Source: Terebella lapidaria (Eukaryota; Annelida; Polychaeta; Terebellida; Terebellidae). Taken from it: a DNA stretch of 64,000 nucleotides. This document shows, piece by piece, positions 1-64,000 of the stretch. The position numbers and the translations under genes are program-made. Every line of letters begins with the position of its first letter. Positions within the stretch are counted from its first letter, which is position 1. The DNA is taken from NCBI GenBank assembly GCA_949152475.1, contig OX424569.1, forward strand, positions 20,869,170 through 20,933,169, given 5' to 3'. The notes beneath the pieces were generated by a model. It did no database searches and had not been told where the DNA came from. It worked only from the letters and a program-made list of their open reading frames with translations.

Positions 1-230
1 CTGGAAAAATATTTATGCAATAGTTGCAGAACTCTGCATGGAGGTTCATATGCCACCAGGGAAGAACCCTATTGATTTTGGGATCGATCTGTCAAACGAC
101 CTTTGACCTAGAGGTCGAAATAATTTTTTGCTGATTCATCCTTGAGGCTTCCTGCATATCTCAGAAACAATGCATCGTAGAGCGAAACGGACGTTATTTT
201 TGGACTCGTCGCCCTAGACAAACATCTCTA

Positions 231-270
231 GGGTGTATTATTTTTTTGGATCCGGCTCCGAGGTCCGTGA
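231..270 (+). other. Empty target site for family A (paralogous to filled site at 21071)
   Basis: Here the C element reads 'gggtgtattattttttt' and continues directly into 'ggatccggctccgagg'. In the second C copy the same left flank stops at 21070, a family A element follows, and the right flank resumes at 24508 as a T run and then 'gatccagctccgagg'. This locus therefore shows the pre-insertion state and places the A element inside a T tract. Confidence 0.8.
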
Positions 271-479
271 GGTCCTTGAGGATGAAATCGAGGCTGATCT
301 TGAAACTTGGTTTCCGGACGATAACTCGAAAAATATTCAGGCAATAGTTGCAGAATTTTGCATGGAGGTTTATATATCAACAGGGAAGAAGCCTTTTGAT
401 TTTGGGATCGATACGTCAAACGACCTTTGACCTAGAGGTCGAAATAATTTTTTGCTGAGTCATCCTTGAGGCATCCTGC

Positions 480-1110
480 ATATCTCGGAAACGGTGCGTC
501 GTAGAGCGAAACGGACGTTATTTTCGGACTCGTCGCCCTAGACAAACATGTCTAAAGGGTATTATGGATGAACTTTGACCTTGACTCGAAATTTTTTTGC
601 CGAGTCGGCATTTTTCGTTTTCGTCGATATCTCGGAAACGGTGTGTCGTAGAGCGAAACGGACGTTATTTTCGGACTCATCGCCCTAGACAAACGTGTCT
701 AAAGGGTATTATGGATGAACTTTGACCTTGACCCCAAATGTTTTTGCCGAGTCGGCATTTTTCGTTTTCGTCGATTTCTCGGAAACGGTGCGTCGTAGAG
801 CGAAACGGACGTTATCTTCGGACTCGTCGCCCTAGACAAACATGTCTAAGGGCTATGATGGATGAACTTTGACCTTGATCCGAATTTTTTTTGCCGAGTC
901 GGCATTTTTTTGGTTTCGGCGATATCTCGGAAACGGTGCGTCGTAGAGCGAAACGGACGTAATTTTCGAACTCGTCGCCCTAGACAAAAATGTCTAATGG
1001 GTATGATGGATGAATTTTGACCTTGATCCGAATTTTTTTTGCCGAGTCATCATTTTTCGTTTTCGTCGATATCTCGGAAACAGTGCGTCGTAGAGCGAAA
1101 CGGACGTTAT
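480..1110 (+). repeat. 147-bp minisatellite of family C
   Basis: The word 'gtcgtagagcg' recurs at about 498, 645, 791, 940 and 1087, giving a 147-bp period. Each unit holds 'atctcggaaacggtg', 'ttttcggactcgtcgcc' and 'gatgaactttgaccttgac'. The same unit recurs at 4360-4500, 5470-5930 and through 24720-26400. It appears to be the internal amplified domain of family C. Confidence 0.9.
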
Positions 1111-2010
1111 TTTCGTACCATATATGTACCGAATAGGATACGAATAGGTTTTGAAACTAGTTCTGTGCAAACATTTTCAAAGCTCTGCCTATGAGGCCAG
1201 TGGCCCTTGTTTGCTGATTCATCCTTGAGGCTTCCTGCATATCTCAGAAAAGGTGCGTCGTAGAGCAAAACGGACGTTATTTTCGGACTCGTCGCCCTAG
1301 ACAAACATGTCTATGGGGTATTTTTTTATCCCCCGAACAAAGTTCGGCGGATACTATGGATTTGGCTTCGTCGTCCGCGTCCGCGTCCGCAGAGATTTTC
1401 TTGTGAACGGGCTACAGGCCGCAATTCTCACCCGATCACCATTATTTTTTGCAGGCACATATATAATGGTAAGATCCCGACACCAATCGATTTTGGTTGC
1501 CGTGGCAATTGAATTGGTCGTTTGGGGAAACATTTTGCATTGAAAACAGCCTGTTTGAGACACATGGCTTGTGAACGCGTTACAGGCCGCAATTCTCACC
1601 CGATCACCATTATTTTTTGCAGGCACATATATTATGGTAAGATCCCAACACCAATCGATTTGGGTTGCCGTGGCAACTGAATTGGTCGTTTGGGGACACA
1701 TTTTGCATTGAAAACAGCCTGTTTGAGACACATGGCTTGTGAACGCTCTACAGATGGCAATTTTTGACGAATCTCGATAATATTTGGAAGTGTTGTTGGG
1801 AAGGGCTGTCACACGAAACCATTCGTTTTTTAGAATGATCATATAAATATTAATATGTTAACAGCCTAACTTATTACAGAATTTTGAAATATCCATTTTG
1901 ACATGTACGATCATTCCAATAGCCTGTACAATGGAAGGTAATGACACTGGTTTCTTGTTCAGAATGGAGAACTGAAGTTTTCAGTGAAAACAGGACAATA
2001 TTACTGAATA

Positions 2011-2880
2011 AGTTAACATTAGTTTTACTAGTTAAGTCTATTATCGTCCACAATAAAAATAGTTAAGATGAGAAACATTTATTATTAAGCTCAACAGGGT
2101 AAAGGTTTTGTCCAGTACAGATTTCATGGGTGTAACTGAATAAGTTAACATTATTTTTAATAGTTAAGTCTATTATTGACCACAATAAAAATAGTTAAGA
2201 CAAGAAATATTTATTATTAACCTCAACAAGGTAAATGTTTTGTCCAGTACAAATTTCATTGGTGTAACCGAATAAGTTAACATTATTTTCACTAGTTAAG
2301 TCTATTATTGACCACAATAAAAATAGTTAAGTCTATTATTGACCACAATAAAAATAGTTAAGATGAGAAATATTTATTATTAAGCTCAACAGGGTGAAAG
2401 TATGTCCAGTACAGATTTCATGGGTGTACTGAATAAGTTAACATTATTTTTACTAGTTTTAGTCTATTATTGACCACAATAAAAATAGTTAAGACAAGAA
2501 ATATTTATTATTGGGCTCAACAAGGTAAAGATTCTGTCCAGTAGACATTTTATGTCTGTAACCAAATAAGTTAACATTTTTTTTTGCTAGTTAAGTCTAT
2601 TATTGACCTCAATAAAAATAGTTAAGATGAGAAACAATTATTATTGAGCCTAACAAGGTTAAGATTTTGTCCGGTAGAAATTTCTGGGTGTAACCGAATA
2701 AGCTAACTTTATTTTTACATGTTAAGTCTATTATTGACCACAATGAAAATAGTTTAGACAAGAAATATTTATTATTGGGCTCAACAAGGTGAAGGCTTTG
2801 TCCAGTAGAGATTTTATGGCTGTGACCAAATAAGTTAACATTATTTTTTTGCTAGTTTAGTCTATTATTGATCACGATAG
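2011..2880 (+). repeat. 132-bp minisatellite inside family A
   Basis: 'agttaacatta' recurs at about 2011, 2143, 2274, 2436, 2569, 2701 and 2833, mostly 131-133 bp apart; one unit is lengthened by a local duplication of about 31 bp near 2310-2340. The units are AT-rich ('ctattattgaccacaataaa', 'tttattattgggctcaac') and have no coding potential. Confidence 0.9.
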
Positions 2881-2884
2881 CTTT

Positions 2885-3850
2885 TTATGAAAACATTGAT
2901 CAACTTTTACTTTGAATTTCAACTTGAGACCATGTTTGGCACAAATTATGAGTTAAAATATAACTTATGGTGAAAAATTCGATCTGGCTCCAATTTTGTC
3001 ATCTTGAAATGCAGTTTTGGTCAACTTTTACTTTGAATTTCAACTTGAAAGCATGTTTGGCACATATTATAAGTCGAAATATAACTTATGGTGAAAAGTT
3101 CAATCTGGCTTCATTTTCGTCATCTTGAAATGCAGTTTTGGTCAATTTTTGGGTTTGAATTTCAACTTGAAACCAAGTTTGGCACATATTATGAGTTAAA
3201 ATATAACTTATGATGAAAAGTTCGATCTGGCTCCAATTTCTTCATCTTGAAATGCAGTTTTGGTAAACTTTTAGCTTGAATTTCAACTTGAAGCCAAGTT
3301 TGGCACATATTATGAGTTAAAATATAACTTATGACGAAAAGTTCTATCTGGCTCCAATTTCGTCATCTTGAAATGCAGTTTTGGTCAACTTTTACATTGA
3401 CATTCAACTTAATACCAAGTTTGGCACATATTATGAGTTGAAATATAACTCATGGCGAAAAGTTTGATCTGGCTCCAATTTCGTCATCTTGAAATGCAGT
3501 TTTGGTCCACTTTTAGTTTGAATTCCAACTTGAAATCAAGTTGGGCAGGTATTATGAGTTAAAATATAACTCATGACGAAAAGCTTGATCTGGCTCCAAT
3601 TTTGTCATCTTGAAATGCAGTTTTGATTAACTTTTACTTTGAATTTCAACTTGAAACCATGTTTGGCACATACATGTATTATGAGTCGAAATATAACTTA
3701 TGGTGAGAAGTTCAATCTGGCTCCAATTTCGTCATCTTGAAATGCATTTTTGGTCAAATTTTACTTTGAATTTCAACTTGGAACCAAGTTTGTAAAATAT
3801 TCTGAGTTGAAATATAAACAGGTGAAAAGATTGATCTATCTGTATTTTCG
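2885..3850 (+). repeat. 120-bp minisatellite inside family A
   Basis: 'catcttgaaatgcagttttgg' type words recur every 120 bp (about 3001, 3121, 3241, 3361, 3481, 3601). Each unit carries 'gaatttcaacttgaaacc', 'ggcacatattatgagt' and 'gatctggctccaatttcg'. The same array is present in the right copy at 23340-24180. Confidence 0.9.
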
Positions 3851-5582
3851 TTATTTTATCAAACATGTCGAATAGAACTTCATATAAAGAGATTTCAGTG
3901 GTGATTTTGAATTCGACCTTCAATAACCTCGGAAAATCAGTGCAGCAATTTTGTTGGGGAAAAGAAAACAGTTGTGACTTGAGATTTAACATTTCTCTGG
4001 TAATCTTTTTTAGCCCTTGCTCTAGTTTTTCACACTTGACAGTGATATATTTGGGGCAACAGAGATGATAGGGCTACGGGGGATACATCCAAGCGGTCGT
4101 AGGCGACCGGAAGCGTCTAGTTTTTTTTGATTCGAGGTCCGTGAGGTCCGTGAGGATGAAATCAAGGCCGATTATGAGACTTGGTTTCCGGACAATAACT
4201 CGAAAAATATTCAGGCAATAGTTGCAGAACTTTGCATGGAGGTTTATATACCACCAGGGAAGAACCCTATCGATTTTGGGATTGATCCGTCAAACGACCT
4301 TTGACCTAGAGGTCGAAATATCTTTTTGCTGACTCATCCTTGAGGCTTCCTGCATATCTCGGAAACGGTACGTCGTAGAGCGAAACGGACGTTATTTTCG
4401 GACTCGTCGTCCTAGACAAACATGTCTAAGGGGTATTATGGATGAACTTTGACCTTGACTCGAAATTTTCTTGCCGAGTCGGCATTTGTCACATGACAAT
4501 GTCACTTTTACATTGACATTCAACTTAATACCAAGTTTGGCACATATTATGAGTTGAAATATAACTCATGGCGAAAAGTTTGATCTGGCTCCAATTTCGT
4601 CATCTTGAAATGCAGTTTTGGTCCACTTTTAGTTTGAATTCCAACTTGAAATCAAGTTGGGCAGGTATTATGAGTTAAAATATAACTCATGACGAAAAGC
4701 TTGATCTGGCTCCAATTTTGTCATCTTGAAATGCAGTTTTGATTAACTTTTACTTTGAATTTCAACTTGAAACCATGTTTGGCACATACATGTATTATGA
4801 GTCGAAATATAACTTATGGTGAGAAGTTCAATCTGGCTCCAATTTCGTCATCTTGAAATGCATTTTTGGTCAAATTTTACTTTGAATTTCAACTTGGAAC
4901 CAAGTTTGTAAAATATTCTGAGTTGAAATATAAACAGGTGAAAAGATTGATCTATCTGTATTTTCGTTATTTTATCAAACATGTCGAATAGAACTTCATA
5001 TAAAGAGATTTCAGTGGTGATTTTGAATTCAACCTTCAATAACCTCGGAAAATCAGTGCAGCAATTTTGTTGGGGAAAAGAAAACAGTTGTGACTTGAGA
5101 TTTAACATTTCTCTGGTAATCTTTTTTAGCCCTTGCTCTAGTTTTTCACACTTGACAGTGATATATTTGGGGCAACAGAGATGATAGGGCTACGGGGGAT
5201 ACATCCAAGCGGTCGTAGGCGACCGGAAGCGTCTAGTTTTTTTTGATTCGAGGTCCGTGAGGTCCGTGAGGATGAAATCAAGGCCGATTATGAGACTTGG
5301 TTTCCGGACAATAACTCGAAAAATATTCAGGCAATAGTTGCAGAACTTTGCATGGAGGTTTATATACCACCAGGGAAGAACCCTATCGATTTTGGGATTG
5401 ATCCGTCAAATGACCTTTGACCTAGAGGTCGAAATATCTTTTTGCTGACTCATCCTTGAGGCTTCCTGCATATCTCGGAAACGGTACGTCGTAGAGCGTC
5501 GTCGTCCTAGACAAACATGTCTAAGGGGTATTATGGATGAACTTTGACCTTGACTCGAAGTTTTCTTGCCGAGTCGGCATTT
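3388..5582 (+). repeat. Tandem duplication of about 1.1 kb across the A/C boundary
   Basis: Sequence from about 3388 to 4490 is repeated almost identically from about 4504 to 5582 (offset 1116). The duplicated block contains the end of the 120-bp array, the A tail with its hairpin and CTAG (second copy ends 5236), and part of C. The junction carries extra bases 'gtcacatgacaatgtc'. The second copy lacks about 23 bp near 5499. Few other differences are visible, so the event is recent. Confidence 0.85.
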
Positions 5583-6075
5583 TTCGTTTTCGTCCATATC
5601 TCGGAAACGGTGCGCTGTAGAGCGAAACGGACATTATTTTCGGACTCGTCGCCCTAGACAAACATGTCTAAAGGGTATTATGGATGAACTTTGACCTTGA
5701 CCCGAAATTTTTTTGCCGAGTCGGCATTTTTCGTTTTCGTCGATATCTCGGAAACGGTGCGTCGTAGAGCGAAACGGACGTTATTTTCGGACTCGTCACC
5801 CTAGACAAACATGTCTAAGGGGTATTATGGATGAACTTTGACCTTGACCCGAAATTTTTCGGCCGAGTCGGCAATTTTCGTTTTCGGCGATATCTCGGAA
5901 ACAGTGCTTCTTAGAATGAAACTTACATTATTTGCCGATTGGTCCCGCTAGACAAACATGTCTAAGTCGAAATTTTTCATTTTCGTCGATACCCCATGGT
6001 AAACATGTTATAAACATTATTAATTAGTCTTAACACCGAAATGCCTCCAAGGCATCTTTAGGCCTTGACGTCTAG

Positions 6076-6622
6076 TTTCCTATATGGTCTGACCTTATTT
6101 TCAAGGTCAGACCACAAAATAGCTAATATCTCGTTTATTATCGACCTTACAGCTTAGCAATCAGCTGTGCACATATAAGAAATGATATACATGTATGCTG
6201 AATATTCTCATGACCTTGAATTTGACCTTCGACCTTATTTTCAAGGTCACAACACAAAATCGAATATCTTGCTTATTATCAACTTTACAGCTTAGAAATA
6301 AATTGTGCACATATAACAAATGATATATACTGAATATTGTCATGAACCTGAATTTGACCTTTGACCTCATTTTTCAAGGTCTAAAGCCAAAAATGGCTAA
6401 TATCTCACCTATTAACAACTTTACAGCCTAGGAATCATTTGTGGACATATAGGAAATGATATATGCTGATATTCTCATGACCTTGAACTTTAACCTTTGA
6501 CCTTTTTGTCGACTTTACAGTCTAGGAATCCATAGTGAACAGTAGGAAATGATACCGTATTTATTCAATTAGTTCGAACACTCTAATAATTCGAACACCA
6601 AAAATTATTGAAGACAATAATT
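6076..6622 (+). repeat. Family B-type minisatellite outside any complete element
   Basis: Units with 'gaccttgaatttgacc', 'tttcaaggtca' and 'ggaaatgatatatgctga' run directly from the end of C to about 6550, so an older B element probably surrounds this point. At 6552-6620 an unrelated AT-rich stretch holds the words 'ttagttcgaacac' and 'aattcgaacacc', possibly the end of a MITE. Confidence 0.6.
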
Positions 6623-7019
6623 AGGTTACCGGACCTATGGTCCGATAACCTATTGCCATGGCGTTGCGTCCGTCGTTCGTCCGTCCGTCCGTCCGTCCGT
6701 CGTCCGTAAGCAATTTTATCTTTAAAGTTTACGATAGGATTTTTCTGAAATTTTGCACAAAAATGCCTAAAAATATTTCCAGAGGGAGGTAGTTTTAGTT
6801 TTTTTATTTTCGCTTTTTTTTCAAAATGGCGGCCGTTTTCGTCGAAAAGTGGGCAATTTTGGACTTTGACGGTCGTTTTCTCAAAATCTGTTCAGTAACT
6901 TTTTTTCTTATTGATGCATAACACTCCTCATATGTACCCCTGTGACATGTATAAATTTCATTGACATGTATAAACTCGGCCCAAATGTGACTTTCCCATG
7001 TTAAATTTTCCTATGCTTT

Positions 7020-8290
7020 ATAATGGCACACATTAAGCCTAATATCTCACTTAATATTGAAATTAGAGACTAGGAATGAATTGTGGACATATAGGAAATG
7101 ATATATGCTGAATATTCTCGTGACCTTGAATTTGACTTTTGACCTCATTTTCAAGGTCACAGGACAAAATGGCTAATATCTCGCTTATTAACGACTTTAC
7201 AGCTTAGGAATCAGTTGTGAACATATAGGAAATGATATATGCTGAATATTCTTGTGACCTTGAATTTGACCTTTGACCTCATTTTCAAGGTCACATGACA
7301 AAATGGCTAATATCTTGCTTATTATCGACTTTACAGTTTAGGAATCAATTGTGAACATATAGGAAATGATATATGCTGAATATTTTCGTGACCTTGAATT
7401 TGACCTTTGACCTCATTTCCAAGGTCGCAGGACAAAATTGCTAATATCTCGCTTATTATCGACTTTACAGCTTAGGAATCAATTGTGAACATATAGGAAA
7501 TGATATATGCTGAATATTCTCGTGGCCTTGAATTTGAGCTTTGACCTCATTTTCAAAGTCACAGGACAAAATGACCAATATCTTGCTTAATAGCGACTTT
7601 ACAGCTTAGGAATCGATTGTGAACATATCGGAAATGATATATGCTGAAAATTCTCGTGACCTTGAATTTGACCTTTGACCTCATTTTCAAGGTCACAGGA
7701 CAAAACTCCCAATATCTTGCTTATTAGCGACTTTACAGCTTAGGAATCAATTGTGAACATATAGGAAATGATATATGCTGAAAATTCTCATGACCTTGAA
7801 TTTGACCTTTGACCTCATTTTCAAGGTCACATGACAAAATGGCTAATATCTCGCTTATTATCGACTTTACAGCTTAGGAATCAATTGTGAACATATAGGA
7901 AATGATATATGCTGAATATTCTCGTGACCTTTAATTTGACCTTTGACCTCATTTTCAAGGTCACAGGACAAACTGGCTAATATCTTGCTTATTAGCAACT
8001 TTGCAGCTTAGGAATCAATTGTGAACATATTGGAAATGATATATGCTGAATATTCTAGTGACCTTGAATTTGACCCTTGACCTAAATTTCAAGGTTAGTC
8101 ATTTTATTTTCAAGGTCAGAATACAAAATGGCTTATATCTCGCTTATTATCAAATTTACAGCTTAGGGGTCCATAGTGAACATATAGGAAATGATGTATG
8201 CTGAATATTTTGGTGATCTAGAATTTGACCTTTGATCTCATTTTCAAGGTCAGAGAACAAAATGGCTAATATGTCGCTTATTATCATCTT
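7020..8290 (+). repeat. 134-bp minisatellite of family B with repeated nuclear-receptor-like half sites
   Basis: 'gacctcattttcaaggtca' recurs about every 134 bp (7141, 7275, 7408 and on). Each unit carries TGACCTTGAATTTGACC, usually TGACCTTTGACCT, and TTTCAAGGTCA, then 'cttattatcgactttacag' and 'catataggaaatgatatatg'. Related arrays lie at 13020-14330 and 14930-15680. Confidence 0.9.
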
Positions 8291-8294
8291 TACA

Positions 8295-8802
8295 TCTGCC
8301 CCTGATGAAGCTAGTGTGTCTTTGGATAAACTATTTGGTCGGGCTTTGTTTCTATTGCAAAATGTTGTATTTTACGTTTCTTATTGGCGTCATCAAAATT
8401 TGATTGTATTGGTGGTAATAGATTGATACTTACATTTATACCACTGAGTCGGTGTCACTGCTGGCGGACGTTAAATCTGTCCCCGAGGATACCATCAACT
8501 CAGTAGCCTTCGGGCTTGTGATTGGGTACTTTTGTACTTGTCATGTATCTATTCCATGGGGTTAGATTCGGATTTCTAAATTATTTTCATAGGTTGTTGG
8601 GCAGTTGTATACTAATTCCATCTGGTGTACAGTAGAAACAACTACATTTAACACATTGTCTGCCCCTGAAGACGCCAGTGTGTCTTTGGATAAACTATTT
8701 GGTCGGGCTTTGTTTGTTTCTATTGCAAAATGTAGTATTTTACGTTTCTTATTGGCATCATCAAAATCTGATTGTATTGGTGGTAATAGATTGATACTTA
8801 CA
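8295..8802. mobile_element. Small direct-repeat-bounded insertion in B1
   Basis: Two direct copies of about 145 bp (8295-8438 and 8659-8806) flank about 220 bp of different sequence. The insertion is bordered by TTTACA (8289-8294 and 8803-8808). The homologous minisatellite unit at 14465-14490 lacks it and reads 'catctttacagcttagg', a clear empty site. The architecture fits a short LTR-like or Penelope-like non-autonomous fossil; no coding region is present and the class is undetermined. Confidence 0.6.
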
Positions 8803-9097
8803 TTTACAGCATAGGAATCAATTGCGAATATAGAGGAATGATATATACTGAATATTTTCATGACCTTGAACTTGAACTTTGACCTCATTTTCAAGGTCAC
8901 ATCACAGAATGGCTAATGTCTCACTTATTATCGACTTTACAGCTGAGGAATTTATTGTGGACATACTAGAAGTGATATATTTGTTGAAAATTTCATGGCC
9001 TTGAATTTATCAGTGACTTTATTTTCAAGGTCACTGGACAAAAGGCTAATATCTAAAATGTATATTGTCCGGTAACCTTTCTTAGCCCTTGGGCTAA

Positions 9098-9475
9098 TTT
9101 TTGGGTAAAAAAATGCCCAGCTTTGCTTCTATAGAGGAAATGCTTGTAGGTAGAGCTTATGTTTGCATTATGAACTTATAGGAATACATATATGCGCAAC
9201 TTTAAATGATGACCTTGAACTTGACCTCAGATGACCTTGAGTGCCAAATGTCTGACTCGGAATGTGTAAATTGGCCTGAGTGGCCTAAACTCTTGCACCC
9301 CGATATATCTTTGTATTATGAACATATAGAAAATAAAATGCCGCACACGTAGGTACATGTAATGGTGACATTGAAATTCACACAGATGATTTCACAAATC
9401 AAGGTCATATGTTCACACTGATAACCTTGATTGGTAAATCTCAAGGTCTGTTACGAACCATTCTTTAACTAGCTG
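9098..9475 (+). repeat. Decayed B-type minisatellite flank
   Basis: Units with 'gatgaccttgaacttgacc', 'cttgagtgccaaatgtctga' and 'acacagatgatttcac' resemble 18380-18850, the 3' part of element B3. This is probably the remainder of an older B element into which B1 inserted. Confidence 0.55.
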
Positions 9476-10570
9476 GTGGCTCACCAACCGACCACATCAG
9501 AACAATCGGACCTGGCGAGGCTCCAAACTTTGACCTTCCGCTCCAGTGGCGGACGCCTTACCCCTAGACCACTGGTTTGGTCTGGTATGGTGCAGCTTTT
9601 GGTAATCTTGACAAAATGTGTAAATGTAGGTCTGCACTTCTCTGCAGACCACTCATGAAAGCTGGAAATGTAGTTTTGATATATATGGGGATTCATTAAA
9701 TGTTATATTATATTATCTTTTGATGACCCTGAACTTGATGATGGAACTCTCTTAAAGTTGAGCTTAGTGCTGTATTACAATGTTATGATAATATAGGACC
9801 ACATTATATTAGTAACTATCTATATCCAGTTGGGGAAATATTCTGGTTGCCTTCTGGTGAGTATATGTCATGGTAGTCTGATGATCTAGCTTGGTACAGG
9901 TATGAGCATGTATTGTTTCAGAAGTAAGAAAAAAAACAAGAAACATTACAATCAATGTTTTTGGAAATTTTGGGCAATATGGATGACGGGGCATTAAGGG
10001 GATACACTCACGCAGTAGTCGGTGACAGGAAAGCATATCATTCTCTTGGAACTTTGATTGATTGTCTTCTTTCACTTCTCTAGCATGAGAGCACTACAGT
10101 GATCCCCCTCAGAAGACCTACCCTTCTGCCACAAAATTAAGGTCTTATCTAAGGGGATGTCTTATTAGAGGGGTTTATTTACATGTTAAAGTCATCCTAG
10201 TGCCGCAAGAAAAAGTCTTCTCAGAGGGGGGAGTCTTTATTGAGGGGGTGGGGGGGGGGGGTTTCATCTGAACTTTGATTGATCGTCTTCTTTCACTTCT
10301 CTAGCATGAGAGCACTATATGCTCAAGAGAGCGTAAAGTTCTTTTGAAACTGTCACTTCTCTAGCACATACTGCTTCACCGCCTCTCATTGGATAATCTG
10401 GATTCTGAGGAACATGTAACAGTTTTGGTAGGTGACAATTGTTCATAATGAACTTGAAAAAAAAAACCCTGCTGATGCCTTATTGCTTTCCTTATGGTCA
10501 ACTGTCAGATGTCATGAAATAGGAGCTGTGATACAGTGCATGATTAGGAGATACAATGTTGTCACCAGTG
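9476..10570. other. No gene recognised; includes a 45-bp direct repeat
   Basis: The only structure seen is 'aactttgattgat.gtcttc' followed by 'tttcacttctctagcatgag', present at about 10050-10098 and 10270-10317 and separated by sequence with a G run at about 10245-10260. Short open frames here lack recognisable domains. Confidence 0.5.
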
Positions 10571-11240
10571 ATGCCCCTATTCCACACCAACCACGAATCC
10601 CACGAATCGCCCCGAATTGATAAATTTTAGGATTCGTGAGGAATCGTAGAACTTCGCAAATTTCTTGTCCTAATCGTGACGCTCTACAATTCTGGTGTGA
10701 CACAGGTACGACAGCATTATGAATATTCGTGGGATTCTGCTGGAGTAACGGAAAATATTGCCAAGAATCAACTACGATTTACAAGAATCGAGTATGAATA
10801 CTGCAAGAACGTTAGGAATCATTTAAGACTGTCACGAATCATTCGTGGGATTCGTGACAGTATTCTTATCCAATTCGTGGTCTAGCCACAAATTCACGAA
10901 GCACGAATGACTTAAGAATACCTACGAATGTCTATGAATCTATTACGATTCAGTTGCGAAGCCTAAGAATGCATTATGAATTGGTTACGAATAAACTACG
11001 ATATTTTGGAATCGGGAGTTCGTGGCCAAAATTTTGAACAGCTCAATACTTTGGCCATGAATTCCCGATCGCTCAAGAATTTGCAAGAACGGTCTACGAA
11101 AAAATACGAAGCAGTTAAGAACTTCACGAACTGATTATGATTCAACTACGAATCCCAAAAGTTATCAATTCCAAAAGTTATCAAATCATATCAGTTCGTA
11201 CCGATTCGTGGGATTCTTGGTCGGTGTGGAATATGGGCAT
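10571..11240. mobile_element. MITE with about 39-bp TIRs and an interior of ACGAATC/GATTCGT words
   Basis: The left end (10571-10609) starts atgcccctattccacacc; the right end (11202-11240) ends ggtgtggaatatgggcat. They are inverted copies with a handful of mismatches over about 39 bp. The interior is built from short words such as cgaatc, acgaat and gattcgt in both orientations. There is no coding capacity. I could not fix a target duplication. Confidence 0.75.
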
Positions 11241-11916
11241 AACAAAGTTTTTGTAGTGCATGCCTGTGGAGTAACTCTTTAAAATGAACAGCACTAACTA
11301 GACATTCTGCATGACTTCCTTATTATATGTTCAATACAAGTAATATATTCCTGTTTACTGACAGCAAATCCAGTTGAAGAACCAGCAAATCAAAGAAATC
11401 ATCGACCAACTACGTCTCGTTATCTGGGAGATAAACACCATGCTGGCCGTCAAACGATCATAGCAGGAATCGCGAAACATTGATAACATGGTGTGACTCC
11501 CACATGATCTGACCAGAACCATGGAGACCTGATACTGTGATGAGACACAAAGCAGGATGTATTCATTATGAAATGTTTCTACGACTGGTCTCTCGAACAT
11601 GTGTGGGTGTTTTAACCAGAAACTACATGTAACTACTGGATAAAAACTGTGCAAGACACATGGAGAATATTCAGTGGAAAAAATGTGGAACATTTACTTG
11701 GTGGATTGTAATGATCAGTGACCATGCAATCAGAATAGCAAAGAATGTATACAAGGCTAACCTCAATTAGGAAATAAACAATGTCACTGCTCAAAGCCGT
11801 ACATGTAGAAACTCAAATTATAATTGTTATTCGCCAGTCCAATATTGGAGATTGTGGACCAAAATTTTGGATTTGGTAGCCATATTCTCTAAAAACTGTT
11901 TGATCAGTAAGTTTTT
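11241..11916. other. No gene or repeat recognised
   Basis: AT-rich apparently single-copy sequence. The longest open frame (11355-11693, minus) has no recognisable motif and no codon pattern that I would trust. Confidence 0.4.
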
Positions 11917-12600
11917 AGGTTACCGAACCTATGGTCCGATAACCTATTGCCATAGCATTGCGTCCGTCGTCCGTTCGTCCGTCGTCCGTCCGTAAACAAT
12001 TTTATCTTTAGAGTTTAAAATCGGATTTTTCTGAAATTTTGCACAAAAATGCCTAAAAATATTTCAAGTGGGAGGCATTTTTTTGTTTTTTGATTTTCGC
12101 ATTTTTTTCGTCGAGAAATGGCCAATTTTGAACTTGAAAGTTGTTTTCTCAAAATCTGTTCAGTAACTTTTTTTCTTTTTGATGCATAACACTCCTCATA
12201 TGTACCCCTGTGACATGTATAAATTTCGTTGAACTTGAATCGTTTGAAGTGGGCCATTTTGGGCCCAAACTCTGCCCAAATGGGACTTTCTCATGTTAAA
12301 TTCTCCTATGCTTCATAATGGGACACATTAAGCCTAATATCTCACTTAATATTGAGATTAGAGACTAGGAATCAATTGTGGACATATAGGAAATGATATA
12401 TGCTGAATATTCTCGTGACCTTGAATTTGACCTCTGACCTCGGTTTCAAGGTCAGAGCGGCCGTTTTCGTCGAAAATGGTCAATTTTGGACTTTGACGGT
12501 CGTTTTCTCAAAATCTGTTCAGTAACTTTTTTAGGTTACCGGACCTATGGTCCGATAACCTATTGGCATGGCGTTGCGTCCGTCGTCCGTCGTCCGTCGT

Positions 12601-12638
<38 letters not shown>

Positions 12639-15600
12639 CACATTTTTATCTTTTTTGTTTACGGGCGAATTTTTCTGAAATTTTGCAGAAAAATACTTAA
12701 AAATAATTCAAGAAGGAGGTATTTTTTAGTTTTTGATTTTCGCTTTTTCTTCAAAATGGTGGCCGTTTTCGACGAAAAAGGTCTGATTTTGGACTTTGGC
12801 GGCCATTTTCTCAAAATCTGTTCAGTAACTTTTTTTCTCTTTGATACATAAGACTCCTCATATGTACTTCTATGATGTCTATAAATTTCGTTGCGCTTGA
12901 ATCGCTCGAAGTGGGCCATTTTGGCCCAAACTCGGCCCAAATGGGACTTTCCCATGTTAAATTCTCCTATGCTTTATAATGGGACACATTAAAGCCTAAT
13001 ATCTCACTTAATATTGAGATTAGAGACTAGGAATCAATTGTGGACATATAGGAAATGATATATGCTGAATATTTTCGTGACCTTGAATTTGACCTCTGAC
13101 CTTAGTTTCAAGGTCAGAGCGGCTGTTTTCGTCGAAAAATGGCCAATTTTGGACTTCGACGGTCGTTTTCTCAAAATCTGTTCAGAACTTTTTTTCTTAT
13201 TGATGCATGACACTCCTCCTATGTACCCCTGTGACATGTATAAATTTCGTTGCCCTTGAATCGCTCGAAGTGGGCCATTTTGGGCCCAAGCTCGGCCCGA
13301 ATGGGACTTTCCCTTGTTAAATTCTCTTATGCTTTATAATGGGACACATTAAGCCTAATATCTCACTTAATATTGAGATTAGAGATTAGGAATCAATTGT
13401 GCACATATAGGAAGTGATATATGCTGAATATTCTGGTGACCTTGAATTTGACCTCCGACCTCATTTTCAATGTCAAGAACACATAATGGCTAATATCTCA
13501 CTTATTATCGACTTTACAGCTTAGGAATCAATTGTGGACATATAAGAAATGATATATGCCGAATATTCTGATGACCTTGAATTTGACCTTTGACCTCATT
13601 TTCAAGGTCACAGGGCAAAATGGCTAATATCTCGCTTCTTATTGAGTTTACAGCTTAGGAATCAATTATGAACATATAGGAAATGGTATATGCAGATTAT
13701 TGTCATGACCTTGAATTTGACCTTTGACCTCATTTTCAAGGTCACAGGACAAAATGGCTAATATCTTGCTTATTATCGACTTTACAGCTTAGGAATTTAT
13801 TGTGAACATATAGGAAATGATATATGCTGAATATTCTCGTGACCTTGAATTTGACCTTTGGCCTCATTTTCAAGGTCACAGGACAAAATGGCTAATATCT
13901 CGCTTATTATCGACTTTACAGCTTGGGAATCAATTGTGAACATATAGGAAATGATATATGCTGAATATTCTCGTGACCTTGAATTTGACCTTTGACCTCA
14001 TTTCCAAGGTCACAGGACAAAATGGCTAATATCTCGCTTATTATCGATTTTACGGCTTAGGAATCAATTGTGAACATATAGGAAATGATATATGCTGAAT
14101 ATTCTCGTGACTTTGAATTTGACTTTTGACCTCATTTTCAAGGTCAACAGGACAAAATGGCTAATATCTTGCTTATTATCAACTTTACAGCTTAGGAATC
14201 AATTGTGAACATATAGGAAATGATATATTCTGAATATTCTCATGACCTTGAATTTGACCTTTGATTTAAATTTCAAGGCCAGTCATTTTATTTTCAAGGT
14301 CAGAATACAAAATGGTTTATATCTCTTTTATTATCAAATTCACAGCTTAGGGGTCCATAGTGAACATATAGGAAATGATGTATGCTGAATATTTTGGTGA
14401 TCTAGAATTTGACCTCTGATCCAATTTTCCAGGTCAGAGAAGAAAATGGCTAATATGTCGCTTATTATCATCTTTACAGCTTAGGAATCAATTGCGAATA
14501 TAGAGGAATGATATATACTGAATCTTTTCATGAACTTGAACTTTGACCTCATTTTCTAGGTCACATCACCGATCACAGAATGGCTAATATCTCACTTATT
14601 ATCGACTTTACAGTTTAGGAATTTATTGTGGACATACTAGAAGTGATATATTTGTTGAAAAATTATTTTCAAGGTCACTGGACAAAAGGCTAATATCTAA
14701 AATGTATATTGTCCGGTAACCTTTTTAGCCCTTGGGCTAATTTTTTGATACATAACACTCCTCATATGTACTCCTATGATGTTTATAAATTTCCTTGCGC
14801 TTGAATCGCTCGAAGTGGGGCATTTTGGCCCAAAGTCAGCCCAAATGGGACTCTCCCATGTTAAATTCTCCTATGCTTTATAATGGGACACATTATGCCC
14901 AATATCTCACTTGATATTGAGATTAGAGACTCGGAATTACGTGTGGACATATAGGAAATGATATATGCTGAATATTCTCGTGACTTTGAATTTGACCTCT
15001 GACCTCAGTTTCAATGTCAGAGCACAAAATGGCTTATATCTCGCTTATTATCCACTCTACAGCTTAGGAATCAATTGTTGACATATAGGAAATAATATAT
15101 GCTGAATATTCTCGTGAACTTGAATTCGACCTCTGACCTCAGTTTCAAGGTCAGAGCACGAAATGGCTTATATCTCGCTTATTATCGACTCTACAGCTTA
15201 GGAATCAATTGTGGACATATAGGAAATGATATATGCTGAATATTCTGATGACCTTGAATTTGACCTTCGACCTCATTTTCAAGGTCACAGGACAAAATGG
15301 CTAATATCTCGTTTGTTATCGACTTTACAGCTTAGCAATCAATTATGAATATATAGGAAATGATATATGCAGATTATTGTCATGACCTTGAATTTGACCT
15401 TTGACCTTATTTTCAAGGTCACAGGACAAAATGGCTCCTATCTTGCTCCTCTATTGACTGTATCTTGGAATCAATTGTGGACATGATATAGAAAATGATA
15501 TACATTGAATATTTTGATGACCTTGAATTCGACCTTTGCTCTTTCATTTTCAAGTCCACAACACAAAATTGCTAATATCTCTCTGATTATTGAATTTACA

Positions 15601-15743
15601 GTTTAGCAATCAACTGTGGACATGATATATTCCTAATGTTATATATGCTGAATATTCTCTTGACCTTGAATTCAACCAGTGACCTGGCTAACATCTAAAA
15701 TATTAAACATTGTCCGGTAACCTATCTTCGGCCCTTGGCCTAA
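11917..15743 (+). mobile_element. Family B element B2 (outer), split by a nested B element
   Basis: The head AGGTTACCGAAC is at 11917, with a CGTCCG microsatellite to about 11995. The element is interrupted near 12531 and resumes at about 14741 with 'ttttttgatacataacactcc', which continues the same internal sequence. The tail GTCCGGTAACCT is at 15712-15723 with a degenerate hairpin to 15743. Two heads followed by two tails is most simply one element inside another. Confidence 0.7.
12533..14740 (+). mobile_element. Family B element nested inside B2
   Basis: The head AGGTTACCGGAC (12533) lies in a T run of the outer element ('cagtaactttttt'). The tail GTCCGGTAACCT (14711-14722) and hairpin TTAGCCC-tt-GGGCTAA (14725-14740) are followed by TTTTTT. 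The head carries a long (CGT)n run at about 12580-12638. The interior holds the 134-bp minisatellite (13020-14330). Confidence 0.75.
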
Positions 15744-15748
15744 TTTTT

Positions 15749-18700
15749 AGGTTACCGGACCTATGGTCCGATAACCTATTGCCGTCGCGTTGCGTCCGTC
15801 GTCCGTCCGTCGTCCGTCGTCTGGCGTCCGGCGTCCGTCGTCCGTCGTCCGTCCACATTTTTATCTTTAAAGTTTACAGGCGGATTTTCCTGAAATTTTG
15901 CACAAAGTTGCCTAAAAATATTTCAAGAGGGGGTTATTTTTTAGTTTTTTGATTTTCGCATTTTTCTCAAAATGGCGGCCATTTTTGACGAAAAATGGCC
16001 AATTTTGGACTTTGGCGGCCATTTTCTCAAAAACTGTCTGATCAGTTTTGAGATTTTTGTTTCAAAAGATTCCCCTTATGTACCTTTATGATGTGTATAA
16101 GTTTTGTTGCCCTTGAATCGCCGGTCTCCGTGTGGCGGCCATTTTGAATTTTTGACGGGTCGGCGAAAAAAATTTTTTTGGTCCCAAATCGCGTTACTAT
16201 CCATTTTGGGTCATTTCTAGACAAAAAAAAATTTTCACCATTTGAAAAAAATTTTGGACTTAGAAAATTTTCGGCACTTTTTTCCTTCATAATGAGAGCT
16301 GCCAGGACTGTACTCATAGAACGCTTGAAGATAGAGCTTAGATATTGGCACTTTCAAATGGAAAGTCATATATGGCGACTTGTGTGGTGACCTTGAATTT
16401 GACCTTGGATGACCTTGAAAGGTCAAAACAGCCATTCTTGGGTCGAGAAATGCTCAAATTTGCACCTGGACTGTCTTTTCTCGAAAACTGTCTGATCAGT
16501 TTTGAGATTATTGTTTCAAAATATTCCCCTTATGTACCTTTATGATGTCTATAAGTTTTGTTGCCCTTGAATCGCCGGTCTCCGTGTGGCGGCCATTTTG
16601 AATATTTGACGGGTCGGCGAAAAAAATTTTTTTTGGTCCCAAATCGCGTTACTATCCATTTTGGGTCATTTCTAGAGAAAAAAAAATTTTCACCCTTTGA
16701 AAAAAATTTTGGACTTAGAAAATTTTCGGCACTTTTTTCCTTCATAATGAGAGCTGCCGGGACTGTACTCATAGAACGCTTGAAGATAGAGCTTGGATAT
16801 TGGCACTTTCAAATGGAAAGTCATATATGGCGACTTGTGTGGTGACCTTGAATTTGACCTTGGATGACCTTGAAAGGTCAAAACAGCCATTCTTGGGTCG
16901 AGAAATGCTCAAATTTGCACCTGGACTGTCTTTTCTCGAAAACTGTCTGATCAGTTTTGAGATTATTGTTTCAAAATATTCCCCTTATGTACCTTTATGA
17001 TGTATATAAGTTTTGTTGCCCTTGAATCGCCGGTCTCCGTGTGGCGGCCATTTTGAATTTTTGACGGGTCGGCGAAAAAAATTTTTTTTGGTCCCAAATC
17101 GCATTACTATCCATTTTGTTTCAAAATATTCCACTTATGTACCTTTATGATGTCTATAAGTTTTGTTGCCCTTGAATCGCCGGTCTCCGTGTGGCGGCCA
17201 TTTTGAATTTTTGACGGGTCGGCGAAAAAAATTTTTTTTGGTCCCAAATCGCATTACTATCCATTTTGGGTCATTTCTAGACAAAAAAAAATTTTCACCC
17301 TTTGAAAAAATTTTGGACTTAGAAAATTTTCGGCACTTTTTTCCTTCATAATGAGAGCTGCCGGGACTGTACTCATAGAACGCTTGAAGATAGAGCTTAG
17401 ATATTGGCACTTTCTAATGGAAAGTCATATATGGCGACTTGTGTGGTGACCTTGAATTTGACCTTGGATGACCTTGAAAGGTCAAAACAGCCATTCTTGG
17501 GTCGAGAAATGCTCAAATTTGCACCTGGACTGTCTTTTCTCGAAAACTGTCTGATCAGTTTTGAGATTATTGTTTCAAAATATTCCCCTTATGTACCTTT
17601 ATGATGTCTATAAGTTTTGTTGCCCTTGAATCGCCGGTCTCCGTGTGGCGGCCATTTTGAATTTTTGACGGGTCGGAATTTTTTTTTGGTCCCAAATCGC
17701 ATTACTATCCATTTTGGGTCATTTCTAGACAAAAAAAAATTTTCACCCTTTGAAAAAAATTTTTGACTTAGAAAATTTTCGGCACTTTTTTCCTTCATAA
17801 TGAGAGCTGCCGGGACTGTACTCATAGAACGCTTGAAGATAGAGCTTAGATATTGGCACTTTCAAATGGAAAGTCATATATGGCGACTTGTGTGGTGACC
17901 TTGAATTTGACCTTGGATGACCTTGAAAGGTCAAAACAGCCATTCTTGGGTCGAGAAATGCTCAAATTTGCACCTGGACTGACTTTTCTCGAAAACTGTC
18001 TGATCAGTTTTGAGACTATTGTTTCAAAATATTCCCCTTATGTACCTTTATGATGTCTATAAGTTTTGTTGCCCTTGAATCGCCGGTCTCCGTGTGGCGT
18101 CCATTTTGAATTTTTGACGGGTCATCGAAAAAAGTTTCGTTTGCCCCAAATCGCGTTACTATTCATTTTGGGTCATTTCTAGACAAAAAAAAATTTTCAC
18201 CCTTTGAAAAAAGTTTTGGACTTAAAAAATATTCGGCACTTTTTTCCCTCATAATGGGAGCTGCCAGGACTGTACTCATAGTACGCTTGAAGATAGAGCT
18301 TAGATATTGGCACTTTCAAATAGGAAGTCATATATAGCGATTGGGGAGGGGACCTTGAATTTGACCTTTGATGACCTTGAAAGGTCTCTACAGATGCCTC
18401 TACAGATGAAATGCATGTAGATAGAGCTTCAGTTTGCATTATGAACATATAGGAAGTCATATATGGAACAACTAATGATGACCTTGATTTTGACCTTGGA
18501 TGACCTTGAGTGCTAAATGTCTGACTTGAAATCTTGAAAGTGGCCTCTGAAGCATAAACTTTTGCACATACAGGTTAGGATTGTGTATAAGCCTGTAAAA
18601 AAGTCATGTATAAATGGCACATTTTTTTTTCCACATTTTTTTAACTTGACCTTAAAGACCTTGAAGGGCGAATTTCAAAATCTGAAATTGGCCTCTACAC

Positions 18701-18888
18701 ACGAAATACTTGTTGATAAAACTTATATGTTTGTATTATGAACATGTATACGAAGTCATATGCAGCATACCTGATGGTGACATTGAGATTCACAAAGATG
18801 ACCTTGATTGGTAAATCTCAAAATCATATGTCACCTACAATGCTTGAAACCAAAATTGTCCGGTAACCTATCTTAGCCCTTGGGCTAA
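15749..18888 (+). mobile_element. Family B element B3 with a 455-bp tandem array
   Basis: The head AGGTTACCGGAC (15749-15760) abuts the tail of B2 across a five-T run. A microsatellite of CGTCCG and GTCGTCCG follows. The tail GTCCGGTAACCT (18858-18869) and hairpin TTAGCCC-tt-GGGCTAA (18873-18888) close it. Its internal amplified domain differs from B1: a 455-bp unit rather than the 134-bp unit. Confidence 0.75.
16065..18340 (+). repeat. 455-bp tandem array in B3
   Basis: Units contain 'gttgcccttgaatcgccgg', 'tggcggccattttgaat', 'gacgggtcggcgaaaaa' and 'gacttgtgtggtgacc'. Matching points at 16345, 16800, 17404 and 17853 give spacings of 455, 604 and 449. The 604 spacing contains an extra partial duplication of about 149 bp (near 16982-17130). 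Units are nearly identical. Open frames on both strands simply repeat with the array. Confidence 0.9.
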
Positions 18889-19277
18889 TTTTTCCTATTG
18901 CCATTATTGAAGGTATTCAAAGGAGCATTCTGTACCAAACTGGTGCATCGTTTTGTTGCCCCATCTGGAATATTGCAGACGGTAAGTTTAATGTACATAT
19001 ATGATGTTTTATTGTAGTAGACACTGCCTGCTTAGCTAGATATTTTCCCAGTTATGGTTATCATGGTTATATCATCCCATGGCTTCAATCGATAAATCCT
19101 GTAGTGTGTGTGGCGACTTCAATTAGTCCATAGCATCATAATGTCAGCCACAAGTAATGCTTTGCATTCATAATTTGAGCATTGTTCCTCTTGTACATTG
19201 TATTCGATATAGTTAGTCTTCATTAAATTCATCAGAGCACATTTACAATTAAGTGGGCAATCCTGTTTCTCTATGAT
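18889..19277. other. No gene recognised
   Basis: Single-copy-looking sequence between the end of B3 and the start of the TIR element. No motif stands out. Confidence 0.4.
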
Positions 19278-19915
19278 CACTGTAGATACGCAGTGGCATG
19301 GTAAAATAATTTTGAACGGGCTTGGTGATCAATTTCGAACGGTTGGTGATCAATTTCGAACAGTTAGTGATCAATTTCGAACGGTCAGCACACTGAAACA
19401 GGGTGAAAAGTGAGTAAATGGTGAAGTAATTTCAGATTTATAGACATAACCTTTCAATTTCGGCACGAAGAAATGATCGTATGTCATTTGTAAGCAGTTG
19501 AGGGCTTCCAGGTAGACGTGGAAATACAAGTTATCTTGTATTTCCTGATGATTCCAGTTTGTTGACAATTTTGCGTAATATATAGACCAATTTTACTATC
19601 GTATATTGATGATTTTCAAAGCACATATGACCCACAACCTATATCTAAAAGTTGAAGTATGGAGATCAAAGGATAAAGATGCTAACACCGTGATAAGAAT
19701 AATATTGATAAGCGATCAATTTCGAATGGGCGGTGTTGATTTTGAACGGTTATTTTTCATTGGCGATCAATTTCGAACGTTCAAAAAATATTCTATTCAT
19801 CCTGTATAATGTTTTCTATGGGTTCCTATCGGCGTCATTATGGCCAATTTTTTGTGCTACCACTGTAAGATTCCTTATGATGACATAAAACACGCGGAAA
19901 TGAGAATTAGCATAA

Positions 19916-20188
19916 TTGTGCAAAGATAATAAAGGCTATAAGCCTTACACTACAAACGTATGGCAAAGGATATGCCAAGCGATATTTGCACGTTCGAAGA
20001 GGGTTGACTGGTATTCAGGAAAAACACTTAAGACACATGAAGCCCCTTGAGAAAAATTTCTGAACAAAGGTATTTGTCAACCCCGAGAAAAGTCAGATGT
20101 GTCTAAGAGACTGGTGGTTGAAGGTGTACCACTGCCAATGGATGAAGATGGTGATGACTATAGTACGACTTTGTGGGATCAGATGTGA
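19916..20188 (+). pseudogene. Possible decayed coding segment, family unknown
   Basis: One frame stays open apart from a single in-frame TGA (20048-20050) for about 90 codons. It reads ...GYKPYTTNVWQRICQAI..., then after the stop ...NKGICQPREKSDVSK... and ...LVVEGVPLPMDEDGDDYSTT..., ending in TGA at 20186. The composition (balanced acidic and basic residues, few rare codons) looks protein-like compared with the surroundings. It lies inside the TIR element, so it could be a remnant of that element's gene or a captured fragment. I do not recognise the family, and chance is possible. Confidence 0.3.
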
Positions 20189-21070
20189 CATCATCGCCCA
20201 TTCAAAGATATTTTATACTGGTTGAAGGCGGAATTTTTAACAGTTTAATGTTCATTAGATATATTGTCACATTCATCGATAGAGCCTTCATATATATATT
20301 ATCAGTGTTTATATGAAGGACCGAAATGTGCTGGCCCGCCACGCCGAGATACCATACAACCTAGCCTATGTAACTTTTCGGCATGTTGACCTGTATGAAC
20401 ACAATATTATTCATGCATATACAGCTACATTTTACTACTACGGGATAGTGATTCAATGCTTGCAGATACCGATTATGATAATGCTTTATTCACATAGGTC
20501 AACGGGCCCGTATGCGTAGAAACATACAATATACCGTGGTTTGAGACAAATAAAATACAGCGTACATCACATGTAATGCTATTTATTAAGGCATTTCGGC
20601 ATAAATGCCTTTATGGTTCTAGCAGATTTTTTTTTTTTTTCTTCTTCCGCCACTTTTGGTTTCCGGACGATAACTTTAGATTGCCTTGACGGATCCTCGT
20701 CAAATTTTCACCACAAGTCAGAAATGATATGTGGAAGAACCCTATTCTTTTTGAGCCGGATCCGAGGTCCGTGAGGTCCGTGAGGATGAAATCAAGGCTA
20801 ATTTTGAGACTTGGTTTCCGGACGATAACTGGAAAAATATTTACGCAATAGTTGCAGAACTCTGCATGGAGGTTCATATGCCACCAGGGAAGAACCCTAT
20901 TGATTTTGGGATCGATCTGTCAAACGACCTTTGACCTAGAGGTCGAAATAATTTTTTGCTGATTCATCCTTGAGGCTTCCTGCATATCTCAGAAACCGTG
21001 CATCGTAGAGCGAAACGGACGTTATTTTCGGACTCGTCGCCTTAGACAAACATCTCTAGGGTGTATTATT

Positions 21071-23340
21071 GTATCCCCCGAACAAAGTTCGGCGGATACT
21101 ATGGATTTGGCTTCGTCGTCCGCGTCCGCAGAGATTTTCTTGTGAACGCGCTACAGGCCGCAATTCTCACCCGATCACCATTATTTTTTGCAGGCACATA
21201 TATAATGGTAAGATCCCGACACCAATCGATTTTGGTTGCCGTGGCAACTGAATTGGTCGTTTGGGGACACATTTTGCATTGAAAACAGCCTGTTTGAGAC
21301 ACATGGCTTGTGAACGCGCTACAGGCCGCAATTCTCACCCGATCACCATTATTTTTTGCAGGCACATATATTATGGTAAGATCCCGACACCAATCGATTT
21401 TGGTTGCCGTGGCAACTGAATTGGTCGTTTGGGGACACATTTTGCATTGAAAACAGCCTGTTTGAGACACATGGCTTGTGAACGCTCTACAGATGGCAAT
21501 TTTTGACGATACTCGATAATATTTGGAAGTGTTGTTGGGAAGGGCTGTCACACGAAACCAATCGTTTTTTAGAATGATCATGTAAATATTAATATGTTAA
21601 CAGCCTAACTTATTACAGAATTTTGAAATATCCATTTTGACATGTACGATCATTCCAATAGCCTGTACAATGGAAGGTAATGACACTGGTTTCTTGTTCA
21701 GAATGGAGAACTGAAATTTTCAGTGAAAACAGAACAATATTACTGAATAAGTTAACATTAGTTTTACTAGTTAAGTCTATTATTGTCCACAATAAAAATA
21801 GTTAAGACGAGAAACGTTTATTATTAGGCTCAACAAGGTAAAGGTTTTGTTCAGTACAGATTTCATGGGTGTAACTGAATAAGTTAACATTATTTGTATC
21901 CCCCGAACAAAGTTCGGCGGATACTATGGATTTGGCTTCGTCGTCCGTGTCCGCGTCCGCGTCCGCAGAGATTTTCTTGTGAACGCGCTACAGGCCGCAA
22001 TTCTCACCCGATCACCATTATTTTTTGCAGGCACATATATAATGGTAAGATCCCGACACCAATCGATTTTGGTTGCCGTGGCAACTGAATTGGTCGTTTG
22101 GGGACACATTTTGCATTGAAAACAGCCTGTTTGAGACACATGGCTTGTGAACGCTCTACAGATGGCAATTTTTGACGAATCTCGATAATATTTGGAAGTG
22201 TTGTTGGGAAGGGCTGTCACACGAAACCAATCGTTTTTTAGAATGATCATGTAAATATTAATATGTTAACAGCCTAACTTATTACAGAATTTTGAAATAT
22301 CCATTTTGACATGTACGATCATTCCAATAGCCTGTACAATGGAAGGTAATGACACTGGTTTCTTGTTCAGAATGGAGAACTGAAATTTTCAGTGAAAACA
22401 GAACAATATTACTGAATAAGTTAACATTAGTTTTACTAGTTAAGTCTATTATTGTCCACAATAAAAATAGTTAAGACGAGAAACGTTTATTATTAGGCTC
22501 AACAAGGTAAAGGTTTTGTTCAGTACAGATTTCATGGGTGTAACTGAATAAGTTAACATTATTTGTATCCCCCGAACAAAGTTCGGCGGATACTATGGAT
22601 TTGGCTTCGTCGTCCGTGTCCGCGTCCGCGTCCGCAGAGATTTTCTTGTGAACGCGCTACAGGCCGCAATTCTCACCCGATCACCATTATTTTTTGCAGG
22701 CACATATATAATGGTAAGATCCCGACACCAATCGATTTTGGTTGCCGTGGCAACTGAATTGGTCGTTTGGGGACACATTTTGCATTGAAAACAGCCTGTT
22801 TGAGACACATGGCTTGTGAACGCTCTACAGATGGCAATTTTTGACGAATCTCGATAATATTTGGAAGTGTTGTTGGGAAGGGCTGTCACACGGAACCAAT
22901 CGTTTTTTAGAATGATCATGTAAATATTAATATGTTAACAGCCTAACTTATTACAGAATTTTGAAATATCCATTTTGACATGTACGATCATTCCAATAGC
23001 CTGTACAATGGAAGGTAATGACACTGGTTTCTTGTTCAGAATGGAGAACTGAAGTTTTCAGTGAAAACAGGACAATATTACTGAATAAGTTAACATTAGT
23101 TTTACTAGTTAAGTCTATTATTGTCCACAATAAAAATAGTTAAGACGAGAAACGTTTATTATTAGGCTCAACAAGGTAAAGGTTTTGTTCAGTACAGATT
23201 TCATGGGTGTAACTGAATAAGTTAACATTATTTGTATCCCCCGAACAAAGTTTGGCGGATACTATGGATTTGGCTTCGTCGTCCGTGTCCGCGTCCGTGT
23301 CCGCGTCCGCAGAGATTTTCTTGTGAATTTTCTTGTAAAA
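21071..23340 (+). repeat. Tandem amplification of the family A 5' module (669-bp unit)
   Basis: Heads at 21896, 22565 and 23234 are exactly 669 bp apart; the first unit (21071-21895) is 825 bp because a 156-bp segment around 'gaacgcgctacaggccgc' is doubled. Each junction reads 'aagttaacattattt' and then GTATCCCCCGAAC, so each new head starts in a T run of the preceding unit. Units are almost identical. Confidence 0.9.
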
Positions 23341-24507
23341 TGTTTGGCACAAATTATGAGTTAAAATATAACTTATGGTGAAAAATTCGATCTGGCTCCA
23401 ATTTCGTCATCTTGAAATGCAGTTTTGGTCAACTTTTACTTTGAATTTCAACTTGAAAGCATGTTTGGCACATATTATGAGTCGAAATATAACTTATGGT
23501 GAAAAGTTCAATCTGGCTCCATTTTTGTCATCTTGAAATGCAGTTTTGGTCAATTTTTAGTTTGAATTTCAACTTGAAACCAAGTTTGGCACATATTATG
23601 AGTTAAAATATAACTTATGATGAAAAGTTCGATCTGGCTCCAATTTCTTCATCTTGAAATGCAGTTTTTTTCAACTTGAAACCAAGTTTGGCACATATTA
23701 TGAGTTAAAATATAACTTATGACGAAAAGTTCTATCTGGCTCCAATTTCGTCATCTTGAAATGCAGTTTCGGTCAACTTTTACATTGAATTTCAACTTAA
23801 TACCAAGTTTGGCACATATTATGAGTTGAAATATAACTCATGGCGAAAAGTTTGATCTGGCTCCAAATTCGTCATCTTGAAATGCAGTTTTGGTCAACTT
23901 TTAGTTTGAATTCCAACTTGAAATCAAGTTGGGCAGGTATTATGAGTTAAAATATAACTCATGACGAAAAGTTTGATCTGGCTCCATTTTTGTCATCTTG
24001 AAATGCAGTTTTGATTAACTTTTACTTTGAATTTAAATTTGAAACCATGTTTGGCACATACATGTATTATGAGTCGAAATATAACTTATGGTGAGAAGTT
24101 CAATCTGGCTCCAATTTTGTCATCTTGAAATGCATTTTTGGTCAAATTTTACTTTGAATTTCAACTTGGAACCAAGTTTGTAAAATATTCAGAGTTGAAA
24201 TAAAAATAGGTGAAAAGATTGATCTATCTGTATTTTCGTTATTTTATCAAACATGTCGAATGGAAATTCATATAAAGAGATTTCAGTGGTGATTTTGAAT
24301 TCGACCTTCAATAACCTCGGAAAATCAGTGCAACAATTTGGTGGTTAAAAGAAAACAGTTGTGACTTGAGATTTAACATTTCTCTGGTAATCTTTTTTAG
24401 CCCTTGCTCTAGTTTTTCACACTTGACAGTGATATATTTGGGGCAACAGAGATGATAGGGCTACGGGGGATACACCCAAGCGGTCGTAGGCGACCGGAAG
24501 CGTCTAG
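21071..24507 (+). mobile_element. Family A hairpin element, right copy, with amplified 5' end
   Basis: The head GTATCCCCCGAAC begins at 21071 directly after 'gtgtattatt'; the tail CTAG ends at 24507 before eight Ts. The head recurs at 21896, 22565 and 23234 without intervening tails. The 120-bp minisatellite spans about 23340-24180. Compared with the left copy, the 132-bp array is mostly replaced by the repeated 5' module. Confidence 0.75.
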
Positions 24508-24719
24508 TTTTTTTTGATCCAGCTCCGAGGTCCGTGAGGTCCTTGAGGATGAAATCGAGGCTGATCTTGAAACTTGGTTTCCGGACGATAACTCGAAAAA
24601 TATTCAGGCAATAGTTGCAGAATTTTGCACGGAGGTTTATATATCAACAGGGAGGATCCCTATTGATTGTGGGATCGATACGTCAAACGACCTTTGACCT
24701 AGAGGTCGAAATAATTTTT

Positions 24720-26400
24720 TGCTGAGTCATCCTTGAGGCATCCTGCATATCTCGGAAACGGTGCGTCGTAGAGTGAAACGGACGTTATTTTCGGACTCGT
24801 CGCAATAAAAACATACATGTCTAAGGTGTATTATGGATGAACTTTGACCTTGACCCAAAATTTTTTTGCCGAGTCGTCATTTTTCGTTTTCATCGATATC
24901 TCGGAAACGGTCCGTCGTAGAGTGAAACGGACGTTATTTTCGGACTCGTCGCCCTAGACTAACATGTCTAAGGGGGTATTATTGATGAACTTTGTCCTTG
25001 ACCCGAAATTTTTTTGCTGAGTTGGCATTTTTCTTTTTCGTCGATATCTCGGAAACGGTGCGTCGTAGAGCGAAACGGACGTTATTTTCGGACTCGTCGC
25101 CCTAGACCAACATGTCTAAGGGGTATTATGGATGAACTTTGACCTTGACCCAAAATTTTTTTGCCGAGTCGGCATTTTTCGTTTTCGTCGATATCTCGGG
25201 AACGGTGCGTCGTAGAGCGAAACGGACGTTATTTTCGGACTCGTCGCCCTAGACAAATATGTCTAAGGGGTATTATGGATGAACATCGACCTTGACCCGA
25301 AATTTTTTTTGCCGAGTCGGCATTTTTCGTTTTCGTCGATATCTCGGAAACGGTGCTTCGTAGAGCGAAACGGACGTTATTTTCGGACTCGTCACCCTAG
25401 ACAAACATGTCTTAAGGGTATTATGAATGAACTTTGACCTTGACACGAAATTTTTTTGCCGAGTCGGCATTTTTCGTTTTCGTCGATATCTCGGAAACGG
25501 TGCTTCGTAGAGCGAAACGGAAGTTATTTTCGGACTCGTCGCCCTAGACAAACATGTCTTAAGGGTATTATGGATGAACTTTGACCTTGACACGAATTTT
25601 TTTTGCCGAGTCGGCATTTTTCGTTTTCGTCGATATCTCGGAAACGGTGTGTCGTAGAGCGAAACGGACGTTATTTTCGGACTCGTCGCCCTAGACAAAC
25701 ATGTCTAAACGGTATTATGGATGAACTTTGACCTTGACCCGGTGTGTCGTAGAGCGAAACGGACGTTATTTTCGGACTCGTCGCTCTAGACAAACATGTC
25801 TAAGGGGTATTATGGATGAACTTTGACCTTGACTCGGCCTTTCTCGTTTTCATCGATATCTCGGGAACGGTGTGTCGTAGAGCGAAACGGACGTTATTTT
25901 CGGACTCGTCGCTCTAGACAACATTTATCTTATATGTATTATGGATGAACTTTGACCTTGACTAAAAATTTTGACACGAATTTTTTTGCCGAGTCGGCAT
26001 TTTTCGTTTTCATCGATATCTTGGAAACGGTGTGTCGTAGAGCGAAACGGACGTTATTTTCGGACTCGTCGCCCTAGACAAACATGTCTAAGGGGTATTA
26101 TGGATGAACTTTGACCTTGACTCGGCATTTCTCGTTTTCGTCGATATCTCGGGAACGGTGTGTCGTAGAGCGAAACGGACGTTATTTTCGGACTCGTCGC
26201 TCTAGACAACATTTATCTTATATTTATTATGGATGAACTTTGACCTTGACTAAAAATTTTTTTTCCGAGTTAGCATTTTTTGTTTTCGGTAATATCTCGG
26301 AAACGGTGAGTCGTAGAGCGAAACGGACTTTTTTTTCGGACTCGTCGCCCTAGACAAACATGTCTAAGGGGTATTATTTTAACGGTAAATTTTTTTGCGG
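24720..26400 (+). repeat. 147-bp minisatellite of family C (right copy)
   Basis: About eleven units with 'ggtgcgtcgtagagcg', 'ttttcggactcgtcgccc' and 'ttttgccgagtcggcattt'. Some units are shortened (25740-25950, 26100-26240). The long minus-strand open frame at 25273-25698 is a translation of this repeat and not a gene. Confidence 0.9.
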
Positions 26401-26504
26401 AGTCGACATTTTTCATTTTCGTCGATATCTAGTATATATTATAAATTAATCATCACACCGAAATGGCTCCAAGGCATCTTTAGGCCTTGACGTCTAGTCA
26501 CGAG

Positions 26505-26945
26505 TAAATTCAGCGTTGTATATAAAGGCAGCTAAACTTCTGATACATTCATCTTTCTTGTGTGCCATAATAAATTGAAAGCATGCTACTGTGCTACAGT
26601 TTGGTACAATGAATTTGTTTAGGTATTTCTGACTTGAATTATTACATGGGCAAATTAGGACAAAATGACATTCATCTTCTATTAAATTGATATTATTTAC
26701 TGATTTACAATACTGGCAAAAGCCTGCATCTTGTTTTGTTTTGTTGTGCCTGTTCTTCTCTATACCAAGTTTATGATCGAAATCATCGAAATCTGGCCAC
26801 AGATATTATGTGTTTCCAATATACAAATTAATGAACAAATACTTTTCTAGAGTCAGTTCTGTTTTGTGATTTCAGTAGTAGTTTAACTTTGTATTTACAG
26901 ACAATTTTGAATACCAATTTTGTTGTGCAAATTCTGTTACCCTCT
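26505..26945 (-). pseudogene. LINE 3' ORF fragment with zinc-binding C-terminus
   Basis: The minus strand reads ...FAQQNWYSKLSVNTKLNYY, then ...LTLEKYLFINLYIG..., ...DFDHKLGIEKNRHN... and CQYCKSVNNINLIEDECHF followed by VLICP. The CxxC...H...C pattern and 'EDE-HF--CP' signature match the C-terminal zinc-binding region of LINE reverse transcriptases and resemble the LINE at 60.4 kb (CNFC...EEEFHFCIKCPLYDDLR). Two in-frame stops are visible. It lies right beside the 3' end of family C, inside the TIR element. Confidence 0.7.
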
Positions 26946-26980
26946 GCCGAAATGTATTTCGGGGGAGAGGGGAGGTAAAT
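26940..26980. repeat. Hairpin with CCGAAAT/ATTTCGG arms
   Basis: CCTCTG-CCGAAAT-gt-ATTTCGG-GGGAGAGG forms arms of about 13-14 bp with a tiny loop. It resembles the 5' hairpins of families A and C and may be a lone end of a fourth hairpin family. Confidence 0.45.
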
Positions 26981-27999
26981 GCCCAACATATATACATTTA
27001 ATCAATTTTACAGTGTCATGTACAGTGTATGTATATAGTCCTTTCAATGCTAAGCACCAAATAGATTTTGGCTTGTCATAGGCTTATCTGAGAGATAGAA
27101 AGTAATGAAAAGTAATAATGACTAACCTACTAATATTTGTAACTCCCAACCCCCCACCCAAGAAACAGAAATCAAAAGAAATCACAACACATACACAATT
27201 TTCACGGTGAAATAGCTCAGCAGAGCTATTAACAAACCGTTCGAAATTACTCGCATGACCGTTCGAAATTATCCGCCTGTCATTTATGAGCGTTCGAAAT
27301 TGACCACATTTAAATTTTCTATTCTACTTGATTCGGACTCGTTTTGAGGAATATGCATCAATCAAATAGCATAACGTGATTCACTTTAGCTATGTCTAGG
27401 CACACGTTCAATTTAACTGACTCATCAAACGTTTGCACACACTAATAACGATATTACATTTTAATGACATGTATACTGCTTCTCGCCATTCAAAAATAAA
27501 TAATAAATAATCATCATAAAAACTCACGGTGTGCTTCAAAGGCATTCCACAGGTCAATGAAGTTTCACCGAGGTGGTAAATATAAATATTTGTGACATAA
27601 ACATCAGACAAATATACTTTTCACCTACCTTAATGTGTGGACCGTTCAAAATAGATCGCCAACCGTTCGAAATTGACCATCGACCGTTCGAAATTGATCA
27701 CCAAGCCCGTTCGAAATTATTTTACCGCGCCACCGCTTGTCTACAGTGATGATAATCAATGACAATGATGAGTTAATCAGTGGCACAAAATGATAAATAC
27801 AGATAAAATGAAAATCTTGTGTGTAATAAAGAACACTCTTCTATCATAACCAATTGTCATTCCGGATCTTGAGTATGGGAAATTAGTTGGTAAATAAATT
27901 GCCCACGTTATTGTGTATCCTAGCCCATTCATCATAACTCAATAGATGTATCAATAATGTTGTTTTGTATCACCATATGCTCAGAACATTGAGGTTCCT

Positions 28000-28000
<1 letters not shown>

Positions 28001-28051
<51 letters not shown>
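28001..28051. repeat. (AAT)n microsatellite at LINE 3' end
   Basis: About 17 units of AAT, read as ATT on the minus strand directly after 'AAAGAAATAAAG'. A short-repeat 3' tail is typical for CR1/L2-group LINEs. Confidence 0.9.
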
Positions 28052-28053
<2 letters not shown>

Positions 28054-29965
28054 TATTTCTTTTATAGGGCATTACAACACACAATGCATTCTCAGTGCGC
28101 TGTACAAGAACAATATACAATACATACACATTGTAAAAGGATGTGAAAGGTTAGAAAGTTTAAAAGCGACATGCTAAAACATGAACATCTAATGACTAGA
28201 GTAATTGACTAGAAATGAAATTTTGTTTTAAACAGAAATGTCTTTAGTTTCGTTTTAAAAGTGTCCAAGTTAGTGAAAGTCCTGACATCAATCGGTAGTG
28301 TATTCCAGACTTGTGGGGCAGCACTGCTGAAGGACTTGGCACCGTAGGTCGACGTTCTAACACTGGGCGTGGCCAAGAGACGTTGATCTGCAGACCGCAG
28401 ACTACGTCTAGCTGTGTGGAGGCAGACAGGTTCTTCAAGTTATGACGGACCGAGTCCATGCAACACTTTGAAAGTGATCAAGGCAACTTTAAAGTCGACG
28501 CGTTCCTTAATTGGCAACCAGTGTAACTTGTACAAGAGTTGTGTAATATGTGGCTTTTTCTTTGCCAGAGCCACCACTCTGGCTGCCGAGTTTTGTATTC
28601 ACTGCAGACGAGCTTTTTCATAGTCAGGAAGTCCGTAAAGCAGACTATTACAGTAGTTGAGTCTACTTGACACGAAAGCATGTACAAGTTCCTCGGTTGT
28701 TTTGATGTCGAGGAATTTTCGTATGGCACTGACCTGGCGGGACATCGACAGAGACGTATCCAAATAGACCCCAAGGTTCTTCTCCGTCTTTGAAGGGGTG
28801 ATGGAGGTGTCGCCGACAGTTATCCCAGGGAAAGGTAGACTGAGATTGTACTTGGAGGAAAACTGAATGAGTTCTGTCTTAGCATCATTCAACTTCAGCT
28901 TGTTTACCAGCATCCAGTTCTTGATGTCCGTTACGCACCTCTCCAGAGCCAGGGTTGTGCTTGAACATGTGTCCTTGTTGAGTGTCATGTATAGCTGGGA
29001 GTCATCAGCGTATAACATGTTTGAGACACCGTGATCCTTCATAATCTGGCTTAAGGGCGACATATAAAGGGAGAAAAGCACCGGGCCGAGGGCAGAGCCC
29101 TGTGGTACTCCATATTCTAATATCCTGGGGGTCGAGTTTTGAGCCTTTATTGATACACACTGAGATCGCCCGGTGATATAGTCTGTGATCCAAGTAAGAG
29201 CAGTATCTTTCAGTCCAAAGTTGTACTGCAATCGATTCAGAAGTATTGTGTGGTCTATGGTGTCGAAAGCGGCACTCAGATCGAGGAGGACGAGTGCCAC
29301 ATCCTTTCGTGCATCCAGGGCGAGAAGCAAATCGTTCTTTACTCGAAGTAAGGCGGTCTCAGTCGAATGGAACTTTCGGTACGCACTTCGCATCTCATCG
29401 TATAGTGAATGACGATGCAGGTGAGCATGCAGTTGCTTAGCCACAACTCGCTCCAAAAGTTTTGACAGGAATGTCAGATATGAGATGGGCCTGTAATTTT
29501 GTAGGCATTCTTTGTCTAGAGTTGATTTTTATCAGCAGAGTTGTGATCAGCGCCTGTTTGAAAATTTCAGGTACAGTTCCAGTTTTCATGGCCATGTTGA
29601 CGATCTGAGTCATAATGGGGAGTACCGCTAGTATCACAGTTTTCAGGAGGCGAGTGAGTACTGGGTCCATGCCACAAGATTTACTGGGACTTTCAGTGAT
29701 GATTTCTCCCAGCTCTGTTTCAGTGACGGGTTGAAATACTGTGAGAATCAGGAGTGAGAAACAGGAGTGGGAGAATCAGATGCATACTGATCGACGAATG
29801 CGTCCAGGTCGTCTCTGATTATCTTCATTTTTTTATGGAAGTAATCACTGAAAGATTCTGCCAGTTGTTTTCCATCCGTGTGTGAATGGAGTATCATTGT
29901 CTTTCAGTAACACTGAACAGCGTTTTAGTGTCGCAGTTTGATGTCTTGGTGCGATGGAATGTTTT
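28052..29965 (-). mobile_element. 5'-truncated CR1/L2-like LINE with reverse transcriptase
   Basis: The minus-strand frame from about 29690 runs through ...SCGMDPVLTRLL..., ...AMKTGTVPEIFKQALIT..., then the RT core (29456-28599): FHSTETALL, LLDLSAAFDTIDHTILLNRL, GVPQGSALGPVLFSLY and the catalytic NMLYADDSQLY. A frameshift near 29470-29520 separates the N-terminal piece. A TGA after ...EKARLQ (28596-28598) interrupts the frame, which continues as IQNSAARVVALAKKKPHITQ, LHWLPIKERVDFKVALITFK, and shifts again near 28445. The family normally carries an endonuclease upstream; that part is missing. The (ATT)n tail marks the 3' end. Confidence 0.85.
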
Positions 29966-30415
29966 TTTCGCATTCATGATCAATCTCATGTACCCCTAAA
30001 ACTTCTAATAAACGCCCGGGCGTCTATTGATTTCAGTTACACTCTAGACCCGGCGTCTATTAGTGGTGTTTCAGTTTTAACGTCTAAAGATACGTGTATC
30101 ATATGCGATATCGCCGAACCGAAAAGTACGTAAAAGGCTCGCATATGGCAGGGGGCCGTATCAAAAATATCGCATCCAAAGCGCGCATTATAATGTTTGT
30201 AATTAGTGCAAAAAAACAAGAACATATTGTACAACACGCACACCTGTCATGGTCCGATGAGTCCTAGTGTGTTGGTCCAGTGTCTCGTCTGTCGGCGTAT
30301 CATCGATGGTGCATGTTTGAATACAAATGAATGTGTGTGCAAATAAAATATGTTTTCGATTCCATAACGGCCCGTTCATTTTTTTTGTAGCATGGCCATA
30401 TCTCTTTATGTTCAT
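29966..30415. other. No gene recognised; short CG-rich palindromic words
   Basis: 'aataaacgcccgggcgtcta' and 'acccggcgtctattagtgg' at about 30007-30065 resemble an end of a MITE, but no partner end is defined. The rest is AT-rich sequence without recognisable domains. Confidence 0.4.
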
Positions 30416-33400
30416 AGGTATACGAACACATATAGGATTGCCATTTAACTCCATTATAACGTTTTATGAGAGAAATCACTTTCAAAATGTTTCAATTTTC
30501 ATAAAATTTCAGTATGTTGAAGCAATATATATAACTTACAAAATATTAAAAAATCAGCACATGTTGTTGGAATAGATCAAACGCTACAAGCATTTGACTG
30601 TTAGCTGCTGACACCTGGCGAATTCCTCAGAAAGCAAACTCCCAGAAAGGGCCGGTTTGTTTATATGTATTCATGCGCACAGTAACAGCTCCAATCAACA
30701 TGAAAATTCACATGTACATAGAGGAATACCCATAATACCACTATACAACCCAAAACAGAGACATTTTAAAGTGATACATGTGCATTTGGAGGAGAAACTG
30801 GGAGTTTTTAAATAATATAGTACTTTGATGCCTCATTTTGACCATATAAGGAAATCAATACAGGTCCATAACCTAAATAATGGCAATTTTCTTCACATTT
30901 TACAATTATAACTAACACCCCACATACAGAGGTGATAATCCCCAATTATTGAGCTCTTATGTGAAAAGGGAAGACTTGTAGAGAAGAAATAAAACAGTGA
31001 TTTTTGCACTTAAGAAAGGAAATATTTTGAACAAAAAAGTGAGATTTTCTTTGGAAATTTTGATTTGACGCCCGATCAAACATGCTCAAGGACAATTTGG
31101 GGTTTGTTTCAGATAAATGTATTATTCACCCATATATTACCATCAGTTTGATTCCCCTTGGACTAAATATGTCAAAATTTTAAAAGAGTTGGTAGTCCTA
31201 CCCCGCTGCTTAGCACCAAACACTTTCTACCATACTGCTGTCTACACCAATAGTATTCAAATGTCGCAAAATGCTACCACCACACTCTCAATATAGTATA
31301 TTTCTAAATTAAGCAAAAATTCCAAGGTTTTAATCTTGACAAAACACAAAAACGTAGACAATTTGTTGAAAATATGGTTTCTGTAAGCAAGAGATCACCG
31401 ACATTAGGTCACATAGGTGCCTTGTACAGGGGACTAATTTATGTGCTGTATGAAATTTATTTATAAAACACATTTATATGATGGACTGCAATCGATCAAA
31501 CGGCAAGAGACACATATGGGGTCAAAAATGTGGTTCTACGGCAATATCGAAAAAAAAATATGGTAAAAAAATCGGAAAAATGCGTACTTGACCAGATATG
31601 GTGCCAAAATTGCAATTAATATACCAAATGCATTCTGCAATGCCTAACCTAGCTTAATTATGATCGACTATATAGGTTGTGGTGATGAATTTCAGAGACA
31701 CCTAGTATTATCCACCGTTCAATTTTTGGTGGCCATTTCGACACCTTTTTCGGTTAGGCTGTGTCTGAGTCCAGTAGTCCTCAGTGAAAGTGTATAATAT
31801 TTTACAGTGATTTGAAATATTGGTTACTATATGAAAATAAAGAAAATAAAAAGGCACTAACTCCATGTCTTTAGCATTCAAGGGGGGGAGGGGATAAACA
31901 CCGCCGCTATTAGCATGTAGATATAATCCTACATATGTAATAAAAATCCACGTGAACGAAAACTATGGTTGCAATGGTGAAAAATTCATGAATACCGCAC
32001 ACTATCCACACACAAATTAAAGAAATGCCACAAAACCTGCTAAAAATCTATAATACACAAAATTCCATGTCCTCGGTTTAGTTATACGAACACATATAGG
32101 ATTGCCATTCAACTCCATTATAACGTTTTATGAGAGAAATCACTTTCAAAATGTTTCAATTTTCATAAACTTTCAGTATGTTGAAGCAATATATATAACT
32201 TACAAAATATTAAAAAATCAGCACATGTTGTTGGAATAGATCAAACGCTACAAGCATTTGACTGTTAGCTGCTGACACCTGGCGAATTCCTCAGAAAGCA
32301 AACTCCCAGAAAGGGCCGGTTTGTTTATATGTATTCATGCGCACAGTAACAGCTCCAATCAACATGAAAATTTACATGTACATAGAGGAATACCCATAAT
32401 ACCACTATACAAACCAAAACAGAGACATTTTAAAGTGATACATGTGCATTTGGAGGAGAAACTGGGAGTTTTTAAATAATATAGTACTTTGATGCCTCAT
32501 TTTGACCATATAAGGAAATCAATACAGGTCCATAACCTAAATAATGGCAATTTTCTTCACATTTTACAATTATAACACCCCACATACAGAGGTGATAATC
32601 CCCAATTATTGAGCTCTTATGTGAAAAGGGAAGACTTGTAGAGAAGAAATAAAACAGTGATTTTTGCACTTAAGAAAGGAAATATTTTGAACAAAAAAGT
32701 GAGATTTTCTTTGGAAATTTTGATTTGACGCCCGATCAAACATGCTCAAGGACAATTTGGGGTTTGTTTCAGATAAATGTATTATTCACCCATATATTAC
32801 CATCAGTTTGATTCCCCTTGGACTAAATATGTCAAAATTTTAAAAGAGTTGGTAGTCCTACCCCGCTGCTTAGCACCAAACACTTTCTACCATACTGCTG
32901 TCTACACCAATAGTATTCAAATGTCGCAAAATGCTACCACCACACTCTCAATATAGTATATTTCTAAATTAAGCAAAAATTCCAAGGTTTTAATCTTGAC
33001 AAAACACAAAAACGTAGACAATTTGTTGAAAATATGGTTTCTGTAAGCCAGAGATCACCGACATTAGGTCACATAGGTGCCTTGTACAGGGGACTAATTT
33101 ATGTGCTGTATGAAATTTATTTATAAAACACATTTATATGATGGACTGCAATCGATCAAACGGCAAGAGACACATATGGGGTCAAAAATGTGGCTTACAT
33201 ATGGTTTCTGTAAGCCAGAGATCACCGACATTAGGTCACATAGGTGCCTTGTACAGGGGACTAATTTATGTGCTGTATGAAATTTATTTATAAAACACAT
33301 TTATATGATGGACTGCAATCGATCAAACGGCAAGAGACACATATGGGGTCAAAAATGTGGTTCTACGGCAATATCGAAAAAAAAATATGGTAAAAAAATC

Positions 33401-36195
33401 GGAAAAATGCGTACTTGACCAGATATGGTGCCAAAATTGCAATTAATATACCAAATGCATTCTGCAATGCCTAACCTAGCTTATTTATGATCGACTATAT
33501 AGGTTGTGGTGATGAATTTCAGAGACACCTAGTATTATCCACTGATCAATTTTTGGTGGCCATTTCGACACTTTTTTCGGTTAGGCTGTGTCTGAGTCCA
33601 GTAGTCCTCAGTGAAAGTGTATAATATTTTACAGTGATTTGAAATATTGGTTACTATATGAAAATAAAGAAAATAAAAAGGCACTAACTCCATGTCTTTA
33701 GCATTCAAGGGGGGGGGAGGGGATAAACACCGCCGCTATTAGCATGTAGATATAATCCTACATATGTAATAAAAATCCACGTGAACGAAAACTATGGTTG
33801 CAATGGTGAAAAATTCATGAATACCGCACACTATCCACACACAAATTAAAGAAATGCCACAAAACCTGCTAAAAATCTATAATACACAAAATTCCATGTC
33901 CTCGGTTTAGGTATACGAACACATATAGGATTGCCATTCAACTCCATTATAACGTTTTATGAGAGAAATCACTTTCAAAATGTTTCAATTTTCATAAACT
34001 TTCAGTATGTTGAAGCAATATATATAACTTACAAAATATTAAAAAATCAGCACATGTTGTTGGAATAGATCAAACGCTACAAGCATTTGACTGTTAGCTG
34101 CTGACACCTGGCGAATTCCTCAGAAAGCAAACTCCCAGAAAGGGCCGGTTTGTTTATATGTATTCATGCGCACAGTAACAGCTCCAATCAACATGAAAAT
34201 TTACATGTACATAGAGGAATACCCATAATACCACTATACAAACCAAAACAGAGACATTTTAAAGTGATACATGTGCATTTGGAGGAGAAACTGGGAGTTT
34301 TTAAATAATATAGTACTTTGATGCCTCATTTTGACCATATAAGGAAATCAATACAGGTCCATAACCTAAATAATGGCAATTTTCTTCACATTTTACAATT
34401 ATAACACCCCACATACAGAGGTGATAATCCCCAATTATTGAGCTCTTATGTGAAAAGGGAAGACTTGTAGAGAAGAAATAAAACAGTGATTTTTGCACTT
34501 AAGAAAGGAAATATTTTGAACAAAAAAGTGAGATTTTCTTTGGAAATTTTGATTTGACGCCCGATCAAACATGCTCAAGGACAATTTGGGGTTTGTTTCA
34601 GATAAATGTATTATTCACCCATATATTACCATCAGTTTGATTCCCCTTGGACTAAATATGTCAAAATTTTAAAAGAGTTGGTAGTCCTACCCCGCTGCTT
34701 AGCACCAAACACTTTCTACCATACTGCTGTCTACACCAATAGTATTCAAATGTCGCAAAATGCTACCACCACACTCTCAATATAGTATATTTCTAAATTA
34801 AGCAAAAATTCCAAGGTTTTAATCTTGACAAAACACAAAAACGTAGACAATTTGTTGAAAATATGGTTTCTGTAAGCCAGAGATCACCGACATTAGGTCA
34901 CATAGGTGCCTTGTACAGGGGACTAATTTATGTGCTGTATGAAATTTATTTATAAAACACATTTATATGATGGACTGCAATCGATCAAACGGCAAGAGAC
35001 ACATATGGGGTCAAAAATGTGGCTTACATATGGTTTCTGTAAGCCAGAGATCACCGACATTAGGTCACATAGGTGCCTTGTACAGGGGACTAATTTATGT
35101 GCTGTATGAAATTTATTTATAAAACACATTTATATGATGGACTGCAATCGATCAAACGGCAAGAGACACATATGGGGTCAAAAATGTGGTTCTACGGCAA
35201 TATCGAAAAAAAAATATGGTAAAAAAATCGGAAAAATGCGTACTTGACCAGATATGGTGCCAAAATTGCAATTAATATACCAAATGCATTCTGCAATGCC
35301 TAACCTAGCTTATTTATGATCGACTATATAGGTTGTGGTGATGAATTTCAGAGACACCTAGTATTATCCACTGATCAATTTTTGGTGGCCATTTCGACAC
35401 TTTTTTCGGTTAGGCTGTGTCTGAGTCCAGTAGTCCTCAGTGAAAGTGTATAATATTTTACAGTGATTTGAAATATTGGTTACTATATGAAAATAAAGAA
35501 AATAAAAAGGCACTAACTCCATGTCTTTAGCATTCAAGGGGGGGGGAGGGGATAAACACCGCCGCTATTAGCATGTAGATATAATCCTACATATGTAATA
35601 AAAATCCACGTGAACGAAAACTATGGTTGCAATGGTGAACAATTCATGAATACCGCACACTATCCACACACAAATTAAAGAAATGCCACAAAACCTGCTA
35701 AAAATCTATAATACACAAAATTCCATGTCCTCGGTTTAGGTATACGAACACATATAGGATTGCCATTCAACTCCATTATAACGTTTTATGAGAGAAATCA
35801 CTTTCAAAATGTTTCAATTTTCATAAACTTTCAGTATGTTGAAGCAATATATATAACTTACAAAATATTAAAAAATCAGCACATGTTGTTGGAATAGATC
35901 AAACGCTACAAGCATTTGACTGTTAGCTGCTGACACCTGGCGAATTCCTCAGAAAGCAAACTCCCAGAAAGGGCCGGTTTGTTTATATGTATTCATGCGC
36001 ACAGTAACAGCTCCAATCAACATGAAAATTCACATGTACATAGAGGAATACCCATAATACCACTATACAAACCAAAACAGAGACATTTTAAAGTGATACA
36101 TGTGCATTTGGAGGAGAAACTGGGAGTTTTTAAATAATATAGTACTTTGATGCCTCATTTTGACCATATAAGGAAATCAATACAGGTCCATAACC
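30416..36195. repeat. Tandem array of a 1.66-1.83-kb unit (3.25 copies)
   Basis: The start word 'tatacgaacacatatagg' recurs at about 30420, 32084, 33913 and 35742. Units are 1664, 1829 and 1829 bp, and a fourth stops at about 36195 after 'aatacaggtccataacc'. Units 2 and 3 contain an internal 164-bp direct duplication ('ggtttctgtaagccagag' to 'ggggtcaaaaatgtgg', at 33032-33360 and 34861-35189) that unit 1 lacks. Units 2 and 3 differ at very few bases. No coding region is recognised. Confidence 0.95.
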
Positions 36196-36463
36196 ATATC
36201 TTCAAATGAGAGGCGTTCCGCCCCTCAGACTGAAGGTGTGAATAGCTACAAGTACAAGTACGAGTACAAGTGAGTGGATGCGGAAACTCTTTAATATCTG
36301 GTGTAGAAACAAGTAATATCAAATGAATACATGAAATTCGAATTGGAGATAAGTACATGAAATTCAAAATCACGACAATTGAAGTCGTCACCAATGTTGT
36401 TAAGCATAACGTACTGGACATAGTATATATATAACACGCCTGATATTTGGTATAGAGTTATCA

Positions 36464-36700
36464 CTAGAGACAGATAGCAAGTGCAAGTATGTAGAAGTAG
36501 TCCTTGCTACATGTAGAAGGTCGTTTCTCTGACTGCTTGTCTTGTGAGCCAGGGGGTGTGATATCCTTGCGCTTCGTGGCACGCGAGCGCGGGGTGGACG
36601 TCTCGTGGATAGCAGCTGTGTTTTTCTGTGGGCGCCGTGGACGTGGGGTTTCTTTATGCACGGCCGCTGAAGTGATGGCTTGATCCACCTGATGGATGAG
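36464..36700 (-). CDS. Exon-like basic, Pro/Ser-rich open frame of unknown function
   Basis: The minus strand shows a T-rich tract and 'tcttgctctag' just upstream, like a splice acceptor, then an open frame ...HQVDQAITSAAVHKETPRPRR, QKNTAAIHETSTPRSRATKR, KDITPPGSQDKQSEKRPST ending at a stop at 36464. The residues are Lys/Arg/Pro/Thr-rich, as in a disordered linker. Its 3' part is cut by the start of the 6.5-kb array, and partial copies recur at 42838-42957 and 49381-49500. It could be the last exon of an element-borne or host gene, or chance. Family unknown. Confidence 0.3.
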   Translation of the reverse strand, partial: LIHQVDQAITSAAVHKETPRPRRPQKNTAAIHETSTPRSRATKRKDITPPGSQDKQSEKRPSTCSKDYFYILALAICL

Positions 36701-36719
36701 CTAGAGCAAGATATACAAC

Positions 36720-37060
36720 TTAAAAAAAAAAAAATCAGCACATGTTTTAGGAATAGATCAAGCGCTATAGGCATTCGACCGTGAGCTGCTGACACCTGGC
36801 GAATGCCTCGGGAAGCAAATTCCCAAAAAGGACCGGTTTGTTCATATGTATTCATGCGCACAGTAACAGCTCCAATCAACATGAAAACTCACATGTACAG
36901 AGAAAAATGTCTCTATTACAACAATACAACCTAAAACAGAGATATTTTAAAGCAATACCTGTGCATTTCGAGGAGGAACTGGGAGTTTTTAAATAATATG
37001 GTACTTTGATGCTCAAATCTGACGATATAAGGAAGTTGTATGTGATAAGTAACCTAAATT
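36720..37060. repeat. Dispersed 0.3-0.45-kb module shared by both tandem arrays
   Basis: The words 'gctgctgacacctggcgaa', 'gtattcatgcgcacagtaac' and 'gggagtttttaaataat' occur here and at about 30440-30840, 32105-32500, 33935-34330, 35765-36195, 40030-40480, 43000-43710, 46590-47040, 49540-50260 and 53130-53580. The module therefore links the 1.8-kb array and the 6.5-kb array and appears twice in each 6.5-kb unit. Confidence 0.8.
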
Positions 37061-37791
37061 GATATCAAAATCACATCAATTTGCTCAAAACTTGTATAAT
37101 TGTTCACAGACATATGTTTGTTGCAAATCCCATATCTTTTCCGATACAACTGGGAAATAAATAAGTTATGAACAGCCAAACAAGAGCACTCTCATAGAGA
37201 AAAACTGCTGGAAAATGTCTGAAAAAAGGGTTGGATCACCATAGGACAGGTTTATATACAGAAAGCATGTAATACAGGGTCCTAGTTATGAGTTTCTCAT
37301 ATGCATACATCATCTGACAAGTTAAAGACAACATTTTCATTTTTGTTAAAGGGGAAAAACATGCATATCAGTATATTTTATGTGCATACCCCCCAATTTG
37401 AAGCAAAATGAAGAATACACTTGACCAAGAAGTTATACTAAACTGGAGATAAATCAAACTTTGGTAGTACACTGATGACATGTTGTAATATAATCACCAA
37501 AATTTCCCAGCTTTTCTCTTGAAGACACTGAAAGAATGGAACTAATACCAACAGTGAGGGTCGGTCATCGGCTCCGTTCTGTCTGCTGAGGGGTCAGCCC
37601 CCCTGCAGGAGCCTGTCTGGAAAAGGTCTATTTAAGCACAGGGTTTTGTGTTAGAAATCAGTTATACATTTATATGTTCATGAGCATTGAATGAAAGTCA
37701 AATTTGTCTTAGTTTTGAGGAAAAAATCTGTATTCTGTGTGATTAACATAATCAAAGTTGCCAAAAAAAGGCAAAAAGCACCCATTTCCAG

Positions 37792-38791
37792 TTGGGAAAC
37801 ACAGTTTCAAAAACATTCTGGGAAAATCAGCATGGGAAAGTTGATTCTAAAAATAATGGTAATCTTCCTAGGTATGTGAGGATGACCAGTGAGCAGTATG
37901 GTGACCTTGTGATAGCTAAAAGTGATGGGACTCTCAGCCTGGTTGATGTTGATGGAAATCCAGCATCCAGATGTGAAATCCAGATGTGAAGCGGCAATGT
38001 GCCAGGACATTCAACCTCTGTTATGAGGCATGTGTTGAAGTCAACAAAATGGTATGCCAACTCACCTATGCCACAGATGCAATGGTGGAGTGCTACAATG
38101 ACAATCACACACTCTGACGACGTGGGAAATCCTACACATGTGGAGGAAACAAGAAAAGACTATGGAACAAGCCCATTTTGCCGCATGGATACAAACTGTG
38201 CATGACAGAAGTTTACAAACAGTATCTGCGACAGTGCATCAGCTACAAACTGGACCGAAAAGCAGTTCTTGCTCAAAGATTCAATACCAACACCCAAAAA
38301 GTAGAATCTGTGAATCGCTCAGATATTTCAACTAACCCGAAGTGTGTCACCATGACGCGAAACTTCCCTGGCCGAATTCATGCAGCTGTACACAAGGTGA
38401 ACAATGGACCTGGAGTGTGACAGCTCTGCTGCTGGAGGGGGTCGGTGCTCCTTTACACAGGTCCTCAAAGATCCACAAGCAGCTGAGGAGTGAAGACAGG
38501 CAGGCTCAAAAACAGAAGGACTATGAAAAAACAGTAGTATGTAAACAAAACAGAGTCAAAAATGTTTTGAGAAACTTCTCAACCTATGACAACAAGGTCA
38601 AGAGCAGTGGTGTTGTGTGTAAATACAAAAAAGGCATGCATGATAAAAATCTAGACACTGATTACTGTTATTCAAAATTAAAACAAAATATTTACCGTAC
38701 ATCTACCTATAGAATGCAAGGTGGCATATTTGAGCAAGCCAAATTGTTGTTGAGTGTAGAACATGTTATTCTAGACATATTAGTTGCATGA
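37792..38791 (+). pseudogene. Transposase-like coding fossil, unit 1
   Basis: Translated pieces in order are RYVRMTSEQYGDLVIAKSDG, LSLVDVDGNP, then QCARTFNLCYEACVEVNKM, ATDAMVECYNDNHTL, HGYKLCMTEVYKQYLRQCIS, NPKCVTMTRNFPGRIHAAVH, and a basic tail HRSSKIHKQLRSEDRQAQKQ...STYD. About three breaks separate these pieces and are shared by all three units. The order (Cys/Asn-rich region, then a Lys/Arg-rich tail) is like the C-terminal part of transposase-like proteins common in marine invertebrates; I suspect the Mutator-like group but cannot confirm it. Confidence 0.45.
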
Positions 38792-39026
38792 TCCTCAGCT
38801 GTGAGGTGCTGTACATTTACACATAACTTATTGTTACAGAGACGTGAAATTTCCAAATGTGCGATGTCTTCAAATGAATGAATTTGCTTGTCCAACATAT
38901 AAATAAACGGATGTAGATGAGTTCTTTGGGAAAGCAACATTAACTGAGAAGTATCCATCAGCTTTAGATGAAGCACCAATATATTTTCTGCATCCTTTAT
39001 CATTACAAATTTCAGTTTTCAACATA

Positions 39027-39865
39027 TAGTCGGGCATGTACGGGGGGTCCCTTTGCACCTCTCCATGATCCTCCATAACCAACTTTTTTCTCAAGGTTTT
39101 TTAATACTAAAAAACATTACATATGTCTCCGGTTGCGCATCCATTGCAAAAATTGGTTTTTGGGGTGTTTTTAGCAGGCATCTTGGATTTATGTTAATTA
39201 ACAAAACTAACCAAATGAAGCTCTATTTGTTCAAGGATTTATTGGGATTGCAAATCAGTAAAAGTCTCTATCAGAAATATCCAAGCAAGATCCACAATTG
39301 AGACCATAGGGGTATCAATGGGGCTATGTTCGAGAGATATCTAAATGAATATGTAGCGTGTACCATGTGTGCAGGTGTACATGCATCAAAAGAAATAGCT
39401 TGATTGTATTTATTTTGGTCTAAATGGATTCCCTGTATATGAAAACCTAGGTATAGACCCCAAAATGAACATCCTAGGTTGACTGAGTCCGAAGTTATGG
39501 ACATTTTAGTGAAAAATTATCTAAATTTGGTGGCCATCTTGGATTTATGGACATATTCATGTTATAAATATTTATTTAACAACTGTTTTCTCATGTCCAA
39601 GTATCAGGCCCCTACAATAAGCAGAAAAAGGTAACAAAGATTTTATTTTGTAGACCTATGCAGCCTAAAGTGAAGCAATCTCAAAATTCGAGATTTCGCG
39701 GGGCGACCATTTTAAAAAATTGCCCGAAAACCAATTTTTGCAATGGATGCGCAACCGGAGACATATGTAATGTTTTTTAGTATTAAAAAACCTTGAGAAA
39801 AAAGTTGGTTTTGGAGGATCATGGGGGGGGGGTGCAAAAAGACCCCCCCCGTACATGCCGGACTA
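39027..39865. mobile_element. TIR MITE (TAGTCNGGCATGTACGGGG ends), unit 1, long arms
   Basis: The left end TAGTCGGGCATGTACGGGG (39027) and right end CCCCGTACATGCCGGACTA (to 39865) are inverted. In this unit the inverted arms extend about 140 bp, including 'ggttgcgcatccattgcaa' and its reverse complement. Flanks end and start in ATA; a TA target is possible. No coding capacity is visible. Confidence 0.75.
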
Positions 39866-40537
39866 ATATATTTCAAACAAAGTTGTGCACAATATTGCTC
39901 AAAAATATCCATTTTGCCAGAAGAAGTCACTTTTTGGGATATGTCCAAACGTAAACAACAATTGTTACCATAGAAACCATTTCAAGGCAGCCCATAGCAA
40001 AATTTCATTTTTGGTTGAGGTTACCTGACACATATAGAAATGCCATTTAACTCCATTATAAAGTTTTATGAGATATTTCCCTTTCAGAATGTTTCAATCT
40101 TCATAAAATTTCAGTATGTTAGAGCAAGTTATACTACTTACAAAATATAAAAAAATAAGCACATGTTTTAGGAATAGATCAAGCGCTATAGGCATTTGAC
40201 CATGAGCTGCTGACATCTGGCGAATGCCTCGGAAAGCAAATCTCCAGAAAGCGCCGGTTTGTTCATATGTATTCATGCGCACAGTAACAGCTCCAATCAA
40301 CATGAAAACTCACATGTACAGAGCAAAAATGCCTCTATTACAACAATACAACCTAAAACAGAGATATTTTAAAGCAATACCTGTGCATTTTGAGGCGGAA
40401 CTGGGAGTTTTTAAATAATATAGTTCTTTGATGCTCAAATCTGACGATATAAGGAAGTTATATGTGATAAGTAACCTAATGTGGTCGGGATTGATAGCCT
40501 GTGCCAGCATTACATCTGCGAGCAGGAGGCATGGTTC

Positions 40538-41065
40538 CTACAGCCGACGGTCAAAGCGTCGTCTGGAGGTGCGAAGGTCCTCGAGAAGATGTCCGAGAGT
40601 GTTAGCTCCGGGCCATTCTGTGCTCGGTCGGTTGGCTGTGTCTTTGGGGGAGCAGATGGGATGCCCAGAACAAGCTGCGAGTTGCCTCAACAATTCTCCT
40701 ATCTTGTGAGTCCATCAGTCTCTGACGGAACTCCGGGCATGTGTCAAACTTCACGTCCAAGATGTCGCGCATGACGTTCACTCGAATGTTGTGCCATTCA
40801 GACACTTCCTGTTGGTCTAGTGAGTCACCGAGATTCTTGGCATCAATTGGCTCCGATGCGTCGTAAATCTTGGCTGCAACGTCGGGTCTTTCCATATAAG
40901 GTGCAAAGCCTTCTGATACTGGTAGCAGTGTTCTGCTGTGCGGAAGAGTTGGTCATCCCAATCAATCAAGGCTGGGAAGAAATTTGATAGTGGGTTCCTC
41001 TCTCCACGGAATATTTCTAGATCTGTAGTGTTAAGGTGGTCCTGACAGGCTATGTTATTTTGCAC
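40538..41065 (-). pseudogene. NADAR (YbiA-like) domain fossil, unit 1
   Basis: NADAR proteins are N-glycosidases acting on ADP-ribose-type or riboflavin-pathway substrates. The minus-strand pieces read FRGERNPLSNFFPALIDWDD, FRTAEHCYQYQKALH, VAAKIYDASEPIDAKNLGDS, WHNIRVNVMRDILDVKFDTC, RRIVEATRSLFWAS, then PKDTANRPSTEWPGANTLGH and LLEDLRTSRRRF to a stop at 40538. These cover the whole domain: the FRG..PLSNF start, the SAEH/TAEH-Y-Q-KA motif, and the FWA and N-LG-LL--LR end. About two frame breaks separate the pieces. The neighbours are all repeats, so it is probably element-borne or captured. Confidence 0.8.
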
Positions 41066-41568
41066 TGGTCAGTATAATAAAGATGTTTTGAACTTGAACT
41101 ACAAAAAGTAAATTGCAAATAACAAAGGCAAATTGGTAATTCCAGAAAAGTAAATTCATAAATACAAAAACTAAATTCGGAATTATTTTGTGCAAATTGC
41201 TAAATAAAAAGGTAAATTAAAAAAAGGCAAAAAAAAGTCAACTTGGTGGAAATAAGCCACCGTAGGTCACTAGTTTTTGGGACTATCCCCTTGCCGGGAA
41301 ATACAGTCACGCTCATAGGCCTACATGTACTATGTGTTTCATAAGTGTGAGGTATTGGATTTTTGACAAGTGATTTTTTTTGACAAGCGAAAAAATACAG
41401 ACTCGTCACAAACCTGATCTATAAGGTTTCGGAACACACATGGCACTCACAAACAAACAAACATGTCACAAACAAACGTAGTCTAATTGCCGCACGCAAA
41501 TTAGTTATCAAATATATCTGCTATGGGCCATGGCTATAATTGGGTCAAAATAAAGACATACCGGTAGG

Positions 41569-41800
41569 CAGGGCCGTACCACTGGTTTTTGAAATGGGGG
41601 GGGGGGAGGGGGGGAGAGGGGGGGAGTGATCAATCCGGCAGGGGGTTAGGCCCCCAGAAACTCAAGCATCTTATGTGGACTATGGTGCATTTTAGGGGCT
41701 GTATGTCCATGTGGGAAATGAGATCATGTGTGAAATATTGACCGCCCAGCAACATCTGCAGGGGCGGATCCAGGATTTTGCAATGGGAGAGGAGCTTCGC
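41569..41800. mobile_element. hAT-like MITE ends, unit 1
   Basis: CAGGGCCGTACCACTGG (41569) is followed by a G-rich tract (41597-41627), and CAGGGGCGGATCCAGGATTT lies at 41759. Both starts resemble the CAGGG-type termini of hAT-group MITEs; a similar end occurs in inverse orientation at 57219-57234. Right ends and 8-bp duplications were not identified, so these may be fragments. Equivalent sequences lie at about 48130-48360 and 54670-54900. Confidence 0.5.
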
Positions 41801-42640
41801 AAATATCAGAGACAATGCATATGGACGTGGGGGCTGGGGTTCGCTCAATGCCCCAGAAAATTCGGATAATAGTTTCTCTGTGTGTGTTTTGAGCATATAT
41901 TGAGACCAAGATTGAGTTATTTATAAGGTGTATATGGCGAAAAAGAATACCGTACATGTTGATGCATTTGAAGACCCTCATTGAGCCGAACAGAACAGTT
42001 TTTAGATTTTTAGAGTTTATTTCAAATGTGCACTGTAGCAAATAATTTCATATACATGTAACAATACAATACAATAATACATGGCTGCTGCACATTCATG
42101 GAAGCCACGGGAGACAATTGTCTGTAACACGCGAGTGCCGTGACTTCCATACAGATAAATTATAGCATATAATACATATTACACAGACAGGAACAATGAC
42201 ATTAATGACGAATAACTTATATGTAAGTCCCTAGTATAAGTACACGGAGGACATGGCAGATAAGGGATGATGAAGGACCAAGCTCTGGTAAGAATAGTAG
42301 TTACAGAGTGATGTTTGGGTTTTTCATTGCAACTAGGTAAAAGTGTAATGTGCTCCGGGGTTAATGCACTGTAAAGAGGTGGTTGAGAAAGCTCCCATCT
42401 TGACTAAGTTTAACTTCAAGCTACTGATGCGAGATCATTAAACAGCTGAGATTCAGAGAGTGTATACAACATTTAAAATTCGAAAAAACTACATAGTGGG
42501 CATATAAAACAGTGACACATTATACGGCTATAATGTACTAGCAGTTGACACTGGTTAATATGAGCTCAGGAGATGGTTCGAGAATTGTCTTTTGAGGATG
42601 GCTTTCGACAAGGACGTCCTTACGGAAGACCGTTAGTGCC

Positions 42641-42738
42641 AGGTGTGAAAATATATTTAAGTGGCGGCCGCCAGATAATTATGTGGCGGCCGCCAGATAA
42701 TTATGTGGCGGCCGCCAGATAAATATATTTTCACACCT
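42641..42738. repeat. 98-bp palindrome with three TGGCGGCCGCCA cores, unit 1
   Basis: The outer arms AGGTGTGAAAATATATTTA and TAAATATATTTTCACACCT are perfect inverted copies. Between them the 12-bp self-palindrome TGGCGGCCGCCA occurs three times, spaced by 'gataattatg', itself nearly symmetric. Units 2 and 3 have only two cores. Confidence 0.9.
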
Positions 42739-42759
42739 TTCATTTTCTGGCCTCTACGG

Positions 42760-42833
42760 GCTTCCGTACGTCCCGATACGTTCATCAAGTGTTAGCCAAT
42801 AACGAGGGCAGGAATACAGAAAGCTCCTTTTCA
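42760..42833 (-). pseudogene. LINE ORF tail fragment at the tandem-unit junction
   Basis: The minus strand encodes RSFLYSCPRYWLTLDERIGT and YGSP, identical to the end of the CR1-like LINE frame at 55598-55676. It is followed at once by the next unit start. The same fragment recurs at 49300-49375. Confidence 0.75.
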
Positions 42834-43161
42834 GAAAGCTTCGTGGCACGCGAGCGCGGGGTGGACGTCTCGTGGATAGCAGCTGTGTTTTTCTGTGGGC
42901 GCCGTGGACGTGGGGTTTCTTTATGCACGGCCGCTGAAGTGATGGCTTGATCCACCTGATGGATGAGCTAGAGCAAGATATACAACTTAAAAAAAAAAAA
43001 TCAGCACATGTTTTAGGAATAGATCAAGCGCTATAGGCATTCGACCGTGAGCTGCTGACACCTGGCGAATGCCTCGGGAAGCAAATTCCCAAAAAGGGCC
43101 GGTTTGTTCATATGTATTCATGCGCACAGTAACAGCTCCAATCAACATGAAAACTCACATA

Positions 43162-43554
43162 TGTGACCTCGCTCCTACTAGCTTGGCTAGTGGGATATCC
43201 CTTTAGCTCACTTGGTAGAGCGTCGGTCTCAAAACGCAGAGATCGTGGGTTCAATCCCCGATCTGGGCAACGAATTTTCGGTTGTCACATTTGGCGCTGC
43301 GAGCAGGGTAGGTTAGTAGGGTGTAGTTAGGACATGTCCCCGGTGTGTAATGGATGTATTCCAGGGGATTAACAAATAAGGACACCCCACACATCGAGGA
43401 CGATGTGTCCCACCGCTGCCACCATATGTGACCTCGCTCCTACTAGCTTGGCTAGTGGGATATCCCTTTAGCTCACTTGGTAGAGCGTCGGTCTCAAAAC
43501 GCAGAGATCGTGGGTTCAATCCCCGATCTGGGCAACGAATTTTCGGTTGTCACA
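43162..43554 (+). mobile_element. TRIM (terminal-repeat retrotransposon in miniature), unit 2
   Basis: Two 128-bp LTRs (43162-43289 and 43427-43554), starting TGTGAC and ending GTCACA, look identical. The 137-bp internal part begins two bases after the first LTR with a primer-binding-like TGGCGCTGCGAGCAGGG. There is no coding region. The insertion lies in 'aactcacatgtacagag', intact in unit 1 (about 36886-36902), with an approximate 4-bp target duplication. The element looks whole and young. Each LTR contains a tRNA-like block. Confidence 0.75.
43202..43270 (+). promoter_or_regulatory. tRNA-like Pol III promoter block in the TRIM LTR
   Basis: TAGCTCACTTGGTAGAGC matches the A box and D arm of tRNA genes, and GGGTTCAATCCCC matches the B box and T arm, about 35 bp apart. 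The acceptor and anticodon stems pair poorly, so this is not called as a functional tRNA. The same block occurs in the second LTR (about 43467-43535) and in both LTRs of unit 3. Confidence 0.65.
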
Positions 43555-44455
43555 CATGTACAGAGTAAAATGTCTCTATTACAACAATACAACCTAAAAC
43601 AGAGATATTTTAAAGCAATACCTGTGCATTTTGAGGAGGAACTGGGAGTTTTTAAATAATATGGTACTTTGATGCTCAAATCTGACGATATAAGGAAGTT
43701 GTATGTGATAAGTAACCTAAATTGATATCAAAATCACATCAATTTGCTCAAAACTTGTATAATTGTTCACAGACATATGTTTGTTGCAAATCCCATATCT
43801 TTTCCGATACAACTGGGAAATAAATAAGTTATGAACAGCCAAACAAGAGCACTCTCATAGAGAAAAACTGCTGGAAAATGTCTGAAAAAAGGGTTGGATC
43901 ACCATAGGACAGGTTTATATACAGAAAGCATGTAATACAGGGTCCTAGTTATGAGTTTCTCATATGCATACATCATCTGACAAGTTAAAGACAACATTTT
44001 CATTTTTTGTTAAAGGGGAAAAACATGCATATCAGTATATTTTATGTGCATACCCCCCAATTTGAAGCAAAATGAAGAATACACTTGACCAAGAAGTTAT
44101 ACTAAACTGGAGATAAATCAAACTTTGGTAGTACACTGATGACATGTTGTAATATAATCACCAAAATTTCCCAGCTTTTCTCTTGAAGACACTGAAAGAA
44201 TGGAACTAATACCAACAGTGAGGGTCGGTCATCGGCTCCGTTCTGTCTGCTGAGGGGTCAGCCCCCCTGCAGGAGCCTGGCTGGAAAAGGTCTATTTAAG
44301 CACAGGGTTTTGTGTTAGAAATCAGTTATACATTTATATGTTCATGAGCATTGAATGAAAGTCAAATTCGTCTTAGTTTTGAGGAAAAAATCTGTATTCT
44401 GTGTGATTCACATAATCATGGTTGCCAAAAAAAGGCAAAAAGCACCCATTTCCAG

Positions 44456-45455
44456 CTGGGAAACACAGTTTCGAAAACATTCTGGGAAAATCAGCATGGG
44501 AAAGTTGATTCTAAAAATAATGGTAATCTTCCTAGGTATGTGAGGATGACCAGTGAGCAGTATGGTGACCTTGTGATAGCTAAAAGTGATGGGACTCTCA
44601 GCCTGGTTGATGTTGATGGAAATCCAGCATCCAGATGTGAAATCCAGATGTGAAGCGGCAATGTGCCAGGACATTCAACCTCTGTTATGAGGCATGTGTT
44701 GAAGTCAACAAAATGGTATGCCAACTCACCTATGCCACAGATGCAATGGTGGAGTGCTACAATGACAATCACACACTCTGACGACGTGGGAAATCCTACA
44801 CCTGTGGAGGAAACAAGAAAAGACTATGGAACAAGCCCCTTTTGCCGCATGGATACAAACTGTGCATGACAGAAGTTTACAAACAGTATCTGCGACAGTG
44901 CATCAGCTACAAACTGGACCGAAAAGCAGTTCTTGCTCAAAAATTCAATACCAACACCCAAAAAGTAGAATCTGTGAATCGCTCAGATATTTCAACTAAC
45001 CCGAAGTGTGTCACCATGACGCGAAACTTCCCTGGCCGAATTCATGCAGCTGTACACAAGGTGAACAATGGACCTGGAGTGTGACAGCTCTGCTGCTGGA
45101 GGGGGTCGGTGCTCCTTTACACAGGTCCTCAAAGATCCACAAGCAGCTGAGGAGTGAAGACAGGCAGGCTCAAAAACAGAAGGACTATGAAAAAACAGTA
45201 GTATGTAAACAAAGCAGAGTCAAAAATGTTTTGAGAAACTTCTCAACCTATGACAACAAGGTCAAGAGCAGTGGTGTTGTGTGTAAATACAAAAAAAGCA
45301 TGCATGATAAAAATCTAGACACTGATTACTGTTATTCAAAATTAAAACAAAATATTTACCGTACATCTACCTATAGAATGCAAGGTGGCATATTTGAGCA
45401 AGCCAAATTGTTGTTGAGTGTAGAACATGTTATTCTAGACATATTAGTTGCATGA
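44456..45455 (+). pseudogene. Transposase-like coding fossil, unit 2
   Basis: A near-identical copy of 37792-38791 with the same pieces and the same breaks. Small differences exist, for example KQSRVKN instead of KQNRVKN. Sharing of all breaks shows that decay preceded the tandem duplication. Confidence 0.45.
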
Positions 45456-45690
45456 TCCTCAGCTGTGAGGTGCTGTACATTTACACATAACTTATTGTTA
45501 CAGAGACGTGAAATTTCCAAATGTGCGATGTCTTCAAATGAATGAATTTGCTTGTCCAACATATAAATAAACGGATGTAGATGAGTTCTTTGGGAAAGCA
45601 ACATTAACTGAGAAGTATCCATCAGCTTTAGATGAAGCACCAATATATTTTCTGCATCCTTTATCATTACAAATTTCAGTTTTCAACATA

Positions 45691-46435
45691 TAGTCGGGCA
45701 TGTACGGGGGGTCCCTTTGCACCTCCCCATGATCCTCCAAAACCAACTTTTTTCTCAAGGTTTTTTAATACTAAAAAACATTACATATGTCTCCGGTTGC
45801 GCATCCATTGCAAAAATTGGTTTTTGGGGTGTTTTTAGCAGGCATCTTGGATTTATGTTAATTAACAAAACTAACCAAATGAAGCTCTATTTGTTCAAGG
45901 ATTTATTGGGATTGCAAATCAGTAAAAGTCTCTATCAGAAATATCCAAGCAAGATCCACAATTGAGACCATAGGGGTATCAATGGGGCTATGTTCGAGAG
46001 ATATCTAAATGAATATGTAGCGTGTACCATGTGTGCAGGTGTACATGCATCAAAAGAAATAGCTTGATTGTATTTATTTTGGTCTAAATGGATTCCCTGT
46101 ATATGAAAACCTAGGTATAGACCCCAAAATGAACATCCTAGGTTGACTGAGTCCGAAGTTATGGACATTTTAGTGAAAAATTATCTAAATTTGGTGGCCA
46201 TCTTGGATTTATGGACATATTCATGTTATAAATATTTATTTAACAACTGTTTTCTCATGTCCAAGTATCAGGCCCCTACAATAAGCAGAAAAAGGTAACA
46301 AAGATTTTATTTTGTAGACCTATGCAGCCTAAAGTGAAGCAATCTCAAAATTCGAGATTTCGCGGGGCGACCATTTTGAAAAATGGCCCGAAAAAACCAA
46401 TTTGCAAAGGGACCCCCCCCGTACATGCCGGACTA
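45691..46435. mobile_element. TIR MITE, unit 2, shortened right arm
   Basis: Same ends as 39027-39865, but the right arm keeps only about 30 bp of match before diverging. The missing stretch of roughly 95 bp is bounded by the short word TTGCA. Confidence 0.75.
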
Positions 46436-47098
46436 ATATATTTCAAATAAAGTTGTGCACAATATTGCTCAAAAATATCCATTTTGCCAGAAGAAGTCAC
46501 TTTTTGGGATATGTCCAAACGTAAACAACAATTGTTACCATAGAAACCATTTCAAGGCAGCCCATAGCAAAATTTCATTTTTGGTTGAGGTTACCTGACA
46601 CATATAGAAATGCCATTTAACTCCATTATAAAGTTTTATGAGAAATTTCCCTTTCAGAATGTTTCAATCTTCATAAAATTTCAGTATGTTAGAGCAAGTT
46701 ACAAAATATAAAAAAATAAGCACATGTTTTAGGAATAGATCAAGCGCTATAGGCATTTGACCATGAGCTGCTGACATCTGGCGAATGCCTCGGAAAGCAA
46801 ATCTCCAGAAAGCGCCGGTTTGTTCATATGTATTCATGCGCACAGTAACAGCTCCAATCAACATGAAAACTCACATGTACAGAGCAAAAATGCCTCTATT
46901 ACAACAATACAACCTAAAACAGAGATATTTTAAAGCAATACCTGTGCATTTTGAGGCGGAACTGGGAGTTTTTAAATAATATAGTTCTTTGATGCTCAAA
47001 TCTGACGATATAAGGAAGTTATATGTGATAAGTAACCTAATGTGGTCGGGATTGATAGCCTGTGCCAGCATTACATCTGCGAGCAGGAGGCATGGTTC

Positions 47099-47626
47099 CT
47101 ACAGCCGACGGTCAAAGCGTCGTCTGGAGGTGCGAAGGTCCTCGAGAAGATGTCCGAGAGTGTTAGCTCCGGGCCATTCTGTGCTCGGTCGGTTGGCTGT
47201 GTCTTTGGGGGAGCAGATGGGATGCCCAGAACAAGCTGCGAGTTGCCTCAACAATTCTCCTATCTTGTGAGTCCATCAGTCTCTGACGGAACTCCGGGCA
47301 TGTGTCAAACTTCACGTCCAAGATGTCGCGCATGACGTTCACTCGAATGTTGTGCCATTCAGACACTTCCTGTTGGTCTAGTGAGTCACCGAGATTCTTG
47401 GCATCAATTGGCTCCGATGCGTCGTAAATCTTGGCTGCAACGTCGGGTCTTTCCATATAAGGTGCAAAGCCTTCTGATACTGGTAGCAGTGTTCTGCTGT
47501 GCGGAAGAGTTGGTCATCCCAATCAATCAAGGCTGGGAAGAAATTTGATAGTGGGTTCCTCTCTCCACGGAATATTTCTAGATCTGTAGTGTTAAGGTGG
47601 TCCTGACAGGCTATGTTATTTTGCAC
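47099..47626 (-). pseudogene. NADAR (YbiA-like) domain fossil, unit 2
   Basis: Copy of 40538-41065 with the same domain pieces and the same breaks (TAEHCYQYQKALH, DAKNLGDS, WHNIRVNVMRDILDVKFDTC, FWAS). Confidence 0.8.
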
Positions 47627-49205
47627 TGGTCAGTATAATAAAGATGTTTTGAACTTGAACTACAAAAAGTAAATTGCAAATAACAAAGGCAAATTGGTAA
47701 TTCCAGAAAAGTAAATTCATAAATACAAAAACTAAATTCGGAATTATTTTGTGCAAATTGCTAAATAAAAAGGTAAATTAAAAAAAGGCAAAAAAAAGTC
47801 AACTTGGTGGAAATAAGCCACCGTAGGTCACTAGTTTTTGGGACTATCCCCTTGCCGGGAAATACAGTCACGCTCATAGGCCTACATGTACTATGTGTTT
47901 CATAAGTGTGAGGTATTGGATTTTTGACAAGTGATTTTTTTTGACAAGCGAAAAAATACAGACTCGTCACAAACCTGATCTATAAGGTTTCGGAACACAC
48001 ATGGCACTCACAAACAAACAAACATGTCACAAACAAACGTAGTCTAATTGCCGCACGCAAATTAGTTATCAAATATATCTGCTATGGGCCATGGCTATAA
48101 TTGGGTCAAAATAAAGACATATCGGTAGGCAGGGCCGTACCACTGGTTTTTGAAATGGGGGGGGGGGGGGAGGGGGGGAGAGGGGGGGAGTGATCAATCC
48201 GGCAGGGGGTTTGGGCCCCCAGAAACTCAAGCATCTTATGTGGACTCTGGTGCATTTTAGGGGCTGTATATCCATGTGGGAAATGAGATCATGTGTGAAA
48301 TATTGACCGCCCAGCAACATCTGCAGGGGCGGATCCAGGATTTTGCAATGGGAGAGGAGCTTCGCAAATATCAGAGACAATGCATATGGACGTGGGGGCT
48401 GGGGTTCGCTCAATGCCCCAGAAAATTCGGATAATAGTTTCTCTGTGTGTGTTTTGAGCATATATTGAGACCAAGATTGAGTTATTTATAAGGTATATAT
48501 GGCGAAAAAGAATACCGTACATGTTGATGCATTTGAAGACCCTCATTGAGCCGAACAGAACAGTTTTTAGATTTTTAGAGTTTATTTCAAATGTGCACTG
48601 TAGCAAATAATTTCATATACATGTAACAATACAATACAATAATACATGGCTGCTGCACATTCATGGAAGCCACGGGAGACAATTGTCTGTAACACGCGAG
48701 TGCCGTGACTTCCATACAGATAAATTATAGCATATAATACATATTACACAGACAGGAACAATGACATTAATGACGAATAACTTATATGTAAGTCCCTAGT
48801 ATAAGTACACGGAGGACATGGCAGATAAGGGATGATGAAGGACCAAGCTCTGGTAAGAATAGTAGTTACAGAGTGATGTTTGGGTGTTTCATTGCAACTA
48901 GGTAAAAGTGTAATGTGCTCCGGGGTTAATGCACTGTAAAGAGGTGGTTGAGAAAGCTCCCATCTTGACTAAGTTTAACTTCAAGCTACTGATGCGAGAT
49001 CATTAAACAGCTGAGATTCAGAGAGTGTATACAACATTTAAAATTCGAAAAAACTACATAGTGGGCATATAAAACAGTGACACATTATACGGCTATAATG
49101 TACTAGCAGTTGACACTGGTTAATATGAGCTCAGGAGATGGTTCGAGAATTGTCTTTTGAGGATGGCTTTCGACAAGGACGTCCTTACGGAAGACCGTTA
49201 GTGCC

Positions 49206-49281
49206 AGGTGTGAAAATATATTTAAGTGGCGGCCGCCAGATAATTATGTGGCGGCCGCCAGATAAATATATTTTCACACCT
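49206..49281. repeat. 76-bp palindrome with two TGGCGGCCGCCA cores, unit 2
   Basis: Same outer arms as 42641-42738 but one core plus spacer fewer (22 bp shorter). Confidence 0.9.
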
Positions 49282-49703
49282 TTCATTTTCTGGCCTCTAC
49301 GGGCTTCCGTACGTCCCGATACGTTCATCAAGTGTTAGCCAATAACGAGGGCAGGAATACAGAAAGCTCCTTTTCAGAAAGCTTCGTGGCACGCGAGCGC
49401 GGGGTGGACGTCTCGTGGATAGCAGCTGTGTTTTTCTGTGGGCGCCGTGGACGTGGGGTTTCTTTATGCACGGCCGCTGAAGTGATGGCTTGATCCACCT
49501 GATGGATGAGCTAGAGCAAGATATACAACTTAAAAAAAAAAATCAGCACATGTTTTAGGAATAGATCAAGCGCTATAGGCATTCGACCGTGAGCTGCTGA
49601 CACCTGGCGAATGCCTCGGGAAGCAAATTCCCAAAAAGGGCCGGTTTGTTCATATGTATTCATGCGCACAGTAACAGCTCCAATCAACATGAAAACTCAC
49701 ATA

Positions 49704-50096
49704 TGTGACCTCGCTCCTACTAGCTTGGCTAGTGGGATATCCCTTTAGCTCACTTGGTAGAGCGTCGGTCTCAAAACGCAGAGATCGTGGGTTCAATCCC
49801 CGATCTGGGCAACGAATTTTCGGTTGTCACATTTGGCGCTGCGAGCAGGGTAGGTTGGTAGGGTGTAGTTAGGACATGTCCCCGGTGTGAAATGGATGTA
49901 TTCCAGGGGATTAACAAATAAGGACACCCCACACATCGAGGACGATGTGTCCCACCGCTGCCACCATATGTGACCTCGCTCCTACTAGCTTGGCTAGTGG
50001 GATATCCCTTTAGCTCACTTGGTAGAGCGTCGGTCTCAAAACGCAGAGATCGTGGGTTCAATCCCCGATCTGGGCAACGAATTTTCGGTTGTCACA
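49704..50096 (+). mobile_element. TRIM, unit 3
   Basis: LTRs lie at 49704-49831 and 49969-50096 and the internal part at 49832-49968. The site and structure are the same as in unit 2, so this is a duplicated copy and not a second insertion. Confidence 0.75.
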
Positions 50097-50997
50097 CATG
50101 TACAGAGAAAAATGTCTCTATTACAACAATACAACCTAAAACAGAGATATTTTAAAGCAATACCTGTGCATTTTGAGGAGGAACTGGGAGTTTTTAAATA
50201 ATATGGTACTTTGATGCTCAAATCTGACGATATAAGGAAGTTGTATGTGATAAGTAACCTAAATTGATATCAAAATCACATCAATTTGCTCAAAACTTGT
50301 ATAATTGTTCACAGACATATGTTTGTTGCAAATCCCATATCTTTTCCGATACAACTGGGAAATAAATAAGTTATGAACAGCCAAACAAGAGCACTCTCAT
50401 AGAGAAAAACTGCTGGAAAATGTCTGAAAAAAGGGTTGGATCACCATAGGACAGGTTTATATACAGAAAGCATGTAATACAGGGTCCTAGTTATGAGTTT
50501 CTCATATGCATACATCATCTGACAAGTTAAAGACAACATTTTCATTTTTTGTTAAAGGGGAAAAACATGCATATCAGTATATTTTATGTGCATACCCCCC
50601 AATTTGAAGCAAAATGAAGAATACACTTGACCAAGAAGTTATACTAAACTGGAGATAAATCAAACTTTGGTAGTACACTGATGACATGTTGTAATATAAT
50701 CACCAAAATTTCCCAGCTTTTCTCTTGAAGACACTGAAAGAATGGAACTAATACCAACAGTGAGGGTCGGTCATCGGCTCCGTTCTGTCTGCTGAGGGGT
50801 CAGCCCCCCTGCAGGAGCCTGGCTGGAAAAGGTCTATTTAAGCACAGGGTTTTGTGTTAGAAATCAGTTATACATTTATATGTTCATGAGCATTGAATGA
50901 AAGTCAAATTCGTCTTAGTTTTGAGGAAAAAATCTGTATTCTGTGTGATTCACATAATCATGGTTGCCAAAAAAAGGCAAAAAGCACCCATTTCCAG

Positions 50998-51997
50998 CTG
51001 GGAAACACAGTTTCGAAAACATTCTGGGAAAATCAGCATGGGAAAGTTGATTCTAAAAATAATGGTAATCTTCCTAGGTATGTGAGGATGACCAGTGAGC
51101 AGTATGGTGACCTTGTGATAGCTAAAAGTGATGGGACTCTCAGCCTGGTTGATGTTGATGGAAATCCAGCATCCAGATGTGAAATCCAGATGTGAAGCGG
51201 CAATGTGCCAGGACATTCAACCTCTGTTATGAGGCATGTGTTGAAGTCAACAAAATGGTATGCCAACTCACCTATGCCACAGATGCAATGGTGGAGTGCT
51301 ACAATGACAATCACACACTCTGACGACGTGGGAAATCCTACACCTGTGGAGGAAACAAGAAAAGACTATGGAACAAGCCCATTTTGCCGCATGGATACAA
51401 ACTGTGCATGACAGAAGTTTACAAACAGTATCTGCGACAGTGCATCAGCTACAAACTGGACCGAAAAGCAGTTCTTGCTCAAAGATTCAATACCAACACC
51501 CAAAAAGTAGAATCTGTGAATCGCTCAGATATTTCAACTAACCCGAAGTGTGTCACCATGACGCGAAACTTCCCTGGCCGAATTCATGCAGCTGTACACA
51601 AGGTGAACAATGGACCTGGAGTGTGACAGCTCTGCTGCTGGAGGGGGTCGGTGCTCCTTTACACAGGTCCTCAAAGATCCACAAGCAGCTGAGGAGTGAA
51701 GACAGGCAGGCTCAAAAACAGAAGGACTATGAAAAAACAGTAGTATGTAAACAAAACAGAGTCAAAAATGTTTTGAGAAACTTATCAACCTATGACAACA
51801 AGGTCAAGAGCAGTGGTGTTGTGTGTAAATACAAAAAAGGCATGCATGATAAAAATCTAGACACTGATTACTGTTATTCAAAATTAAAACAAAATATTTA
51901 CCGTACATCTACCTATAGAATGCAAGGTGGCATATTTGAGCAAGCCAAATTGTTGTTGAGTGTAGAACATGTTATTCTAGACATATTAGTTGCATGA
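50998..51997 (+). pseudogene. Transposase-like coding fossil, unit 3
   Basis: Third copy of the fossil at 37792-38791 with the same layout and breaks; one visible difference is NLSTYDN for NFSTYDN. Confidence 0.45.
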
Positions 51998-52232
51998 TCC
52001 TCAGCTGTGAGGTGCTGTACATTTACACATAACTTATTGTTACAGAGACGTGAAATTTCCAAATGTGCGATGTCTTCAAATGAATGAATTTGCTTGTCCA
52101 ACATATAAATAAACGGATGTAGATGAGTTCTTTGGGAAAGCAACATTAACTGAGAAGTATCCATCAGCTTTAGATGAAGCACCAATATATTTTCTGCATC
52201 CTTTATCATTACAAATTTCAGTTTTCAACATA

Positions 52233-52977
52233 TAGTCGGGCATGTACGGGGGGTCCCTTTGCACCTCCCCATGATCCTCCAAAACCAACTTTTTTCTCAA
52301 GGTTTTTTAATACTAAAAAACATTACATATGTCTCCGGTTGCGCATCCATTGCAAAAATTGGTTTTTGGGGTGTTTTTAGCAGGCATCTTGGATTTATGT
52401 TAATTAACAAAACTAACCAAATGAAGCTCTATTTGTTCAAGGATTTATTGGGATTGCAAATCAGTAAAAGTCTCTATCAGAAATATCCAAGCAAGATCCA
52501 CAATTGAGACCATAGGGGTATCAATGGGGCTATGTTCGAGAGATATCTAAATGAATATGTAGCGTGTACCATGTGTGCAGGTGTACATGCATCAAAAGAA
52601 ATAGCTTGATTGTATTTATTTTGGTCTAAATGGATTCCCTGTATATGAAAACCTAGGTATAGACCCCAAAATGAACATCCTAGGTTGACTGAGTCCGAAG
52701 TTATGGACATTTTAGTGAAAAATTATCTAAATTTGGTGGCCATCTTGGATTTATGGACATATTCATGTTATAAATATTTATTTAACAACTGTTTTCTCAT
52801 GTCCAAGTATCAGGCCCCTACAATAAGCAGAAAAAGGTAACAAAGATTTTATTTTGTAGACCTATGCAGCCTAAAGTGAAGCAATCTCAAAATTCGAGAT
52901 TTCGCGGGGCGACCATTTTGAAAAATGGCCCGAAAAAACCAATTTGCAAAGGGACCCCCCCCGTACATGCCGGACTA
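52233..52977. mobile_element. TIR MITE, unit 3, shortened right arm
   Basis: Same as the unit 2 copy (45691-46435), including the shortened right arm. Confidence 0.75.
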
Positions 52978-53640
52978 ATATATTTCAAATAAAGTTGTGC
53001 ACAATATTGCTCAAAAATATCCATTTTGCCAGAAGAAGTCACTTTTTGGGATATGTCCAAACGTAAACAACAATTGTTACCATAGAAACCATTTCAAGGC
53101 AGCCCATAGCAAAATTTCATTTTTGGTTGAGGTTACCTGACACATATAGAAATGCCATTTAACTCCATTATAAAGTTTTATGAGAAATTTCCCTTTCAGA
53201 ATGTTTCAATCTTCATAAAATTTCAGTATGTTAGAGCAAGTTACAAAATATAAAAAAATAAGCACATGTTTTAGGAATAGATCAAGCGCTATAGGCATTT
53301 GACCATGAGCTGCTGACATCTGGCGAATGCCTCGGAAAGCAAATCTCCAGAAAGCGCCGGTTTGTTCATATGTATTCATGCGCACAGTAACAGCTCCAAT
53401 CAACATGAAAACTCACATGTACAGAGCAAAAATGCCTCTATTACAACAATACAACCTAAAACAGAGATATTTTAAAGCAATACCTGTGCATTTTGAGGCG
53501 GAACTGGGAGTTTTTAAATAATATAGTTCTTTGATGCTCAAATCTGACGATATAAGGAAGTTATATGTGATAAGTAACCTAGTGTGGTCGGGATTGATAG
53601 CCTGTGTCAGCATTACATCTGCGAGCAGGAGGCATGGTTC

Positions 53641-54167
53641 CTACAGCCGACGGTCAAAGCGTCGTCTGGAGGTGCGAAGGTCCTCGAGAAGATGTCCGAG
53701 AGTGTTAGCTCCGGGCCATTCTGTGCTCGGTCGGTTGGCTGTGTCTTTGGGGGAGCAGATGGGATGCCCAGAACAAGCTGCGAGTTGCCTCAACAATTCT
53801 CCTATCTTGTGAGTCCATCAGTCTCTGACGGAACTCCGGGCATGTGTCAAACTTCACGTCCAAGATGTCGCGCATGACGTTCACTCGAAGTTGTGCCATT
53901 CAGACACTTCCTGTTGGTCTAGTGAGTCACCGAGATTCTTGGCATCAATTGGCTCCGATGCGTCGTAAATCTTGGCTGCAACGTCGGGTCTTTCCATATA
54001 GGGTGCAAAGCCTTCTGATACTGGTAGCAGTGTTCTGCTGTGCGGAAGAGTTGGTCATCCCAATCAATCAAGGCTGGGAAGAAATTTGATAGTGGGTTCC
54101 TCTCTCCACGGAATATTTCTAGATCTGTAGTGTTAAGGTGGTCCTGACAGGCTATGTTATTTTGCAC
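53641..54167 (-). pseudogene. NADAR (YbiA-like) domain fossil, unit 3
   Basis: Third copy of the NADAR fossil, one base shorter than the others and so with one further break; otherwise the same domain pieces. Confidence 0.8.
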
Positions 54168-55507
54168 TGGTCAGTATAATAAAGATGTTTTGAACTTGAA
54201 CTACAAAAAGTAAATTGCAAATAACAAAGGCAAATTGGTAATTCCAGAAAAGTAAATTCATAAATACAAAAACTAAATTCGGAATTATTTTGTGCAAATT
54301 GCTAAATAAAAAGGTAAATTAAAAAAAGGCAAAAAAAGTCAACTTGGTGGAAATAAGCCACCGTAGGTCACTAGTTTTTGGGACTATCCCCTTGCCGGGA
54401 AATACAGTCACGCTCATAGGCCTACATGTACTATGTGTTTCATAAGTGTGAGGTATTGGATTTTTGACAAGTGATTTTTTTTGACAAGCGAAAAAATACA
54501 GACTCGTCACAAACCTGATCTATAAGGTTTCGGAACACACATGGCACTCACAAACAAACAAACATGTCACAAACAAACGTAGTCTAATTGCCGCACGCAA
54601 ATTAGTTATCAAATATATCTGCTATGGGCCATGGCTATAATTGGGTCAAAATAAAGACATACCGGTAGGCGGGGCCGTACCACTGGTTTTTGAAATGGGG
54701 GGGGGGGGGGTGGAGGGGGGGGGGGAGTGATCAATCCGGCAGGGGGTTTGGGGCCCCAGAAACTCAAGCATCTTATGTGGACTCTGGTGCATTTTAGGGG
54801 CTGTATGTCCATGTGGGAAATGAGATCATGTGTGAAATATTGACCGCCCAGCAACATCTGCAGGGGCGGATCCAGGATTTTGCAATGGGAGAGGAGCTTC
54901 GCAAATATCAGAGACAATGCATATGGACGTGGGGGCTGGGGTTCGCTCAATGCCCCAGAAAATTCGGATAATAGTTTCTCTGTGTGTGTTTTGAGCATAT
55001 ATTGAGACCAAGATTGAGTTATTTATAAGGTATATATGGCGAAAAAGAATACCGTACATGTTGATGCATTTGAAGACCCTCATTGAGCCGAACAGAACAG
55101 TTTTTAGATTTTTAGAGTTTATTTCAAATGTGCACTGTAGCAAATAATTTCATATACATGTAACAATACAATACGATAATACATGGCTGCTGCACGTTCA
55201 TGGAAGCCACGGGAGACAATTGTCTGTAACACGCGAGTGCCTTGACTTCCATACAGATAAATTATAGCATATAATACATATTACACAGACAGGAACAATG
55301 ACATTAATGACGAATAACTTATATGTAAGTCCCTAGTATAAGTACACGGAGGACATGGCAGATAAGGGATGATGAAGGACCAAGCTCTGGTAAGAATAGT
55401 AGTTACAGAGTGATGTTTGGGTGTTTCATTGCAACTAGGTAAAAGTGTAATGTGCTCCGGGGTTAATGCACTGTAAAGAGGTGGTTGAGAAACCTCCCAT
55501 CTTGACT

Positions 55508-55582
55508 GGTGTGAAAATATATTTAAGTGGCGGCCGCCAGATAATTATGTGGCGGCCGCCAGATAAATATATTTTCACACCT
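55508..55582. repeat. Palindrome with two TGGCGGCCGCCA cores, unit 3
   Basis: Same structure as 49206-49281. The sequence between 'cctcccatcttgact' and the palindrome is about 250 bp shorter than in units 1 and 2. Confidence 0.9.
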
Positions 55583-55597
55583 TTCATTTTCTGGCCT

Positions 55598-56470
55598 CTA
55601 CGGGCTTCCGTACGTCCCGATACGTTCATCAAGTGTTAGCCAATAACGAGGGCAGGAATACAGAAAGCTCCTTTTCATAATATCATAATTTACCCGCGGC
55701 GGCTGGGGGTCAGTACTGTGACGTGTATTGTGTCCATGAGTACTACCATGCACCTCAAAAATGTTTAGCAATGCATCAGGTAGTTCGTTCAATGAAAAAT
55801 GAGAGGAGGAAACATTATATTTTGCACCTGTAATTGCTCGTATCGCTCGTTTTTGTATGACAAAAACTTTATTCAAATAACACTGATAAGCATTTCCCCA
55901 GAGCAAGACACCGTATGTTAAGAATGGATAAATCGAGCTGTAGTACAGGATTTTTGTGTGCGCCTCAAAAAGTCATCGTTTTGACATATTGATAGCAAAT
56001 AGACCAGAAGCAACTTTCTTTTTAACGTACTCAAGATGGGTTTCTCAGGTAAAATTTTGGTGCATATAAATTCCTAGAAATTTCATGACTTGTACCTTCT
56101 CTATGATATCTCCGCCAACATATGAATGATGATGTTCCGCCGCAATATTGGTCTTCCTGGAAAACAGTATGTATTTAGTTTTGGAAGCATTCACCGATAG
56201 TTGGTTTGCTCTAAATCAATCGCCCAAGATATTGAGGTCAATGTTCATTTGATTGTACAAACTCGATTCATTATTCCCAGTGAGAAAAACAGTCGTATCA
56301 TCTGCGAACAAAATTACGTTACTATGATGTAATGATCGCGGTATATCATTTGCATATAAAATAAACAATAACGGACCCAATAACGGATTATGTTCTTGCA
56401 TATGTTTCACGATTTGTTCGAAATTCAGAAAATTATAATTATTTATAACATGCAAAAATGTCATTCATCT
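55598..56470 (-). pseudogene. CR1-like LINE reverse-transcriptase fragment
   Basis: The minus strand reads NPLLGPLLFILYANDIPRSL, NVILFADDTTVFLTGN (catalytic FADD), then SKTKYILFSRKTN, VQVMKFLGIYMHQNFT, YGVLLWGNAYQCYLNKVFVI, QKRAIRAITGAKY, HGHNTRHSTDPQPPRVN and SFLYSCPRYWLTL. This order (RT core, thumb, C-terminal QKRAIR...NTRH region) is typical of CR1/L2-group LINEs. Stops and an internal deletion near 55800 are present; the 5' part is missing. The right end of the tandem array lies within its last codons. Confidence 0.8.
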
Positions 56471-57200
56471 AGTTCGCATAATAATTAGCTGTGAGAACAA
56501 GCTGTTGAATTCTACAAAATTAATGTCCATGTGTTTTGAATTCTGGCAATTTTGAAAGAATCAGACTACCAACACCCTGCAAGAACCGTATTGTTCAGTT
56601 CAAATATTGCTTTCGTTCCCATTGCTTTCAATTATTTCCACCTTTCTTCATTTTGTCATTCCTGTTTCTCATCTCCTAACTTATAATTTGTTGTTTGTCT
56701 GAAAAGTCGAGGGCGGGGGTAGGACCAGAACATGCATGGTTGCATTTAATCTTTTTAATCATGATTAGATATAATTCAGATCTGGTGAAAACACACTTTT
56801 CGAAATGCACGTTAATTATTTCCTCACACGATAATGACCACCCTTACGCCAAGATATGAGCCAAAAAGTGATGTTAATATAAGCATATATGGTTCTTCGT
56901 CAATTGTTGTGAAATAAATAAAGTTTAATTTATATATGTCAGACGACATATTCAATCATCGGTCGAATGTAACATCATGGATCGCTCATTGAAGAATCTC
57001 AATTTTTAGGATCTCAATCTCAATTCACACACACAAAAAAAATCGTTGGATTTGGAAACTATGTTAGGTGTCCTTGAAACGCCCAGAATCAACCAGAGAA
57101 CATCTAGACCCATTCAGCTTCTGGGGCCCTGGGCGGGCCCTAGACCACACACCTATTGGCTAGGACTATCTCCCGTAATATATTACCCTGTATGATGACT
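56471..57200. other. No gene recognised
   Basis: AT-rich sequence, no domain or repeat structure noticed. Confidence 0.4.
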
Positions 57201-57234
57201 GCTCCCCCCAATAAAAATCCTGGATCCGCCCCTG
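57200..57234 (-). mobile_element. hAT-like terminus
   Basis: Read on the minus strand it starts CAGGGGCGGATCCAGGATTT, the same end as at 41759. The partner end was not found. Confidence 0.5.
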
Positions 57235-57305
57235 TGCGCGTGAATGCACATAGGCGCACGCGCAATATGCGCGTATTTCCATATACATGCATGCGTGGAA
57301 TGTAT

Positions 57306-58050
57306 GACGAAATCCCCCACGACAAGATCTCCCCGGGACAAAAGCCACCCGGACATTAACCCCTGAGACAAAATCCCCTACCTGATAATCGAGAGGCTAG
57401 ACATACCCCCCTCCCCCCCTCCTTCAATTTTTTTTCCAAATTATATAAAGTTAACTTTCCTCGGATGTTTCATTTTATGTCACTGTGTTTTATTATCTTT
57501 TACCTGCATCAGAAACCCATAAGCGATATATTGTACATGTGTCTCCAGTCATTGGAGTTTGAAGTCAATAAATGAATGACTGGTTATGGTGAGAATCTGC
57601 TCAGGTGCTAGGGTGTCGCCATCTTGTACAAACTCTAGTGTGACTTCTTTTCGGAGACAAGTTGTCTATACAGTAGAACCAGCTGAGGTGTAAATGCAGT
57701 GTGACTTCTTTTTGGAGCCAAGTTGTCTGTAGATGTGTCCAAAGTTATTCAATTTATAGCTGGTGTGAAAAAATATTCTTTTTCATATTTCTGTATATGA
57801 ACAGCAGCAGAAAATTAATAAATCATAACTAGCATATGTGGCAAAACCCACAAGCAATGATGGAACTTCAATAAACGTAATTATATAAACTCATGATCGC
57901 ATGATTCAATACAAAATAATTTAATATAATTAATTATAATCTGAAAAACAAATTTTTAGGGGGGATTATGTCTGGTCCATCCAATTCGTGGGGGGCTTTT
58001 GTCGGGGGTCACTTTTGTCTGGGGGGATTCTGTCTGGGGGGATTTTGTCT
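57306..58050. mobile_element. MITE with subterminal GACAAAATCCCC arrays
   Basis: The left side has 'gacgaaatcccc', 'gacaagatctcccc', 'gacaaaagccaccc' and 'gacaaaatcccc' in a row (57306-57390). The right side has the inverted series 'ggggattctgtc', 'ggggggattttgtc' (57958-58050). The interior is AT-rich and non-coding, with a roughly 30-bp direct repeat ('agtgtgacttcttttt.gga') near 57640 and 57690. Confidence 0.6.
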
Positions 58051-58332
58051 GCGCACCGTATGCGTGTATATGCGAGATTGGGAAGATAATATATATGATA
58101 GACCTTTATGTATAATATAGGCCTAAGTCCACTTTTGTACAGAGCAAACATTCTATATATAAAGTACTGACACAACAATTGAATACTTGATAATCTTTTG
58201 TGTGTAACTTAGCTTGAATTTTTATTCGTTATAAAACTGTTCCATTATATCTTTTCACATTTGGAAATTACTTCCTGGTTTTCTTTCATCTTACCGACTT
58301 GACTAATGAGGTAATAACAACCGATGACGTAC

Positions 58333-59121
58333 CGGGGATTCCCGTAATAATATGGCCAACCCGATTTGTGGCCCATGGGCCATCTTTCGGGAAAAAATCC
58401 CAAAAGCTGGCCCATGGGCCATAATTCGGATTCATTTTTTCTTAAATTTTGGGTGTTATGATTTTTTTCATTTATCGTATTTGTGTGAAAATGTGAACGA
58501 TTATCGAAAATCCAGATATTTCATCAAACATGGGCCGAGTGTTCTCATCTCGTAGGGCATTGAATCACAACGGGGTGACCATGGTGACTCAGAGAGAGGC
58601 TCTAAAAGTTGCTAATAAAAGCAGAATACTCATGTGACATCATGAATAGTAATCAAAATTAGCTAATGAGCTTCAAATTTTAAGTACAAATATTCTTAAA
58701 ACTTAACACAAAATTGTATCTCGACAACGTACGGCTGACGACATTAGGCCTAAGTTTCTGTAAATGGCAGAACTGTGTGTAGCTTTTGCTTTTTCTCTCA
58801 CATGAAACATGATAATTTGAAACTAATTTTGACTTGAGTATAGTATACCGAGGTATGTTCGTTAATCTACATGCAAAGGCAGCGATACACAAATTGTGTC
58901 TGTCGGTGTGATTTCTTTCTCTGTTGCCTGATGTATAAGCCTATCCGGTACAGGCATGCATTTCATAACTAACATAAAGCCCTCATATATTCAGTATTTC
59001 GCCGATGTATTGGTGGAAAAACGGTTCATGGGCCCATGGGCCATAATTCGGATTTAAATTTTATTCGGTGAGATGCCATTTTCCGAAAGATCGCCCAGGG
59101 CCATATTACGGAAAACCCCTG
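58333..59121. mobile_element. MITE with TGGCCCATGGGCCA palindromes in its TIRs
   Basis: The left end CGGGGATTCCCGTAATAATA and right end (reverse complement CAGGGGTTTTCCGTAATATG) are inverted for about 90-100 bp. Both arms contain GGCCCATGGGCC next to 'ataattcggatt' and 'gatctttcgg'. The interior is AT-rich without coding sequence. Confidence 0.7.
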
Positions 59122-59607
59122 TAATTGTGACCATGGCGATCATGACCCAGAAGACGCCCATCTGTTGGATTGTACAATTATATGGAACATACATGTACGA
59201 TAATGCTCTTCATTAGGTGTTTGTCTAGCAATGATGTGGGTATAAGGATGCGACTCATTTGATACTGTTTAGGTACACACAGTCGGTGAATGTGATTATT
59301 AATAAGATGAATGGAAAACAACATCCCTTTGCAAAAAAATGAAATCTACAAAAAGGATAGGTTTCACATACATAGATCTCATGTCGATTACTGATCACTA
59401 TCGGTGAAAGAAAATTGAAATGGGGAGGGGTGGGGGGGGGGGGAGACGAATGACCGGAACTTGAAATTGGCCAATAAGAGGTAATCTGGACTCCGTACCA
59501 ATAACGTGAAACTTTATCATATAAAGCAATAATCTTACTGAAAGTGCCATTGTACCAGTTTTTCTGATAAATGTACACATACATTTCGAAACGAAAAACT
59601 CGTGAGC

Positions 59608-59746
59608 ATGGTGTTCCCTTGCATCGTTTGTCGCAAAGGTGCGCGCAAGAACAGCAAAGCATTGGAATGTGACGGATGTAGCAAATGGTGTCCTATCAAA
59701 TGCGGGATTCCTATTTCCGAGCAACAATACAATGACGTCTGCAAAG
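59608..59746 (+). CDS. First exon of a PHD-finger protein (partial)
   Basis: ATG at 59608 opens MVFPCIVCRKGARKNSKALE, CDGCSKWCPIKCGIPISEQQ, YNDVCK, then a splice-donor-like AAAG|GTATGT at 59747. The Cys pattern (CxxC, then CDGCxxW, then C) matches the first half of a PHD zinc finger. Such fingers bind histone H3 tails in host chromatin proteins and also occur at the N-terminus of many CR1-type LINE proteins, so either source is possible. No continuation exon is recognised downstream. Without splicing the frame ends at a TGA near 59760. Confidence 0.6.
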
Positions 59747-60370
59747 GTATGTGTATTTATTGATTGTTATTACCAATTACCGAGATGTTACCTGTAATTG
59801 GTGTATTTGTACTGTAATATGTCACACCGCATCAATTTAATATTTGGCTGACAAGAATTCATTCCTCGAAACTTTCAATTGATGATTGACAAATATCGAC
59901 CCCTGAATTCAACATTTCATATCGCGGAATCCGCGCTACTATTTAATGGCACGGATACGGCATGTACATTCCATACTAAGGCCTTTATTTTTTGAATACT
60001 TGTTTAACAAAGCCGCCGACTGCACTGTGAAATCTCCGACAGGAAATAAAATTGGCCTTTTTATCTTTTTTTTTATATTTCACCGACCGATCGGCGAACG
60101 ACTGTAGACTTTCTGGTACTGGCACATACATAATACAGCTACAGTTTGTGACTTCACCATGGTACAGAGTCAACTGTTCAAACTATAAGCTGATCCAGAT
60201 GTCTTACTGTATTGTTTATTGAATATTTTAGGCTATTCAGCCCATATACTGCATTTCACATATACATTATATAGTAGGCTTCCCATTGGGACAAAAATAA
60301 ATGTATCATCATAGTACATACAAAATTATATGCATATAGTGGTCTAAAACTCTAAATGTGGAATCAGCAA

Positions 60371-61440
60371 TCAGTAGGTATATATCTTTCTCAAGGCAAA
60401 GGCATGATACAAGTACAGACTTAAATTTCTAATAACATCTTCATCAGTAGATTTCAACAGTATATCCATAATATTTGGATTACAACTATTATACCTTTGC
60501 AGAAATTTATCCAAATAATAATCTCGCAAATCATCATATAGCGGACATTTTATACAAAAATGAAACTCTTCCTCAATTGTTTCAACATTTAACGTGCTAA
60601 AGCAAAAGTTACAGATCCTATTTCCTTTGTTTGTTGAGTACACATTATGTCTTCCTTTTTCAATTTCTAACACATGATTACTACATCTAAATTTAGCCAT
60701 TATAATCCTATGTTTTTTGTTGTGTAACACTGACAAATAAGGTTCAATTTCAATAGTATCTTTCACAGACTTGTATAATTCTAATTTACTGCTATATTCC
60801 AACTTAGTATACCAATCTTGTAAAAAACAATCCTGTACTCTTTGTTTGAACAATCTCAGAAACACATCTACATTTCCTACGCCCTGATTTATCCAAGCAT
60901 ATGCAAAACCATACCTATACAATAATTTTTTTGATATTAGTACACCATGTTGTTCGACCAGCTTCGTCTAATTGCTTACTCAAGTCGTAACATTGTTTTG
61001 TCAATCTGCTACTCTCCATACATATAATGGTGACCCAAAACTTAACACACGTGACGAAATATTTTGTGTATAATGGATATCGACCACAGTCACCAAGAAC
61101 TGCAATATTTGCGGTTCTTGAGGAGACCCCAAGTATCCTCTTACAAAAATTTGTATGTATTTGTTCTAGTTTCTGGTTATGGCATGAATCCCCACACTTC
61201 ACATCCATAACATATGACTGGTAAAATTGTGTTGTCGAATAATTCAAAGGCTATTTTGGTGGCATACCGCCACAACTTTCATCTAATTTGTATAAACATG
61301 CTAACGCTTTGCAACTCTGTTTCACTATTCCTGATATTAAGTCCACTTAGTGTGTTTCCAAACATAACACCCAAGTACTTGTAGCTTTAGACCACCTCAA
61401 TACACTCATTTTTATAAAACCATTTTTCAGAATGCTTTTC
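60371..61440 (-). pseudogene. LINE C-terminal region with zinc-binding motif
   Basis: Pieces: YKYLGVMFGNTLSGLN, HTNFCKRILGVSSRTANIAV, LGDCGRYPLYTKYFVTCVKF, DCFLQDWYTKLEYSSKLELY, KFRCSNHVLEIEKGRHN and RICNFCFSTLNVETIEEEFH followed by FCIKCPLYDDLRDYYLDKF. The CxxC-(n)-H-xxx-C motif is a LINE C-terminal zinc-binding signature. Two or three breaks separate the pieces. The 183-residue final piece (60922-60371) is intact to its stop. Confidence 0.85.
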
Positions 61441-61449
61441 AGATCCCCC

Positions 61450-62422
61450 TCTCCTAAAAACAATGATTTTTTATTTTTTAAGATTTACCTGCATTCCCCA
61501 AAGATTACAATATTTTTCAAGTACATTCAGTTGTCTCTGAAGATCACCGACTGTATCAGAACATAGCACCATATCATCTGCGTACATCAAAACTTTGATA
61601 TCTGTGTTTGAAATTTGTACACCTCTACATCCAGCCTCATTTAACATGTCAACCAGTTCATTTACATACATAGTGAATAAAAATGGCGAAAGCATACAGC
61701 CTTGTCTGGTGCCAACGACACAATCAAAGTAACTAGTCAGACCTTCACATGTATGCACACATGATTTCAATTTGCTATACATCGATTTGATCACTTCTAA
61801 TATTCTACCATGGACACCTCTCTTGATTAATTGTACAAACAATCCTGCATGTGGTATCTGATCAAATGCACGCGAGAAATCAATGAATGATATGTAAAAT
61901 CTTCATTTGCGCTTGGTTAAATACTTTTCACACATTATATGTAGATTAAAAATTTGATGTACAGTCGAGTATCCCTTTCTAAATCCTGCTTGTTCTGGAT
62001 AATATTTCCCTTCTTCTGCCCACTCTACCAAACGTGAGTTTAGACCTTTGGTGAATATTTTACCAGTAACACTGATTAATGATATAGCTCTGTAATTTCC
62101 AGGATTATGTATGGTACCATTCTTATGTATTGTATGGATGATCGCTTTTCCCCATGTATCTGGAAATGTTAACAATATAGTATTGAATTGGGGCCCACAA
62201 ATCCAAGTATGCTTTAAACATTTCCACTATAAAACCATCAGGGCCTGGAGCTTTATTATTTTTCATATGCTGTATTGCTTGTACTACCTCCTCAACTGTT
62301 ACATTTCTATTTAAGATTAAAGGTTCACCCCCTACACACATATCACACCTCATTCCATGTTCCTCAAGCATTGTACTAAAACAATTTGTTGCTGACAAAT
62401 TTTCTTCAGTAAAGACCAACAC
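61450..62422 (-). pseudogene. LINE reverse transcriptase
   Basis: VTVEEVVQAIQHMKNNKAPG-PDGFIVEMFK opens the RT (62422-62123). After a frameshift, FPDTWGKAIIHTIHKNGTIH, NPGNYRAISLISVTGKIFTK and QAGFRKGYSTVHQIFNLH follow. A TGA near 61903 interrupts, then FIDFSRAFDQIPH (first catalytic Asp), GTRQGCMLSPFLFTMYVNEL and KVLMYADDMVLCSD (catalytic YADD). A stop follows VNLKK at 61471. All core RT motifs are present in order. Confidence 0.9.
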
Positions 62423-62429
62423 ATACCAC

Positions 62430-63335
62430 TGTTCAAGTATTGGTTATTAATTTTCCAGTACATTTGTCTTTTGAACACATTTTCTTTCCTCTTGTATTCT
62501 AGTTTCAATTGTTTTCTCGCAGCACAATACTCCACTAACTGGTTAGAATCATTTGACCTACGGTATTTCCTCAGACACTGATTACGCTTTTTCTTCAATT
62601 CAGACAATTGTTTATCCCACCAGGGGACTGATTTTTTACGTATTATATTACCCCTATTTTTATTTTCAACAATTTCAAATATGGACACAGCACTTCTACC
62701 CATTATTTCCTCTAACAATGTAAGAACAAGTTCTGGTTCTCCATCATCACACATAGTTTTATATGCATCAAAGCTACCTTCCATATATTCATTTCCAAGT
62801 TCATTTTTGAAATTTTTTACATTCTCCACGTTCCATTTTGTCTTACCCTTATCCGATACACATGATTTTTGGTCATCATTTATCTCCTCAATTATTGTTA
62901 CATGTATCTTAGAGCCTAATGCTAATGTACAAACAACAGGAAAGTGATCCACACCAGTCATGGTACAATCCTCCACATCCACCTTCAGATCTACAACATT
63001 GTCAAATAGATTTGTACAACACATAAAATAATCTATCACACTATTACCATTACCAGTTACACATGTATACTCTCCTTCACTGTCACTGGGTTTCCTTCCA
63101 TTTACAATGTGTATAGTACAGTTGATGCACATTTGGATAAGTGTTTTACCAAAATTATTTACTCTGCCATCCTTTGTTTTCCTGTCAAGATCAAAATTTT
63201 CTACACAGTAATCGGTGATATACGCCTGTACATTTGTATATTTATCATCATCTATTATATAGTCACGAAGATTACCACACCTAGCATTAAAGCCTCCACA
63301 ACATATTACATCATACATATTTTTTGCAGTTGAAG
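62430..63335 (-). pseudogene. LINE endonuclease (EEP) C-terminal half plus linker
   Basis: Pieces read VICCGGFNARCGNLRDYIID, FGKTLIQMCINCTIHIVNGR, EGEYTCVTGNGNSVIDYFMC, TGVDHFPVVCTLAL: the G-FNAR, N..GK, NGR, T-...-S-IDY and DH-PV motifs of endonuclease/exonuclease/phosphatase domains. A basic linker WWDKQLSELKKKRNQCLRKY follows. GGFNAR has Gly where Asp is usual (GDFNAR). The frame then shifts near 62430 into the RT region. Confidence 0.85.
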
Positions 63336-63337
63336 TT

Positions 63338-63790
63338 AAAGCCCCAGTCCCATATGAGGCCGGTGCATTGCGACAATACACGGTGAAGCACGGCAGATTG
63401 GCCTCCAAGATCGGGGTGGTCCGGCATTGACCGGCATCTGTTTTTCAAAAAAATCCTCCCGTTTCACCCCGGTGTGTATTGAAGCCGATGGTAGGACAGC
63501 ACATCACGGCAGATCAAGGTGGAGCCCCGGTGGTAGCCGGCACCAACACGATGTCAACACGGCGAATGCCGATGTACCCCTGAGGTCATCCCGGAGCACC
63601 ATTTAGTCTCACAGACCATGCCGGCGTCAACACGGCACTTCACGGTGACAAGCACGTTGTACCCCGGCGTATGACGGCCAATGCCGGAACAACACGGTTG
63701 TAGCCGGCAGTAACACGATGTTCACACGGCGAATGCCGTTGTATCACGACTGAGCCCTGGTAGAGCCCCGGCGTTTCATGTCCTTGATTT
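63338..63790. mobile_element. MITE-like block built of CCGGC/CACGG words
   Basis: It starts around 'aaagccccagtcccatatga' and continues with short words such as 'caacacggcgaatgccg', 'ccggcattgaccggcat' and 'cacggtgaagcacggca' in both orientations. Its GC content is much higher than the surroundings. The style (a few short words repeated in both orientations behind a GCCCC-type end) is like the element at 10571-11240. A right end was not identified before 63790. Confidence 0.45.
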
Positions 63791-64000
63791 TGCGTTGTAA
63801 TTATATCAAATACAGATGATGTCTTTTAGTTATCTTCATGATAAATGAATATTTGAACGCCTGATGATTTTTTTTTCTTCATTTGGAAATTAAATTTGTT
63901 TCACTGCAATAAATGATACTACAAATTTGAAGAAAGTATCGCGAAATAGTTAGAAAAACAGGAATGTCAATATGAAGGTATATATAGCAACTAATTTAAA

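Follow-up and report, generated by a model that had tools for sequence, protein, structure and literature searches.

The window analysed here, a stretch of 64,000 nucleotides from the annelid Terebella lapidaria, contains a 393-bp element (43162–43554) that is very probably a TRIM of the Helenus, or TRIMp3, kind. Its RNA would be started by Pol III from a tRNA-like promoter in the LTR, its first DNA strand would be primed by tRNA-Ser, and its DNA would be integrated with a 4-bp target duplication. Based on the sequence, we further propose, as a tentative reading, that a second host tRNA (presumably tRNA-Leu) replaces the polypurine tract as the primer of the second strand, with tRNA-Ser priming the first. 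If this is true, an element of less than 400 bp would rely almost entirely on the host's tRNA machinery, that is, on a Pol III promoter and two tRNA primers.

Structure of the element and its target site

The layout given in the preliminary description was recovered in all its parts: two LTRs of 128 bp (TGTGAC...GTCACA), 137 bp between them, and an A box and a B box in each LTR. All parts of the element lie on the forward strand. The 5' LTR (43162–43289) contains a 38-nt cassette that is common to sibling families (43173–43210) and is part of an imperfect palindrome entering the A box (TAGCTCACTTGG, 43204–43215). The B box (GGTTCAATCCC, 43248–43258) starts 44 bp downstream of the start of the A box, and it is followed by TTTT (43275–43278), a possible leaky Pol III terminator. 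The 3' LTR (43427–43554) has the same sequence, with the cassette at 43438–43475, the A box at 43469–43480 and the B box at 43513–43523. Between the LTRs, a 2-nt spacer TT (43290–43291) leads to the primer-binding site (PBS) TGGCGCTGCGAGCAGGGT (43292–43309). At the other inner end, we find a predicted hairpin, CACATCG-AGGA-CGATGTG (43390–43407), then a 17-nt block that equals a tRNA 3' end with CCA and stands at the position of the polypurine tract (TCCCACCGCTGCCACCA, 43408–43424), and finally a 2-nt spacer TA (43425–43426). A repeat finder reported the LTR pair as identical at 132 of 132 positions, a length of 132 rather than 128 because CATA stands before both LTRs. With two LTRs in less than 1000 bp, the element has no room for genes of transposition enzymes.

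Tandem units of about 6.5 kb, one of them empty and two filled, make up part of the window (36890–55507). The unit at 36.9 kb, which lacks the element, reads ACTCACATGTACAG and has the empty target site CATG at 36892–36895; the filled site consists of ACTCACATA, the element and CATGTACAG. The element is a true insertion with a 4-bp duplication of CATG, whose right copy (43555–43558) is intact and whose left copy (43158–43161) later changed to CATA. A second copy at 49704–50096, on the same strand, differs at 2 of 393 positions and has identical flanks; these rule out an independent second insertion and mark it as a tandem duplicate. The tandem units at 39833–48970 and 46403–55507 are 99.2% identical. 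Thus, the element was inserted first and the unit was duplicated afterwards. As both filled units carry CATA, the change from CATG to CATA probably predates the duplication of the unit. The window also contains, at 42641–42739, three GTGGCGGCCGCCAGATAATTAT-like repeats between the arms GGTGTGAAAATATATTTA / TAAATATATTTTCACACC of an inverted repeat (by eye); this is probably a further small mobile element.

Copies of the family in the genome

A search of the genome (761.6 Mb, 438 contigs) gave at least 41 matches over the element, which is a lower bound, with 40 of 605 candidates scored. The pattern from the B box to TTTT occurs at 74 places with up to two mismatches. Two near-full LTRs spanning the tRNA-like block are present at 39 of 40 loci, the exception being L048 with one per element. 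This excludes the possibility that a separate SINE was inserted in the window copy only. The inner region is common to the copies as well (40 matches scored of 64 candidates), and an exact 4-bp target duplication flanks 25 of the 42 distinct paired-LTR rows. Together with the eight rows that have one mismatch in the duplication, 33 of 42 have at most one; the remaining nine have two to four mismatches and include truncated and tandem copies, and the duplication of L015 is 5 bp long. Among the distinct single-LTR rows, the duplication is exact in 9 of 22, and several others are LTRs joined to inner sequence. The preliminary description had proposed an animal TRIM with a tRNA-like promoter in its LTR and had named two observations that would speak against it: a tRNA-like block inserted as a separate SINE in this copy only, or copies without a shared inner region and target duplications. 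Its reading survives both comparisons and is supported by the sequences of the copies.

In the 35 copies that we compared, the two LTRs of an element differ at 0–18 of 118–128 compared sites, and they are identical in five. This mixture of identical and diverged pairs indicates that some copies are young and others old. The 35 copies are the 43 aligned rows minus four tandem duplicates and minus the late-found copies L055, L098, L100 and L101 (359–413 bp), with L034 (383 bp) and L045 (414 bp) retained; four paired-LTR rows (two of L048, L067 and L099) were omitted before the alignment.

The repeated tRNA-like boxes might also be read as a tandem or dimeric SINE, in which two tRNA-headed units plus a spacer were moved by a LINE. 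Each unit does have tRNA-like boxes, but such an arrangement accounts neither for an exact PBS with its spacer nor for 4-bp target duplications and a difference of precisely 393 bp from the empty site. Young copies moreover have identical repeat pairs, and single LTRs occur with duplications. We therefore give a dimeric SINE almost no weight and regard the element as an LTR element.

Some loci have a more complex structure. In L062 and L099, inner sequence flanks an LTR on both sides, or pairs overlap, and these are probable tandem TRIM copies. At C3:14806273/14809989 and C11:11630412/11634878, apparent long elements bounded by LTRs of this family were rejected: they are solo or partial copies that have been duplicated and whose flanks are identical.

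Two contigs carry mitochondrial genes. Translated with the code of invertebrate mitochondria, one strand of the small contig C438 encodes (all by Pfam) nad3, a Proton_antipo_M gene, cox1, cox2 and the start of cox3. The Proton_antipo_M gene is nad2 by place and length. At the place of atp8 there is a short open frame that Pfam does not recognise, and the approximately 130 nt before cox3 are too small for atp6. In the annelid mitochondrial pattern described in PMC2639372, nad1 and nad2 flank nad3, and atp6 stands between cob and nad5. From the genes of C438, among which neither nad1 nor atp6 was seen, we take the host to be most likely an annelid. Another COX1, split into two pieces and with an internal TGA, lies at C417:44633–46450 (L104, L105), separate from the mitochondrial C438, and may come from a foreign mitochondrial genome (symbiont or contaminant).

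The putative promoter block and the cassette shared with sibling families

We scanned both strands of the window for paired A and B boxes, allowing one mismatch per box. Four pairs were detected; each is on the forward strand and lies in an LTR of one of the two element copies. In simulated windows (first-order Markov, forward strand only), one chance pair appeared in 2 of 20. ARAGORN called no tRNA in the window, and the covariance-model check suggested earlier came out negative, with cmscan of 43100–43620 yielding no tRNA family up to E 5. The block is therefore tRNA-like in its boxes and spacing only, and these empty results rule it out as a functional tRNA. On the LTR strand, the predicted fold is more stable than that of shuffled sequences (z −5.06). 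From the boxes, we infer a Pol III promoter in each LTR. TTTT stands in the context AATTTTCG, which is preserved in the 5' LTRs of 38 copies and in the 3' LTRs of 33 copies out of 43; by eye, no TTTT was seen in the LTRs of the siblings L111, L113 and L114. Since the first TTTT already lies in the 5' LTR, a full-length Pol III RNA would require read-through.

The cassette also occurs outside the window family. Its 23-nt core, GCTTGGCTAGTGGGATATCCCTT, is present at 599 places in the genome with up to two mismatches and at none in the reversed control, compared with 142 places for the A-box pattern of the window family with up to three mismatches. Among the 100 core matches listed, many are paired at distances of 285–288 or 229–231 bp (by eye). 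The whole 38-nt cassette, TCCTACTAGCTTGGCTAGTGGGATATCCCTTTAGCTCA, is identical in L111–L115 and the window element and has one change in L108. As L111–L115 were picked via the exact core, only the other 15 nt count as independent agreement. Three of these loci (L111, L113 and L114) form one family, whose PBS, in the usual forward place, pairs with the second tRNA, the one that matches the 17-nt block of the window family; target duplications are TATG in L111 and TTGA in L113. L112 belongs to a separate family with an ordinary purine tract and a PBS that resembles what we take to be tRNA-Lys, and L115 is a single copy. L108, which was located by its PBS, has the tRNA-Ser PBS joined to an L113-like inner region and LTR (by eye). 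Near their 3' ends, at a similar place, the siblings have a hairpin motif TCG..GGA..CGA with other stems (by eye), and in L111 this hairpin differs from the predicted structure.

On the basis of these sequences, at least three families with different PBSs share the 38-nt putative promoter cassette. One Pol III cassette would thus serve families that prime their first strands differently. Viral contigs, scanned for exact matches to 32 nt of the cassette, gave none. In the window element (43175–43218), as in L111–L115, the cassette is part of an imperfect 44-nt palindrome centred on GATATC, the upstream half of which looks like an A box on the opposite strand (by eye).

The first-strand primer and a candidate partner

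The PBS TGGCGCTGCGAGCAGGGT, 2 nt past the LTR, is complementary at 18 of 18 positions to the 3'-terminal 15 nt of the host tRNA-Ser(CGA) gene with CCA added, which answers the question raised earlier of which tRNA 3' end pairs with this site. ARAGORN recognised tRNA-Ser(CGA) in 10 of the 12 loci analysed, out of 30. Across the 43 aligned copies, the PBS is exact in 31, with one mismatch in ten and two in two. A large tandem array of tRNA-Ser genes with a period of about 2.7 kb lies at C8:39013444–39129968.

The same PBS occurs exactly at 12 places beyond the copies of the window family, and we examined five of these, the sibling L108 among them. L107 (C5:20502349) has an LTR of about 356 bp (by eye), TGTGACC...TTGTCACA, which is followed by TT and the same 18-nt tRNA-Ser PBS. 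It thus resembles the window element in its LTR ends, spacer and PBS, whereas its LTR lacks the cassette (by eye) and its inner sequence differs past the PBS. A coding piece downstream matches proteases with E 0.0057 and 0.024, both below the curated Pfam cut-off; it gave no integrase match and nothing in PDB beyond chance. From its sequence, we regard L107 as a candidate autonomous partner only. The same PBS is also present in L106, L109 and L110, which form a further LTR family.

The tRNA 3' end at the position of the polypurine tract

In standard LTR retrotransposition, the second strand is begun from a polypurine tract that resists RNase H. The window family has no such tract: within the 20 nt that precede the 3' LTR, no purine run exceeds 1 nt. 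In siblings, the longest runs are 13 nt in L112, 5 nt in L111 and 8 nt in L113. In the window family, this position is taken by the 17-nt block, which is the end of GGTTCGAATCCCACCGCTGCCA plus CCA and is followed by TA and the 3' LTR, so that the 2-nt spacer at this junction mirrors the 2-nt TT at the PBS. By our estimate, the probability that 17 nt at a given position agree by chance with any of about 60 tRNA ends (an assumed number) is about 3.5e-9. Among the 43 aligned copies, 33 have an exact block, nine have a single mismatch in it and one has lost it.

We take the second tRNA, whose 22-nt 3' end is GGTTCGAATCCCACCGCTGCCA, to be tRNA-Leu. This 3' end occurs at 232 places in the genome with up to one mismatch, and most of the 100 matches listed lie in one array on C5. 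The array, at C5:24323895–24356788, is a large tandem array of this 3' end. Among 116 loci examined, none was a gene of the second tRNA. The pattern of the block plus TATGT was absent, with up to two mismatches, near L107 and near L106, L109 and L110 (the matches listed are complete for C1–C7). Seven exact places of this pattern (e.g. C4:21242128 and C366:51108) are unmatched to copies of the family. None of them is among the 51 places at which the longer pattern occurs, so they lie outside the family context; they may be ordinary Leu-primed elements seen from the opposite strand. A literature search for tRNA-primed second strands, two PBSs or missing polypurine tracts gave no case recognisable by title and start of abstract, and the word tRNA is absent from the available part of a review on plus-strand synthesis (PMC3185511).

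The layout can also be read as that of a two-way element, in which the block is the ordinary PBS of the opposite strand, the sense RNA is primed by tRNA-Ser and the antisense RNA by tRNA-Leu, and either strand may be genomic. Several features point in this direction. The layout is nearly symmetric, with TGTGAC/GTCACA ends and, at both inner ends, a 2-nt spacer plus a tRNA site; L111, L113 and L114 have the Leu site in the normal forward place; and the cassette is part of an imperfect palindrome. However, A and B boxes are paired on the forward strand only although both strands were scanned, so that no promoter is evident for Pol III transcription of the other strand, and in either direction a polypurine tract for the second strand would still be missing. 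We thus consider a two-way element unlikely.

Sequence constraint among the copies

We distinguished private changes, found in at most 2 of 35 copies, from shared variants, found in at least 4 of 35, which probably arose in source elements. Private changes are about equally frequent in all seven regions (1.5–2.0% per site), and they do not separate the cassette, PBS, hairpin and block taken together (58/3290) from the middle of the element (57/2825, p 0.51). Shared variants are distributed differently: they affect 9 of 81 sites in the middle, 3 of 60 from the A to the B box (one inside the B box) and 2 of 28 elsewhere in the LTR, and none of the sites on the cassette side (0/40), in the spacer and PBS (0/20), in the hairpin (0/17) or in the block (0/17). 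The stretch from the A to the B box is without special constraint. For the cassette, PBS, hairpin and block together, the difference from the middle is significant (0/94 vs 9/81, Fisher 0.0008), and p stays between 0.0003 and 0.0089 with thresholds of 3 to 5 and 35 or 39 copies. The corresponding values are 0.037 (range 0.025–0.12) for the hairpin plus block and 0.17 (range 0.07–0.31) for the block alone. Both the regions and the threshold of this test were chosen after the data had been seen, so the constraint on the block itself is suggestive only.

The insignificant result for the block alone would fit a further reading, in which the block is a fossil that was acquired from a Leu-primed element by recombination or template switching and has no role, and an unrecognised sequence primes the second strand. 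In its favour, the same tRNA end borders ...CCACCAATTGT, like the forward PBS of L111, L113 and L114, at about 30 of the 100 matches listed (140 in total), and L108 illustrates the swapping of a PBS between families (by eye). A sequence without a role would nevertheless have landed exactly at the LTR junction, complete with CCA and a 2-nt spacer, and it would have remained exact in most copies (33/43), with no variant common to three or more of them. The family has also amplified, yet no purine tract lies nearby. A fossil block therefore appears doubtful to us, and we tentatively prefer the reading in which tRNA-Leu primes the second strand.

Proposed replication of the element

By analogy with Cassandra and judging from the position of the boxes, Pol III would start slightly upstream of the A box of the 5' LTR, pass the TTTT there and stop in or after the 3' LTR, yielding an RNA with the tRNA-like block at both ends. 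Next, tRNA-Ser would anneal to the PBS, with which its 3' end pairs perfectly, and a reverse transcriptase, presumably supplied by a Ty3/Gypsy-type element, would make the first strand. The second strand must begin 2 nt before the 3' LTR, where the first-strand DNA offers a 17-nt site for tRNA-Leu. The 3' end of this tRNA would extend straight into the LTR, with the plus strand starting at TATGTGAC, a step that we put forward as possible and with less confidence than the others. Trimming of two nucleotides per end by an integrase would then yield the observed LTR ends, and the integrase would insert the DNA with the 4-bp target duplication that is seen in the copies. As the family has multiplied without a polypurine tract and has a perfect tRNA 3' end exactly there, it would make an alternative priming of the plus strand directly testable in a naturally occurring element.

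Comparison with known elements

The preliminary description had presented an animal TRIM with a tRNA-like promoter as a design parallel to Cassandra. Such a design has precedents in animals: Helenus elements, which are TRIMs with tRNA-derived sequence in their LTRs and for which the class TRIMp3 was proposed, have been described from fungi, plants and six animal phyla (Kojima 2024, PMC10886601). According to the main text of that study, Helenus is designated by the presence in both LTRs of tRNA-derived sequence that includes A and B boxes, animal copies have 4-bp duplications, and tRNA-Ser is among the primers in bivalves. By Kojima's designation, the window element is of the Helenus type, a likeness that rests on the published description and on the features of its sequence: size, A and B boxes in both LTRs, a PBS for a tRNA 3' end, 4-bp duplications and solo LTRs. 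The polypurine tract is a listed part of the Helenus structure, whereas the window element has a tRNA 3' end there; since the tract is missing, we class it as a variant working like Helenus. The word annelid is absent from the main text of PMC10886601, and a literature search recognised no tRNA-promoted TRIM of annelids by title or start of abstract. Annelids are thus most likely an added animal phylum for tRNA-promoted TRIMs.

Two other systems are comparable. Cassandra, whose transcription is established (PMC10886601), is likewise a TRIM with a Pol III promoter in its LTR, as the sequence suggests here, but it is found in plants and uses 5S rRNA instead of tRNA-like sequence. The biv-TRIM of bivalves (PMC6934838) is an animal TRIM with solo repeats and tandem arrangement like the window element; in contrast, it possesses a purine tract of 7 bp and lacks an unambiguous PBS, and the available part of its description makes no mention of a tRNA-like LTR. 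Compared with the published description of Helenus, the window element appears to add two features: a 38-nt cassette that is shared across families with different PBSs, and a tRNA 3' end instead of the polypurine tract.
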